DNA from: Acidimicrobiaceae bacterium
GTDB taxonomy: Bacteria > Actinomycetota > Acidimicrobiia > Acidimicrobiales > RAAP-2
Length of the DNA: 64,000 nucleotides
Assembly: GCA_003132205.1 (NCBI GenBank)
Contig: PKWY01000027.1
Location: 154,340-218,339, forward strand
Reading direction: 5' to 3'
The position numbers and the translations under genes were made by a program. Below, piece after piece: positions 1-64,000 of this stretch. Positions within the stretch are counted from its first letter, which is position 1. Each line of letters opens with the position of its first letter. The notes beneath the pieces were generated by a model. That model saw only the letters and a list, made by a program, of their open reading frames with translations, was not told where the DNA came from and searched no databases.

Positions 1-616
1 TTCAGGGATTTGGGAGCCTTCCGGCGGCCACATCTACTGGAAGGGCGACGAGATCCACGTTCACACGCCGCGAAACGCCACCGATCTCGGCATCGCCACG
101 GTGTACCAGGACCTGGCCCTCTGCGACAATCTCGACATCGTCCAGAACATGTATCTAGGGCGTGAGGAGACCAAGTTCGCGATGCTTGATGAGATCAAGA
201 TGGAGTTGGCCACCAATCAGCTTCTAAGGGACCTCTCGGTGTCCACCGTGAAGTCGGTGCGCCAACTAGTCGCATCGCTGTCGGGTGGTCAACGCCAAGC
301 CATCGCGGTTGCGCGTGCAGTCATGCGCGAATCGCAGTTGGTGATCATGGACGAACCCACTGCCGCGCTCGGCGTGTCCCAGACCGCCCAGGTTCTCCAG
401 TTGATCCGCACGCTTTCATCGCGCGGGATGGCGGTGCTCGTCATTTCGCACAACCTGAACGATGTGTTCACTGTCGCTGACCGTATTGCCGTCATGCACC
501 TGGGAGCGCTGTGCAGCGAAGGTCCGGCTTCGAACTACGACACCGCGAGTGCGGTAGAACTCATCACGACCGGCCACTCCAGTCGTGTGCCATCCACGCT
601 TACTCCAAGCTCATAA
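1..616 (+). CDS. Sugar ABC transporter ATP-binding protein (RbsA/FrcA-like), 5' partial
   Basis: Frame is open to the window start (SGIWEPSGGHIYWKGDEIHVHTPRNATDLGIATVYQDLALCDNL); signature LSGGQRQAIAVARAVM, Walker B VIMDEP, H-loop VISHN; followed by a sugar permease. Confidence 0.9.
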   Translation, partial: SGIWEPSGGHIYWKGDEIHVHTPRNATDLGIATVYQDLALCDNLDIVQNMYLGREETKFAMLDEIKMELATNQLLRDLSVSTVKSVRQLVASLSGGQRQAIAVARAVMRESQLVIMDEPTAALGVSQTAQVLQLIRTLSSRGMAVLVISHNLNDVFTVADRIAVMHLGALCSEGPASNYDTASAVELITTGHSSRVPSTLTPSS

Positions 617-634
617 TCGAAAGGTAGTCGGATC

Positions 635-1888
635 TTGTCTGCCCCTCACCAAGAAGACCCCACGCTGCATGTGTCGGAAGACCTTTCGATTCCCGGTCCG
701 AATTCGATTGGATTACTGGTCAAGCGCATGCGACAAGGCGACAGCGGGATGCTGCCGGTCCTCGTCGGGCTTCTCCTACTGGTCATCTATTTCCAGATAA
801 GGAATGCCGCGTTCCTTTCTTCCGGGAACCTCGTGAATCTCTTCGTGCAGGCGACCATCTTCATCCTCCTCGGAATGGCCGAGATCTGGCTCCTGCTGCT
901 CGGAGAGATCGACCTTTCGATTGGGATTACTTCGGTGCTCGGTGGAGCTGTCACGGTGATCCTCGTCGATCCCCAGTTCAACGTGTCCTGGTTCCTAGCC
1001 CTGCCCGCTGGGGTGCTCGTCGTCACCGCCATCGGTGCGCTCTACGGACTGATTGTGGTCAGACTTAAAGTCCCCTCGTTCATCGTCACTCTGGCCGGTT
1101 TCCTGGCCTTCCAAGGCGTGCTCATCTACCTGGTGGATGCCCAGGGTACCGGTGGCACAATCCCGGTCCACGAGAAGGTGCTGTACAACCTCGTCTATGG
1201 CTACCTGACTCCGTTGTGGACTTGGATATTGATTGTCGCCGGTGTCGCGTTCCTGGGTTACCGGATGATCAGGATGGACGTGAGCCGTCGATCGAGTGGG
1301 CTCGCTACCGACCCCTTATCGTTCGTCATTGGGAAGGTTGCGCTGCTTTTGGCGGCGGGCATCATCCTCGCGATGGTGTTTAACGCCAACCGAGGCACCT
1401 TCGTTCCGCTGAGCGGCATGCCCTTCGCCATTCCAGTTGACTTGGGTGTCTTGTCGTTCGGGACACTCATTCTCACCAAGACAAAGGCGGGACGTTACAT
1501 CTACGCAATCGGCGGAAATACCGAAGCCGCTCGTCGCGCTGGCGTGAGGGTGGAGCGCTACCGCCTTCTCGCGTTCTGTCTGGCTGGCCTCACGGGTGGA
1601 GTCGGCGGGCTCTTGTACGTGTCGAACCTCAACGGGGTCAATGACGGACCGCCAAGCACCCTGACTCTCTACGCGATTGCGGCGGCCGTTATCGGCGGCA
1701 CCAGCCTCTTCGGTGGTCGCGGCAAGATGATCCACGCCGTCGTCGGCGGAATCATCATCGCCACCATCTACAACGGGATGGCGCTACTCAGCATGAGTGC
1801 CTCGACCCAGTACATCGTGACCGGCGTGGTACTTCTCGCTGCGGTCACCGTGGACGCGATAGCGCGCCGGCGTAGCGCGACCAGTTGA
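635..1888 (+). CDS. Sugar ABC transporter permease (ribose/xylose type, BPD_transp_2-like)
   Basis: Polytopic; GEIDLSIG motif, IGGNTEAARRAGV and IGGTSLFGGRG are typical of RbsC/XylH permeases. Confidence 0.9.
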   Translation: MSAPHQEDPTLHVSEDLSIPGPNSIGLLVKRMRQGDSGMLPVLVGLLLLVIYFQIRNAAFLSSGNLVNLFVQATIFILLGMAEIWLLLLGEIDLSIGITSVLGGAVTVILVDPQFNVSWFLALPAGVLVVTAIGALYGLIVVRLKVPSFIVTLAGFLAFQGVLIYLVDAQGTGGTIPVHEKVLYNLVYGYLTPLWTWILIVAGVAFLGYRMIRMDVSRRSSGLATDPLSFVIGKVALLLAAGIILAMVFNANRGTFVPLSGMPFAIPVDLGVLSFGTLILTKTKAGRYIYAIGGNTEAARRAGVRVERYRLLAFCLAGLTGGVGGLLYVSNLNGVNDGPPSTLTLYAIAAAVIGGTSLFGGRGKMIHAVVGGIIIATIYNGMALLSMSASTQYIVTGVVLLAAVTVDAIARRRSATS

Positions 1889-1916
1889 TCCGGGTCGCGG
1901 CAAAAGGAACCAGGAC

Positions 1917-2687
1917 TTGACCACGGAAGCGAGCCTTGAGGGTCGAGTGGCCCTGGTGACCGGCGCCAGTCGCGGAATCGGCTTGGCCATTGCCCAGGGC
2001 GTCGTCGAGCGTGGAGGTCGCGTCGTCATCTCCTCTCGGAGCGAGTCGAATCTCGCGGAGGCGCTCTCGACATTCAGCGACGCCCGTTCGGTGCACGCGG
2101 TTGTTGCGCACGTTGGATCACGCCAAGACGCTGACCGGCTCGTCACCGAGACCATTGAGAGGTTTGGACGCCTTGACATCTTGGTGAACAACGCTGCGAC
2201 CAATCCGTATTTCGGACCGTTGGTCGACATAGATGACGCAAGAATGCAGAAGACCTACGAGGTCAATCAGGCGTCGATCGTTACCCACACCGCCGCGGCC
2301 TGGCACCAGTGGATGGGTGAGCACGGTGGCGTGGTGCTCAACATCGCTTCGGTCGGCGGGCTGGGACCCGAGCCGGGGCTCGGATGGTACAACGTCACTA
2401 AAGCCGCGGTCATCCATCTGACCAAGCAGTTCGCCTGGGAGCTCGCTCCCAAGGTGCGCGTCAACGCCATCGCGCCGGGAGTCGTTCGAACGGACCTGGC
2501 CCGCGGCCTCTGGGAAAAGAACGAGGACCTCCTCACCGGGCACATCCCGATGAGGCGACTCGGCGAGCCCGATGACGTCGCAGAGATGGCGTTGATGCTC
2601 GTGAGTGATTCGTCTTCGTGGATAACGGGCCAGACGATCGTCATCGACGGCGGCACCACCAACCAGCCATCAGGTGGCGTCGGCTAG
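1917..2687 (+). CDS. SDR family oxidoreductase
   Basis: TGASRGIG, NNAA, Y-x3-K (WYNVTKAA), C-terminal ITGQTIVIDGG; TTG start after aaagga. Confidence 0.9.
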   Translation: MTTEASLEGRVALVTGASRGIGLAIAQGVVERGGRVVISSRSESNLAEALSTFSDARSVHAVVAHVGSRQDADRLVTETIERFGRLDILVNNAATNPYFGPLVDIDDARMQKTYEVNQASIVTHTAAAWHQWMGEHGGVVLNIASVGGLGPEPGLGWYNVTKAAVIHLTKQFAWELAPKVRVNAIAPGVVRTDLARGLWEKNEDLLTGHIPMRRLGEPDDVAEMALMLVSDSSSWITGQTIVIDGGTTNQPSGGVG

Positions 2688-3793
2688 AGAAGCCCCGCCA
2701 GTTCGCTTCGGCGAATCTTCCCGTTGGCGGTGCGCGGGATCCGCTCGACGAAGATGATTGTCTTGGGCTTGGCCCATGGACCAATTCGCTCACTGGCGAC
2801 GTCGTGTATCTCCTGGGTGACGTCACGGTGTTCGCTCACGACCAGCGCGACAACGCGCTCGCCCCATTCGGAGTCCGGTTGGCCCAGCACGGCTACATCG
2901 TTCACTTGATCGAGCGACATGAGCAGCGCTTCGAGGTCCTCGGGCCAGAGTTTCTCGCCTCCCGTGTTGATTACGTAGTCGAGGCGCCCTCGCACGGAGA
3001 CCATTCCGTCAACGACGTCACCGGCGTCACCGGTGGGAAACCAGTCATCCTTGCCATCAGGTCCGGCGATCGATGGCCGCGGCGAGGTCCGGTACGAGCG
3101 AAAGAGCGTCGGGCTTCGAACAATGATCTGTCCCTCGACGCTCGCCACCTCGACTCCCGGAAGCGCGATGCGGTCGTAGACGACGCCGGATCCGGTCTCG
3201 GTCATTCCCCAGGTGGTTATGACGTTGTCGGGCAGTGCGGCGGGCGGGCGCGCCCCTCCCAGCAAGACCTTTTCGAAGCCGCTCAGGTCGTAGCGGGCCA
3301 GCTGCGCTCGAACGACTGACACGTGGGTTGCGCCGCGCCGCGCCCCAAACGAGAGGTCGTCGGGCGCGCCCCAAACGAGAGTGGCATCATCGAAGATCGT
3401 CCTTAGGAGCACCGCGAGTCCGCCAATGTGATTGGCCGGAAGGCACGGGTACCAGACGGGGTCGTGATCGCCTCGCAGCGTCGCTTGGGTGAGTACGGCG
3501 CTCGCTTGAAGTGCATCCCACGTCAGCTCCGCGGCCTTCGCGGTGCCGCTCGAACCCGACGTCAACATGACCAGGCCGATCTCGTCATCGACTTGCCGGC
3601 CGTAGTTGCGCGAGTGGCGTCCGCTCGGGTCCAGTACAGCGGTGGCCCCGAGAAGATCGAGCTCCTCTTCGCGCCGCCTCGGCGAAACTCGTTGATCGAG
3701 CACGCAGAAGGCGACCCGATCTTCCACGCACTGCCGCAGGGACGCTTCCAACTCCGGGCCGAGGGGAAGGTCGAGAGCCAGCAACGAATTCAC
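2684..3793 (-). CDS. menE: AMP-binding enzyme, probable o-succinylbenzoate-CoA ligase
   Basis: LTSGSSGTAKAAELTW, WGMTETGSGV, PTGDAGDV, ANGKIRR adenylation motifs; genomic context with menB/A/H/D. Confidence 0.8.
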   Translation of the reverse strand: MNSLLALDLPLGPELEASLRQCVEDRVAFCVLDQRVSPRRREEELDLLGATAVLDPSGRHSRNYGRQVDDEIGLVMLTSGSSGTAKAAELTWDALQASAVLTQATLRGDHDPVWYPCLPANHIGGLAVLLRTIFDDATLVWGAPDDLSFGARRGATHVSVVRAQLARYDLSGFEKVLLGGARPPAALPDNVITTWGMTETGSGVVYDRIALPGVEVASVEGQIIVRSPTLFRSYRTSPRPSIAGPDGKDDWFPTGDAGDVVDGMVSVRGRLDYVINTGGEKLWPEDLEALLMSLDQVNDVAVLGQPDSEWGERVVALVVSEHRDVTQEIHDVASERIGPWAKPKTIIFVERIPRTANGKIRRSELAGLL

Positions 3794-3849
3794 CCTGTGA
3801 CACTACGCCGCGTCGAAGTAGGTTTGCTGGAGGAAAGCGTGGGTGGACA

Positions 3850-4245
3850 GTGGCGTCGCTTCGGCACGAGATTCGAATTTCAGCTCCGGTGGATGTTGTG
3901 TGGGGGGTCATCACCCGTCCTGAATCGATACCTCAATGGTTCCCCGGAATCGATTCGTGCACGGTTGACGGTAACCATCGCGTCATCACGACCAAAGCTG
4001 GTCTCGAGATGCCCGAGGAGATCCTGACCAATGATCCCCTGCTTCGCAGGTTCGCCTACCGCATAACCGCACCCTTGTACAAGTTCCACTTGGGGGTCAT
4101 TGACGTCATTGCGATCGGCGTCAACGACTCGCTCTGCGTGTACTCAACGACCGCCGAACCCGACGTGCTGGCGCTGATCATCGCCGGAGGCACCAAGGAC
4201 GCCCTGGTGGAAATCAAGCGCATAGGCGAGGAACTGGCGAGGTAA
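3850..4245 (+). CDS. SRPBCC (START/polyketide cyclase-like) family protein
   Basis: RHEIRISAPVDVVWGVITRPESIPQWFPGIDS is typical of the SRPBCC N-terminus. Confidence 0.7.
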   Translation: MASLRHEIRISAPVDVVWGVITRPESIPQWFPGIDSCTVDGNHRVITTKAGLEMPEEILTNDPLLRRFAYRITAPLYKFHLGVIDVIAIGVNDSLCVYSTTAEPDVLALIIAGGTKDALVEIKRIGEELAR

Positions 4246-4248
4246 TCC

Positions 4249-5823
4249 ATGGGACGAAAGATCCTTTTCATAACAACTGATCAGCAGCGGTACGACACCC
4301 TCGGCGTGAACGGAGGCATCCTCGCTCGCACCCCGGTGCTCGACGGTCTCGCCGGCGAAGGCATCCGTTACGAGCGTTGCCAGCCGACGTCGGTCGTCTG
4401 CATGCCCTCGCGAGCATCGATGCTGACCGGGCAGTTCCCCACCACGCACGGGGCATGGATGAACGGGGTCGCGCTCGCGGTCGACGCTCCGTCGGTAGCG
4501 GAGAATCTGCACGATGCCGGCTACGCGACGGCGCTCATTGGCAAGGCGCACTTCGAGCCCATGATGGATCCCTTTGGGCGTTTCGCCGAGAACTCGCTCG
4601 CCAGCCTCGGAATCCCCTCGATCGAGCAGGACTGGTTCGACGGCCGGCGCGGTGTTCACCGCGGGTTCGACTACCTGGAGTTCGCGACCCACGGCGTCAT
4701 GGGCCCTTTGCACTACGCGAAGTGGATCAACGCCAATCATCCAGGGGCTGCGGCGGGTTTCTACCCGGTGCTCGATGCGGAACTCAACGTGAACGCGGCG
4801 GGTGGCGGCGACACCGGGGCGCCCCAGGTGAAGGTCAACGGCGTGCACCGCGACTGGTACCACACCGACTGGGTGGCGCAGCGAACGATCTCGTGGCTCA
4901 AGCGCCAGGACGACGACCGGGACTGGTTCTGTTGGATGAGTTTCCCCGACCCTCATCACCCGTGGGATCCGCCGAAGTCAGAGATTGGTCGCGTGCCCTG
5001 GAGGGAGGTTCCGTTACCGGCGAACTATCCAGAAAAGCCGAACGAACGCGAGGCGCTGATCGACGCCAAGGCCCGGCACTGGCGTGCGTGGTACGACGGG
5101 ACACTCGTGTCGAACTATGAAGCGCCCGCGAAGTGGGTTCCCGCCACGCTTACCGCGGACCAGGTGCGAGAGGTGAACGCGCTCAACGCGGTCGAGGTCG
5201 AGCTGATTGACGAGGCGATCGGCAAGGTCATGAAGGCCATCGAGGCAAAGGGATGGGTCGATGACGTCGACGTCATTTTCACGACCGACCACGGAGAGTT
5301 TCAAGGTGATTTCGGCTTCTTGTTCAAGGGCCCGTACCACGTCGATGCCTTGATGCGGCTGCCCCTCATCTGGCGTCCGGCGCGCTCCACCAAACCCCGT
5401 GCGAGCGTGGTGACGGCACCCGTCAGCCTGGTGTCGCTGGCGGCGACGTTTCTGGCGGTGGCCGGCCAGCCCGCGCCAGTGTGGGTCGAAGGCGCCTCGT
5501 TGCCGGTCGATGACGATGATGCCCACGCCCGCTCGTTCGAATCGACGGTCACCGAGTGGGATTCGGCCCTGTTCGGAGTCGATGTGCACGTTCGATCGGT
5601 CGTGACTCGCGGTCACCTCTACAGCGAGTACCAGCCCGGGACGCTTCATGACGGGAGCGAGGGCGAGCTTTACGACCTGGCGGACGACCCGCAGCAACGC
5701 GTGAATCGCTTCAACGACCCGGCGTTCGCCAGCGTCCGCGAGGACCTGCACGAGCGCCTTGTTGAGCACGAGGATCGCCCGGGTGAACGGGCCGAGCCCG
5801 GCGTGGTGATGGCCCCCGTCTGA
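4249..5823 (+). CDS. Sulfatase (alkaline phosphatase superfamily, Cys-type)
   Basis: TTDQQRYDTLG; CMPSRASMLTG (C-x-P-S-R formylglycine signature); TTDHGEFQGDFG. Confidence 0.9.
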   Translation: MGRKILFITTDQQRYDTLGVNGGILARTPVLDGLAGEGIRYERCQPTSVVCMPSRASMLTGQFPTTHGAWMNGVALAVDAPSVAENLHDAGYATALIGKAHFEPMMDPFGRFAENSLASLGIPSIEQDWFDGRRGVHRGFDYLEFATHGVMGPLHYAKWINANHPGAAAGFYPVLDAELNVNAAGGGDTGAPQVKVNGVHRDWYHTDWVAQRTISWLKRQDDDRDWFCWMSFPDPHHPWDPPKSEIGRVPWREVPLPANYPEKPNEREALIDAKARHWRAWYDGTLVSNYEAPAKWVPATLTADQVREVNALNAVEVELIDEAIGKVMKAIEAKGWVDDVDVIFTTDHGEFQGDFGFLFKGPYHVDALMRLPLIWRPARSTKPRASVVTAPVSLVSLAATFLAVAGQPAPVWVEGASLPVDDDDAHARSFESTVTEWDSALFGVDVHVRSVVTRGHLYSEYQPGTLHDGSEGELYDLADDPQQRVNRFNDPAFASVREDLHERLVEHEDRPGERAEPGVVMAPV

Positions 5824-5844
5824 ACGAGCGGTAGCGTGGTCGGC

Positions 5845-6738
5845 ATGTCCGACACCGTTATTCAAGGTTCACCGATTGACCCCGTCGAGGAGTTCCGCTC
5901 GTGGCCGCTGCCCGCGTGGGAGCAGCAGGGCGAGTACGGCGACATCATCTACGAGGTGGGCGAGGGGATCGCGCGAATCACCATCAATCGACCCGAACGC
6001 CGCAACGCGTTTCGACCCCAGACACTGTTTGAACTGTCGGACGCCTTCGAGCGCGCGCGCGACGACATCTCAGTCGGCACCATCATCCTGACCGGCGCGG
6101 GGCCCGACGCCTTCTGCTCGGGGGGCGACCAGAAGATCCGGGGCGACGACGGCTACATCGGCGATGACGAGGTCGCGCGCCAGGGAGTCGGACGCCTCAA
6201 TGTGCTCGATCTCCAGATTCAAATTCGGCGGCTACCCAAGCCCGTCATCGCTCAGATCGCGGGCTACGCCATTGGCGGCGGGCACATATTGCACCTCGTG
6301 TGCGATCTCTCCCTCGCGGCGGACAATGCCCGCTTCGGCCAGACTGGACCCCGCGTTGGCTCATTCGACGGGGGCTACGGTTCGTCACTGCTCGCGCGCA
6401 GCATTGGCCTGAAGCGCGCGAAGGAAGTCTGGTTCCTCTGCCGCCAGTACGACGCGCAGCAGGCGCTCGACTGGGGCCTCGTCAACACGGTGGTGCCGCT
6501 TGCGCAGCTGGAGAGCGAGACCGTGGCGTGGTGCCGTCAGATGCTGACGCTCTCGCCGCTCGCGCTTCGAATGTTGAAGGCCGGATTCAACGCCGCCGAA
6601 GACGGCCTCGCCGGAGTCCAGCAACTCGCCGGAGACGCCACGATGCTGTTCTACATGTCAGAAGAAGGCCAAGAAGGTCGCAACGCATTCGTCGAGCACC
6701 GAAAGCCGGATTTTTCGAAGTTCCCGAAGCGTCCATGA
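5845..6738 (+). CDS. menB: 1,4-dihydroxy-2-naphthoyl-CoA synthase
   Basis: Crotonase fold; [53 protein letters not shown]. Start set at ATG 5845, 7 nt after TAGCGT. Confidence 0.93.
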
Positions 6739-7604
6739 CCGGGGCTCCCGGGCCCCTTCGTCGATGGGTGCTGGCGGCTCGTCCCCGCACGCTCCCGGCC
6801 GCGCTGGTGCCGGTCCTGGTCGGCGCCTCGCTGGTGCGTCCCGCGCCCATTGAATGGCTGAACTCGGCGTTGTGCGTGTTGGTGGCCCTCGCGCTGCAGA
6901 TCGGCACCAACTACGCCAACGACTACTCGGACGGGGTTCGCGGGACGGACGCGGTTCGCGTGGGCCCGTTTCGACTGACCGCTTCATCGCTCGTTGAGCC
7001 ATCACGGGTGAAGTACGCAGCGTGGGCCTTGTTCGCGTTCGCCGCCGTGGTCGGTCTGCTGTTGGCGTCGAGGACGTCGTGGTGGCTATTGCTCGTCGGA
7101 CTCACCGCCATCCTCGCGGGCTGGTTCTACACCGGCGGCCCGATTCCCTACGGTTACTACGGCTTCGGCGAGCTGTTCGTCCTGACCTATTTCGGCTTCG
7201 TCGCCACGGTCGGCACGAGCTACGTGCAGCACCTGAGATTTCCCGGTTCCTCCTGGTGGTTCGGCCTGGCCACCGGCTCCATGGCGTGCGCATTGCTCGA
7301 AGCCAACAACCTGCGCGATGTTGAGGGCGATCAGTTGTCTGGCAAGAAGACGCTCGCCGCCCGGCTCGGGCGCACGCGCGCGTCGTGGCTCTACGCGATC
7401 TCCGTCGCGGGGGTCGTCATCGGGGTGGTCATGGGCGGCGAAGGACTCGTTGGCGCCGTCGCCATCGCCCTCTACATCCCCGCTCTGAGGATGGCCTTTT
7501 CACCTCGAAACGGGCGGGAGTTGCTGGCCCTCCTCCAAGCCACGGCGAGGACCCAACTGGTGCTCGGTGGACTGCTTGGCGCGACCTTCTTCGTCACCCG
7601 TTGA
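6735..7604 (+). CDS. menA: 1,4-dihydroxy-2-naphthoate polyprenyltransferase
   Basis: UbiA-type; [14 protein letters not shown] and NNLRDVEGD motifs; ATGA overlap with menB. ORF-track start 6300 is a spurious extension. Confidence 0.9.
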
Positions 7605-8343
7605 GGAACTCCCGCACGGCTTGTGCGGTGCGCTGAGGCTGCTCAAGCTGGGCGGCGTGCCCGGCTCCTCCAATGAGCAGCCAGGCGCCGTTCTTGACGC
7701 CGCTCGCGATCGCCTCGGCTTCAAGGGAGAACTTGGCGTCGTTCGCTCCCGCCAATGCCAGCGTGGGCACTTCGATCTCGTGGAGTCTTGTCCCGAGCCA
7801 CTCTTGGGTCCCCGTGCCCGACGTGCGCAGTGAATTAGCGAGACCGTGGGGATCGGAGCTTCTGGCGGCCCGTTCGAAGTCATCGTTCGCGAGTGCTGTA
7901 AACATCGGTTGGCTCAGCCACTCATCGAGGAATCGGCGTGCGCCGATTTCCTCGATCCGCTGGGCCAAGTCGTCATCGCGCCGCTTGCGGGCTGCGCGCT
8001 CGTCGAGGTCTTCTATCCCGCGAGAAGCGCCCAGCAACACCAGGCGGGAGATTCGATCGGGATGTCGAAGGGCGAGGTGAAGGGCCACCCGCGCCCCAAA
8101 GGAGTAGCCCCCGAGAGCGACGGGCTCGTCGGGAAGCGTCTTTGCGAGCAGATCGGCCGTTTCATTGAGCGTGGCGCTGATTGCCGCCGCCGAACCGTGG
8201 CCCGGCAGGTCCAGCGTCAGCAGTTCGTTGGTTCCTGCCAGAATGGAACGGAACTGGTGTGCCGACGACCTCGTTTGAGTGAATCCGTGCAGCCAAACGA
8301 GGGCTGATCCCGACCCTTGTCGATCGTAACTGAGGAGTGGCAT
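7594..8343 (-). CDS. menH: Alpha/beta hydrolase, probable SHCHC synthase
   Basis: LHGFTQT, GYSFGARVAL nucleophile elbow, GAGHAAQLEQP; men context. Start set at MPLLSYDRQG (8343). Confidence 0.75.
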   Translation of the reverse strand: MPLLSYDRQGSGSALVWLHGFTQTRSSAHQFRSILAGTNELLTLDLPGHGSAAAISATLNETADLLAKTLPDEPVALGGYSFGARVALHLALRHPDRISRLVLLGASRGIEDLDERAARKRRDDDLAQRIEEIGARRFLDEWLSQPMFTALANDDFERAARSSDPHGLANSLRTSGTGTQEWLGTRLHEIEVPTLALAGANDAKFSLEAEAIASGVKNGAWLLIGGAGHAAQLEQPQRTAQAVREFLNG

Positions 8344-10013
8344 TGCAACAGAGCGTACCGAGCGCGGCCGACGTCCAGGCGACGTTCGTGGCCACCGTCG
8401 TTGACGAGTGGTGCCGCAGTGGGCTTCGTGACGTCGTTGTCTGTCCCGGATCACGCTCCACGCCCCTCGCACTGGCGTTCGCCGACCGGGGCGAACTAGC
8501 GATCCACGTGAGGATCGACGAACGAAGCGCCGGGTTCTTCGCCCTTGGCCGCTCGCTTGCGACGAGGCGACCGGTCGCGATCCTCGTCACCAGCGGCACG
8601 GCCGCCGCCGAGTTGCACTCCGCCGTCGCCGAGGCGGACCTCGCCAATGTGGCGCTGCTCGTCCTCACCGCGGATCGCCCGCCCGAGCTCCACGGCGTCG
8701 GAGCGCCGCAGACGATCGTGCAACGCAACCTCTACGGCCCGATGGTGCGCCGCTTTGAGGAGCCGGGCGTCGCGCGACTCGAAGCGTCCTCCTCGTGGCG
8801 GGCCCTCGCCAACCGGCTCTGGTCCGACGCGGCCGGGACTTCGGGCGCCCCTGGACCGGTGCACTTGAACGCCGCGTTCATCGAGCCCCTCATCGGAACC
8901 GTCTTGGACCTGCCAAGCGGTCGAGAGGGTGGGGCCGCGTGGCGCATCTTCGCCAAGCCCCACGTCAGCGCGCCTCGGCTGGACGTGAACGGCCAGCGGG
9001 TGCTCGCCGTCGTGGGCCGAGGTGTTGGTGCCGACGTCATCGCCCAGTGTCGAGAACTGGATTGGGTGGTACTTGGCGACGCCACGGCGCAGGGTTCACT
9101 CGCGTATTTCGATCCGCTCCTTCGTGACGAATCCTTCGTTGATGGGGCGAAGCCGGACGTGATCGTGCGCCTGGGAGGGCTTCCCGCGTCGAAGGTCCTG
9201 CAGGAGCGGATGCGCCTCTGGAAGGCGCGAACGGTGGGCTTGCTCGGGGCCGGTCCGGTGAACGACCCGGACGGGTTGATCAGCGAGTTCGCTGCGGGAC
9301 TTCCGAGCGGCGACGCGGCCCTCCTTCGAGCCGATCCCGGCTACGCCCGCCATTGGCACGCCGCGTCGGAGTCGGTGGGCGAGTACTTGCGGGCCAAGGA
9401 GTCCGACGACGACGCGCTCGATGAACCGGCGGTCGCCCGGATTGTCGTGGAACTGAGCGGCGACTTCGAAGTTCCGCTCGTCGTGGGTTCTTCCATGCCC
9501 GTTCGCGACGTCGAATGGTGGTCGGCGTCGCGGCGCGCTGACACATTCGCCAACCGCGGCGTGAACGGAATCGACGGCGTGGTGTCAACCATTCTTGGTG
9601 TGAGCGTCGCCAGAAGGGGAATCGGCCTGATCGGCGACGTGACCCTGCTGCACGACGTGTCGGGCCTGGTGGACGGCTTGGGCGACGCCGGAGGCACGTG
9701 CGTGCTGGTCGTGACCGACAACCAGGGCGGCGGAATCTTCTCCTTCCTGCCCCAAGCCACGTCGCTCAGCGAGGACCGCTTCGAGCAGCTCTTTGGAACC
9801 CCGCGCTACCACGACGTGGAAGCGATCGCCAGAGCGTTCGGACATTTCAGCACGACGGTTCACTCGCGACTCGAACTGCAGCGCGCCGTCACACACGGGC
9901 TCAGCGTCGAAGGGGTCACCGTGGTCGTAGCGCGCGTACCGAACCGGAGGGAGAACGTGGCGATCCATGATTCGCTCAACCAGGTGATACAGAATCGTCG
10001 AGGTCGTTCGTGA
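8343..10013 (+). CDS. menD: 2-succinyl-5-enolpyruvyl-6-hydroxy-3-cyclohexene-1-carboxylate synthase
   Basis: ThDP enzyme: VVVCPGSRSTPLALAFAD, ERSAGFFALG, TSGTAAAELHSAVAEAD, NQGGGIFSFLPQ. TTG start 5 nt after GAGGAG. Confidence 0.93.
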   Translation: MQQSVPSAADVQATFVATVVDEWCRSGLRDVVVCPGSRSTPLALAFADRGELAIHVRIDERSAGFFALGRSLATRRPVAILVTSGTAAAELHSAVAEADLANVALLVLTADRPPELHGVGAPQTIVQRNLYGPMVRRFEEPGVARLEASSSWRALANRLWSDAAGTSGAPGPVHLNAAFIEPLIGTVLDLPSGREGGAAWRIFAKPHVSAPRLDVNGQRVLAVVGRGVGADVIAQCRELDWVVLGDATAQGSLAYFDPLLRDESFVDGAKPDVIVRLGGLPASKVLQERMRLWKARTVGLLGAGPVNDPDGLISEFAAGLPSGDAALLRADPGYARHWHAASESVGEYLRAKESDDDALDEPAVARIVVELSGDFEVPLVVGSSMPVRDVEWWSASRRADTFANRGVNGIDGVVSTILGVSVARRGIGLIGDVTLLHDVSGLVDGLGDAGGTCVLVVTDNQGGGIFSFLPQATSLSEDRFEQLFGTPRYHDVEAIARAFGHFSTTVHSRLELQRAVTHGLSVEGVTVVVARVPNRRENVAIHDSLNQVIQNRRGRS

Positions 10014-10753
10014 CGGTCGCGACGCTCCCGGCGTCCCTGCTGGCGGCGTTCCCCTTGGCATTCGCCGCGGGTCTCGTCTCATTCGTCTCGCCGTGCGTCC
10101 TGCCGCTGCTCCCGGGGTACGTTGCGTTCCTGAGCGGAGCGTCGGGGCGCGTCGAGGGCCAGACTGCAAGGGGACGGGCGTTGGTGGGCTCCATCGCGTT
10201 CGTGCTCGGCTTCGCCCTCGTGTTCGTCAGTTTCGGAGCCCTCTTCGGCGAGTTCGGCGCTCACCTGCGCACGCACGAGCGCCCGCTCGACATCGTGTTC
10301 GGCGTCCTTACGATTCTCCTCGGGATGTTCTTCGCGGGGCTGTGGCCGTCTTCATGGCTCCAGCGCGATCGTCGCATACACCGCCTGCCCCGAGTGTCGG
10401 TCATCGGCGCCGGGCTGCTCGGCATCACCTTCGGACTGGGCTGGACGCCGTGCATTGGACCGACGCTCGGATCGATTCTCGGTCTCGCGGCGTCTTCGTC
10501 GGGGGCCACGGCGCTTCGCGGGTCGACGCTGGCCTTCGTGTACTGCCTCGGGCTCGGGGTTCCCTTCGTCGTCGCCGCCCTCGCCACCGAGTGGATGGCC
10601 ACTGCCTCGACGTGGCTTCGTCGCCACAGCAAGACGCTGGGACTCATCGGCGGAGTCCTGCTCATGCTCATCGGAATCGCCGAGATAACCGGCGCGTGGA
10701 ACGCCCTGGTGCTGTGGCTCCAGGTTCATTTGCCGTCGTACGCACTCTTGTAG
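10010..10753 (+). CDS. ccdA: Cytochrome c biogenesis protein CcdA-type
   Basis: VSFVSPCVLPLLPGYVAFLSG and GLGWTPCIGPTLGSIL. Confidence 0.88.
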   Translation: MTVATLPASLLAAFPLAFAAGLVSFVSPCVLPLLPGYVAFLSGASGRVEGQTARGRALVGSIAFVLGFALVFVSFGALFGEFGAHLRTHERPLDIVFGVLTILLGMFFAGLWPSSWLQRDRRIHRLPRVSVIGAGLLGITFGLGWTPCIGPTLGSILGLAASSSGATALRGSTLAFVYCLGLGVPFVVAALATEWMATASTWLRRHSKTLGLIGGVLLMLIGIAEITGAWNALVLWLQVHLPSYALL

Positions 10754-10779
10754 ATGGAGGGTTCTCGTAGACTTCGCCT

Positions 10780-12063
10780 ATGAATCTTCGCGAAGACTGG
10801 CAGTTTCGTGGGCTGGTCCACCAAACCACCGACGAGAACATCCTTGACCGACTGAGTGCGGGCGGGGTCACGGCCTACATCGGATTCGACCCGACGGCGC
10901 CGTCGCTGCATCTGGGAAGCCTGCTGCAACTCTGCAATCTTCGCCGGCTCCAATTGGCGGGGAACCGCCCCATCGCCCTCGCCGGCGGGGGCACCGGGCT
11001 CATCGGTGACCCGAGCTTCAAGGCGGTCGAGCGACCGCTGTTGACGAGCGAGCAGTTGGCCGCGAACGTCGAAGGCATCAGGGAGCAGTTGAGTCGTTTT
11101 CTCGACTTCACCTCCGACGCCGGCAGTTCGCGGGCGTTGCTGCTCAACAATGCCGACTGGCTCACCACCATTCCCCTCACCGACTTCTTGCGTGACGTGG
11201 GCAAGCATTTCACGGTGAACCAGATGGTCGCGAAGGAATCGGTGAAGAGCCGACTTGACCGCGATGATGTCGGGCTCTCCTTCACCGAGTTCTCGTACAT
11301 GCTCCTGCAGGCGTACGACTTCCTGCGCCTGAATCTGGACAACGACTGCACCCTGCAGCTCGGAGGTTCCGACCAGTGGGGAAACATCACGATGGGAACC
11401 GAACTGGTGCGTAAGGTCACGGGGCACCCGGCGCACGGGCTGACGTCGCCCCTGCTGCTACGCGCGGATGGACAGAAATTCGGCAAATCGGAAGGCGGCA
11501 ACGACAGGGTCTGGCTCGACGCTTCGCTGACCTCGCCGTTCGCCTTCCATCAGTTCCTCTTGAACGCCGACGACGCCATGTCGCCCGCGTTGCTTCGCTT
11601 CTTCACGTTCCTCGATCATGAGACAATCCTCGAACTCGACGAGGCCACGCGCGCGAAACCGCAGGAGCGACGGGCCCAGCGGGCATTGGCGAACGCGGTG
11701 GTGACCCTGGTGCACGGCGAAGAAGCCGCACGAAAGGCCGAAAGGGCCGGCGAAGCGCTCTTCAGCGAAGACATTGCTGGCCTGGACGAGTCGACGCTTC
11801 TCCAGGTGGTGGCTGACGCTCCGTCATCGACGTGGTCGCGCAATGAGCTGCTCGAGGGAGTCGAGCCGGCTGACCTTCTGGTTCGATGCGAGCTTGCGAA
11901 ATCAAAGGGTGAGGCTCGGCGTTTTCTCGAGCAGGGTGGCGTCTACGTCAACAATGTCCGTGTGGATGGATCAACGCGGATCGACGCCTCTCGCGCATTG
12001 CACGATCGCTACCTCGTCGTTCGACGAGGACGTCGTGAGCTGCACCTCATGGTCATCGCGTGA
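10780..12063 (+). CDS. tyrS: Tyrosyl-tRNA synthetase
   Basis: YIGFDPTAPSLHLGSL, LLQAYDFLRL, GGSDQWGNI, KFGKSEGG; C-terminal S4-like domain. Confidence 0.97.
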   Translation: MNLREDWQFRGLVHQTTDENILDRLSAGGVTAYIGFDPTAPSLHLGSLLQLCNLRRLQLAGNRPIALAGGGTGLIGDPSFKAVERPLLTSEQLAANVEGIREQLSRFLDFTSDAGSSRALLLNNADWLTTIPLTDFLRDVGKHFTVNQMVAKESVKSRLDRDDVGLSFTEFSYMLLQAYDFLRLNLDNDCTLQLGGSDQWGNITMGTELVRKVTGHPAHGLTSPLLLRADGQKFGKSEGGNDRVWLDASLTSPFAFHQFLLNADDAMSPALLRFFTFLDHETILELDEATRAKPQERRAQRALANAVVTLVHGEEAARKAERAGEALFSEDIAGLDESTLLQVVADAPSSTWSRNELLEGVEPADLLVRCELAKSKGEARRFLEQGGVYVNNVRVDGSTRIDASRALHDRYLVVRRGRRELHLMVIA

Positions 12064-12497
12064 TTCGTCGGCTGACGGCGTTGCTCTTGGCGGGCCTCAT
12101 CTTGAGCGCGTGCGGCGCCGAGAGTTCGGTGACGGCGATGCGCACCTGGGTCACTCAGAGTAGCTTTCGAAGCTCACTGGTCGTTCTTTCGAGCGACGCC
12201 CACAATTCGGCGAAGGCGTTGGAGATCGCCTCGATGAGCAGCGCTAACCTTCACACGGTCTGCGCGGTGCTGCTGGTTGACACCGAGTCGGCCAATGCGT
12301 CGCTGCCGACGCCGGACGGTCAGTCCACGACGCTCTTGTCGAGCGCCTACACCAACCTGGGTGCGGCGGCCAATGAGTGCTACAACGCCGCCGCAAGCCC
12401 CGCGAAGCGCGCGCAGGCCCTTTTCTCCATGTCAAAGGGACTCGCCGCCCTCTCTGAAGCCGCGGCGCGGATCGACGTCGCCGCGGCGACGAAGTAA
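12060..12497 (+). CDS. Putative lipoprotein, uncharacterised
   Basis: N-terminal signal with lipobox (LLLAGLILSACGAE); start overlaps tyrS stop. Confidence 0.6.
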   Translation: MIRRLTALLLAGLILSACGAESSVTAMRTWVTQSSFRSSLVVLSSDAHNSAKALEIASMSSANLHTVCAVLLVDTESANASLPTPDGQSTTLLSSAYTNLGAAANECYNAAASPAKRAQALFSMSKGLAALSEAAARIDVAAATK

Positions 12498-12506
12498 GAC
12501 CGGACT

Positions 12507-12734
12507 CTATCCGTCGTCTCGAGGCCGAAGGTCTATCTCGAGTCTCAAGATGCCGTTCTCCAGTGTCGCCGTGGCGTCACCCAGCATGGCGTAGTCCTGG
12601 AAGTCGATCTTGGCCGCCTCGAGGAAGAGCTGGCGTTCCGGGCCCTCGACGGGGGGTAGTCCTCGGCGCTTGACGGCCTCGGCCCTTTCTTGGAATCTCA
12701 GGATCATCTCGTTGGGATTAAAGGGTTCGCTCAC
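12507..12734 (-). CDS. Conserved hypothetical protein
   Basis: 75-aa ORF, GTG start with TAACAT-TCAGTC-GTG upstream. Confidence 0.6.
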   Translation of the reverse strand: MSEPFNPNEMILRFQERAEAVKRRGLPPVEGPERQLFLEAAKIDFQDYAMLGDATATLENGILRLEIDLRPRDDG

Positions 12735-12850
12735 GACTGAATGTTAGAGGGGCGTGAGTCGATGCTCAAGTTGGTATCATGGCTACTCGGCTCAGTTCTA
12801 CTGAACCGCGGTCGCCGCCAGTTATGGCCTGCGACCAGTGAGGAGTTGAC

Positions 12851-13063
12851 GTGAAAAAGGGCCGCCATCGTCGGTTTGTTGAAGCTCGCGAACTCAAGCG
12901 CAATACCGGACCCCGCGCGACCACGTGCGATGAGTGCGGTGCGGCGCCCGAGGACGTGCACGCAGAGTGGTGCCTCGCCGAAGAGGACCGCTACGACGAG
13001 ATTCTTGGTTCTCTGCCTCGCACGTCATTCAACGAAGAAGACCCGCTCGCCGCAGAGAGTTAA
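12851..13063 (+). CDS. Small Cys-containing hypothetical protein with basic N-terminus
   Basis: GTG preceded by GAGGAG; MKKGRHRRFVEARELKR, CDEC. Confidence 0.6.
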   Translation: MKKGRHRRFVEARELKRNTGPRATTCDECGAAPEDVHAEWCLAEEDRYDEILGSLPRTSFNEEDPLAAES

Positions 13064-13800
13064 GCCTTGCGTCGAAGTACCGGGTGGGGCAGCAATGTCC
13101 CCTTGGGTTGGGTCGCCCGCTTGTCCATGTAGGCGAGCAGTTGGCCGTAGACGACCTTTCCCACCATGGCGGTGAGTTCCTCCGCCATGGAATCGACGAC
13201 ACGATTCTTCCCGACGAAGGCCCGCGCGTCTTCGGTGCACCACCAGTGAAACTCGTCGCCACCGGCGCCCCAGTCGCTGCGGTTCCATTGGGCGATTCGG
13301 GTGATGACGTGGCCACTCTCTTGAACCTCGTCGTCACGGCGCAACGGCAACTGCCAGCAGACCTCGGGCTTCAAGGGGATATAGCTCTCGTTGTTGTCAA
13401 TAGACATCACGTGCAGCGCGCAGCCGGGCCCGCGGTGAAAGTCGGGACGATTGAGGAATATGCAGGCGTCCTTCACCAGCTTGGTGACGATCTCCCCGTT
13501 CCTCTTCACCCGGGTGGTGCCCTCTTTGCCCTTGGCCCTGAACTGCCACTGGTCATCGGTCAGGTGCTTGGCCGCCTTCTCGACTCGCTGTCGATCCTTC
13601 TCGTCGGTGAAGTGCGCCCCGTAACTGCAGCAGCCTTGCACTAATTCGGGCGTGGGACCGGTGAGGACGCCCTGGCAACCGTCACCGAAGATGCACGTCC
13701 AGTTGCTTTCGAGGAACGTGACGTCGAACATCCATGTTCGCTGGTCTTTGTCGTCCTCGAAACTCACCCATTCATGGGCGTCGCGTGGTATTGAAGTCAC
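13060..13800 (-). CDS. Cysteine-rich conserved hypothetical protein
   Basis: 246-aa ORF with eight Cys, including C-x5-C, CC and GPGC; TAGGTT-CTATCT-GTG upstream. Confidence 0.75.
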   Translation of the reverse strand: MTSIPRDAHEWVSFEDDKDQRTWMFDVTFLESNWTCIFGDGCQGVLTGPTPELVQGCCSYGAHFTDEKDRQRVEKAAKHLTDDQWQFRAKGKEGTTRVKRNGEIVTKLVKDACIFLNRPDFHRGPGCALHVMSIDNNESYIPLKPEVCWQLPLRRDDEVQESGHVITRIAQWNRSDWGAGGDEFHWWCTEDARAFVGKNRVVDSMAEELTAMVGKVVYGQLLAYMDKRATQPKGTLLPHPVLRRKA

Positions 13801-13854
13801 AGATAGAACCTAGTTCGCGTGATCGATCTTGCGAGTCACCTCTAGACTTGTGCC

Positions 13855-14508
13855 ATGACTACCGTCGAAACTTCTGACATCCTGACCCTCACCGACGAGG
13901 CCCGCAACGTTGTGCTCGATGCGCTGGGCAACGAAGACAACGGCGAAGGGCTGGCGCTCTGGGTGGAGGTCACGGGAACCCGTGGCGCGGGCTACGCCTA
14001 CGATCTCTACTTCTCAGATCGAGCCGACGCTCCGCAGGATTCGGCCATTGGCGTTGATGGCGAGGTGACGATCGTCATACCGGCGAACAGCATCGATCGA
14101 CTTCGCGGCAGTCGTCTGGAGTTCGCGAGCGATGGTGGCGGCGGACTCGTGCTCGTGAATCCGAACATACCGACCCCCGAGGAAGTGAACCCCGGTGTCC
14201 CCGCGGACATCCTGGCGCTCGGCATCGAAGGACCGATGGCGTTGTTCGCCGTCAGCGTGCTCGAGGAGCAGGTGAACCCTTCGATCGCCTCGCACGGCGG
14301 ACACTGCGACCTCGTGGCGCTCGACGAGGAGCAGAAGGTCGCCTACGTCAAGATGTCCGGTGGCTGCCAAGGATGCGCGATGAGCCGCCTGACACTGACC
14401 CAGGGAATCGAAGCGACGCTCCGCGACGCGATCCCGGAACTGACGGGCGTCATCGATGTCACCGACCACGCCTCGGGCGTGAATCCTTTCTACGCCAACG
14501 AACAGTAG
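13855..14508 (+). CDS. nfuA: NfuA-type protein (HesB/IscA-like domain plus NifU domain)
   Basis: C-terminal MSGGCQGCAMSRLTLTQGIEATLRDAIPEL (NifU CxxC); degenerate A-type N-terminus. Confidence 0.88.
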   Translation: MTTVETSDILTLTDEARNVVLDALGNEDNGEGLALWVEVTGTRGAGYAYDLYFSDRADAPQDSAIGVDGEVTIVIPANSIDRLRGSRLEFASDGGGGLVLVNPNIPTPEEVNPGVPADILALGIEGPMALFAVSVLEEQVNPSIASHGGHCDLVALDEEQKVAYVKMSGGCQGCAMSRLTLTQGIEATLRDAIPELTGVIDVTDHASGVNPFYANEQ

Positions 14509-14536
14509 GCCTCAGCGCGCGCCCTAGAATTGGGAG

Positions 14537-15727
14537 ATGTTGCGCTTCCTCACTGCTGGCGAGAGCCACGGACCGTCACTGACCGTCATCGTGGAGGGTC
14601 TGCCGGCGGGGCTGCCAATAACGGCGGAACAGATCGGCGATGAACTCGCTCGACGGCGCCTCGGCTACGGCCGCGGACCCCGGATGCGTTTCGAGCGCGA
14701 CGAGTTGCGCTTGACCGGCGGGATACGTCACGGTCGAACCCTCGGCTCGCCGGTCGCCATCGAGATTCTCAACTCCGAGTGGCCCAAGTGGGAGCAGGAA
14801 ATGTCCGCCGCCCCGGGAACGCCGAGCGACAAGCTCACCAAACCCCGGCCCGGCCACGCCGACCTGGCGGGCATGCAGAAGTACGGCTTTGATGACGCCC
14901 GTGATGTCCTCGAGCGGGCGAGTGCGCGCGAAACGGCGGCCCGCGTCGTCGCGGGCGCTCTCGCGAAGGCCCTTCTCGCCACCATTGGCGTTGAGGTGCT
15001 CAGCCACGTCGTGCGCATCGGACAAGTGGCGTCGCCGGGCGATCATCGCCCGTTGCCGGGCGAGCTCGCCATCGTCGACGAGAACGAGGTTCGATGTTTC
15101 GACGCCGACACCGCAGAGGCCATGATCGGCGAGATCAAGGCCGCCGCGAAAGAGGGCGACTCGCTCGGCGGCATCGTCGAAGTCATCGCCTACGGCCTGC
15201 CCGTCGGACTCGGTTCGTACGTGCACTGGGACCGCAAGCTTGACGGCCTGATCGCCGGGGCGCTGATGAGCATCCAGGCCGTAAAGGCCGTGGAGATCGG
15301 CGACGGCATGCGACAGGCCTCCCAGCGCGGAAGCGTGGCCCATGACGCCATAGCGGTGGACGAAACCTTCAAGAGCGGTGGCGGCTACGTGCGACGCAGC
15401 GACCACGCGGGCGGACTCGAGGGCGGGATGACGTCCGGAGCTCCGGTCATCGCCAAGGTGGCGATGAAGCCCCTCGCGACCCTCAATCGACCCGTCCTTG
15501 AAACGGTGGACGTGGCGACGGGCGAGTCGGCGGTCTCATTCAAGGAGCGCACCGACGTCACCGCGGTTCCCGCGCTCGGCGTGGTCACCGAGGCGATGAT
15601 GGCGCTGGTGCTGGCGAACGAGGCCCTGCGCAAATTCGGCGGAGACTCGGTCGATGAGTTCGTCCGCAATCATGGCGCCTACGTGGCCAATCTGGGTTCG
15701 ACGGCTTCGGCCTCTCGCCCCGAGTAG
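14537..15727 (+). CDS. aroC: Chorismate synthase
   Basis: MLRFLTAGESHGPSL, RPGHADLAGMQKYGFDDARDVLERASARETAARVVAGA. Confidence 0.98.
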   Translation: MLRFLTAGESHGPSLTVIVEGLPAGLPITAEQIGDELARRRLGYGRGPRMRFERDELRLTGGIRHGRTLGSPVAIEILNSEWPKWEQEMSAAPGTPSDKLTKPRPGHADLAGMQKYGFDDARDVLERASARETAARVVAGALAKALLATIGVEVLSHVVRIGQVASPGDHRPLPGELAIVDENEVRCFDADTAEAMIGEIKAAAKEGDSLGGIVEVIAYGLPVGLGSYVHWDRKLDGLIAGALMSIQAVKAVEIGDGMRQASQRGSVAHDAIAVDETFKSGGGYVRRSDHAGGLEGGMTSGAPVIAKVAMKPLATLNRPVLETVDVATGESAVSFKERTDVTAVPALGVVTEAMMALVLANEALRKFGGDSVDEFVRNHGAYVANLGSTASASRPE

Positions 15728-15729
15728 CA

Positions 15730-16230
15730 GTGGCGCTTCTCGTCCTCGTTGGCCTTCCCGGAACCGGCAAGACCACCGTGGGCAGGGAGATCGCGAGCAA
15801 CTGGAACCGCGGATTTATCGACACCGACGACCTGCTCGCCGCGTCCGTTGGCTGCACGGCCGCCGAGTACCTGCGAAGCGCCGGCGAGGAAGCGTTTCGA
15901 GCGGCCGAACTTCGCGCCCTCGAGGAGGCGCTCGCAGAGGACGCGATCGTGGCGACCGGCGGAGGCATCGTGACCACCCGATCGGCCCGTGAAGTTCTGG
16001 CCGGGGAGCGGACCTTCTGGCTGGACTGCAGTGATGACGAGATTCTCGAACGGGTGGGTGACGGCGATCGTCCGCTGCTCGGCGACGATCCCCGCGGCGC
16101 CCTCGTCCGTCTTCGCCAGCAACGCGAGCAGTGGTACCGAGAGGTATCACGGGTTTGCGTCGACGCGTCGGGGACACTTGACGACGTGGTTGAGCGGGTG
16201 CTGAGCGAGGCGCAAAGGGTGGGGCAGTGA
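15730..16230 (+). CDS. aroK: Shikimate kinase
   Basis: LVGLPGTGKTTVGREIA, FIDTDDLL, GGGIVTT. Confidence 0.93.
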   Translation: MALLVLVGLPGTGKTTVGREIASNWNRGFIDTDDLLAASVGCTAAEYLRSAGEEAFRAAELRALEEALAEDAIVATGGGIVTTRSAREVLAGERTFWLDCSDDEILERVGDGDRPLLGDDPRGALVRLRQQREQWYREVSRVCVDASGTLDDVVERVLSEAQRVGQ

Positions 16231-17276
16231 ACATCACAGTCGATCTCCAGAGCCGCTCGTACGAGGTGGTGCTGCAGGAAGGGGCGCGCCACCTGGTCGA
16301 CGGCTTCATCCGCGAGCACTGTCCGAACGCGAAGTCGAAGGTCATCATTACCTCGGCTTCGCTGCGCTCCGAGCTGTGGTTCGACTTCGCGTCCGAGCTC
16401 GGGGCGCAGGTGATTGAGGTGCCCGAGGGCGAATCAGCCAAGACGTTCGCGACGCTCGAGTACCTGTGCGAACGGATGGCGGCGTTGGAGCTTTCCCGCA
16501 GCGATGTGGTGATCGCCGTCGGCGGGGGAGCGGTGACCGATCTCGCGGGCTTCGCCGCCGCGGTCTATCTGCGGGGCATTGCCGTCGTGCAGATGCCCAC
16601 GACGTTGGTCGGCCAGGTGGACGCCGCCATCGGAGGCAAGACCGCAATCAACCTAAAGGCCGGAAAGAATCTAGTGGGTGCGTTCCACCAGCCCCTCGCG
16701 GTTTTCTGCGACTTCGAGACGCTGGAGACGCTGCCCGAGCGCGAGCGACTGAGCGGCCTCGGCGAGATAGCCAAGTGCTGGCTGCTCGAGGGCCGACCCG
16801 CGAACGAACTCGATGACGCTTCGTTGGGCGATCTGGTCTCGATGTCGGTGAAATTGAAGGCTTCCATTATCGCGGCCGATGAGTTCGAGAGCGGCAAGCG
16901 CGCCCTATTGAACTACGGACACACATTGGGACACGCGCTCGAGATCCTGGCCCTCGCCCGTGATCCCGACGAACTTCGTCACGGCGAGGCGGTCGCCATT
17001 GGACTGGCCTTTGCGGTGCGGTTGGCGCACGCACTCGGCAGGGTCGACGCCGACCAGATCATCAATCACGACGAAGTCCTTCGTATCCTCGGGCTGCACT
17101 ATGGGGTTCCCGCGAATCTCGCGACCTCGGACATCGTCCAGGCAATGGGTCATGACAAGAAGGCGCATCACGACTTAACGTTCGTGCTCGAGGGCCCGAA
17201 CGGCTTCGAGGTGGTTCGTGGCGTCGAGCCCGGGATCGTCGCCCAAGTACTAGAAAGTTTCCGAGGTGAACAGTGA
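16227..17276 (+). CDS. aroB: 3-dehydroquinate synthase
   Basis: GGGAVTDLAGFAAAVYLRG, PTTLVGQVDAAIGGKTAINLKAGKNLVGAFHQP, NYGHTLGHALE. Confidence 0.97.
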   Translation: MNITVDLQSRSYEVVLQEGARHLVDGFIREHCPNAKSKVIITSASLRSELWFDFASELGAQVIEVPEGESAKTFATLEYLCERMAALELSRSDVVIAVGGGAVTDLAGFAAAVYLRGIAVVQMPTTLVGQVDAAIGGKTAINLKAGKNLVGAFHQPLAVFCDFETLETLPERERLSGLGEIAKCWLLEGRPANELDDASLGDLVSMSVKLKASIIAADEFESGKRALLNYGHTLGHALEILALARDPDELRHGEAVAIGLAFAVRLAHALGRVDADQIINHDEVLRILGLHYGVPANLATSDIVQAMGHDKKAHHDLTFVLEGPNGFEVVRGVEPGIVAQVLESFRGEQ

Positions 17277-17716
17277 GCAAAGAGATTCTGTTGTTGTCAG
17301 GTCCCAATCTGGACGAACTGGGGACGCGGAGCCCTGAGATATACGGCTCGACGACCCTGGCCGAGCACGTCGAACGTTTCACCGCACGCGCCGAGAAGGA
17401 CGGGTTCAGCGTTCGCCACGTGCAGTCGAACTTCGAAGGCGAACTCATTGAAGCGGTGCATGCCGCTCGAGGTACTTCGGTCGCAATCGTCATAAACGCC
17501 GGGGCCCTGACGCATTCGTCGTGGGCGTTGGCGGACGCCTTGGCCATGTTCAATGGTGTCAAGGTCGAGGTTCATCTTTCGAATCCGGCCGCGAGGGAGC
17601 CTTTTCGTCACGTGAGCACCTTGGCCGGTGTCGTGAATGGCTCGATCGCCGGCTTCGGCGCGACCAGTTACGAGCTCGCCCTTGACGCGGTGCGGCGGCT
17701 CCTGGAACTCGCCTAG
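17273..17716 (+). CDS. aroQ: Type II 3-dehydroquinate dehydratase
   Basis: LLLSGPNLDELGTRSPEIYG, QSNFEGELIEAVHAA, INAGALTHSSWALADAL, EVHLSNP. Confidence 0.95.
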   Translation: MSKEILLLSGPNLDELGTRSPEIYGSTTLAEHVERFTARAEKDGFSVRHVQSNFEGELIEAVHAARGTSVAIVINAGALTHSSWALADALAMFNGVKVEVHLSNPAAREPFRHVSTLAGVVNGSIAGFGATSYELALDAVRRLLELA

Positions 17717-17780
17717 TTCCTGGTCCCATCGGGACTGCCTAGAATGGGCAACGCTACTTTCGCGAAAGGTCCCGAGCCTC

Positions 17781-18344
17781 ATGGCCGCAATTTCAACCTC
17801 TGACATCAAGAACGGCATCACCCTGAAGATCGACGACGGCCTCTTCCAAGTCATTGAGTTCCAGCACGTGAAGCCCGGCAAGGGTGGGGCGTTCGTTCGT
17901 ACCAAGTTGCGCAACGCCCGCTCGGGCGCCGTCATCGAGCGGACCTACCGCGCTGACGAGCGCCTTGAGCAGGCCATCATTGACAAGCGCGACACGCAGT
18001 ACCTCTACCGCGACGGCGACGACTACATCTTCATGGACCAGTCCACGTACGACCAGGTGCCGGTCTCGTCGAAGAACCTCGGCGACGCCGTCAATTTCCT
18101 GAGAGAGACCGGTAAGGCGATGCTCATCCTGCACGATGATGAAATCATCGGCGTTGAGCTTCCGGCCTCGGTCGAGCTCACCATCACCGAGACCGAACCG
18201 GGAATCCAGGGCGACCGCGTGTCGGGTGCGCGCAAGCCCGCAACCCTGGAAACCGGTTTCGTCGTGCAAGTGCCATTGTTCGTGGGCCCGGGAGAAACCA
18301 TCAAGGTCGATACCCGTACCGGCGAATACATGACTCGGGCTTAG
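17781..18344 (+). CDS. efp: Elongation factor P
   Basis: SDIKNGITLKIDDGLFQVIEFQHVKPGKGGAFVRTKLRN, IKVDTRTGEYMTRA. Start set at ATG 17781, not the 17637 extension. Confidence 0.97.
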   Translation: MAAISTSDIKNGITLKIDDGLFQVIEFQHVKPGKGGAFVRTKLRNARSGAVIERTYRADERLEQAIIDKRDTQYLYRDGDDYIFMDQSTYDQVPVSSKNLGDAVNFLRETGKAMLILHDDEIIGVELPASVELTITETEPGIQGDRVSGARKPATLETGFVVQVPLFVGPGETIKVDTRTGEYMTRA

Positions 18345-18345
18345 A

Positions 18346-18747
18346 GTGAGCGAGCTTGGAGCCAAGCGTCACCAGGCGCGCGAGCGCGCGCTCGAGATCT
18401 TTTATGAGGCGAGCATCAAGGCTCGGCCAATCGCGGAGGTGCTCAACGAACTGAACGTTCGACCCGACCCCTACACCGTCGAGATCTTGATGTCCGCCCA
18501 CTTGAATCAAGAGCGGGCTAACTCGCTCATCTCGCAGTTCGCAATTGACTGGCCACTGGAGCGGATTGCAATGGTCGACCGATTGGTGATGACTCTGGCA
18601 ATCGGGGAGATGCTGATGGACGATGCTCCGCCGATGGCCGTTATCTTGGACGAAGCAGTGGAACTCGCGAAGGTCTACTCAACCGACAGTTCGCCGTCAT
18701 TCGTCAACGGCGTGTTATCTTCGATTTCTGAGAATATTCTCAATTAA
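18346..18747 (+). CDS. nusB: Transcription antitermination factor NusB
   Basis: KRHQARERALEIFYEA, MVDRLVMTLAIGEML, ILDEAVELAKVYSTDSSPSFVNGVL. Confidence 0.95.
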   Translation: MSELGAKRHQARERALEIFYEASIKARPIAEVLNELNVRPDPYTVEILMSAHLNQERANSLISQFAIDWPLERIAMVDRLVMTLAIGEMLMDDAPPMAVILDEAVELAKVYSTDSSPSFVNGVLSSISENILN

Positions 18748-18764
18748 CCGCAGGAGCGATCACC

Positions 18765-20501
18765 GTGCCAATGGGCAACCCTTCGCCAATTGACCTGACG
18801 AATCCGCTCGTCGTGGCACTCTTTCGCCACAGTGTCTACGTCGCGGCGGTGCTGTGGATCATCGCGATTGGTCTGGCCATACTGCTCGGCGCGGTCGTTC
18901 TTCGCAAAGTCAGCACCTTCAACCTTTCGGTAGCGGGGCTCAATGAGCCGCGTAATCGCAGTCTTCTTCGGATGGCCTTTGGCGCGATCTGGCTGGTCGA
19001 CGGAATCCTTCAGTTCCAGGTTTCGATGCCGCTCGGTCTCGCGAACAACGTCGTGGCGCCGATGGCGAGCGGGACCCCCCACTGGCTCCACCTCTTGATG
19101 AACGATGGTATCGGTGTCTGGAACAACCATCCGATCGCGCTCGCCGTTGGCACCGCGTGGATTCAGGTGGGCCTCGGGATCTTGCTGCTCGTATCGAATT
19201 CGACCATTGGACGCTTCGCTGGGGGTGTCTCGGCCGCGTGGGCGGCAATGATTTGGCTTCTCGGCAACGGGGCTGGCGGCATATTCCAGTCCTCAAGCTC
19301 GATTCTCTTTGGATGGCCCGGAGCCACGCTCTTGTATATCGTGGCGGGCGTGTGGCTGGCGATGTCGCCGGGGTCATTTCCCGAGAAGTTTTCCCGGTAC
19401 ACGTTACGGGGTCTGAGCGTGATGATCGGAGTCGCCGCTGCCCTGCAATTCCTTCCTTCACGGGGGTTCTGGCACGGGGGCAACAGCAATGCGTTGACCG
19501 CCATGACCCAGTCCATGACTGAGATCCCCCAGCCTCACCTGCTCGCATCGATTGCGCGTCACGGGGGAGACATTGCTGGTTCGATGGGTGGGGGATTCAA
19601 CATCGTCATCATCCTGTGGTTGCTCGCTAGTGCTGTGGGACTCTGGATGGCGAGCAGTCGTGGTTGGCGCTGGCCAGTGTGGACGTTCGTCGTTGGGTGC
19701 TTGGCTTTTTGGATCGTGGCGCAGGACGCAGCGATCTTCGGCGGGCTCGCGACTGACCTCAACTCACTGATACCCATGGCCGCCCTCACTTGGGCATCCG
19801 GACCACAGCATGTCGGGAGGGGACCACTCGCGAGGCGTCTTCCGAGGGAGATGCGCTCGAGCTCCGGGTCGGTCCTGGCTTCGTTCGCCTCCGCGATGGT
19901 GATCTTCTCGATCTTCTCCATGGGCCTAGCTTCGGTGTCGTCGGCGGAGAGCACGTTCTTCACGGCGCGCAACGGCTCGGCGATCGAGGCGGACACGGTC
20001 GCGCCTACGTTCACCCTGACCGACCAGTCCGGAGAGAGTTACACCCTTGGTGAACACCCGGGTCGCTTCACGCTTCTTACATTCCTCGATCCCACGTGCT
20101 GGACGGACTGCCCGCTGCTCGGCGAACAACTTGCCAGGGTTCGCCAGGAACTCGGACCAAGCGCCAAGGTGGACATTGTCGCGGTTGCCGCGGATCCCTA
20201 CCACGAGACTCAGGCCGACGACAACCGCTTCATTGCCGTTCATCACCTGGGCGACATCCGGAATTTCTACTTCGTGACTGGAAAGTTGGCGGAGACTAAG
20301 GCAGTCTGGAACTCGTACGGCATCACTGTCGAAATGAAGCCAACTGACAAGATGAGTATCCACTCCGACTACATGTTCATCATCGACTCCCACGGTCGAC
20401 TGAAGTGGATCATTCCTGACGACCCAGCCAACTCGTGGGCCATCGAGAACTCTTCGGAGTCAGAGTTGTTGACCCTCTTGCACAAGTCGGGATTGGTCTG
20501 A
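18765..20501 (+). CDS. Polytopic membrane protein fused to C-terminal SCO1/redoxin domain
   Basis: About 400 aa of hydrophobic segments, then PTFTLTDQSGESYTLG...LTFLDPTCWTDCPLLGEQ (CxxxC) and HSDYMFIIDSHGRLKW. Confidence 0.85.
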   Translation: MPMGNPSPIDLTNPLVVALFRHSVYVAAVLWIIAIGLAILLGAVVLRKVSTFNLSVAGLNEPRNRSLLRMAFGAIWLVDGILQFQVSMPLGLANNVVAPMASGTPHWLHLLMNDGIGVWNNHPIALAVGTAWIQVGLGILLLVSNSTIGRFAGGVSAAWAAMIWLLGNGAGGIFQSSSSILFGWPGATLLYIVAGVWLAMSPGSFPEKFSRYTLRGLSVMIGVAAALQFLPSRGFWHGGNSNALTAMTQSMTEIPQPHLLASIARHGGDIAGSMGGGFNIVIILWLLASAVGLWMASSRGWRWPVWTFVVGCLAFWIVAQDAAIFGGLATDLNSLIPMAALTWASGPQHVGRGPLARRLPREMRSSSGSVLASFASAMVIFSIFSMGLASVSSAESTFFTARNGSAIEADTVAPTFTLTDQSGESYTLGEHPGRFTLLTFLDPTCWTDCPLLGEQLARVRQELGPSAKVDIVAVAADPYHETQADDNRFIAVHHLGDIRNFYFVTGKLAETKAVWNSYGITVEMKPTDKMSIHSDYMFIIDSHGRLKWIIPDDPANSWAIENSSESELLTLLHKSGLV

Positions 20502-20503
20502 CC

Positions 20504-21364
20504 GTGGCCCCGCTAGGTGTCGTCGCTGTTCTCGGTGCGATGCTGGCGACGGTGGCCTACGTTCGCAGAGGGGCTCGTTCGAGGCGCGTGACGCTCCAGT
20601 ACGTGCTGGCCCTAACGTCATGGGCGCTGCTGTGGTTCGCCACGGCGTCGTCGTTCGCCAAGGACGGCATGACGAATCTGCCGGATCACATGATTGGCCA
20701 CGTCATCGTGATGTTCCTCGTACCAATGGGCCTCATCGGGTCGGCGTCGGGCCGGTCCGGCTGGTGGGTGCTTGGAACAACGCAACGTCGCCAGGTTCTT
20801 CGCTGGTGGTACGTAGGACGCCAATGGCGAACCCCTAAGTGGCTGGCGAGCCCGATCCTCGCGGCGGTGCTGCTCAACGCGGTGATGGTTGCGGCCCACG
20901 TCCCCAGGGTCTTCGATTCGGTGATGGAGCACACCTGGGCCATGGACTGGCTGATGGAGCCGGCGTTCCTGCTTTCCGGACTCTTTTTCTTCCATTACCT
21001 CATTCCGGCACCGCCTCGAGGGATCCGCATTCGCCTCAGGTTGCAGCTCTTCATGGTGCTCGTCACGATGCTCGAGATGCTCATCATGGCTATGGCGATG
21101 TCGATCTTTACTAAAGCCGCGTGGTATTCGGTGATGTTGCGCGGCTCGGGCGCCATGACGGGAATGAACATGTCGGGACCGGCGATCACGGTCGCCCAGG
21201 CATTCCACCAGCAGCAGTTGGCCGCGGCGATCTTGTGGGTGTGCGGCGATTTCTGGGCGGTACCGTGCCTCGTGCTGATTACGCGAAGGCTGGTGATGCG
21301 AGACGGGTCGCTCTTCGCCGCCCTCGATCGTCAGTCGGCGCGGATGTCGGGTTTGTCAGTCTGA
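20504..21364 (+). CDS. ctaG: Cytochrome c oxidase assembly factor, caa3_CtaG family membrane protein
   Basis: Polytopic; DHMIGHVIVMFLVPMGLIG, HYLIPAPP, QQLAAAILWVCGDFWAVP typical of CtaG; adjacent to SCO and cox genes. Confidence 0.8.
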   Translation: MAPLGVVAVLGAMLATVAYVRRGARSRRVTLQYVLALTSWALLWFATASSFAKDGMTNLPDHMIGHVIVMFLVPMGLIGSASGRSGWWVLGTTQRRQVLRWWYVGRQWRTPKWLASPILAAVLLNAVMVAAHVPRVFDSVMEHTWAMDWLMEPAFLLSGLFFFHYLIPAPPRGIRIRLRLQLFMVLVTMLEMLIMAMAMSIFTKAAWYSVMLRGSGAMTGMNMSGPAITVAQAFHQQQLAAAILWVCGDFWAVPCLVLITRRLVMRDGSLFAALDRQSARMSGLSV

Positions 21365-21657
21365 GCTGGCTCATGGACCGACTTGAGGTAGTCGTTCCAG
21401 GCCTTCAACTCCGGGTCATCTTCCTCAGTACTCTTAGCCACTGGCCGAACATCCAGTCCTTTTTCCTCCCGCAGCATCTTTCGCCACATGTACACCGCGT
21501 AGCCGCCAAGGAGCGGCCACTCCACGACGTAGGCCCACGACAACGTGTTGCCGCTCAGCGCGCGGCTGGTTTCGAAGATGAACGCGGGGATGCAGATCAG
21601 CTCTGCGAGGAACAAGCCAAGGTGGATTCTGAACGTATTCTTAGCAATTGGCGCCAC
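21331..21657 (-). CDS. Small hypothetical protein with about two TM segments
   Basis: 108-aa ORF divergent from the cupredoxin/cox operon; TAAAGT plus 7 nt plus GTG; hydrophobic IHLGLFLAELICIPAFIF and VVEWPLLGGYAVYMW. Confidence 0.6.
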   Translation of the reverse strand: MAPIAKNTFRIHLGLFLAELICIPAFIFETSRALSGNTLSWAYVVEWPLLGGYAVYMWRKMLREEKGLDVRPVAKSTEEDDPELKAWNDYLKSVHEPAQTDKPDIRAD

Positions 21658-21773
21658 CTCAGCGACTTTAACCGTATTTAGTTTCTTTATTCCGCTACTT
21701 TCGTCTACGTGAACTCACGCGAATTATTTCGTGAGAGTTTCGTAAGAGTTTCGAAAAGATCAAAGGAGAGCGA

Positions 21774-22448
21774 ATGAATCGGTCGAAGTCACTCGGCGTA
21801 GCCTTGGCTTCGGTGCTCCTTGGTGGCGGTGTGTTGGCCCTGGCAGGGTTTGCCCTGGCCAGCGCGACTCCTCACCAGGCGGCATTGAACTGTGTTCCAA
21901 GCCAGTCCGCACCAAATACCTGCAACCTGAATCTCAGCACGTTCCCTGACTCCATGGCTGGCGAGCAGGGGAAGGATGGTGGCGTTCATCCTGACTGGGT
22001 CTCCTACTCAAACGACAACTTGGTGGTACCCGCTAACACGACGGTAAACGTCACGATCGACCAGTACGACTCGGGTGGGTCACTGAACAACGCCTTTTTC
22101 GACCAGGTGATGGGCACCGTAGGTGGAACCGCCACTATTGACGGCAAGACGGTGTCGAGCGTCGACCCCACGAACGTCGGTCACACGTTCACGCTGCGTG
22201 GCATTCCCGGAAGCAGCAAGACCATGTTCGTGTCTGTTCCGCTCCCTGCGGACTCGAATACACAAGCAGTGAACATCGGCCAAGGCCAGTACACGAAGCC
22301 CGTCGTCGTTCAATTCTCGTTCAAGACCGGCGCCAAGGGCGTCTACGAATGGAACTGTGAGTTCCCATGCGGAAGCACCCGTGAAGGCCAGTTCGGTGAA
22401 GCAATGTCGGCGTACGGCTACATGTCCGGCACCCTGACGGTCAACTAA
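21774..22448 (+). CDS. Secreted cupredoxin-like protein, CuA-related
   Basis: Signal/TM N-terminus; NVGHTFTLRG ... GVYEWNCEFPCG...AMSAYGYMSGTLTV resembles CuA/cupredoxin C-terminus; AAAGGAG RBS; directly upstream of coxB. Confidence 0.7.
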   Translation: MNRSKSLGVALASVLLGGGVLALAGFALASATPHQAALNCVPSQSAPNTCNLNLSTFPDSMAGEQGKDGGVHPDWVSYSNDNLVVPANTTVNVTIDQYDSGGSLNNAFFDQVMGTVGGTATIDGKTVSSVDPTNVGHTFTLRGIPGSSKTMFVSVPLPADSNTQAVNIGQGQYTKPVVVQFSFKTGAKGVYEWNCEFPCGSTREGQFGEAMSAYGYMSGTLTVN

Positions 22449-22456
22449 GGAGAATC

Positions 22457-23191
22457 GTGTCTACCTCTACTAACAAGAAGTCCCTGAAGGGGATGCTCTG
22501 GACTTGGGCGGCGCTCACGGTTGTGGGCGTGATTATTGGCCTCTACGCGCCGGCGTGGATCATGCCCAAATCGATGAGCAACAACATGCACCTGACGATC
22601 CTCACGATGGTCGTCTTCACCGTCGCCGCGGCGCCAGTGGCGGCGGGCGTATACGCCTCGGCGCTCTTCGCACTGGCCCGCTGGACGCACAAGGGTGACG
22701 ATGTTCCCTCCGCGGGTCCGGCGGTTCGCGAGAACGCGATGGTCGTCACCACGTGGTTGGTCGTTTCCACGATCCTGACGGTGTTCCTCCTCATTTGGGG
22801 CTTGGGAGCTTTGGCGGTTGACAATGGCTCCACCGGGAAGAATCCACTGGTGGTGGACGTAACCGGTCAGCAGTGGGTCTGGTCATTCTCGTACCCGGGC
22901 ACGCACGTCTCGTCTCCTGACCTCTATCTCCCGCTCAACCGCGAGGTTGAGTTCCGAGTCACTGCACTCGACGTCACCCACGGCTTCTGGATCGCCAACA
23001 TGGGTGTCCAGGTCGACGCCAACGTCGGCACGATTACAACCATTCACACGACTCCGGACAAGTTGGGTGTCTTCGATATTCGATGCACCCAGTTCTGCGG
23101 TTTGAACCACGCATTCATGGTCACCGTGGGACACGTCGTAACTGCACAACAATTCACGAGTTGGCTCGCTTCACAGCCACAGCGAGCCTAG
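22457..23191 (+). CDS. ctaC: Cytochrome c oxidase subunit II
   Basis: CuA ligands DVTHGFW and RCTQFCGLNHAFM (C-x3-C-x3-H-x2-M); QQWVWSFSYPG. Confidence 0.95.
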   Translation: MSTSTNKKSLKGMLWTWAALTVVGVIIGLYAPAWIMPKSMSNNMHLTILTMVVFTVAAAPVAAGVYASALFALARWTHKGDDVPSAGPAVRENAMVVTTWLVVSTILTVFLLIWGLGALAVDNGSTGKNPLVVDVTGQQWVWSFSYPGTHVSSPDLYLPLNREVEFRVTALDVTHGFWIANMGVQVDANVGTITTIHTTPDKLGVFDIRCTQFCGLNHAFMVTVGHVVTAQQFTSWLASQPQRA

Positions 23192-23200
23192 GAGGTCAGC

Positions 23201-25066
23201 ATGACAACAACATTGGAACAGGCCAAGACCGCAGCGATACCTCAGGGTGGCGGGTTGCATCGTCGTTTGAACATGGCCACCGCGATGATCGGTGGAATCG
23301 TATTCGCGTGGCTCTTTTGGTACCTCGCGCACCACTTCCTTGACGCGACGAGCCGAACCTACAGCGACCAAGTGGCTGCCTCGTTGACCATCGGTTGGAT
23401 TGTTGGCTTCTGGCTGGGGATTGGTGCATTCGTTGCGCCGCTGCGATGGCTGATCGGTCGCGACAACACCCGCGCTGACGACCTCTACCTGGCCGGACAA
23501 GGCCAGGGAACGTCGCGCTACTGGAAGTTCACCACCGACCACAAAGTGGTCGGTGTCCAGTACATCATTATGACGATGGTGCTCTTGGGCGCTGGTGGGA
23601 TCTTGGCCATGGCTATCCGCACTGAACTGATCGTGCCGGGCAACCATTTTGTGAACCAGCAGGTGTACAACGGCTTCATCGCGGTGCACGGCATGTTGAT
23701 GATTCTGGCGCTCATCGTCATGGTTGCTGGACCGTGGGGCAACTTTGTGATGCCGATCATGTGCGGAGCGCGCGACATGGCGTTTCCACGTTTGAACGCA
23801 CTTAGCCTCTGGACCCTCGTAGGCGCAGCCGGTCTTCTTCTCACGACGTTGGCCGTCGGCAGCCTGACGATGGGATGGGTGGTGTTGGCGCCGATCGCGG
23901 ACCAGGCGGGAGTCGGAATGGACTTCTTCGCCATGGCGATCATCGTTTTCACGGTGTCGACCACGGTGGCGGGTGTCAACACGATCTGTACGATTCTCAC
24001 GATGCGCACGAAGGGAATGACCCTTGCGCGTCTGCCCATCTTCGTGTGGGGTGTGATGATCGCGGCTGCACTCGGGATCTACGCCTTCCCCTTCTTCTCA
24101 TTGGTTGAGGCGCAGACACTGATGGACCGTACTTTCAGCACGAGCTTCTTCGTTGCGAATGCCGGAGGCACCGGCTGGCTTCAGGCGAACCTCTTCTGGC
24201 TGATGGGACACCCTGAGGTGTACGTGATTCTGCTGCCCGCGGTGGGCGCACTCTTCGAGATCGCTGCAGTCATGTCGAGGAAGCCAGTCTTCAGTTACCG
24301 AACCGCTGTCGCCGGCATGACCGGTCTTGCTGGACTCAGCATCTTGGTGTGGGCCCACCATATGTTCACCACGGGCTGGGCACCGACACTCGGGGGCCCT
24401 TTCATGCTCACCACGGAACTCATCTCGATTCCGACGGGCCTGTTCTTCCTGGTACTCATTGGCACCCTCTGGCGCGGAAACATATGGATGAAGCTTCCGA
24501 CAATATGGATGTTTGGCTTCATCGCGAACTTCATCATCGCTGGCGTGACGGGTATCTACCTCTCGGACATCCCACTCGATGACCAGTTGCACGGCACGAT
24601 GTTCGTGACAGCCCACTTCCACTACGTGTTCGTTGGCTCGGTGCTCTTCGGCGCGGTCTCGGCTTTGGCCTTCTGGTACCCGAAGGTTACGGGTCGGTTC
24701 CTCAACGAATTCATGGGTCGTATCTCGTTCTGGCTGACCTTCATAGGGGTCCAGGTGACGTTCCTCGCAATGTTCGCCTCGGGACTCCGGGGCATGCCTC
24801 GTCGCTACTCCTCGTATGCCTTCATCTTCGAGCACACGAACTTCATGACCACCATCGGGGCATACACGATCATGGCTGGCATGCTCGTCTTGCTGGGTGC
24901 GGTGATCACCTCGTGGAACAAGGGTGAGCCCGCGGGACCAAACCCGTGGCACGCCAACTCGCTCGAGTGGATGGTTCCAACGCCGCCACCCCTGGAGAAC
25001 TTCGAAGTACTGCCGGTAATCACTGAAGACCCCTACAACTACGGAGAGGAACTGGTGCGTTCATGA
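23201..25066 (+). CDS. ctaD: Cytochrome c oxidase subunit I (type A1 heme-copper oxidase) with N-terminal extension
   Basis: TTDHKVVGVQYI, AVHGMLM, DMAFPR, MGHPEVYVILLP, WAHHMF, TAHFHYVFVG. Confidence 0.97.
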   Translation: MTTTLEQAKTAAIPQGGGLHRRLNMATAMIGGIVFAWLFWYLAHHFLDATSRTYSDQVAASLTIGWIVGFWLGIGAFVAPLRWLIGRDNTRADDLYLAGQGQGTSRYWKFTTDHKVVGVQYIIMTMVLLGAGGILAMAIRTELIVPGNHFVNQQVYNGFIAVHGMLMILALIVMVAGPWGNFVMPIMCGARDMAFPRLNALSLWTLVGAAGLLLTTLAVGSLTMGWVVLAPIADQAGVGMDFFAMAIIVFTVSTTVAGVNTICTILTMRTKGMTLARLPIFVWGVMIAAALGIYAFPFFSLVEAQTLMDRTFSTSFFVANAGGTGWLQANLFWLMGHPEVYVILLPAVGALFEIAAVMSRKPVFSYRTAVAGMTGLAGLSILVWAHHMFTTGWAPTLGGPFMLTTELISIPTGLFFLVLIGTLWRGNIWMKLPTIWMFGFIANFIIAGVTGIYLSDIPLDDQLHGTMFVTAHFHYVFVGSVLFGAVSALAFWYPKVTGRFLNEFMGRISFWLTFIGVQVTFLAMFASGLRGMPRRYSSYAFIFEHTNFMTTIGAYTIMAGMLVLLGAVITSWNKGEPAGPNPWHANSLEWMVPTPPPLENFEVLPVITEDPYNYGEELVRS

Positions 25067-25809
25067 GTATCGACACCCACTCAGAGCTCGATGCTCACGG
25101 AGCGCACGACGGAGGGCATCACGAGCCGCCCGAGGTAGTCGACGGACGTCAACGCATGGGCATTTGGCTCTTCATTGGCGGTGACATGATCGGACTCGCC
25201 GCGCTGCTGTTTACCTATCTGTACCTGCGCGGTGTGGATAGCGGTGGCCACTGGATGAGCATGTGGGGTTATACCGGCCACCCATATTCGTACTACTACA
25301 ACATCCTGGACGTGAAGGGTGGTTCGATACCTAATCCGAAGTTGATTCACGTTGGGACGTTGTCCGCCGGGCTGAACTGGTTGGTGACGATCTTGACGGT
25401 GGTCAGCGCGGGAATCGTCTGGGCGGCGGAACGTGGACTTCGCGCCACGAAGAATGCGAAGTCCTATTCGTCGATGGCGGCTGTTGCCACCGCGGTGACG
25501 CTCGTTGCGGTTGTCTTCACGGTCATCCAACTCCGCCACATCCCGCCGATCTTCTCCGCGCACGAAGACAGCCTGACGATGGCCTACACCGCGTACGACT
25601 CGACCATGATGGCCATTGTCGGATCGACCCTGATCCACTTGATCATCCTGGCCTTTCTGGGGCTGGGATTGACGATTCGTTCGGCACGGGGCGCAATCAA
25701 TGGAACCAAGTGGTACCAGGCTCGCCTGGTTCGCTTCTTCTGGGTTTGGGTGGCCGTCGCCAGCGTGATTATCTCCGCGGTAACGACTACAATTAACACA
25801 ATTCATTAA
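25063..25809 (+). CDS. ctaE: Cytochrome c oxidase subunit III
   Basis: RQRMGIWLFIGGDMIGLAALLFTYLYLR, LHLIILAFLGLGLTIR-like TM segments, cox context. Confidence 0.88.
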   Translation: MSIDTHSELDAHGAHDGGHHEPPEVVDGRQRMGIWLFIGGDMIGLAALLFTYLYLRGVDSGGHWMSMWGYTGHPYSYYYNILDVKGGSIPNPKLIHVGTLSAGLNWLVTILTVVSAGIVWAAERGLRATKNAKSYSSMAAVATAVTLVAVVFTVIQLRHIPPIFSAHEDSLTMAYTAYDSTMMAIVGSTLIHLIILAFLGLGLTIRSARGAINGTKWYQARLVRFFWVWVAVASVIISAVTTTINTIH

Positions 25810-25820
25810 CACCAACAGCT

Positions 25821-25853
25821 CTTCGGGGTACCTCGTGATGGGGTGCCCCGAAG
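25821..25853 (+). terminator. 12-bp hairpin downstream of ctaE, terminator-like but without a U-tract
   Basis: CTTCGGGG-TACC-TCGTGATGG-GGTG-CCCCGAAG: 8 WC pairs, then U.G, A-U, C-G, C-G. Confidence 0.5.
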
Positions 25854-25855
25854 GT

Positions 25856-25892
25856 CTGTCGTGAAGCGGGTCCCGTGAGGCCTGTACGACAG
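25856..25892 (+). promoter_or_regulatory. PyrR-binding RNA hairpin upstream of pyrR
   Basis: Lower stem CTGTCGT/ACGACAG; internal bulge; upper stem GGGTC/GGCCT with hexaloop CCGTGA matching CNGNGA; immediately precedes GAG-ACAT-ATG. Confidence 0.82.
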
Positions 25893-25899
25893 GAGACAT

Positions 25900-26469
25900 A
25901 TGAGCAGTAACGACGAACGCCAGACGCGACAGAGCGGTCTGGCGTTTTCTTCAACTAACCAGCTGTTGACGCACGACGACGTCGCGCGCGCCCTGAAGCG
26001 TATGGCGCACGAGATCGTCGAGCGCAATCACTCCGCTGAGAAGGTGTCCATCATCGGGCTCCAGACTGGTGGAGAGCCCTTCGCCAAGAAGTTGGCTGAA
26101 CTGCTCCGCGAGATTTCGGGCTTGAAGGTCCCTTTTGGACTGCTCGACGTCTCCTTCTACCGTGACGACCTCTCGCGCAATCCCGTGCCAAGGTCCGCCG
26201 CCACCACGATCGACCACGACCTGACCGATCGTGCCGTGGTGCTCGTCGACGACGTGCTGTTCACCGGGAGGACCATTCGGGCCGCTCTCAACGCCCTCTC
26301 GGACTGGGGCCGGCCCAGGTCAGTCCAACTCGCGGTGATGATTGACCGAGGTCACCGTGAACTTCCGATTCGTCCCGATTATGTGGGAAAGAACCTGCCG
26401 ACGTCGCTGGATGAGGCGATCACGGCGAATCTGGATGGCGTGTGGATCAGCAAGAGGGAGCCATCGTGA
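25900..26469 (+). CDS. pyrR: PyrR bifunctional regulator / uracil phosphoribosyltransferase
   Basis: [28 protein letters not shown] (PRPP motif), [22 protein letters not shown]-like. Confidence 0.95.
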   Translation: [189 protein letters not shown]

Positions 26470-27452
26470 TCGGGACGATCAGGGGACAGAATCTCTTGTC
26501 GCTTGACAACGTCTCGCGCGAGGCGATTGTGGAAGTTCTCGATACCGCGGAGTCCTTCGTCGAGGTCAACCGACGCTCCATCAAGAAAGTCCCCGCCCTC
26601 AAGGGGCGCGTTGTTGCTTCGCTCTTCTTCGAGGAGTCGACGAGGACGCGCCTGAGTTTCGAGACCGCCGCGAAGAGGCTCAGCGCCGATGTGCTCTCTC
26701 TCGCGGTGGCTTCGAGCAGCGTGAAGAAGGGCGAGTCGCTGCGCGACACGATCGCGACGATTGATGCTCTCGGCATCGATGCGGTGGTGATGCGTCATCA
26801 GTCGAGCGGAGCCGCACTTCAGGTCAGCAGATACGTTCCGCACGTGCACGTGATCAACGCGGGCGACGGGTTGCACCAGCACCCGACGCAGGGGCTCCTC
26901 GACGCCTTCACCATTCGTCAGGTGCTCGCCGAGAGAATGGGCATCTCGGGCGCGGAGTCGGGGAGCGAACTCTTCAATGGTCTTCGTATCCTGATCGTGG
27001 GTGATATCCGTCACAGCCGAGTCGCCCGAAGTGACATCGCGGCCTACGTGACGCTCGGCGCGCAGGTTCGAGTCGCGGCCCCCGGAACCTTGCTGCCCGC
27101 CGACATCGAGAACTGGCCGGTGACGGTCGTGGACAGTTTTGACGAAGCACTCGAATGGGCTGACGTCGTGGGCCTTCTGCGCTTGCAGCGTGAGCGCGGC
27201 AGCGGCTCGTTCGTGCCGTCCCTCGGGGAGTTCACGCAAACCTTCGGCCTAACTGTCGAAAGGGCGAAGAGACTGCGCCCCTCGACGATCATCATGCACC
27301 CGGGACCAATGAACCGCGGCGTCGAGATCGACTCGCGCGTCGCCGACTTGCCCGCAGCGGTCATCGAACGCCAGGTAGCCAACGGCGTTCCAATTCGCAT
27401 GGCGGTGCTGTACCTGACCGTCGCTGGATCCAAAGAGGAAGTGGTCTCGTGA
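26466..27452 (+). CDS. pyrB: Aspartate carbamoyltransferase catalytic subunit
   Basis: FFEESTRTRLSFETAAKRL, VMRHQSSGA, INAGDGLHQHPTQGLLDAF, MHPGPMNRG. Confidence 0.97.
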   Translation: MIGTIRGQNLLSLDNVSREAIVEVLDTAESFVEVNRRSIKKVPALKGRVVASLFFEESTRTRLSFETAAKRLSADVLSLAVASSSVKKGESLRDTIATIDALGIDAVVMRHQSSGAALQVSRYVPHVHVINAGDGLHQHPTQGLLDAFTIRQVLAERMGISGAESGSELFNGLRILIVGDIRHSRVARSDIAAYVTLGAQVRVAAPGTLLPADIENWPVTVVDSFDEALEWADVVGLLRLQRERGSGSFVPSLGEFTQTFGLTVERAKRLRPSTIIMHPGPMNRGVEIDSRVADLPAAVIERQVANGVPIRMAVLYLTVAGSKEEVVS

Positions 27453-28762
27453 GTTCGATCGTTCTGCGAGGTGGTCTCGTTGTTGGTGAATCGTCAGCTG
27501 AGGTGGGCGACGTGCTGATCGTCGACGGACGGATCGCGGCCGTCGGCGTCGTCGCTGACGCCCCGGGTGACGCCGTCGAAGTCGACGCCTCGGGCTGCTG
27601 GGTCGGACCGGGCCTCGTCGATCTGCACACGCATCTGCGTGAGCCTGGCCGTGAGGAGGCCGAGACAATTGAAAGCGGCGCCGCGGCGGGTGCTCTCGGG
27701 GGATTCACGGCCCTCGTGGCGATGCCCAATACTGAGCCCGCACTTGACAACGTGGCCCTGGTGTCCTACGTGCTTGACCGGGGCGCACGGACACCGCTCG
27801 ATATAGCGGTCGCCGGGGCCATCACCCAGGGTCGGCGCGGCGAGATGCTCGCGCCCCTCGCGGAGATGGCCGAGCTCGGCGTTCGGCTCTTCACTGATGA
27901 CGGCATCGGCGTGCAGGATCCTTCGCTGATGCGTCGGGCCCTCACCTACGCCAAGCCCTTGGGCGTCCGCTTGGCCCAGCACTGCGAGGATGAACTGCTT
28001 GCGGGCGGCGGATCGATGAACGAGGGGGCCGTGAGCAGCCGGCTTGGCCTGGTCGGTCGTCCCGCTCTCGCCGAGGAACTGATGGTTCTTCGCGACATCG
28101 AGCTCGTGCGGCTCACCGGGGGAGCGGTGCACTTCTTGCACCTCTCGACCAAGCGGTCGCTCGACGTGGTGGTCAGCGCGCGCAACGAAGGTCTTCCGGT
28201 CACCTTCGAGGTCGCGCCGCACCATTTCACGCTCGATGAGACGGCGTGCGAACAGTTCGACCCTTTGTTCAAGGTGCACCCGCCGCTTCGTCCGCGACGC
28301 GACGTGGAGGCCCTGCGTAAAGCAATGCGCTCGGGTCTGGTCGACGCGGTGGCGACCGATCACGCTCCGCACGCCCCGGAGCTCAAGGATCTGCCGTTTG
28401 ACGAGGCGCCCGCGGGGATGCTCGGGTTGGAGCACGTGGCGTCGCTCACCTTTGAGGCGCTCGGGTCCGAGGACGCGAGTCCTCTCCGATTCTTTGCGCT
28501 CTTGAGTCGCGGGCCCGCCCGGATAGCGCAGCTTCGCAATTCGGACGTCCGGATCCGTCACAGTGGACACGGCGGCGTGCTGGCGGCGGGCGAAGACGCC
28601 AATCTGGTGGTCTTTGATACCGAGACGCGGTGGACCGCGCGCAGCAGCGAACTGCACAGCCGAGCGACCAACTCCCCCTACGATGGCCGGGAACTGGCCG
28701 GCAAAGTCCGCGCCACGATCGCGAAGGGTCGACTCGTGGTGAACGAAGGGGTGCTGGCATGA
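27449..28762 (+). CDS. pyrC: Dihydroorotase
   Basis: GLVDLHTHLREPGREEAETIESGAAAGALGGFT, DAVATDHAPHA. Confidence 0.96.
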   Translation: MSSIVLRGGLVVGESSAEVGDVLIVDGRIAAVGVVADAPGDAVEVDASGCWVGPGLVDLHTHLREPGREEAETIESGAAAGALGGFTALVAMPNTEPALDNVALVSYVLDRGARTPLDIAVAGAITQGRRGEMLAPLAEMAELGVRLFTDDGIGVQDPSLMRRALTYAKPLGVRLAQHCEDELLAGGGSMNEGAVSSRLGLVGRPALAEELMVLRDIELVRLTGGAVHFLHLSTKRSLDVVVSARNEGLPVTFEVAPHHFTLDETACEQFDPLFKVHPPLRPRRDVEALRKAMRSGLVDAVATDHAPHAPELKDLPFDEAPAGMLGLEHVASLTFEALGSEDASPLRFFALLSRGPARIAQLRNSDVRIRHSGHGGVLAAGEDANLVVFDTETRWTARSSELHSRATNSPYDGRELAGKVRATIAKGRLVVNEGVLA

Positions 28763-29850
28763 CGCGCACTCCCTCAGTGCTGGTGCTCGCCGACGGGACG
28801 ACCTTCGAGGGCTACGCCGCCGGTCACCTGCCCGAAGAAGGGTTCACCACCGGTGAATTCGTGTTCAACACCGCGCTGAGCGGATACCAGGAGGTGATTA
28901 CCGACCCGAGCTACGCCGGTCAGGTCATCGCCTTCACCTATCCGCACATCGGGAACTACGGCGTGACGCCGCTCGACGACGAGGCGCTGCACCCGTGGTG
29001 CCACGGACTCGTCGTGCGCGACCTGTCGCCGGTTGCTTCGAACTGGCGCTCGGTCGGTCCGCTCGAAGGTTTCCTCCGCCAGCACCGGGTCCCCGCGATC
29101 GTCGGCGTCGACACCCGTCGGCTCACCCGCCACCTGCGGGCGCACGGGGCACTGCCCGGAGCCTTCGGGCACGCCAGCCCCGACGTCGTGCGCGACGCCG
29201 CGTCTCGAGCGCGGGGCACCGACGGCACCGACCTGGTGTCCAAGGTTTCGACGAGGAAGTCCTACACCGGCGGCGAGGGTGACCTGCACGTGGTGGCCTT
29301 CGACTACGGCATCAAGACCACTATGGTCGAACAGCTCGGCAGCCGGTTCCGGTTGACCGTCGTTCCTTCCTCCACCTCGGCGCAGGAAGTCCGTGACCTT
29401 CGTCCCGACGGCGTGTTCCTCTCCAACGGGCCGGGTGACCCCGCGGCGCTCGCGGACAACGTGGCGGTGGTCGGCGAGCTCGTCGGCACCGTGCCGATCT
29501 TCGGCATCTGCCTGGGCCATCAACTGCTTTCAACCGCGCTCGGGGGATCCACCTACAAACTGCCCTTCGGCCATCACGGCAGCAACCACCCCGTCCAGGA
29601 CCTCGCCACCGGCCGTATCGAGATCACGGCCCAGAACCACAACTACGCCGTTACGCCCGACTCGCTCGTTCGCGGAGTCGTGAGCCACGTGAATCTGAAT
29701 GACGGAGTAATCGAAGGGGTGTCATCGAAGGCCGACCGCTGCTTCTCGGTGCAGTACCACCCCGAGGCGGGCCCCGGCCCCCACGACGCGCGCTACCTGT
29801 TCGACCGCTTCGAATCGCTGCTTCGAAGCGGCACCCTGGAGAGTATTTGA
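28759..29850 (+). CDS. carA: Carbamoyl-phosphate synthase small subunit
   Basis: [60 protein letters not shown]. Confidence 0.97.
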
Positions 29851-32800
29851 TGCCCCGTCGCAGCGACATCCACTCGATCATGGTCATCGGATCGGGGCCG
29901 ATCGTGATCGGTCAGGCGTGCGAGTTCGACTACTCGGGCACCCAGGCCTGCCAGGTGCTGCGCAGCCGACGGCTACAAGGTGATCCTCGTCAACTCCAAT
30001 CCCGCGACGATCATGACCGATCCCGCCACGGCGGACGTCACCTACGTCGAGCCACTCGACGCCGATGTCCTCACCGACATCCTGGAGCGCGAGCGCCCCG
30101 ACGCGCTGCTGCCGACCTTGGGCGGCCAGACGGCGCTCAACCTGACGATGGAGCTCGTCCGGCGCGGCGTGACGGACCGGCTCGGTGTGGAGGTGATCGG
30201 CGCTCGACCCGAAGCGATCTCCACCGCCGAGGACCGCGAGCTCTTCAAGGCCGCGATGGCGGACATTGGGCTGGCGGTGCCCGAGTCGGGATTCGCCCGC
30301 GACGTGGACGAGGCCGTTCGAATCGCCGCTCGCATTGGCTGGCCGATCATCATCCGTCCGAGCTTCATCCTCGGCGGCGCCGGCACCGGCATCGCGGACA
30401 ACGAGGCTGACTTTCGCCGGCTCGCCGGCGAGGGAATCGCGGCGTCACCCATCGGCGAGATCCTCGTCGAGAAGTCGATCGCCGGATGGAAAGAGTACGA
30501 GCTGGAGGTCATGCGCGACGTCGCGGACAACTGCGTCGTCATATGCAGCATCGAGAACTTCGATCCCATGGGCGTGCACACTGGCGACTCGATCACCGTG
30601 GCCCCGGCGCAGACCCTTTCCGACGTCGAGTACCAGGAGATGCGCGACGACGCGTTCGCCGTGCTTCGCCGGGTGGGCGTCGAGACCGGAGGATCGAACG
30701 TGCAGTTCGCGGTGAACCCCGACACGGGCGAGCGACTCGTCATCGAGATGAACCCCCGCGTGAGCCGCTCGAGCGCACTGGCATCGAAGGCGACGGGGTT
30801 CCCCATCGCCAAGATCGCCGCCCGTCTGGCCGTGGGCTACACGCTGAACGAGATTGAGAACGACATCACCCGTGTCACGCCGGCCAGTTTCGAGCCGGTC
30901 ATTGACTACGTCGTGACGAAGATCCCCCGCTGGGCCTTCGAGAAGTTGCCGGGCGCCACTCCCGAACTCGGGACCCGCATGCAGTCGGTGGGCGAGGTGA
31001 TGGCCATCGGACGAAACTTCGCCGAGTCGTTGCAGAAGGCGATCCGCTCGCTCGAACAGGGGCGTCTCGGATTCGCGCTGGGCAGTGACTCCGAGTTCCT
31101 GACCCTGGATCTCGAGACGCTCTGGCACCGTTGCGAGGTGGCCACCCCCGAGCGGCTCTTCGCACTGCACGAGGTGATGTGGCGTGGAGCGGGCATCGAC
31201 GAGGTCGTCGAGCGTACCCGGATCGATCGTTGGTTCATCCATCAACTGGCCGAGATAATCGAGCGCGAGCGAGAGTTGCATCACGGTCTGGATCTGTCCT
31301 CGCTCGACCGTCGAGGTTGGCTGCGCTACAAGCAATGGGGATTTTCTGACCCCCAGATCGCCAACCTGACGGGCCGCACGACGAGCGACGTCGCGCGGCT
31401 TCGTCGCGAGGCCGGGGTGCACACCGTCTTCAAGACGGTCGACACGTGCGCGGCCGAGTTCGAAGCGGCGACGCCGTACCACTACAGCACGTATGAGGAC
31501 ACGACCGAGGTCGAGCTTTCACCGCGCGACCGGGTCATCATCCTCGGATCGGGTCCCAACCGGATCGGCCAAGGTATCGAGTTCGACTACTGCTGCGTCC
31601 ACGCGTCGATGGCGTTGCGCGATATGGGTTTCGAAACGGTGATGGTGAACTGCAACCCCGAGACCGTATCGACCGACTACTCGACGTCGGACCGGCTCTA
31701 CTTCGAGCCGCTCACCCCCGAAGACCTCGCTGAGGTCATCCTCGCCGAGCAGGCGGCCTGTACCGACGGCGCGCGCATCGTCGGGGTGGTCGTATCGCTC
31801 GGTGGGCAGACGCCGCTCAAGCTGTCGCACTCGATCGACAGTTCCTTGGTGCTCGGCACGCCGGTCGCGTCGATCGACGCCGCTGAGGACCGCGAGCAGT
31901 GGTCGTCGATCTGCTCCTCGCTCGGACTTCGCCAACCGCCGGGCGACGTCGCGCTCACGTTGAAGCAAGCCAAGGCCATCGTGAAGAAGATCGGCTACCC
32001 GGTACTCGTTCGGCCCAGCTACGTGCTGGGTGGCCGTGCGATGGAGATCGTCTACGACGACACGGCGCTCGAAAGGGTGATGAACGACCTCACGAGCTCG
32101 CACGGTTCGCTCGCCCGGGAGGGAGGGGCCTCCCAGAGCCGCCCCATCCTCCTCGACAGCTTCCTCGAAGACGCCATCGAGGTTGACGTCGACGCGGTGC
32201 GCGACGCCACGGGCGACATCTTCATCGCCGGCATCATGGAGCACGTCGAAGAGGCCGGCGTGCACTCGGGGGACTCGGCGTGCGCCCTGCCTCCCCAGTC
32301 GCTCAGCCGCCGCGTGCTCGACACCCTCGACGACCACACCCGCAAGATCGCCGACGCACTTGGCGTCGTCGGGCTGATCAACGTGCAGTACGCGGTGAAG
32401 GACGAAGAGGTGTTCGTGCTCGAGGCGAACCCCCGCGCCAGCCGCACGGTTCCTTTCGTCGCGAAGGCGACCGGCGTGCAACTGGCTCAAGTGGCCGTGC
32501 GCGTCATGATGGGCCATTCGCTCGGCGAGCTTCGCGCCCAGGACATCGTTCCCGCCACGACCCCCCAGCCCATCTACGTCAGCGTGAAGGAAGCGGTCCT
32601 ACCCTTCAGTCGTTTCCCGGGTGTCGACACCGTGCTCGGGCCCGAGATGCGCTCGACGGGCGAGGTCATGGGCATCGGCGAGAGTTTCGGCATCGCGTTC
32701 GCGAAAGCCCAACTCGCCGCGGGAACGCGACTTCCCGACACCGGCCAGGTCTTCATGTCCCTCGCCGACCGTGACAAGGTGAACGGGCTCAATCTCGCCC

Positions 32801-33144
32801 GCCAGCTCGTTGAGCTCGGTTTCACCATCGCCGCCACCGTCGGCACCGCGGGCTATCTCCGCGCCCATGACGTTCCGGTCGAGACGCTGGTCGGCAAGAT
32901 CGGACTCGCCGACATGGGGGCCGACGCCGTCTCGATGATTCGGTCGGGTGAAGTGCAGCTCGTCGTGAACACCCCGTCGGGAGGAGGGGCCCGCGCTGAC
33001 GGAGCCTCGATTCGAACTACGTGCGTCGTGCACGCGGTGCCGTGCCTGACGACGCTGAGCGCCGGGTTCGCCGCGGCGAAGGGGATTGCCGACACCCGCT
33101 CGCAAGGTTGGCGCGTGCACTCTCTCCAAGAGCTCCACGGGTGA
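29850..33144 (+). CDS. carB: Carbamoyl-phosphate synthase large subunit, interrupted by an apparent +1 frameshift near 29964
   Basis: N-terminus [38 protein letters not shown] in frame 29850; continues as [20 protein letters not shown] in the next frame to 33144. Confidence 0.93.
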
Positions 33145-34052
33145 GCGTCGACCTCAGCGCCAAGGTGGGCGAGGTGAGCTTGCGCTCGCTCGTGCTCACC
33201 GCAGCGGGCACCGCCGGCCATGGCGACGAGCTCGCGGGCTACGGGGACCTCGGTGAGCTCGGCGCGGTCGTGACGAAGTCTCTCGCGGCCTTCGCCTGGG
33301 AGGGTAACCCGCCACCACGGATCGCCGCATCGGGCGAGCACATGTTGAACGCGGTGGGCCTCTCGGGACCGGGGGTCGAGGCGTGGCGCGCTGGCTACCT
33401 GCCGGCGTTGCGGGCGCGCGGCGCGACGGTCGTTGGTTCGATCTGGGGCCGCACCGCCGCGGAGTTCGCCGAGGCCGCCGAAGCGATGCGCGGGGCCGAC
33501 GTCGTCGCTCTCGAAGTGAACGCGAGCTGTCCCAACCTCGAAGGCCGCTCGGCCATCTTCGCGCACTCCGTCGACGCGACCAGAGCGGTCGTCGAGGCGT
33601 CACGACGCGCCGATCTTCCGCTTTGGATCAAGTTGAGTCCGAACACCCCCGACCTCGTCGCCATCGCCGGAGCCGCCCTCGAAGCGGGGGCCGCCGCGCT
33701 GGTGCTCGTGAACACCGTGCTCGGCATGACGATCGACATCGAGCGGCGCCGTCCTTCGCTCGGCAACGGTGGCGGGGGAGTCAGCGGGCCGGGCATCCTT
33801 CCCATCGCCCTTCGCGCCGTCTACGAATGCCGTGAGGCGTTCCCGTCGGCGCCCATCGTGGGCGTCGGCGGCATCCAACGCGGCGAGGATGCGATAGCCA
33901 TGGTCATGGCCGGGGCCAACGCGATTGAAGTCGGGACCGCGACCTTCGCCAACCCCCGAGCCCCGTGGATCATCCAACGTGGCGTCGAGAAGTGGCTGCG
34001 CCGCCACGGCGTTAGCGCCATTAGTGAATTGATAGGAGTAGCCCATGGCTGA
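33141..34052 (+). CDS. pyrD: Dihydroorotate dehydrogenase, class 1 (Cys-type)
   Basis: [36 protein letters not shown] start 33141 overlapping carB stop. Confidence 0.93.
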
Positions 34053-34881
34053 TTCATTCGGCGAGCGACTGCAAGAGCGCATACGGGCTCTCGGGCCACT
34101 GTGCGTTGGCATCGATCCGAGCCGCCAGTTGCTCGAGTCGTGGGGGAGAACGGATTCGGTCGAAGGGCTGGAGTTCTTCTCGCTCGCGGTCCTGGAGGCG
34201 GTGACCGACACCGCCGCGGTCATCAAGCCCCAGGTCGCGTTCTTCGAGCGTTTCGGCTCGGCGGGGTTCCGGGTGCTCGAGCGTTTGATCGCGGATGCGC
34301 GTGACGCGCACGTGATGGTCATCGGTGACGCGAAGCGCGCTGACATCGGATCGACCAACGAAGGTTACGCCGAAGCGTGGCTGCACGACCGCTCCCCACT
34401 GTGCTGCGACGCCGTGACGGTGAATCCGTACCTGGGTTTCGCCGCCCTCGAGCCGCTGCTGAGTGCGGCGTCGGCGACCGGTCGGGGCGTCTTCGTGCTC
34501 TCGGCGACCTCGAACAGTGACGAACGGGCGATCCAGAGTGCTCGTACGAGTGAGAACGAGAGCGTCGAAGAGATGGTGCTGCGCACGGTCGCGGGCTTCA
34601 ACAAGCGCGACGACGGCCTGGGATCAGTGGGCATCGTGCTCGGCGCGACGCGCGACAAGCCCCGCTTTAACCTCGCCTCCTTGGGCGGTCCCTACCTCGT
34701 TCCGGGGGTCGGAATGCAGGGCGCAACCCCCGAAAACGTCGCTCGAATCTTCGATCGCTGCCCCCCGGGGACGGTGCTGGTGAGCGTGAGCAGGGCCATT
34801 CTCCAGGCCGGTCCTGAAAGGGCTGGGCTGCGCGACGCCGCCCAGCGCTGGCGCGACGATCTGAGCGGGGCACTTCTCTAG
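34045..34881 (+). CDS. pyrF: Orotidine 5'-phosphate decarboxylase
   Basis: LCVGIDPS, VIKPQVAFFERFGSAG, VIGDAKRADIGSTNEGYA, LVPGVGMQG. Confidence 0.95.
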   Translation: MADSFGERLQERIRALGPLCVGIDPSRQLLESWGRTDSVEGLEFFSLAVLEAVTDTAAVIKPQVAFFERFGSAGFRVLERLIADARDAHVMVIGDAKRADIGSTNEGYAEAWLHDRSPLCCDAVTVNPYLGFAALEPLLSAASATGRGVFVLSATSNSDERAIQSARTSENESVEEMVLRTVAGFNKRDDGLGSVGIVLGATRDKPRFNLASLGGPYLVPGVGMQGATPENVARIFDRCPPGTVLVSVSRAILQAGPERAGLRDAAQRWRDDLSGALL

Positions 34882-34915
34882 GGCAAAGTGGCCTGGACAG
34901 GAGTATTCTGGCTTT

Positions 34916-35236
34916 GTGACCCCAACTCCTCCTTCTCTCTCGCACGAACAGCGGGTTGAGGCGTCGCGCCTCGCGGTAGCGAATCGTCGGCGTCGCGCGG
35001 AAGTGAAGCGTTTGGTCAAGACCGGCGAGCTCTCGCTCGAGGAGACATTCGATCTTGCCAAGCGCGAGGAATGCGTCGCGCAGATGCGCGCGTACGACCT
35101 CATCAGCGCGCTGCCCGCCATTGGCGAGGTCAAGGCCGGTCGCATCATGAAGAACGCGTCGATTGCTCAGACGCGTCGAATCCGAGGCCTGGGACCGAAG
35201 CAACGAGCCGAACTGTTCCGCGCCCTTGTCCGATAA
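34916..35236 (+). CDS. mihF: Actinobacterial integration host factor (mIHF)
   Basis: RRRAEVKRLVKTGELSLEETF...ALPAIGEVKAGRIM...GLGPKQRAELF. Confidence 0.92.
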   Translation: MTPTPPSLSHEQRVEASRLAVANRRRRAEVKRLVKTGELSLEETFDLAKREECVAQMRAYDLISALPAIGEVKAGRIMKNASIAQTRRIRGLGPKQRAELFRALVR

Positions 35237-35792
35237 ACCGATTGTCGCAGTCCTCATTGGTCCGGGCGGCGTGGGCAAGGGAACACTTGCCAAACGCCTT
35301 GTGGAGTCTGATGACCACCTGTGGCTGAGCCGCAGTTGGACGACGCGCCCGCGTCGGGCGAGCGAAAAAGGCACCGAGTACGTCTTCGTCGAACGTGAGA
35401 CGTTCCAGCGCGCGATTGACGACAACCAGTTCCTCGAGTGGGCGGAGTTCCACGGCAACCTTTACGGCACGCCGCTACCCACCGCGCCGGACGACTCCGA
35501 CGTGCTGCTCGAGATCGAGGTGCAGGGGGCCGAGCAGGTTCGTCGCGAGATACCGGACGCGGTGGTGTTCTTGATCCTTCCTCCGTCGATGCGTGACCTC
35601 GAAGAGCGCCTGCGCGCGAGGGGCGATCAGGACGAGCACGTGGCCCTGCGACTCTCAAGCGCCCCTCAGGAATTGGCCAAGGGCCATGATTTGGCCTCGT
35701 ATGTGGTCATAAACGACGATATCGAGAGGGCCACCGCGGAAATCCTCTCTATACTGGAAGAACTCCGCCGGCTTCGGCGCGACCCCTCGTAA
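35226..35792 (+). CDS. gmk: Guanylate kinase
   Basis: LIGPGGVGKGTLAKRL, SRSWTTRPRRASEKGTEYVFV, LEWAEFHGNLYGTP. Confidence 0.96.
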   Translation: MSDKPIVAVLIGPGGVGKGTLAKRLVESDDHLWLSRSWTTRPRRASEKGTEYVFVERETFQRAIDDNQFLEWAEFHGNLYGTPLPTAPDDSDVLLEIEVQGAEQVRREIPDAVVFLILPPSMRDLEERLRARGDQDEHVALRLSSAPQELAKGHDLASYVVINDDIERATAEILSILEELRRLRRDPS

Positions 35793-35800
35793 AAGGACTA

Positions 35801-36160
35801 ATGCCCATGGCCGATCGCCCAACCCTCGTTGACCCGCCCATCGAGACCTTGCTGCACAAGGTCGGTGACTCGAAGTTCACCCTCGTCGCCGTCACCGCCA
35901 TTCGCGCGCGAGAGATCAACGAGTACTACAACGGACTGGGCTCGGGTCACGGCGCCTTGATCCCGCCGCAGGTGACGTCGCTCTCCAACAAGTCGCTGTC
36001 GCTCGCCATGGAAGAGCTCTACCAGGGCAAGCTTGAGTTCCACCGTCCGACTGCTGAAGAACTTGAAGCAGAGCGACTCCAGGCGCAGGCTTTGGAGCAG
36101 GCCCGCCAGGACGCCAACAGCGACCTGGACGCCTTCACCGATGCCCTCCGCGACGCCTAA
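35801..36160 (+). CDS. rpoZ: RNA polymerase omega subunit
   Basis: PPIETLLHKVGDSKFTLVAVTAIRAREINEYYNGLG; between gmk and coaBC. Confidence 0.93.
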   Translation: MPMADRPTLVDPPIETLLHKVGDSKFTLVAVTAIRAREINEYYNGLGSGHGALIPPQVTSLSNKSLSLAMEELYQGKLEFHRPTAEELEAERLQAQALEQARQDANSDLDAFTDALRDA

Positions 36161-37369
36161 GTCGTCGTCACCTCGCATTGTCCTAGGAGTTGCCGGCGGC
36201 ATCGCCGCCTACAAGTCCGTTGATCTGCTGCGTCGCCTTCGCGAAGCTGGTTTTCACGTAGCGCCGGTGCTCACTCCAGACGCGACCCGTTTCGTGGGAG
36301 CAGTCACGTTTTCCGCGCTCGCGAGCGAGCCGGCGCGCACGACCCTCTACGGCGACCCGACGACGCCCATTCCGCACACCTACCTCGGCCAGAGCGCGGA
36401 CCTCATCGTCGTGGCGCCCGCGACGGCTCACCTCATCGCGAGGTACGCCATGGGCCTCGCCGACGATCTACTCACCGCCACCCTGCTGGCTTCGCGCGCC
36501 CCCGTGCTGCTCTGTCCCGCGATGCACACTGAGATGTGGGAGCAGCCCTCGGTGCAGGAGAACCTCGCGACCCTTCGCCGCAGGGGGGTTCTCGTCATGG
36601 AGCCGGCGACGGGTGTCCTGGCTGGAGGTGACGTGGGAGCCGGGCGAATGCGCGAACCCGAGGAGATTCTCGATCTCGTCGAGCACATCGTTCGTGGTTA
36701 CCGTGGTCCGCTCAGCGGGAAACGAATCCTCATAACCGCCGGCGGAACCCGCGAGGCGATCGATCCGGTGCGTGTGCTTTCCAACCGTTCGTCAGGTCGC
36801 CAGGGCTACGCCCTCGCCGAGGTGGCCCACCGCCTCGGCGCCAAGGTCACGCTCATTTCGACCGTCGCGCTGCCGCTCGCCCTCGACGTCGTACGCGACG
36901 TCGAGGAGGTGGCGGTGCAGAGCGCCGCTCAGATGCACGAGGCCGTCATGTCGAGGCTCGAAGAGAACGACGCGGTCATCATGGCCGCCGCGGTATCCGA
37001 CTTCACGGTGAAGCCCTCATCGAAGAAGTTGAAGAAGGACACGGGGCTACCCGAACTCGTCTTCGAGCCGACGAGCGACATCGTGCTCGACCTCGTCGCG
37101 AATCGTTCCAAGAGTCAGGTCATCGTCGGTTTCGCCGCTGAGACGAACGACGTGAACGACAACGCGCTCGCCAAGCTTCGCAAGAAGAATGTCGATTTGC
37201 TCGTCGTGAACGACGTCGGCGCCCCGGGCGTTGGATTCGAGCACGAAACGAATGAGGTGACGCTGCTCGACCGCCGCGAATCGAGCGAGACCATCTCCTT
37301 GCGTTCGAAAGAAGCCATCTCGTACGAGATCTTGACTAGGGTGGCTTCATTGTTAACTCAAGGAGCCTC

Positions 37370-37373
<4 letters not shown>
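36141..37373 (+). CDS. coaBC: Bifunctional phosphopantothenoylcysteine decarboxylase/synthase
   Basis: [67 protein letters not shown]. Confidence 0.95.
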
Positions 37374-38566
<1,193 letters not shown>

Positions 38567-38568
38567 GC

Positions 38569-40281
38569 GTGACCGCCTTGCGTGCGGTTCGCGTCATCAC
38601 CGAGGTTGCCGCGGTCGACCGCCCGTTCGACTACGCGCTTACCGAGGCGACCAGCCACTGCGCGATCGGTGACCGGGTTCGAATCGACTTCAACAACCGC
38701 TCAGTGCGCGGCTGGGTCATCGACGAGGTCGAGCCCGACCGCGAGCTCAAGCCCCTCACCAAGTGGCTCGGCTACGGTCCGCCCCCGTCGTTGCTCGAAC
38801 TGCTGCGCTGGGCGAGCGTGCGGTGGTACAGCCCGCTCTCCAGGTTTCTGATCTCCTCGTCGCCCAAGCGACTCGTCACGGTTCTGCCCGACGCGCCGCC
38901 GTCGACGGCCCTGAGCGGCGTGGTCATGATGAGCGCGCTCACGCTTGGGCCCGGCGTGATCCAGAGCGCGCCGACCACCGATCCGCTGCCCTTGATCCTC
39001 GGGGCGTACGAGATCTCGCGCCATCGACCGGGGTCGCTGCTCATCCTCGTGCCGACCGAAGCGTGGGCGAGTCGCCTGCGTGGGCGTCTTGAGCAGCGAG
39101 GATGCGCGGTGGCGTCGCGAGAGGCCGAGTGGGATCGCATGCGCGCCGGCTGGCCCGTCGTCGTCGGTTCTCGCGGCACGGCGTTGGCGCCGGTACCCGT
39201 GGTCGCGGGTGCGGTGATTATCGACGCGGACGACGAGGCCTACCGCTCCGAAGCGACGCCGACGTGGGACGCGCTGAGCATGCTGCGCGAGCGCTGCCGA
39301 CGCGAGGGCGCGCCACTGTGGGCGACGTCCATGATCCCCTCGCCGGTGTTGCTCGGTGACGCAGGGTTTGCGAAAGTTCCCGACGTGGCGCAAGGATGGC
39401 CGCGGGTCCAGGTGATTGATCGGCGAAACAGTGACCCGCGCGATGGCGTCTTGTCGCGCGACGCCCTCGACGCGGCCCATCGCGCGCTCAAGGGCGATGA
39501 TGCGGTCGCAGTGGTTGTTGTCCTGCAGCGCTTGGGGACGGGCCGTCTCTTCGCCTGTCGGAAGTGCGGGGAGCTGGCACGCTGCGCCCAATGCGGGCAA
39601 GGCGAGGAGGAAGTCGATTCGCAGTTGGCGTGCCGCGACCGGCACGAGCTGCGCGCCAATTTCTGTCGGTCCTGCGGTGCCACGAACTTGAAGCGCGTGC
39701 GTGCGGGTGTCACGACGCTGGCTCGCGACGTCGCGGCCCAACTCTCCCAAGCGGTCACCGAGATCACCGCGGCGGGAGACGACGCCATGCCCCTCGCCCG
39801 CGTCGTGGTCGGCACCGAAGCCGTATGGCAACGGGTCCGCCGATGCGGCGTGGTTATCTTCGTGGACTTCGATCAGTATCTCCTGGCTCCGCGCGAATCA
39901 GCGAGGCGCAGCGCCATCACCGCGGTCGGAAAGGCCGGGCGCCTGGTCGGATCGCGGCGCGAGGGTCGCGGGGAGGTGGTGATGCAGACCCGCCGCGGCG
40001 ACGATCCGGTGGTTCGTGGCTTGGAGCATGGCGAGTTCGACGCGCTCATCGACGACGACGTCACGACCGCGAAGCTTCTGGCGCTGCCCCCTTACGGGGC
40101 CGTCGCCAACGTCTCCGGCGAGGCCGCGGCTGACTTCGTCTCGCTGCTGGGGGCCGCGCCGGTCTCAGTGCACGAGGTCGCCAACGGTTTCGTCGTTCGT
40201 GCAAGAGACGTGGACACCCTCGCGACGGCGCTTCGATCAGTGGCGCGCCCCGCCGGCAGGGTCCGCGTGGCGGTCGAGTGA
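38569..40281 (+). CDS. priA: Primosomal protein N' (PriA)-like, degenerate helicase
   Basis: N-terminal PriA 3'BD-like region; Zn-binding CRKCGELARCAQC...CRSCGATN; no Walker A visible. Confidence 0.88.
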   Translation: MTALRAVRVITEVAAVDRPFDYALTEATSHCAIGDRVRIDFNNRSVRGWVIDEVEPDRELKPLTKWLGYGPPPSLLELLRWASVRWYSPLSRFLISSSPKRLVTVLPDAPPSTALSGVVMMSALTLGPGVIQSAPTTDPLPLILGAYEISRHRPGSLLILVPTEAWASRLRGRLEQRGCAVASREAEWDRMRAGWPVVVGSRGTALAPVPVVAGAVIIDADDEAYRSEATPTWDALSMLRERCRREGAPLWATSMIPSPVLLGDAGFAKVPDVAQGWPRVQVIDRRNSDPRDGVLSRDALDAAHRALKGDDAVAVVVVLQRLGTGRLFACRKCGELARCAQCGQGEEEVDSQLACRDRHELRANFCRSCGATNLKRVRAGVTTLARDVAAQLSQAVTEITAAGDDAMPLARVVVGTEAVWQRVRRCGVVIFVDFDQYLLAPRESARRSAITAVGKAGRLVGSRREGRGEVVMQTRRGDDPVVRGLEHGEFDALIDDDVTTAKLLALPPYGAVANVSGEAAADFVSLLGAAPVSVHEVANGFVVRARDVDTLATALRSVARPAGRVRVAVE

Positions 40282-40405
40282 TTGTTCCCACGTCAACGTG
40301 ATTTTCGACCCATGGAAGTGACAAAAGTCCCCACCCGAACGCGAGAGTTTCTCATTCTTCTTGCTTACATTCAAATCATCGGTTGGATTTGATCAAGGAG
40401 AAGTC

Positions 40406-40621
40406 ATGTCAGGAATGTCTCTGTTTCTAGGGTTTGTGCCCTGCGTAGCGATCTATGTGTTCATCGGGTTCTTCATGGAGGGCTTCCACAAGATGGAACA
40501 AGACAAGCTCGCTCGCGAAGCCGCGGAAGATCGTACGGCGAGTGGCGCCATGGTCGGATCCGCCCAGGACTACCTCACTACGGTCGAAGTGTTGGTCGAG
40601 TTCTCTGAATCGTGGGCGTGA
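40406..40621 (+). CDS. Small hypothetical membrane protein
   Basis: AAGGAG-AAGTC-ATG; MSGMSLFLGFVPCVAIYVFIGFFMEGF TM. Confidence 0.5.
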   Translation: MSGMSLFLGFVPCVAIYVFIGFFMEGFHKMEQDKLAREAAEDRTASGAMVGSAQDYLTTVEVLVEFSESWA

Positions 40622-40693
40622 AGCTCGCAGTCTGATGGTCGCCTTGCGGCGCGGCACGCTACCGCTGAGAGAAGCGGACGGTAACGTGGTGCA

Positions 40694-41227
40694 GTGAGCA
40701 TATTGCCAATTCGCACGTACGGCGACCCGGTCTTGAATACGGTGACGACCGAGATCGAGAACATCGACGGTCGTGTCGCGGCACTCGCCGAAACCATGAT
40801 CGAGACGATGTACGCGGCTCCGGGCGTCGGGCTTGCCGCAAACCAGATAGGCGTGCAGAAGCGCCTCTTCGTGTACGACAAGGGCGAGGGGCCCGTTGTC
40901 GTGGTCAACCCCGTCATCGTGGAATCCGAGGGGGAGTGGACCTACGAGGAGGGGTGCCTGTCGGTGCCGGGTCTCAGCTGGGAGATCACGCGGCCCAACG
41001 CAATCCATCTAATCGGATACGACCTGGACGGCAACGAGATCAGCGTCGAGACCGACGAATTCGAAGGTCGGATCTTCCAGCACGAGATGGATCACCTCGA
41101 CGGGGTGCTGATCATCGAGCGACTCGACGATGACCAGCGCAAGGAGGCGAAGAAGCTACTTCGCGAGCTCCGTCTCCAGATCGTCAAGAACGACTCTGAC
41201 GGGCTCAATCTCCTTCCTGGCGAATAG
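40694..41227 (+). CDS. def: Peptide deformylase
   Basis: GVGLAANQIG, EEGCLSVPG, FQHEMDHLDG. Confidence 0.97.
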   Translation: MSILPIRTYGDPVLNTVTTEIENIDGRVAALAETMIETMYAAPGVGLAANQIGVQKRLFVYDKGEGPVVVVNPVIVESEGEWTYEEGCLSVPGLSWEITRPNAIHLIGYDLDGNEISVETDEFEGRIFQHEMDHLDGVLIIERLDDDQRKEAKKLLRELRLQIVKNDSDGLNLLPGE

Positions 41228-42100
41228 ATGCGTCTCGCGTTTCTCGGCACGCCAGAAGCGGCGCTGCCATCGCTGCGCGCTCTGGTCGGCGCGGGCCACG
41301 ACGTGGCGATAGTCATCACGCGCCCGGACCGGCGCCGTGGCCGTGGTAGCGAACTTTCGCCCAGCCCGGTGAAGGCGGAAGCCCTTTCGCTGGGCCTGAG
41401 GGTCGGGCATCGATTGGCCGATCTCGACGCCATGGATATTGAACGAGGGATCGTGGTCGCGTACGGAGCGATGATCCCGGCGGTAGTGCTCGATCGGATC
41501 CCGATGCTCAATGTTCACTTCTCGCTCTTGCCGCGCTGGCGCGGCGCGGCACCCGTGGAGCGGGCCATTCTCGCCGGTGATGAGGAGACCGGCGTAGGCA
41601 TCATGTCGTTGGAGGTCACTCTCGATACCGGCCCCCTGCACGCCGAACGGCGAACCCGGGTCGATCTGAAGACCGCGGCGCAACTCACCGAGGAGCTGGC
41701 GCGTCTCGGTGCCGAGGCCCTCGTCGAGGTGCTGGCGAGCAGGGAGCTCCTGGAACACCCGATGCCGCAGGTCGGTGAGGCGACCTACGCGGAGAAGCTC
41801 ACCAAGGAGACGTTTCATCTCGAACCCCGGATGCCGTCGGTGCTTCTGGAGCGAACGGTTCGCCTCGGGCGGGCGTTCACCTTCGTCAACGGTCGCCGCC
41901 TCAAGGTTCTCGAAGGCCATCTCAATCCGACGCGAGCGGGTCCGGGCGCGCTCACGGAAGTCGAAGGCGAGATCGCCCTCGCCGCGAACGATGGAGCGTT
42001 GGTGCTCGAGATGGTGCAACCCGAAGGCTCGCGACCAATGCCCGCCAAGGCGTGGTGGGACGGAGCGCGCCTGGACTTGGCGCAAGGCGGCTGGGCCTAA
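41228..42100 (+). CDS. fmt: Methionyl-tRNA formyltransferase
   Basis: MRLAFLGTPEAALPSL, NVHFSLLPRWRGAAPVERAILAGDEETGV. Confidence 0.96.
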   Translation: MRLAFLGTPEAALPSLRALVGAGHDVAIVITRPDRRRGRGSELSPSPVKAEALSLGLRVGHRLADLDAMDIERGIVVAYGAMIPAVVLDRIPMLNVHFSLLPRWRGAAPVERAILAGDEETGVGIMSLEVTLDTGPLHAERRTRVDLKTAAQLTEELARLGAEALVEVLASRELLEHPMPQVGEATYAEKLTKETFHLEPRMPSVLLERTVRLGRAFTFVNGRRLKVLEGHLNPTRAGPGALTEVEGEIALAANDGALVLEMVQPEGSRPMPAKAWWDGARLDLAQGGWA

Positions 42101-42129
42101 ATCACTTTGGCAAGGCCTAGGCTGAGTTC

Positions 42130-42819
42130 GTGACGTTAACTGATGCCGGTCCCACTGGCGCATTGCGAATAGCCCCTTCAATTCTCGCCGCCGACTTCGG
42201 CGCGCTCGCGAACTCGGTGCGAGAGATCGACTCGGAGACCGACTGGCTGCACGTCGACGTCATGGACGGGCACTTCGTGCCGAATGTCTCGATTGGTCCT
42301 CCGGTCGTCGAGTCGCTGCGTCGCTACAGTTCGCGGTTCTTCGACTGCCACCTCATGATGACCGATCCCGGTCGCTACCTCGAGGCCTTCAAGAAGGCGG
42401 GCGCCGACGGCTGCACCGTCCACGTTGAAGTGGGCGGGACGGCGTCATTGATCAACGACGCGCGGTCGCTCGGTCTGCGGGTGGGGATCGCGGCGAACCC
42501 GGACACCTCGTTTGAGCGAGTGGCACCGTTCCTCGGTGACATCGACCTGCTCTTGCTGATGACCGTGTTCCCGGGTTTTGGCGGTCAGTCGTTCATGGGT
42601 GATGTCATGACCAAGGTCACCGAGGCCCGTCGAGAGATCGACGCGAATCAACTCGACGTCGACATCGAGGTGGACGGGGGCATCGACGTCGTCACGGCGC
42701 CCGTCGCGGTGGGTGCCGGAGCGAACGTGCTTGTCGCGGGATCGGCGATTTTTGGTCGTCCCGCGCCGCTCGAAGCCGCCCACGCCCTCCGTGAATCTGC
42801 AAGGTCCGCCCAGCGATGA
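42130..42819 (+). CDS. rpe: Ribulose-phosphate 3-epimerase
   Basis: APSILAADFGAL, LHVDVMDGHFVPN, MTVFPGFGGQSFM, EVDGGID. Confidence 0.97.
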   Translation: MTLTDAGPTGALRIAPSILAADFGALANSVREIDSETDWLHVDVMDGHFVPNVSIGPPVVESLRRYSSRFFDCHLMMTDPGRYLEAFKKAGADGCTVHVEVGGTASLINDARSLGLRVGIAANPDTSFERVAPFLGDIDLLLLMTVFPGFGGQSFMGDVMTKVTEARREIDANQLDVDIEVDGGIDVVTAPVAVGAGANVLVAGSAIFGRPAPLEAAHALRESARSAQR

Positions 42820-43802
42820 AGTTCGCCCCCTCCGAAATGATGCTCATAGCAATCGCCGCGGGCGAGAAGGCACGCCTTCACGCTCCTCCCAATCCATGGG
42901 TCGGCGCCCTCGTGGTGAACGATCAAGGTGTCGTGGTCGGCGAGGGGCACACCCAGGCACCTGGGGAATCGCACGCCGAGATCGTGGCGTTGCGTCGCGC
43001 GGGGGAGAAGGCTCGGGGCGCGACGTTGGTGGTGACCCTCGAACCTTGTTGCCACGTCGGGCGGACCGGTCCTTGCGTTGATGTCATCGTCGAAGCGGGC
43101 GTGGCGCGCGTGATCATCGGGACACTCGATCCCGACTCTCGCGTATCGGGACGCGGCGTCGAGCTCTTGAAGGCTTCGGGAATCGACGTCGAGGTCGGCA
43201 TCGAAGAGGACCTGGTTCGCGCCCAACTTGCTCCCTACCTCTGGCACCGCATCACGGGGCGTCCCTTCGTCGTCCTGAAGGTGGCTTCGACCCTTGACGG
43301 AGTCGTCGCCATGTCCGATGGTACGAGCAAGTGGATCACGGGCGAGGACGCCCGTCGCGACAGCCACGTGCTTCGAGCGAACAGCCAAGCCATCTTGGTG
43401 GGGGCGGGCACGGTGAGGACCGACGACCCGGCTCTCACGGCGCGCCTCGACGACATCATCGTCGAACCGTTGCGCGTGGTGTTGGGCGAAGTCGCAGAGA
43501 CCGCGAGGGTCCGTCCGTGTCTGGAGCGAAGCGGGGACCTCGGGCTTATCCTTGACGAACTCGGAGAGCTCGACGTTCTGCAACTGCTCGTCGAAGGTGG
43601 CCCGACGACGGCCAGCGAGTTTCTGGAACAGGGTCTGGTGAATCATGTGGTCTGGTACCTGGCGCCGGCGTTCGCTGGCGCTACGGGAACGGCGGGCGCA
43701 TTGAAGGCCCTGTCTACACCGACGATCAGCGCCCTTCGCCGAGGTCGGGTCGTCGGGGTGCAACGAATCGGCGAAGATATAAGGGTGGACGTGGAGGTCT
43801 GA
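42816..43802 (+). CDS. ribD: Bifunctional riboflavin deaminase/reductase
   Basis: NPWVGALVV, HAEIVALRRAGEKARGATLVVTLEPCCHVGRTGPC, KVASTLDGVVAMSDGTSKWITG. Confidence 0.95.
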   Translation: MKFAPSEMMLIAIAAGEKARLHAPPNPWVGALVVNDQGVVVGEGHTQAPGESHAEIVALRRAGEKARGATLVVTLEPCCHVGRTGPCVDVIVEAGVARVIIGTLDPDSRVSGRGVELLKASGIDVEVGIEEDLVRAQLAPYLWHRITGRPFVVLKVASTLDGVVAMSDGTSKWITGEDARRDSHVLRANSQAILVGAGTVRTDDPALTARLDDIIVEPLRVVLGEVAETARVRPCLERSGDLGLILDELGELDVLQLLVEGGPTTASEFLEQGLVNHVVWYLAPAFAGATGTAGALKALSTPTISALRRGRVVGVQRIGEDIRVDVEV

Positions 43803-45025
43803 TGGCGCTTTCAACAATCGAAGAGGCTCTTGCCCAACTGCGCAGTGGCGGCATGGTCGTGGTTGTCGACGACGAGGACCGTGAGAACGAGGGCGACCTC
43901 ATCATGGCCGCCGAGGACGTGACGCCGGAGAGCATGGCGTTCTTCTTGGAGCACACGTCGGGGGTCTTCTGCGTCCCCCTGGAAGCGAGCCGCGCGGACG
44001 AGCTGGATCTTCCGCTCATGGTGGTGGCGAACACCGAGGCGCAGCGCACCGCGTTCACGATCACCGTTGACTACCGCCACGGAACGACGACCGGAATTTC
44101 GGCGAGCGACCGGGCGGCGACGGTGCGCGCGCTCATCAACCCCGAGACCCGGGCGACCGACCTCAACCGACCCGGCCACATATTCCCGCTGCGTTACCGG
44201 CCGGGTGGCGTGTTGAAGCGGGCCGGTCACACCGAAGCGACGGTCGACCTCTGCCGACTCGCCGGAAAGTACCCGTCGGGCGTGCTCTGCGAGATAGTGA
44301 CCGCGGACAAGGCTGACATGGCGCGGCTTCCCGAGCTGGAGGCTTTCGCCGAGAGGCATCACCTGCCGATCATCACCATCGCCGACCTGATTCGCTACCG
44401 TCGCCACCACGAGAAGCTGGTCAAGCGCGTCGCCGAGGCGGCAATGCCGACCGAGCACGGCCAGTTCCAAGCCTACGTCTTTGAAAGCGTGCTGGACGGA
44501 GAGCAGCACATGGCCCTCGTCTACGGCGACATCAGCCAGGCGAAGGATGTGCTGGTTCGCGTGCACTCGGAGTGCCTGACGGGCGACGCGTTGGGATCCC
44601 TGCGCTGTGACTGCGGTCCGCAGCTGCACACCGCGCTCGCCAAGATCGCCGCCGAAGGCGCCGGGGTGGTGGTGTACCTGCGCGGCCACGAAGGCCGTGG
44701 CATCGGGCTCGGTCACAAGATCCGCGCCTATGCGCTCCAAGAGGACGGGCACGACACCGTCGACGCCAATCTGGAGCTCGGACTTCCCGTCGATTCACGA
44801 GAGTACGGTATCGGCGCGCAGATCCTCGTCGACCTCGGGGTGACGACGATGCGGCTCATGACGAACAACCCGTCGAAGTACGGCGGTCTCGAGGGCTTCG
44901 GACTCAACATCGTTGAGAGGGTGCCCCTCGAGAGCCGCCCGACCGAGTTCAACATCGACTACCTGCGAACGAAGCGCGAGCGGATGGGCCACATCCTTGG
45001 GGGTCTCGATGACGTCAACGAGTGA
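43802..45025 (+). CDS. ribBA: Bifunctional DHBP synthase / GTP cyclohydrolase II
   Basis: VVDDEDRENEGDLIMAAE, RPGHIFPL, HSECLTGDALGSLRCDCGPQL, YLRGHEGRGIGL. Confidence 0.97.
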   Translation: MALSTIEEALAQLRSGGMVVVVDDEDRENEGDLIMAAEDVTPESMAFFLEHTSGVFCVPLEASRADELDLPLMVVANTEAQRTAFTITVDYRHGTTTGISASDRAATVRALINPETRATDLNRPGHIFPLRYRPGGVLKRAGHTEATVDLCRLAGKYPSGVLCEIVTADKADMARLPELEAFAERHHLPIITIADLIRYRRHHEKLVKRVAEAAMPTEHGQFQAYVFESVLDGEQHMALVYGDISQAKDVLVRVHSECLTGDALGSLRCDCGPQLHTALAKIAAEGAGVVVYLRGHEGRGIGLGHKIRAYALQEDGHDTVDANLELGLPVDSREYGIGAQILVDLGVTTMRLMTNNPSKYGGLEGFGLNIVERVPLESRPTEFNIDYLRTKRERMGHILGGLDDVNE

Positions 45026-45548
45026 GACCGAGTTCGATCCGTCCGTTGGCGAGGTGATCCGCGCGCAAGTCGGCGAGTATCTGGAGGGCACCCACGACGG
45101 CCGAGGTTTACGTATCGGCATCGTCTGCGCGCGGTTCAATGGCGGCATCACCACCCGACTCTTGGGCGCGGCGATTATGGCGCTTACTGAAGCGGGCGTG
45201 GACCGGAGCGATATCTCACTCGCGTGGGTTCCTGGGGCCTTCGAGATTCCCCTTGCCGCCCAGGCATTCGCCACCGGCCCCAAGGCCGTCGGCGCGGTCA
45301 TCACGCTCGGCGCGGTGATTCGAGGCGACACGGGCCACTACGAGGTCGTCGCGGGGGAGTGCGCCCGAGGGGTCCAGGCCGTGCAGCTTCGAACGGGAGT
45401 ACCAATCGTGTTCGGCGTCCTCACCACCAATACCATCGATCAAGCGCTTGAGCGTTCGCTGCCCGACGAGACGAACAAGGGACGCGAGTCGGCGCTCACC
45501 GCGCTCGAGATGGTTTCGGTCCTGGGCCAGGGTTCGCTGGCCCGCTGA
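45009..45548 (+). CDS. ribH: 6,7-dimethyl-8-ribityllumazine synthase
   Basis: VPGAFEIPLAAQ, LGAVIRGDTGHYEVV, GVLTTNTIDQALER. Confidence 0.95.
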   Translation: MTSTSETEFDPSVGEVIRAQVGEYLEGTHDGRGLRIGIVCARFNGGITTRLLGAAIMALTEAGVDRSDISLAWVPGAFEIPLAAQAFATGPKAVGAVITLGAVIRGDTGHYEVVAGECARGVQAVQLRTGVPIVFGVLTTNTIDQALERSLPDETNKGRESALTALEMVSVLGQGSLAR

Positions 45549-45550
45549 TC

Positions 45551-45775
45551 GTGACCTACGGCGTCATTGAGGCGTTCAATGAGCAACGTGGCGATGGATT
45601 CTTTCGCAGCGACGCCGGAGAGTTGATGTACTTCCACTGCGTGTGCGTCGCCGACGGATCACGAACAATCCCCATTGACGTTCGAGCGCAGGGTCTCCGC
45701 GCGGTCGGGCACCTGGGTCGAGACGAACTCGTCGAGGTGCAGCCCCTCAGCCAGGAGAGCACCGGAAGCGACTAG
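45551..45775 (+). CDS. Cold-shock-domain-like small protein
   Basis: YGVIEAFNEQRGDGFFRSDAGELMYFHCV. Confidence 0.6.
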   Translation: MTYGVIEAFNEQRGDGFFRSDAGELMYFHCVCVADGSRTIPIDVRAQGLRAVGHLGRDELVEVQPLSQESTGSD

Positions 45776-46158
45776 TGACTCGGTGGTTTCCCGAGGTTGG
45801 TAAGCGCAATATCGCGAGCCTCGACCGCCTGGGCGAGGGCTAACTCATACGCCGCTCGAGCGGTGCTGCGACCGGCTGCGTTGGTCGCCTGGCGCTTGGC
45901 CGACTGGAAGATCGCTTGGGCGACGAACACCGCGTTCTTGAAGGTTTGGTTGATTTCCTGGCGGGCCTGCTTGTACTGGGAGAGGTCCAGGTGCTTCACC
46001 CTCTGGGGATACGTCGAGGTGGTGGTCGACGTCGAGGTGGTGGGAGCGGGTCCGGAGTTGGGCTGGGTTCCTGAGGCGTAGGCCGCGAGAGGGGCGACCA
46101 GAGCGACGCTCGCGGCAATGACCACCGCGGCCACCGCACGGGTTAGGAACTTCCTCAT
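45772..46158 (-). CDS. Secreted hypothetical protein
   Basis: Signal peptide MRKFLTRAVAAVVIAASVALVAPLAAYASG; Thr/Ser linker; AAAGGGG RBS. Confidence 0.65.
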   Translation of the reverse strand: MRKFLTRAVAAVVIAASVALVAPLAAYASGTQPNSGPAPTTSTSTTTSTYPQRVKHLDLSQYKQARQEINQTFKNAVFVAQAIFQSAKRQATNAAGRSTARAAYELALAQAVEARDIALTNLGKPPSH

Positions 46159-46301
46159 CCGGATTCCCCTTTCACAGGTATGGCTCTAAGAGTACCGCGT
46201 AAGGCTGTGAAATCCCTGTGGCCCAGATCAATGTTGGCTGTGAACGCGCCCGTATCGCCATTGCCCATTGAGGCTCGCAACGAGACGGGTACGCTCGCAC
46301 C

Positions 46302-46319
46302 ATGGTGGTTGAGCGATGA
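46302..46319 (+). CDS. Candidate leaderless 5-codon upstream ORF (MVVER*) coupled to the response regulator
   Basis: TACGCT-CGCACC-ATG GTG GTT GAG CGA TGA; its TGA overlaps the response-regulator ATG (ATGA). Confidence 0.4.
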   Translation: MVVER

Positions 46320-47002
46320 CGACGGTGCTGGTGGTTGATGACGAGCCGGGAGTACGCGACCTGCTGAGTGACGCGTTGAGGATCGCGGGTTACGAGGCCG
46401 AGACCGCCGCCAACGGCAACGAGGCTTTCGAGGTGCTCCATCGCCGCCGGGCCGACCTTTGCATCGTGGACATAAACATGCCGAATATGAACGGCTTCGA
46501 ATTCTTGAACAAGTTGCGCGAGCACGACACGACGACCCCGGTGCTGCTGCTCTCGGCGAGGGATTCGAGTGAGGACGTCGCGCAGGGACTTCGCTTCGGG
46601 GCCGATGACTACGTGCGCAAGCCTTTCAGCCTCGAAGAGTTGCTCCTGCGGGTGCAGGCCATACTGCGCCGCGTCAACCAGGACGTCGACGACGACCTCG
46701 TGTACGAGTGCGACCGGCTCACGATGAATGTCGATCGACATCTGGTCCATCTCGACGAGGAGCTGGTCGACCTCTCGGCGACGGAGTTCCGGCTCCTCGA
46801 GGTGCTGATGGAGCGGAAGAATCGCCTGGTGACGCGCGAGCAGCTCCTGCGAGAAGTGTGGAATATTGATTTCGACTCCGAGACCTCGGTACTCGACACC
46901 TACATCTCGTACCTGCGTCGAAAGATCCACAAAGTCGACTTCGCCCCCGTGAGCACCGTGCGCGGTGTTGGTTTCAAGTTGGTTGACGAAAGCCCCACGT
47001 AG
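46316..47002 (+). CDS. OmpR-family response regulator
   Basis: VLVVDDEPGVRDLLSDALR, LCIVDINMPNMNGFEF, LLSARD, ADDYVRKPF; winged-helix C-terminus. Confidence 0.95.
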   Translation: MTTVLVVDDEPGVRDLLSDALRIAGYEAETAANGNEAFEVLHRRRADLCIVDINMPNMNGFEFLNKLREHDTTTPVLLLSARDSSEDVAQGLRFGADDYVRKPFSLEELLLRVQAILRRVNQDVDDDLVYECDRLTMNVDRHLVHLDEELVDLSATEFRLLEVLMERKNRLVTREQLLREVWNIDFDSETSVLDTYISYLRRKIHKVDFAPVSTVRGVGFKLVDESPT

Positions 47003-48351
47003 TGCGACTTGCCACCCGGCTGACCATCTTGCTCATCGTCATTACCGTGGCAGTGGCTTTCAGCGTTGGCCTCTACGCGGTCAACACCAGCACCCACGCG
47101 GCGTATTTGACGTTGGACGACTCGATCAACACGGTGGTCGACAGCGGGCTCAGCGACCCCAACTCGGCGTTGAGCCGGGCCCTCAACGTCGTCCAGAACA
47201 ACGACCTGGACCTGACGCTGGACGTTGTCTATCCGTCGGGTCCCATAACCCAGATCAACCGGGGTCGGGTGCCGTTCACCGCCACGCCGACGCGGGCCGT
47301 CGTGCGCGCTTCGCTGGCCAGGGTGGTCGGCGTACCGGACCTGCCGGGCTTTCGCGTTCGCTCTCTCGATATCGGCGGCGGCGACTACCTCGTGGTGGCG
47401 GCGTCGACGCAGAGCATCGTGCGCTCGAGCCAGCAGCTCATCTTGCGTGTGGCGCTCGCCGCGCTGCTCGCCTCGCTGGCCATGGTGGTGGTCGCGCGCC
47501 TCTTCATGCGTCGCGATCTGGTGACGATGGAGGAGTTGATCGACTTCGCCTCGGACGTCGCCCAGGGCGATACCTATGAAGAGATCCCCGACCGGCGAGG
47601 CAGTCGCGACCTGCTCGAGCTTCGAGAGGCGCTCGCAACCATGGTTGAATCCCTGCACGAGAAGATCGAGGTCGAGTCGCGCCACGCCGAAACCATGCAG
47701 CTCTTCATCGGCGACGCCTCGCACGAACTTCGAACACCGCTCACGGTGATCAAGGGCTACACCGAGCTGATGAGCAGTTCCGACGTCTCGCCCGAGCAGC
47801 AGGCCCGCTCCCTCGACCGGATGCGCCGCGAGATCGCGAGGATGGAAGCGCTCGTGAGCGACCTCTTGCTGCTCGCCGAAATCCGCGAGCTGCCGCGCGA
47901 CGGCAAGGACACGATCAATCTCAGCGATGTCGTGACCGCGAGCGTCTGTGATTTTCGAGACGACTCGCCCCAGCGGCCGATCACGGAGAGCATCGAGGCC
48001 GGCGTGCTTCTCGAGGGGCGTCGGGACTTCGTTGAGCGTCTGATCACTAACGCATTAAGCAACGTCGCGCGCCACACGGCGGAGTTCGCCCCGGTGCGCA
48101 TCGCCCTCGAGCGCCGAGGCGCCGTGGTCAAGCTCACCATCGAGGACGGCGGGGAAGGACTGCTTTCGTACGGGACTCGTCCTGAGCGGTTTCGCCGCTT
48201 TGACCCGTCTCGCTCGCGCTCCTCAGGCGGTTCGGGCCTCGGCATGAGCATCATGGCCGATCTCAGCGAGGCGTTGGGCGGGTCCATGACCACGTCCAAG
48301 AGCCCACTCGGAGGGCTCCGCCTCAGCTTCAGCTTCCCGAGCGTTCGCTAG
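47002..48351 (+). CDS. Sensor histidine kinase
   Basis: TM, HAMP-like, DASHELRTPLTVIKGYTEL, IEDGGEGL, GGSGLGMSIM. Confidence 0.94.
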   Translation: MRLATRLTILLIVITVAVAFSVGLYAVNTSTHAAYLTLDDSINTVVDSGLSDPNSALSRALNVVQNNDLDLTLDVVYPSGPITQINRGRVPFTATPTRAVVRASLARVVGVPDLPGFRVRSLDIGGGDYLVVAASTQSIVRSSQQLILRVALAALLASLAMVVVARLFMRRDLVTMEELIDFASDVAQGDTYEEIPDRRGSRDLLELREALATMVESLHEKIEVESRHAETMQLFIGDASHELRTPLTVIKGYTELMSSSDVSPEQQARSLDRMRREIARMEALVSDLLLLAEIRELPRDGKDTINLSDVVTASVCDFRDDSPQRPITESIEAGVLLEGRRDFVERLITNALSNVARHTAEFAPVRIALERRGAVVKLTIEDGGEGLLSYGTRPERFRRFDPSRSRSSGGSGLGMSIMADLSEALGGSMTTSKSPLGGLRLSFSFPSVR

Positions 48352-48644
48352 TTGCCTTGCTGAGCCTGGGTCGTGGCTCGAACGAAGACCTGCTGAACCT
48401 CGGCGAGCGCGTTTCGATAGAGGTCGACGTGTTCGCCCAAGCGCTCGCCTCCGGCGTTGATCATCGCGCTCAGGGTGTCGATCACCAGTTGGGCGCCGGT
48501 CAAATTTGGGGGTGTCTCGGCGAGATGCACGGCGGCGACTTGGAGCAGGACAAAGATGTGGTTGGCGAGGATAATCTCCACCGGCGTGTCGCGGAAGTAC
48601 GCGATCTCTTCTGATTCGACGACGCCGTCCGGTTCTTTGCTCAT
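48348..48644 (-). CDS. DUF1844-like hypothetical protein
   Basis: 98-aa ORF; NHIFVLLQVAAVHLAETPPNLTGAQLVIDTLSAMINAGGERLGEH; TAATTT-GGTCCC-ATG upstream. Confidence 0.65.
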   Translation of the reverse strand: MSKEPDGVVESEEIAYFRDTPVEIILANHIFVLLQVAAVHLAETPPNLTGAQLVIDTLSAMINAGGERLGEHVDLYRNALAEVQQVFVRATTQAQQGN

Positions 48645-48653
48645 GGGACCAAA

Positions 48654-49364
48654 TTACTGGTTGTCTCGCTCACCCGTTGGAGGTGGGCCCCGGCGGCGGC
48701 CCGCCGACTGGACCGGCGGCACCCGGTCCAGTCGGAGCCCCCTTGGGTGGTTTGACCCTTGTGCAGTGTGCCGCCCGAGGCGCCGAGTCCGCCTGGCGAC
48801 GTCGAGCGGCACTGGCCGCCGGGTCCAGCTCCGACTCCAGCGCCGCCGTTGTCGATGCCGCCGGCGGACATCGAATTGAACGACCGCACCGCCGCTGCGG
48901 CGAGGGCGGCGATGAGGGCCCATGCGAGGAGTCGGGGCAGTCGCGTGAGGAGCCACGCCGCGAGCAAGGCAATGAGACCCATCGCCGGCAAGTAGAAGCG
49001 GATGACGGGGACGGTGAACGCTCCAATCGCGCCCTGGCTTCCACTGATCTGGGACACCATCCAGCTGTAATTGAGATAGAGAACCCAGAGCCCAGCCAAC
49101 CAACGACGAGCACGGCCCAACGTGCGCGTCGCGCCGGGCGGCCGTCTTCTTCTCGCCATCCGTACTCGATCGATGCCTCCAGAATCGAACCGTGATCCCC
49201 GCGACGGCCACCGAGGCCAAGATCCACCTCGGCAGGGACGTGGTGAGATCGCGGGCCATGCCCTTCAGGCTCGGCCAAGAGCTCGAGAGCGAGAATCTGA
49301 TCTCGTTCGATGCGTATCCCGTCGACGTGACCTTGCCGTAGGCCCACTGGTCAAAAGCCAGCAT
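48654..49364 (-). pseudogene. Frameshifted C-terminal remnant of a GT-C/PMT-like membrane glycosyltransferase
   Basis: AFDQWAYGKVTSTGYASNEIRFSLSSSWPSLKG in one frame; NYSWMVSQISGSQGAIGAFTVPVIRFYLPAMGLIALLAAWLLTRLP in another (48641..49159); N-terminal catalytic part absent. Confidence 0.55.
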
Positions 49365-49638
49365 CGTGGCGGCAGCGAGGACTTTCCGACGCCGCTGCGA
49401 GGTTCCAGGGGGCTCGGTTTCGACCGCGTGGGGAGTGACATGATTGAAGTGGCTACGAAGAAACCCTAAATAACCAGGGTTTTGGCCTAATGAACATGAA
49501 AAAGATGCAGTACTACCCGATCGGGTCTTCTGCTAACGTTGTGAGGCAGTTCACAGCAAGTGAGGTTGGCATAGCCAATGTCCACCTGGCCACCAGCGTG
49601 CGCCGGGTTCCCAGGAGTTTTGCGCCCCGCTTGCCGTG

Positions 49639-49659
49639 GCGACGCCATCGAGGCGTCGC
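49639..49659 (+). promoter_or_regulatory. Hairpin in infC leader
   Basis: GCGACGCC-ATCGA-GGCGTCGC, perfect 8-bp stem, 19 nt upstream of the ATC start. Confidence 0.55.
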
Positions 49660-49678
49660 GTAGAGCAAGGAGTGAGTT

Positions 49679-50290
49679 ATCGCAACAGTGCCTGGAGACC
49701 ACCGCGTCAATGATCGCATTCGTGTGGACACCGTTCGTTTGATTGACAATGAGGGTAATCAACGTGGCGTCGTACCGACTCGCGAAGCCTTGGCGTTGGC
49801 CCGAAGCCTCGATCTTGATCTGGTGGAGATCGCGCCTACCGCGCAGCCACCGGTTTGTCGGATCATGGACTACGGAAAGTTCAAGTTCGACGAAGCCCAA
49901 AAGGCCAAAGAGTCGCGTCGAAAGACCCAGAACGTTGGCGTGAAAGAGATGAAGTACCGCCCGAAGATCGGTCCCGGTGACTTCGACACGAAGACGCGCC
50001 TCGTCGAGAAGTTCTTGAACGAAGGTCACAAGGTGAAGATCACGATCATGTTTCGCGGACGCGAATCAGCTCATCCCGAACTGGGAAAGAAGATCCTGGA
50101 CCGGATCGTCGAGAAGTTGACTGACACGGCCAAGGTCGAGTCTGCCCCCAAGCTCGATGGTCGCAACATGATCATGGTGCTCGGACCGGAGAAGAAGGCC
50201 AAGCCCAAGAGCGCTGAGAGTTCGAAAGAAGTACCGAAGGAAGAAGTCGTACCGAGTGTTTCGGTCGAAGTTACGCAAGAGGAGGGCTGA
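49679..50290 (+). CDS. infC: Translation initiation factor IF-3, probable ATC start
   Basis: RVNDRIRVDTVRLIDNEGNQ, DLVEIAPTAQPPVCRIMDYGKFKFDEAQKAKE; AAGGAG-N6-ATC with in-frame TGA at 49673. Confidence 0.95.
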   Translation: MATVPGDHRVNDRIRVDTVRLIDNEGNQRGVVPTREALALARSLDLDLVEIAPTAQPPVCRIMDYGKFKFDEAQKAKESRRKTQNVGVKEMKYRPKIGPGDFDTKTRLVEKFLNEGHKVKITIMFRGRESAHPELGKKILDRIVEKLTDTAKVESAPKLDGRNMIMVLGPEKKAKPKSAESSKEVPKEEVVPSVSVEVTQEEG

Positions 50291-50291
50291 G

Positions 50292-50486
50292 ATGCCGAAG
50301 ATGAAGACAGACAGTGGCGCGAAGAAGCGCATCAAGGTCACGGGCAGCGGCAAGTTGCGCCGTGGCAAGGCGTTCCGTGGTCACCTCATGGAGAAGAAGT
50401 CGTCGGTGCGGGCTCGTCGCCTCGGACGCGAGACTGACATCTCGCCGGCGATCGAGAAGAAGATCAAGCGAATGATGGGCCTGTAG
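50292..50486 (+). CDS. rpmI: 50S ribosomal protein L35
   Basis: MPKMKTDSGAKKRIKVTGSGKLRRGKAFRGHLMEKKS. Confidence 0.97.
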   Translation: MPKMKTDSGAKKRIKVTGSGKLRRGKAFRGHLMEKKSSVRARRLGRETDISPAIEKKIKRMMGL

Positions 50487-50513
50487 AGAGCGAATGAGGA
50501 GAGAGGAACTGAC

Positions 50514-50873
50514 ATGGCACGAGTAAAGAGGGCGGTCAACGCCAAGAAGCACCACAAGGCGATTTTGGAAGAAGCGAAGGGTTACTACGGTGACCGCAGC
50601 CGCACCTTCCGCGCCGCAAACCAGGCAGTCCAGCACGCGGGCGTGTACGCATTCCGCGACCGCCGCGCGCGCAAGGGCGAGATGCGCCGTCTTTGGATCC
50701 AGCGGATCAACGCCGGCACCCGCGCCCACGGCCTCAGCTACAGCCGTTTCATTGCCGGCCTGAATGCTGCCGGCATCGAAGTCGACCGTCGCATGTTGGC
50801 GGAGCTCGCCGTGAACGACAACGCCGCCTTCTCGGCCATTGTTGCTCAGGCCAATGCCGCATTGACGAAGTAG
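50514..50873 (+). CDS. rplT: 50S ribosomal protein L20
   Basis: [39 protein letters not shown]. Confidence 0.98.
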
Positions 50874-50891
50874 GTCGTCCTGATCGAGGCG

Positions 50892-51710
50892 TTGGGGTCG
50901 TCACACCAGCGAGTGCGTCGGCTCCGACGCCTCATTCAGAAGCGCTCCCTGCGCTGGAGCGAAGGAGTCTGCGTCCTCGAAGGACCCGATCTCATCGACG
51001 CGGCTCTGGAAGCCGGCGTTGAATTTGAGGCGGTCTACGTCGACGCCGCGGCGTCGAGCGACTCGGTCGCTGAGACCGTTCGAAGGGCGCAGGCCTCGCG
51101 GATCCGGGTATTCAGCCTCGGCGAGGGCGTTCTCGAGAAGGTCGCCGACGCCCAGAGTCCTCAACCGATCCTCGCGTCCGTGCGGTTCCCGGTGGTCGAC
51201 GTCCACGATATTGCGGTCGAGGGACTCGTCGTGATCCTGCACGACGTTCGCGATCCGGGCAACGCCGGGACGATCATTCGATCGGCCGACGCCGGCGGGG
51301 CGACGGCAGTGGTGATCACTGGCCAGTCCGTGGACCCGTTCAACCCGAAGACCCTGCGGGCCACCGCGGGCTCGATCTTCCATCTGCCGGTTGCCGTGGC
51401 TTCGCTCGAGGATGCGCTGGACCACTTCAAACGGGGTGGGGCCCAGATCTACGCGGCCGTCGTGCGGGGTGCGGCGAGCTACCGCAGCATTGATTTCTCC
51501 AAGCCCACGGTGGTGGTGATTGGCAATGAAGCCACCGGGCTTGATGATCCGTCGATTGAGCTGTGCGACGCTTCGCTCACCATACCCATGGCGGGGCGAA
51601 GCGAGTCGTTGAACGCAGCCATCGCCGCGTCGCTCATCGTGTTTGAAGCGCTCCACCAGCGAAGTGACGCCACCCCCATATCGACACCTCGTAGCCTTGA
51701 AGAGTTATGA
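50892..51710 (+). CDS. SpoU-family RNA methyltransferase
   Basis: LHDVRDPGNAGTIIRSADAGGATAVV, VIGNEATGLDD, IPMAGRSESLNAAIAASLIVFEAL. Confidence 0.93.
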   Translation: MGSSHQRVRRLRRLIQKRSLRWSEGVCVLEGPDLIDAALEAGVEFEAVYVDAAASSDSVAETVRRAQASRIRVFSLGEGVLEKVADAQSPQPILASVRFPVVDVHDIAVEGLVVILHDVRDPGNAGTIIRSADAGGATAVVITGQSVDPFNPKTLRATAGSIFHLPVAVASLEDALDHFKRGGAQIYAAVVRGAASYRSIDFSKPTVVVIGNEATGLDDPSIELCDASLTIPMAGRSESLNAAIAASLIVFEALHQRSDATPISTPRSLEEL

Positions 51711-52780
51711 CCACGTCTCCGCTCGCCAACCTCGCCACCCAAACCACCGAGCTTCTCGCCGCCGTCCACGCACTCTCGACGTTTGAGGCCTTGCGCGAGG
51801 CGGAGCCCTTCATCACCGGCAAGCGTTCGATTCTCTCAACCCTTCAGAAGTCTCTCGGGGGACTCGAGCCCGAAGCGCGACGTGCCGCCGGAGCCCAGCT
51901 CCAAGAGGCTCGCCGAACGGTCGAAGCGGCGTTGGAGATTCGGCGTTCGGAGCTGGCGCTCGCCGCTCGCGCCGAGCTTCTTGAGTCTGACCGGCTTGAC
52001 CTCGGTGACGTCGTCGTGAGCGCCGTTCGTTGGCCCGCATCGGTGGGCCACCCGAGCCTCGTCGCGTCGACCCAACGCGAGCTCGAAGACGTCTTCATCG
52101 CCATGGGTTTCACCGTTTCGGATGGCCCCGAGGTCGAGAGTGACTGGTACAACTTCGAAGCGCTGAATATTCCTCCGGCTCATCCGGCCCGGGGGATGTG
52201 GGACACCTTCTACGTCGAGATGGGCGAACCCGAGACGGTGGTGCTGCGCACCCACACGTCACCCACCCAGATTCATTTGATGGAGGGTGCGGTCGAGAAC
52301 GGCTCGTTGCCGATCCATTCGGTCATGCCCGGTCGCTGCTACCGACGCGACACGCCCGATGCCCGGCACCTCGCGACGTTCCACCAGATCGAAGGATTGG
52401 TCGTCGACCGCGGCATCACCTTCGCCGACCTCGCAGGCGTCATCGAAACCTTCACGCGCAAGTACTTCGGTCCGGATATCTCGTCGAGGCTACGACCGGC
52501 GTTCTTCCCGTTCACCGAGCCTTCGGCGGAGTTCGAAATCACGTGCACCATCTGTCGGGGTGAAGGATGTCGAACGTGCTCGCACACCGGCTGGATCGAA
52601 CTTGGTGGATGCGGGATGCTGGATCCGGCGGTATTCGAGGCGGTCGGCATTGATGGCGACGAGTGGAGCGGATTCGCGTTCGGCTTCGGCATAGAACGTT
52701 GCGTGCAGATGCGCCATCAAATCGCCGACATGCGAGCGTTGATTGAGAATGACGTCCGATTCCTAAGGCAGTTCTCGTGA
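51707..52780 (+). CDS. pheS: Phenylalanyl-tRNA synthetase alpha subunit
   Basis: FTVSDGPEVESDWYNFEALNIPPAHPARGMWDTFYV, GFAFGFGIERCVQMRHQIADMR. Confidence 0.97.
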   Translation: MTTSPLANLATQTTELLAAVHALSTFEALREAEPFITGKRSILSTLQKSLGGLEPEARRAAGAQLQEARRTVEAALEIRRSELALAARAELLESDRLDLGDVVVSAVRWPASVGHPSLVASTQRELEDVFIAMGFTVSDGPEVESDWYNFEALNIPPAHPARGMWDTFYVEMGEPETVVLRTHTSPTQIHLMEGAVENGSLPIHSVMPGRCYRRDTPDARHLATFHQIEGLVVDRGITFADLAGVIETFTRKYFGPDISSRLRPAFFPFTEPSAEFEITCTICRGEGCRTCSHTGWIELGGCGMLDPAVFEAVGIDGDEWSGFAFGFGIERCVQMRHQIADMRALIENDVRFLRQFS

Positions 52781-55251
52781 GGATCTCGCTCTCGTGGCTG
52801 CGCGAATTCGTGGAGTTGGACGAGTCCGCTGAGGAGCTTCGTCTCGTTCTGGATGACCTTGGACTCGTGGTCGAGGGAATCGAACACGTCGGTGAAGGCC
52901 TGGGCGACGTGATCGTCGCGCGCATCGACGAGATTCGCGCCATCGAAGGGGCTGACCGGGTCCGCCTCGTCGTGGTCGATGCCGGAAACGGACCCTTGGA
53001 GATCGTCTGCGGGGCGACCAATTTTGCGTTGGGCAATCATGTTCCGTTGGCTCCGGTGGGAGCAATCCTGCCGGGCGGCTTCGTGATCGCGGAGCGAAAG
53101 ATGCGCGGTGTGACGTCGAACGGGATGCTCTGTTCTTCGCGGGAGTTGGGTCTCAGTGACGACCATGCGGGGCTCATGATCCTCGACGATCTGATCACGC
53201 CCCGGGTCGGGCAGGGCCTGCTCGAAGCGCTCTCGCTTACGCCGGACATCGTCTTCGATATCTCGGTCGAAGGCAATCGTCCCGACGCGTGGTCGGTCGC
53301 CGGCGTCGCACGCGACCTGGCGACTCGCTTGGGTCGCCCGCTCAGCTCACCGCCGCTCGCGCAACCTGACGCTGGAGAGAGCAGCTCGCCATTCGCGTCG
53401 GCCGGGATCGACGCACCCGATCTCTGCGGGCGCCTGACCGTGTCGGTGCTTCGCGGTGTGAAGGTTGGACCGTCCCCGTCTTGGATTGCCCAGCGGCTTC
53501 AGACCGCCGGCATGCGCCCTATTTCGAACGTTGTTGACGCCTCCAACTTGGTGATGCTCGAGCTCGGGCAACCTACCCACCCCTACGACGCGTCGTCGGT
53601 GGCTGGGCGGACCCTGCGGGCGCGCCGGGCTCGAAGCGGCGAGGTCCTCACCACTCTTGACGGCGTCCAGCGCGAGCTGGCCAAGGCCGGGCGCGGACTT
53701 GGCGACACCGGAGAGGACTGCGTGATCGTCGACGGCGATGATCGCGTGCTCGGTCTCGCCGGCATCATGGGCGGTGCGTCGAGCGAGATCAACGACGCAA
53801 CGACCGACGTGCTCCTCGAGGCGGCGTTCTTCGACCCCATGACGATTGCTCGAAGCTCGAAGCGTCATTCGCTTCGAAGCGAAGCGTCCAACCGCTTCGA
53901 GCGCGGCGTCGATCCCCAGTTGGCGCTTCGCGCGGCCGCTCGCTTCGTAGAGATCCTTCGAGAGAGTGTTCCTTCCCTGCAATGGATGGCGGACCCGCTC
54001 GACGTATGGGGCGAGACGCCGCATGTCCCCACGGTGGTGCTACGTCCGAGCGACGTGGAGCGCGCTCTGGGCATCTCGCTTTCGCACGCCGAGGTCTCGA
54101 GGATTCTCGAAGGGTTGGGTTTCGCGACCCGCCTCGATCGAGATCAGATCTCGGTCGTTCCTCCGAGCGCGCGACTGGATATTCGTAGCGGCGCCGCCGG
54201 CCGTGCCGACGTGATCGAGGAGATCGCCCGCCTCTACAGTTACCGCCGGCTGCCGCGTCGAACCCCTTCCTGGCCCGAGCCCGGCGGCCTCACCGACCGC
54301 CAGAAGCTTCGTCGCCACGTGCGCGACGTCATCGTCGACCTCGGGGCCTTCGAGGCGTGGACGCCCACGCTCGGCAGCGACGCGGACTTCGACTTCGTGC
54401 ACCCGGGGACCGAGCGCGTTCGAGTCACGAACCCACTGGCTTCGGACGAGTCGGTCCTTCGAGCGACGATGATCCCTGGTCTCGCCAGGGCTTGGGGGAG
54501 GAACGTCGAGCGCGGCACGGGTGACGTCGTCCTTGGAGAGATTGGGATGGTCTTCAGCCACCCGCTGGCGACCGAGAATCCCCGCACCACCAAGGGTGGC
54601 GCCGGGGGATTGGTGGCCCTGCAGCTTCCGGTGGAGACCGAGCACCTCACCGTCGTCCTCGGTCGCGACGATGACGACGCCACGACGGCCGTTGCGTTCT
54701 GGGCGGTTCTCGCGGATCGCCTGGGTCTCGCGGACGTGGTCGTGCGAAGCGACGAGTCGGCGCCGCGGGCCTTTCATCCGACACGGTCCGCGTCGCTGGT
54801 CGACCGCGCTTCAGGCGCCACGCTCGGACACGTGGGAGAAATCGATGACCAGCTCCTAGGACAGCTGGCGCCGTCCGCGAACGCGCGCCGTCTGGGCGTG
54901 ATCGATGTCGACCTCGACGTCCTGTGCGACCCCTCGCTCGCGACGCGTGTGAGCCATCTCGCTGAGGTCCCGAGCCGGTATCCAAGCGCGGTGATTGACC
55001 TCGCCTTCGTCACCCCTTCGAGCGTTCACGCTCAAGACCTCGCCTTCGCTCTTCGATCGACGTCCGAGCTCGTCGAGGACGTTGAGCTGTTCGACGTGTA
55101 CCTGGACGCGAGCCTGCCCGCGGGCACCCGCAGCCTGGCCTTCAACATCCGCTTCAGCTCCGACGAGCGAACATTGAGCGAAGGCGAGGTCGTTGGCGCC
55201 CGCGAAGCGCTCATCGCGACGGGCGCGACCCTTGGCGCGGTGCTGCGCTAG
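52777..55251 (+). CDS. pheT: Phenylalanyl-tRNA synthetase beta subunit
   Basis: MRISLSWLREFVELD, CGATNFALGNHVPLAPVGAILPGG, ISNVVDASNLVMLELGQPTHPYD, SLRSEASNRFERGVDP. Confidence 0.97.
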   Translation: MRISLSWLREFVELDESAEELRLVLDDLGLVVEGIEHVGEGLGDVIVARIDEIRAIEGADRVRLVVVDAGNGPLEIVCGATNFALGNHVPLAPVGAILPGGFVIAERKMRGVTSNGMLCSSRELGLSDDHAGLMILDDLITPRVGQGLLEALSLTPDIVFDISVEGNRPDAWSVAGVARDLATRLGRPLSSPPLAQPDAGESSSPFASAGIDAPDLCGRLTVSVLRGVKVGPSPSWIAQRLQTAGMRPISNVVDASNLVMLELGQPTHPYDASSVAGRTLRARRARSGEVLTTLDGVQRELAKAGRGLGDTGEDCVIVDGDDRVLGLAGIMGGASSEINDATTDVLLEAAFFDPMTIARSSKRHSLRSEASNRFERGVDPQLALRAAARFVEILRESVPSLQWMADPLDVWGETPHVPTVVLRPSDVERALGISLSHAEVSRILEGLGFATRLDRDQISVVPPSARLDIRSGAAGRADVIEEIARLYSYRRLPRRTPSWPEPGGLTDRQKLRRHVRDVIVDLGAFEAWTPTLGSDADFDFVHPGTERVRVTNPLASDESVLRATMIPGLARAWGRNVERGTGDVVLGEIGMVFSHPLATENPRTTKGGAGGLVALQLPVETEHLTVVLGRDDDDATTAVAFWAVLADRLGLADVVVRSDESAPRAFHPTRSASLVDRASGATLGHVGEIDDQLLGQLAPSANARRLGVIDVDLDVLCDPSLATRVSHLAEVPSRYPSAVIDLAFVTPSSVHAQDLAFALRSTSELVEDVELFDVYLDASLPAGTRSLAFNIRFSSDERTLSEGEVVGAREALIATGATLGAVLR

Positions 55252-55287
55252 GGAGTTCCGGTTCAGCGTCTGGGATAGTTTGAACTG

Positions 55288-55989
55288 GTGATCGAGTTCG
55301 TTCCCCTTCCCGAGCAAGGTCGCCGGTTCACGACCCTGATCCCCGTTCGATTGAGCGATACGAATCCCGCGGGCGCTTTACGGCTCGACGGAATCGCGCG
55401 CTACCTGCAGGACGTGGCGACCGACGACTGGGACGATACGGGAATTGTCTCGAGTGACACCTGGGTGGTGCGCCGCACGACCATGCGCCGCACGACCGAC
55501 GCGTGGCCGATGCTGAAGGACAACCTCTCGCTCACCACGTGGTGCGGGGGAGTAGGGGCTGCGTGGGCGGAGCGCAGAACGGACATCTCGGTGGACGGGA
55601 CCGTCCTCGTGGAGGCCGTGGCGCTGTGGGTGCCCGTTGATCATTCGGGTCATCCCGTTCGCGTGCGGCCGCTCTTCTACGAGGTCTACGGCGACGCGGT
55701 GCGCGGACGCAAGGTCTCGGGGCGCGTGACGATCACGAGCCCGCCACCCGACGCGACCAAACGGCCATGGCCGCTTCGAAGGGCGGACCTGGACATCGTG
55801 GGTCACGTCAACAATGCGGCGGTGTGGCAGGCGGTGAGCGAGGTGGTCGATGTGCCGGTTTCGATGGTGGAGGTGATCCATCACGGACCGGTGGAAGCCG
55901 GCCACGAAGTCAGCCTGGTGCGGGCCCCCGGAGCCCTGTGGCTACTCGTTGATGACGAGGTTCGCGTCGGCGCCCAGTATTGGCTCTAG
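55288..55989 (+). CDS. Acyl-ACP thioesterase-like (hotdog) protein
   Basis: VRLSDTNPAGALRLDGIARYLQDVATDDWDD; DIVGHVNNAAVWQAV. Confidence 0.75.
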   Translation: MIEFVPLPEQGRRFTTLIPVRLSDTNPAGALRLDGIARYLQDVATDDWDDTGIVSSDTWVVRRTTMRRTTDAWPMLKDNLSLTTWCGGVGAAWAERRTDISVDGTVLVEAVALWVPVDHSGHPVRVRPLFYEVYGDAVRGRKVSGRVTITSPPPDATKRPWPLRRADLDIVGHVNNAAVWQAVSEVVDVPVSMVEVIHHGPVEAGHEVSLVRAPGALWLLVDDEVRVGAQYWL

Positions 55990-56850
55990 GCCTTTGGTCG
56001 ACACCTTGCTGCTCGTCGCGAAGATCGAGCCGATCAGCACCAGCGGAAATCCAAGGATGATCCCGATGGTGAGCGGCTCGTTCAAGATGATGACGCCCAA
56101 GATTACGGCGAGCGCGGTGTTGACGTAGGGAACCACCGTCGCGCGGGTCGAGCCAACCTCTTTGATGAGCTCGAAGAAGGTGAGAAACGCACCGCACGTG
56201 CAGACCACCGAAAGGGCGGCGACGCAACTGACCGTCTCGCCAGAGATGTGTGACGGCCAGTGCGCGATGCTCCACGGTATCCAGCAGACGGCGACGAGAG
56301 TGGCGGCGCCGGCGACGACCGCGGTTCCAGGCACGTGGGTCAGTTTGGTGGCGAGGATGATCGGCCCGATGGTGTAACCCAGGCACACGATCATGAGGAG
56401 GCCAATCCACGTGATCGAGCCGCCGTTCAAGTCGAGGCCCACGAGCAGAGCGACCCCGAGCGCCCCGACGAGCAGCCCGGCGTAGCGGCGCGGGCTGATG
56501 TGATCCTCGGTCCGGCGGATCCTCTGAGCGAGAACCGAGAACAGGGGGACGGCGCAGATCAACAAGCTGGTGAGCGAACTGGTGAGGTGCTGCTCAGCGC
56601 TCGCCATGAAGTACCAGGGAATCCCGAACTCCACCGCGCCGAAGATCGCGATCCATTTGAAGTTCCTCACCAAATCAGGGAGTTGCTTTCGCCATGCGAC
56701 CAGAGGCAAGAGAAGGATTGCCGCGGGTCCGGTCCTGCCGAGCACTAGGACCCCGGGGTCGAGCTGGCGAACGGCGATGCGGATGAGCAGGTACGGAATG
56801 CCCCAAAACACGGCCATGCCCGTGAAAAGGAACCACCCGCGCCGCGACAT
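55942..56850 (-). CDS. EamA/DMT-superfamily transporter
   Basis: About 10 TM; MAVFWGIPYLLIRIAV, VEFGIPWYFMASAEQHLTSSLTSLL, INEPLTIGIILGFPLVLIG. Confidence 0.85.
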   Translation of the reverse strand: MSRRGWFLFTGMAVFWGIPYLLIRIAVRQLDPGVLVLGRTGPAAILLLPLVAWRKQLPDLVRNFKWIAIFGAVEFGIPWYFMASAEQHLTSSLTSLLICAVPLFSVLAQRIRRTEDHISPRRYAGLLVGALGVALLVGLDLNGGSITWIGLLMIVCLGYTIGPIILATKLTHVPGTAVVAGAATLVAVCWIPWSIAHWPSHISGETVSCVAALSVVCTCGAFLTFFELIKEVGSTRATVVPYVNTALAVILGVIILNEPLTIGIILGFPLVLIGSIFATSSKVSTKGLEPILGADANLVINE

Positions 56851-56878
56851 GGCCCCATTCTAGCGTCGATGCTTTCTT

Positions 56879-56914
56879 TTGCACTTTTGTGTCTTCATGT
56901 GCATAAAATGGCAT
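56879..56914 (+). promoter_or_regulatory. Promoter with candidate ArgR (ARG-box-like) sites
   Basis: TGCATAAAATGGCA (56900-56913) overlapping TAAAAT -10 (56904-56909) with ATG 6 nt downstream; upstream TTGCACTTTTGTG. Confidence 0.45.
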
Positions 56915-56915
56915 C

Positions 56916-57932
56916 ATGCGTATCGGAATTGTTGGAGCAACCGGTTATGCCGGACTAGAGGTTCTTCGCCTCTCGGCGGCGCACCCCGATCTTGAGGTCG
57001 TGATGGCGACGGGTGAATCCAATGCCGGCAAGAAGGTCGCCGCGCTCGCGCCGGCCCTCGCTGGTCTGTATCGCGACCTCACGTTCTCAAAGACGTCGGA
57101 CGTGCTCCAAGCCGAGCTCGACGTCGCATTCCTGGCGTTGCCGCACGGGCACAGCCAAGGTCTCGTTCCCACGCTGCTCGAGCGCGGCGTGCACGTCGTC
57201 GACCTCGGTGCGGACTACCGGCTGAAGAGCGCATCTGACTACCTCGACTGGTACGGAGAGGTGCACACGTCCGAGCAGCTGCTCGCCCTCTCGGTGTACG
57301 GTCTCGTCGAACGCCACCGCGCCGAGCTCGCGGGCGCCAGGTTGATCGCCGTGCCCGGCTGTTACCCGACCGCGAGTGCTCTGGCGCTCGGGCCGTTTCT
57401 TGATCGCGACGTGGTGGCCAAGCAGGGGATCGTCGTGAACGCCCTCAGCGGGGCGTCGGGGGCCGGCCGGGCCACTAGCGACCGCCTTCACTTCTCACGA
57501 CTCTCTTCGAACGCCGAGGCGTACGGGCTGCTGAACCATCGCCACACCATCGAGATCCAGCAGGAGATCGGTGGGGAACTCCTGTTCACCCCTCACCTGG
57601 TCCCGACGAGCCGGGGCATGTTGGTGAGCGCCTACGCCCGGACGACGTCCGCGAAGTTTGCCTCGGCTGACGCCATGAAGATGCTTCGCGAAACGTACGA
57701 GGACGATCCCTTCGTCGTGGTGGTCGACGAACCACCGACGTTGAAGGACCCGGTGGGGAGCAACCTCTGCTTCGTGAGCGCTCGGGTTGATCAGCGCACC
57801 GGTTGGCTCGTGGCGATGAGCTCGCTCGACAACCTGATCAAGGGAGCGGCGGGCCAGGCAATTCAGGCGTGGAACGTCGCGTCGGGCCGCGACGAGACGC
57901 TCGGGCTGCCGCTGAGCGGCGTGACGCCGTGA
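56916..57932 (+). CDS. argC: N-acetyl-gamma-glutamyl-phosphate reductase
   Basis: IGIVGATGYAGLEVLRL, LPHGHSQ, VPGCYPTASALALGP, GASGAGR, HRHTIEIQQEI. Confidence 0.97.
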   Translation: MRIGIVGATGYAGLEVLRLSAAHPDLEVVMATGESNAGKKVAALAPALAGLYRDLTFSKTSDVLQAELDVAFLALPHGHSQGLVPTLLERGVHVVDLGADYRLKSASDYLDWYGEVHTSEQLLALSVYGLVERHRAELAGARLIAVPGCYPTASALALGPFLDRDVVAKQGIVVNALSGASGAGRATSDRLHFSRLSSNAEAYGLLNHRHTIEIQQEIGGELLFTPHLVPTSRGMLVSAYARTTSAKFASADAMKMLRETYEDDPFVVVVDEPPTLKDPVGSNLCFVSARVDQRTGWLVAMSSLDNLIKGAAGQAIQAWNVASGRDETLGLPLSGVTP

Positions 57933-58720
57933 AGCGCCTTGTCGTAAAGATCGGGGGGCACGCGTTGGACTCGCTCGGTCCCGACTCGGTGCTGCTGTCG
58001 GACCTCGCGATGGACATCGTGCAACTTTCGAACGCCGGAACCAAGGTGGCCTTGGTCCACGGCGGCGGGCCCCAGATCGCCGACCTGCTGAAGACCGTAG
58101 GTGTCGAGAGCAGGTTCCACGAGGGGCTTCGCATCACCGACCACGTCACCATGGGCTACGTCGCGATGGCCCTCGGGCACGTCAATTTACTGATCACCGC
58201 CGCCCTCAACAGGTCGGGACTCGCGAGCGTGGGCCTCTCGGGGGCTGACGGGAGCCTCTTCTGCTCCACGTCGCTCGGCGAGCCGTGGCTGCGCGCCGGC
58301 GCCACGCCGAGCGTGCGCACCGAGGTCGTGACGACGTTGTGGGCGAGCGGCTTCAGCCCGGTGATCAGCTCGATCGCTGTCGACGCGTCGGGCGAACTCG
58401 TGAACTGCAATGCCGATACCGCGGCGGGCGCCCTCGCGGGCGCCCTCGGGGCCGACGCGCTCGTGCTGCTGAGCGATGTCGATCAGTTGAGGGCCGACGC
58501 CGACGACCCGGCGTCCGCTCTCGAAAGGGTCACCGCCGACGAGGTGCGACAGCTCATCGCGTCGGGCGCCGCACGAGACGGCATGCGCCCGAAGATGATC
58601 GCCGCCCTCGACGCGCTCAGCGCCGGCGCGTCGCGGATCATCATGGCGAACGGGACTCGTCGCCACTCCCTACGGGACGCGCTCAGTTCGTCGGTAGCCA
58701 CGACCGAGGTGCTGGTGTGA
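57929..58720 (+). CDS. argB: Acetylglutamate kinase
   Basis: VVKIGGHALD, VHGGGPQIADLL, GLRITDHVTM, GMRPKMIAALDAL; GTG 57929. Confidence 0.94.
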   Translation: MKRLVVKIGGHALDSLGPDSVLLSDLAMDIVQLSNAGTKVALVHGGGPQIADLLKTVGVESRFHEGLRITDHVTMGYVAMALGHVNLLITAALNRSGLASVGLSGADGSLFCSTSLGEPWLRAGATPSVRTEVVTTLWASGFSPVISSIAVDASGELVNCNADTAAGALAGALGADALVLLSDVDQLRADADDPASALERVTADEVRQLIASGAARDGMRPKMIAALDALSAGASRIIMANGTRRHSLRDALSSSVATTEVLV

Positions 58721-59640
58721 GCAGGCACTTCATGACGGTTGAGGAGCGGTCTTCGAGCGAGCTCGCGAGGATCTACGAGTTGGCGCGCTCGCCCTTCGAT
58801 GACGAGACGCTCAAGGGCCAGGGCGTGGCGCTCATCTTTGAGCGGCCCAGCCTTCGCACGCGCGCGTCGAGTTCGTCGGCGGTGCACGAATTGGGCGGTT
58901 ACGCCACGTTCTTCAGTGACGAGGAGATCGGGCTCGAGAGCCGCGAATCGGCCGAGGACGTCGGGCGAACCCTCGCCCAGATGTACGCGATCTGCGCGAT
59001 GCGGGTGCGCAGCCACGCCGTGTTCAACCGCATGCGAATCGCGACCGGCGACCAGATGTCGCTTGTCAATCTCTTGAGCGACGTGGCCCATCCCACGCAG
59101 GCGGTGGCGGACGTGCTCACCATCGCCGAGAGGTTCACTGACGGCGACGTCGCCAAGCTCGCCGGTCTGGAGGTCGCCTACGTGGGCGACGCCACCAACG
59201 TGACTCGTTCGCTCGCCGTTGCCTTGCTGCGTCTCGGCGTGAACGTCACGGTGGGCGCTCCCGAGGGCTACCAGCTGATCGCCGGCGGCGACGAGGATCC
59301 CGGCGCGGTGACCGGCGGTGGGACACTGCGCCTCACCGACTCTCCTACGCAAGCCCTGCGCGAGGCGGACGTGGTCTACACCGACGCGTGGGTCTCGATG
59401 GGGTTCGAAGGCCAGACCGCGCGTCGCCGTGAGGACTTGGCTCCCTTCCGCGTCGACGAGTCCTTGATGAAGTTCGCCAAGCGAGATGCCGTGGTGCTGC
59501 ACTGCCTGCCGGCCCATCGTGGTGACGAGATAAGCAATGAAGTTCTCGACAGTGAGAAGTCACTCGTGTGGCGCCAAGTATTCCATCGGCGCTCGGCAAT
59601 GCTGGGCGTGCTGCGCTGGATAAAAGAGGAAGAAAAATGA
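58717..59640 (+). CDS. argF: Ornithine carbamoyltransferase
   Basis: FERPSLRTRASSS, LLSDVAHPTQAVADVLTI, YVGDATNVTRSLAVAL, LHCLPAHRGDEISNEVL. Start set at GTG 58717. Confidence 0.95.
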   Translation: MSRHFMTVEERSSSELARIYELARSPFDDETLKGQGVALIFERPSLRTRASSSSAVHELGGYATFFSDEEIGLESRESAEDVGRTLAQMYAICAMRVRSHAVFNRMRIATGDQMSLVNLLSDVAHPTQAVADVLTIAERFTDGDVAKLAGLEVAYVGDATNVTRSLAVALLRLGVNVTVGAPEGYQLIAGGDEDPGAVTGGGTLRLTDSPTQALREADVVYTDAWVSMGFEGQTARRREDLAPFRVDESLMKFAKRDAVVLHCLPAHRGDEISNEVLDSEKSLVWRQVFHRRSAMLGVLRWIKEEEK

Positions 59641-60131
59641 CCAAGACCCAACGCCAGCATCGGATTGGCGAATTGATCGAGCGAGAGGTGATCTCGACGG
59701 CCGCCCAATTGGTGACTCGCCTGCAGTTCGAAGGCATCTCGGCGACCCAGGCGACCGTCACCCGCGATCTCCAGGAACTCGGCACCATCAAGATCCGTGA
59801 CGAGCACGGTACGCGACGCATCGTGGTGGCGACCGCGGCGAAGTCGAGCCCGGCGCCCCTTGACCACCTGCGTCGGATGATGGGCGAGTGGGTGGTCTCG
59901 GTGGAGAGCTCGGCGAACCTCGTCGTGGTGCGCACCCCGCCGGGTTGCGCCCACGTCGTCGCCTCCGCGCTCGACCGCAGCGCGTTCGACGGGGTGCTCG
60001 GCAGTGTCGCCGGAGATGACACAATCTTGGTGATAGCGAGCGAGGAACGTGGCGGGCTCTTGCTCGCGCGTGAATTCCGCGCGCTCGCGGGTCTCGATGA
60101 GTTGACATTGTCAACAGTGAAAGGCAGTTAG
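59637..60131 (+). CDS. argR: Arginine repressor
   Basis: RQHRIGELIEREVISTAAQLVTRLQFEGISATQATVTRDLQELGTIKIR. Confidence 0.96.
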   Translation: MTKTQRQHRIGELIEREVISTAAQLVTRLQFEGISATQATVTRDLQELGTIKIRDEHGTRRIVVATAAKSSPAPLDHLRRMMGEWVVSVESSANLVVVRTPPGCAHVVASALDRSAFDGVLGSVAGDDTILVIASEERGGLLLAREFRALAGLDELTLSTVKGS

Positions 60132-60133
60132 TG

Positions 60134-61357
60134 ATGGCAAAGCGTGTTGTTCTCGCCTACAGCGGCGGACTTGACACATCGGTGGCGGTTCGTTGGATGA
60201 TTGAAGAGTGGGGCGTGGAGGTGGTCTGCGTTCTCGTGAACGTCGGCCAGGACGCCGACAGCTCCGAGAGTTTCGACGACATCAAGGCTCGCGCCCTCGC
60301 CGCCGGTGCTCTCGACTGCGTCCTGGTGGACGCGCGAGCCGAGATGGCCGAGGAGTTCTGCGCCAGCGCGATCTTCGCCAACGCCCGCTACGAAGGGAAG
60401 TACCCGTTGGTCTCGGCGCTCTCGCGTCCCGTGATCGTGCGCCATCTCGTCGATCAGGCGCGCAAGTTCAACGCGACCGCCGTGGCGCACGGCTGCACCG
60501 GCAAGGGCAACGACCAGGTCCGCTTCGAGGTCGGCACCCACGCGCTTGCCCCGGACCTCGAGGTGCTGGCGCCCGCTCGAAACTGGGGGCTCACCCGAGC
60601 CGACTCGATTGACTACGCCGACAAGTGGAACATTCCCATCATGGCCACCAAGGACAAGATCTACTCGATCGACGAGAACCTCTGGGGCCGGGCCGTTGAG
60701 TGCGGTGCCATGGAGGATCCGTGGGCCGCGCCGCCTGAAGAGCCGATGACTCTTACGCGGGTGAGAAACAGCGAGCCGGTCGAGTTGACCATCAGCTTCT
60801 CCGAGGGACTTCCCGTCGCGATCGACGGCGTGGACATGGCACTCGCCGATCTCATCAAGGTCCTTAATGACCGCGCTGGCTCCACGGGTTTCGGGCGCCT
60901 CGACATGGTGGAGAACCGACGCGTGGGCATCAAGAGCCGGGAGGTGTACGAGTGCCCCGCCGCGCTGGCCATCATCGGCGCGCACGCCGACCTCGAGGAC
61001 CTCGTGCTCGAACGCGACGTGCACCACGAGAAGGCCCGCCTGGAGACGAGGTGGGCCGAACTGGTCTACGACGGGTTCTGGTTCTCGCCGCTCAAAGAGG
61101 CGCTCGACGCGTTCATGGCCGATACCCAGCGTCACGTCACGGGTGACGTGCGCGTGCTCTTCCAAGCTCCGGGCATGATGCGGATCACCGGACGTCGAAG
61201 CCCTAAGGCGCTCTACGACCACGGTCTTGCGACTTACGACGCCGAAGACACCTTCCAACACGCTGACTCCGAGGGATACGTGAAGATCTACGGACTCGGG
61301 GTGAAGACCTGGGCGGCCCGCCAGGGCGCGAAGAACGCGACGCCCCCAAGCTCATGA
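60134..61357 (+). CDS. argG: Argininosuccinate synthase
   Basis: MAKRVVLAYSGGLDTSVAVRWM, AHGCTGKGNDQVRFE, NLWGRAVECGAMEDPW. Confidence 0.98.
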   Translation: MAKRVVLAYSGGLDTSVAVRWMIEEWGVEVVCVLVNVGQDADSSESFDDIKARALAAGALDCVLVDARAEMAEEFCASAIFANARYEGKYPLVSALSRPVIVRHLVDQARKFNATAVAHGCTGKGNDQVRFEVGTHALAPDLEVLAPARNWGLTRADSIDYADKWNIPIMATKDKIYSIDENLWGRAVECGAMEDPWAAPPEEPMTLTRVRNSEPVELTISFSEGLPVAIDGVDMALADLIKVLNDRAGSTGFGRLDMVENRRVGIKSREVYECPAALAIIGAHADLEDLVLERDVHHEKARLETRWAELVYDGFWFSPLKEALDAFMADTQRHVTGDVRVLFQAPGMMRITGRRSPKALYDHGLATYDAEDTFQHADSEGYVKIYGLGVKTWAARQGAKNATPPSS

Positions 61358-62730
61358 CCCTTTGGAGCGGGAGGTTCTCGACCTCAATGGACGCAACCCT
61401 CTGGGACCTCTCCGAGAGTTACTCCTTCGACCACGTCCTCTATCACCACGACATCATGGGAACCAAGGCTCACGTGCGCGGACTGCATGCCAGCGGTCTG
61501 CTCAGTGAGGAAGAGCTCGAGCAACTCATGGTGACGCTGGATGACATTGAAGCCGAGTTCGACCGCGGCGTCTTCGTGCGCTCGGGCTCCGACGAAGACA
61601 TTCACATGGCCATCGAACGTCGCGCCACCGAACTGGCGGGTGACGTGGGGGCCAAGATCCACACGTCGAGGAGCCGTAACGACCAAGTCGCCACCACGCT
61701 GCGGCTGTTCACGCGCGACGCGCTCGTGCAGGTCGCGACGGCCACTCTTCAGTTGGTACGCGCCCTCCACGAAGTGGGAGAGAGGAATCCGGGAGCGTAC
61801 CTGCCGGGCTACACGCACCTGCAACGAGCCCAGCCGGTGCTGCTCTCGCATCACTTGAACGCCCACGCGTGGTCGTTGCTCCGTGACGTCGACCGCTTGG
61901 CGGACAACCGTGACCGGATGAACGTGTCGCCGCTCGGCGCCGGAGCGTTGGCGGGCACGTCGCTGCCGATTCAGCCCGCGTTCACGGCGGAACTGCTCGG
62001 ATTCAAGGAGCCGTTCGCGAACTCCATGGACGCCGTCAGCGATCGGGACTTCGTCGCCGAGACGCTCTTCGACATCGCCATGATCGGAATCCACTTGTCG
62101 CGCATGGGCGAGGAACTTGTCCTGTGGACGAGCGCGGAGTTCAGCTTCGCCACGCTGGGCGACGACTTCACCACCGGCTCTTCGATGCTGCCCCAGAAGA
62201 AGAACAGCGACGTCGCCGAACTGGCGAGGGGAAAGGCCGGTCGCTTGGTGGGTAACCTCACGGGACTCCTCGTGACGCTGAAGGGCCTGCCGCTTTCGTA
62301 CAACCGTGACCTGCAAGAGGACAAGGAACCGCTCTTCGATTCGTTGCGCAACGTTCTTCTCGTGCTCGCGGCGCTCGCGGGAACGTACCATTCGCTGACC
62401 TTCAACGCGACGCGCGCCGCCGAGGCGGCGGACGACCCCTTCCTCGTCGCCATCGATATCGCCGAGAAACTCGTAGAGGAGGGCGTCCCGTTTCGCCAGG
62501 CTCACGAGGAAGTTGGGAAACTGGTGGGCGAGGCGGTGAGCAGTCACGTCTCGCTGCGTGACGTGGTCGAGGCGAACGAGAGGTACGCACGATTCGTAAA
62601 TCTCTTCGAGACGGGCACTGCGCTGCAGCAGCGTCGTTCCCCTGGGGGGTCAGGGCCGATTGCGGCCCCCGAACAGGCCAGACGGCTTCACGATGCGGTC
62701 GAGCAACTGACGAGGCGACTGGAGTCCTAG
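61354..62730 (+). CDS. argH: Argininosuccinate lyase
   Basis: LWSGRFSTSMDATLWDLSESYSFD, HTSRSRNDQVATTLRL, GSSMLPQKKNSDVAELARGKAGR. Confidence 0.98.
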   Translation: MTLWSGRFSTSMDATLWDLSESYSFDHVLYHHDIMGTKAHVRGLHASGLLSEEELEQLMVTLDDIEAEFDRGVFVRSGSDEDIHMAIERRATELAGDVGAKIHTSRSRNDQVATTLRLFTRDALVQVATATLQLVRALHEVGERNPGAYLPGYTHLQRAQPVLLSHHLNAHAWSLLRDVDRLADNRDRMNVSPLGAGALAGTSLPIQPAFTAELLGFKEPFANSMDAVSDRDFVAETLFDIAMIGIHLSRMGEELVLWTSAEFSFATLGDDFTTGSSMLPQKKNSDVAELARGKAGRLVGNLTGLLVTLKGLPLSYNRDLQEDKEPLFDSLRNVLLVLAALAGTYHSLTFNATRAAEAADDPFLVAIDIAEKLVEEGVPFRQAHEEVGKLVGEAVSSHVSLRDVVEANERYARFVNLFETGTALQQRRSPGGSGPIAAPEQARRLHDAVEQLTRRLES

Positions 62731-62810
62731 GGACGTTCAGGGTGTCACATCCGTGAGTGAGTCTGGTTGTGCCGCGATGTCGGCGGACTTCGAACCTACA
62801 GTGAGGAAGC

Positions 62811-64000
62811 ATGACTCAGCGTCTCTTAACCCCGTCAAAAATCACGGCGTGGTTGGAGTGCGCCCATTTTCTTTCCCTGAGGAACCAGGTCGACGCCGGA
62901 ACGCTGCAGATCAGTTCCACTCCTTTGGGTTCGCTCGCCGAGCTGCTGGTCGAAAAGGGATCAACGCACGAACGGAACTGTCTCCAGGATCTGGAGAATC
63001 AAGGCCGCTCGGTCTACCAGGTGCCCGGACGCAACCCCGATGAGTCCTTCGAGGGGTGGGTGGCCCGTATTGGCAACCCGATGGAGCGAGGGCACGACGT
63101 CATCTATCAAATGCCCTTCGCGCACGAAGGGATTCGGGGTATTGCTGACTTTCTCGTCCGTGTCGACGACCACGAGGAGTGTTATGCCCGTTACGAGCCG
63201 ATAGACGCCAAACTCGCTCGATCCGAAGGAAAACCTGGCCACGTCCTGCAGCTCTGCTTCTACGCGGACGCGATCGACGCGCTCACGGGACGAGCGCCGA
63301 GATCGATGCATCTCTGGCTCGGCACCGGCGTGCAGGAGTCATTGGTGGTCGAGCAGTTTCGTCCGTATTGGCGTCGGTTGCGCCGCCAACTCACCGAACT
63401 CCTGAATCAGGAGGTCTCCTTCGCCACCAAGCCCCAACCATGCGACCACTGCGACTACTGCGAGTTCAAGGAACGCTGCGAGAGCGAGTGGCGCAGCGAA
63501 GACTCCCTTGTGTACGTGGCCAATATTCGCCCACCCGAGCGTGACGCGTTGGAGAAGATCGACGTTCGAACCGTCGTCGAACTTGCTGGGCGCAGGGATC
63601 CCGTCCCGAACCTGCACGACGAGAACCTCGGGCGGTTGATCCGCCAGGCCGCGCTCCAGGTCTCCTCTCGCATGAACCCCGAGTCGGCTCCGGCCTACGA
63701 GCTGGTGGAACCGGCGGAAGATCCAGTCTTCGGGCACGGTTTCAGCCTGCTCCCACGACCCGACGACGGGGACATATTCTTCGATTTCGAGGGTCATCCA
63801 TTCTGGACGCCGCAAGACGACCTGTTCTTCCTGAGTGGCCTCTTCCTGGGCGAATCGAGCGGTGAATGGGCGTACGACGCCAGGTGGGCGCACGACCTCG
63901 AACAGCAGCGATCGATGATCAAGGAGCTCGTGGAGTTCTTCGCGAATCGACGCAAGGAATTCCCGGGCATGCACGTCTATCACTACAACCACACCGAGCG
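62811..64000 (+). CDS. TM0106-family RecB-like nuclease (possible helicase continuation), 3' partial
   Basis: Open frame to window end, absent from the ORF track: MTQRLLTPSKITAWLECAHFLSLRNQV, RGIADFLVRVD, PIDAKLARSEGKPGHVLQLCFYADA, CDHCDYCEFKERCE, DIFFDFEGHPF. Confidence 0.85.
   Translation, partial: MTQRLLTPSKITAWLECAHFLSLRNQVDAGTLQISSTPLGSLAELLVEKGSTHERNCLQDLENQGRSVYQVPGRNPDESFEGWVARIGNPMERGHDVIYQMPFAHEGIRGIADFLVRVDDHEECYARYEPIDAKLARSEGKPGHVLQLCFYADAIDALTGRAPRSMHLWLGTGVQESLVVEQFRPYWRRLRRQLTELLNQEVSFATKPQPCDHCDYCEFKERCESEWRSEDSLVYVANIRPPERDALEKIDVRTVVELAGRRDPVPNLHDENLGRLIRQAALQVSSRMNPESAPAYELVEPAEDPVFGHGFSLLPRPDDGDIFFDFEGHPFWTPQDDLFFLSGLFLGESSGEWAYDARWAHDLEQQRSMIKELVEFFANRRKEFPGMHVYHYNHTE

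Follow-up and report, generated by a model that had tools for sequence, protein, structure and literature searches.

A cupredoxin family encoded directly ahead of coxB in Acidimicrobiales is a candidate electron-transfer partner of aa3 oxidases

In the stretch of Acidimicrobiaceae DNA analysed here (64,000 nucleotides of contig PKWY01000027.1, hereafter the window), the genes of an aa3-type oxidase are headed by a gene, cup, whose product represents a large unnamed family; its members occur in Acidimicrobiales and in one or more further actinobacterial classes. The family combines an unusual set of conserved ligands with a role niche that is already known, and on balance we regard Cup as a membrane-tethered electron-transfer cupredoxin serving the downstream oxidase. 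Cup would be a dedicated extracytoplasmic electron partner of that enzyme: electrons would reach it from the di-haem QcrC of the bcc complex, or from NrfD-type modules in relatives having those, and would pass on to the CuA of CoxB, so that Cup would do the job of the extra c-type cytochromes of related bacteria. That Cup binds copper (one or two atoms) and is redox-active is a prediction, as are its electron donor and the direction in which the electrons flow.

An earlier note on this DNA, made from the sequence alone, had described an exported, CuA-like protein encoded by the first gene of a cox operon. The reading frame is present as described, starts with ATG and encodes 224 amino acids ending in GVYEWNCEFPCGSTREGQFGEAMSAYGYMSGTLTVN (Table 1). 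It opens a plus-strand unit with the order cup-coxB-coxA-coxC, and is taken as the first gene because a small minus-strand ORF sits upstream. The adjacency to ctaC (coxB) that the note reported also stands, although 8 bases, rather than 9, separate cup from the GTG of coxB at 22457; an AAGGAG-like sequence overlaps the cup stop codon ahead of this GTG. The hydrophobic N-terminal helix, in which a lipobox was looked for and found absent, supports the predicted export or anchoring of the protein. The presumed coxC had no family match over the cut-off. Between ctaG and cup, the minus-strand ORF (21331-21657) encodes a small hydrophobic protein of 108 amino acids with no Pfam family, and most loci of the genus have it. 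Further upstream, the product of 18765-20501 joins a multi-pass membrane N-terminal part to its SCO1/SenC domain, and this fusion gene is kept upstream of ctaG in most of the related cox loci within the genus.

Table 1. Features of the cup locus in the window and tandem arrays of cup paralogues at other loci
Feature	Position	Strand	Evidence
Membrane protein with C-terminal SCO1/SenC domain	18765..20501	+	PF02630 E 1.1e-12, residues 415-545
ctaG-like assembly factor (Caa3_CtaG)	20435..21364	+	PF09678 E 4e-22
Oxidase-linked cupredoxin (cup), 224 aa	21774..22448	+	ORF, alignment, AlphaFold2, Foldseek
Predicted N-terminal membrane helix or signal anchor, residues 3-31	21780..21866	+	AlphaFold2 helix, hydropathy maximum, no lipobox
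H137 (HTF), invariant, aligns with first CuA His	22182..22184	+	79/79; hhalign
C195-x2-P198-C199, aligns with CuA Cys pair	22356..22370	+	79/79; hhalign
M211-x5-M217, invariant Met pair; M217 aligns with CuA Met	22404..22424	+	alignment, hhalign
coxB (ctaC), aa3 oxidase subunit II, intact CuA motif CTQFCGLNHAFM	22457..23191	+	PF00116 E 1.1e-14
coxA, oxidase subunit I	23201..25066	+	PF00115 over cut-off; TIGR02891 E 3.7e-160, below curated cut-off
Presumed coxC, oxidase subunit III	25063..25809	+	operon position, conservation
Tandem cup paralogue arrays	L095:4902-9952, L098:5382-10408, L088:198-4145, L086:5621-8220, L097:5674-8485

The earlier note had held that clear membership in a characterised family would count against its reading; scans of Cup against Pfam, NCBIfam and PHROG found no family. 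The COX2 profile PF00116 did not match the window protein at E<=1 or any of 34 members at E<=0.1, nitrosocyanin (TIGR03096) was not matched in the NCBIfam scan, and a PDB search with the single Cup sequence returned chance matches only. Matches to CbtB (E 0.05-0.08) were rejected, as they merely reflect the N-terminal hydrophobic helix. Relatives of Cup were found at 13 loci in the searched genome contigs, in 39/61 near relatives and in 46/198 genomes of the order Acidimicrobiales, and further members occur in other actinobacterial lineages, including 13/149 genomes of another class.

The alignment of 79 members reaches down to about 25% identity, and only H137, C195, P198, C199, M211, M217 and G219 are invariant in all of them. 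Because of this invariance, and because the gene precedes coxB at every cox-linked locus (see below), the sequence features of Cup are not due to chance. The C-x3-C, upstream His and downstream Met singled out in the earlier note are thus family-wide, and the family has one more invariant Met, M211, which the note did not mention. The second CuA His is missing: the full motif H...C-x3-C-x3-H-x2-M is absent throughout the 79 members, and in the profile alignment its second His falls on Y214, a position that varies freely (Y/Q/F/I/M/L/V/T and others). About 10 residues are indeed inserted between C199 and M211; it is Y214, however, and not an inserted residue, that takes the place of the His. 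The spacing in the window protein is C195-x3-C199-x11-M211-x5-M217 with no His in the loop, and across the family the C199-M211 loop is 3-14 residues long while the M-x5-M spacing is fixed. A few unlinked paralogues deviate, with C199 changed to Ser in L099_458 and the second Met region altered in L069. H72 (HPxW), a candidate for the missing His ligand, was rejected, since 36/79 members have another residue or a gap there. The ligands are predicted from the alignment: they are probably drawn from H137, C195, C199, M211 and M217, with Met replacing the second His, and the site probably derives from a CuA- or auracyanin-like one. The C-x2-P-C spacing and the loss of the second His usual for type 1 sites would also fit a thiol protein that has lost copper, with a redox-active or structural C195-C199 disulphide, acting as a reductant for the CoxB cysteines; we consider this very improbable, as it leaves the invariance of H137, M211 and M217 unexplained, even with loop lengths of 3-14.

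The description of Cup as a CuA-like cupredoxin, for which structure prediction and comparison to CuA had been proposed, was borne out. The AlphaFold2 model reached a pLDDT of 79 with 34 sequences and 89.9 with 79, with the lowest confidence around residues 200-210 (block mean 61), and has a cupredoxin fold that Foldseek places with rusticyanin, auracyanin and the CuA domains of ba3 oxidase and nitrous oxide reductase. Against targets of a single domain the TM-scores lie at about 0.45-0.64, depending on the target; such moderate values are to be expected of an elaborated cupredoxin. Alignment of the family with 33 neighbouring CoxB proteins by hhalign gave a probability of 94.8%, with H137 aligned to the CuA His, C195 and C199 to its two Cys, and M217 to its Met. 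Together, the model and alignments support a single-domain cupredoxin that is a distant homologue of the CuA domain. Cup lines up with the CuA domain (PF00116) at the His, the C-x3-C and the final Met, and this domain ranks high by fold, but Cup escapes the PF00116 profile, lacks the second His, has about 10 extra loop residues and, compared with the CuA domain of subunit II, has one membrane helix and is encoded separately from CoxB. Rusticyanin, the respiratory cupredoxin of acidophiles, is the top fold match; it is a periplasmic type 1 protein with another ligand spacing and no C-x3-C. The structure of its His143Met mutant (PDB 2cal) may offer a precedent for Met taking the place of His. 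In the collection of papers searched, nothing turned up on this mutant, on a cupredoxin/NrfD link or on PmoD-type CuA.

By sequence, the top solved relatives in a family-profile search of the PDB were the auracyanins (Roseiflexus auracyanin, E 8e-5; auracyanin A, E 9e-5), which in Chloroflexus and Roseiflexus are cupredoxin electron carriers with a type 1 site of Cys, two His and Met, and which are also among the top folds. Type 1 blue copper proteins such as auracyanin and rusticyanin have two His ligands, whereas the Cup family has one invariant His, and we know of no auracyanin gene encoded before coxB. A parallel in gene position is AcoP, with homologues in Sulfobacillus, which like Cup is a single-domain cupredoxin with a membrane anchor (predicted in Cup) and a gene in the cox cluster. 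The green copper site of AcoP has the ligands H85 and C159-x6-H166-x4-M171, whereas Cup lacks the second His but has two Cys and two Met, and the family profile gave no significant match to AcoP chains (E 0.25). The best explanation, by analogy, is that Cup may resemble AcoP or auracyanin in role, while it is not detectably an AcoP homologue beyond the fold. AcoP was first proposed as an oxidase-stabilising subunit; a partnership with the oxidase, and electron exchange with a cytochrome c, have been attributed to it (PMC4059628, PMC5982212).

We next consider the linkage of cup to the oxidase genes. All 67 distinct cox-linked cup copies directly precede coxB, with coxA following where the locus reaches that far, and this arrangement spans two actinobacterial classes. 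The complete CuA motif is present in all 76 CoxB records, some of which are duplicates between collections; since every CoxB examined keeps its CuA, cup adds to this centre and is not a substitute for it. Cup and CoxB distances correlate strongly (Mantel r 0.91), which alone is weak evidence because shared ancestry also gives such a correlation. The genus contains two cup-coxB lineages, in which both genes split alike with no mixing, and for either gene the distances between the lineages exceed every distance within them, which suggests that cup and coxB move as a pair. At one locus (L024:1501-2240) a cox operon remnant has lost coxB and nearly all of coxA, and its cup is a frame-shifted and truncated pseudogene beside a coxC remnant, while the same genome retains another intact cup on a different contig. 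In this one case cup decayed when its oxidase was lost, although a single deletion event could account for both.

The close co-inheritance of Cup and CoxB would also be expected of a structural accessory subunit that stabilises the oxidase, for instance when the external pH is low, and whose copper would not matter to electron flow; AcoP, found in acidophile cox clusters, keeps the A. ferrooxidans oxidase optimally active (PMC4059628, PMC5982212). We nevertheless judge such a role improbable, given that the five residues that could bind metal never change while the remainder of the protein diverges, and that unlinked paralogues exist without an oxidase.

An electron-transfer role for Cup is consistent with the distribution of cytochromes c. 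The window genome has a ctaE-qcrCAB-like cluster, whose di-haem QcrC is the sole cytochrome c detected, and two aa3-type oxidases; the one at C34 has a COX2 subunit and no cup alongside. Cytochromes c were inventoried by six-frame searches with PF00034, in which one di-haem QcrC yields two domain matches. Two or fewer matches were found in 45/46 genomes carrying the Cup family, a count that takes in those with unlinked paralogues only, compared with 23/152 non-carriers (198 genomes; Fisher p 4e-26), the other 129/152 having more than two; counted by taxonomic family the figures were 16/17 and 3/44 (p 8e-11), both tests leaving shared ancestry and lifestyle uncontrolled. The anticorrelation may reflect either of these, and the 23 non-carrier genomes with equally few cytochromes count against the carrier role. 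Other actinobacterial bcc-aa3 supercomplexes transfer electrons from QcrC to CuA without an extra carrier, and so one is not strictly needed.

The Cup members outside cox loci form tandem arrays, for example those in Table 1. In the three clusters tested (L088, L095 and L098), the arrays are accompanied by genes for a [4Fe-4S] protein and an NrfD/DsrP-like membrane protein; the best NCBIfam match of the [4Fe-4S] protein of L095 and L098 was DsrO, below the cut-off, and no cytochrome was noticed in a non-exhaustive scan of these clusters. It is possible that the arrays and their DsrO/NrfD-like genes encode a quinol:cupredoxin oxidoreductase without haem. Auracyanins have been associated with alternative complex III, another assembly with NrfD-type subunits, and by this analogy it is plausible that the Cup paralogues act as periplasmic electron acceptors. 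By eye, the L095 and L088 arrays also adjoin an apparent response regulator/histidine kinase pair. A Sco-like match near the L095 array (1680-2627), the one checked of those near the paralogue arrays, had no Pfam domain, and these matches were dropped as evidence for a chaperone.

The earlier note had left three options, an electron carrier, a CuA donor chaperone or an accessory oxidase subunit. Of these the electron carrier is favoured, because of the cytochrome c anticorrelation, the relatedness to auracyanins and the paralogues beside NrfD modules, and the other two less so. A more specific proposal is tentative and in our view rather doubtful: that Cup holds a natural CuA-like centre, with Met for the second His, on a tethered cupredoxin that replaces cytochrome c across a bacterial order, between bcc or NrfD-type quinol modules and aa3 oxidases. 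More generally, a family that accompanies aa3 oxidases and occurs almost solely in genomes with QcrC as the lone c-type cytochrome would mean that respiratory electron flow in many Acidimicrobiales, probable acidophilic iron oxidisers included, runs via copper instead of haem carriers, and its unchanging His/Cys2/Met2 set would offer a natural experiment on the design of CuA and type 1 sites.

The chaperone, for its part, would bind copper via H137 and the C-x3-C, as Sco does, and load the CuA of CoxB. We consider it unlikely, though with an appreciable chance: Sco-domain and CtaG-like assembly genes share the cluster, the C-x3-C with a distant His resembles the Sco motif CXXXCXnH, and cup is strictly linked to a coxB with an intact CuA. 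However, the Sco-domain gene is already there, many paralogues adjoin NrfD/FeS genes and no CuA, the closest sequence relatives are auracyanins, an anticorrelation with cytochrome c is not expected of a chaperone, and the second oxidase does without an adjacent cup in spite of its COX2 subunit. Sco and PCuAC are the known CuA loading pair (PMC9145763). Sco shares the C-x3-C and His with Cup but has a thioredoxin fold, whereas Cup is predicted to be a cupredoxin; PCuAC has a cupredoxin-like fold as in Cup (PMC9145763), but its motif H(M)X10MX21HXM is absent from the Cup sequence, as is its Pfam family.

In the window, the CuA loop of CoxB itself (23084-23119) contains CTQFC; many CoxB proteins have Glu at the position of the Gln (C-x-E-x-C), and the Gln is also present in many near relatives.
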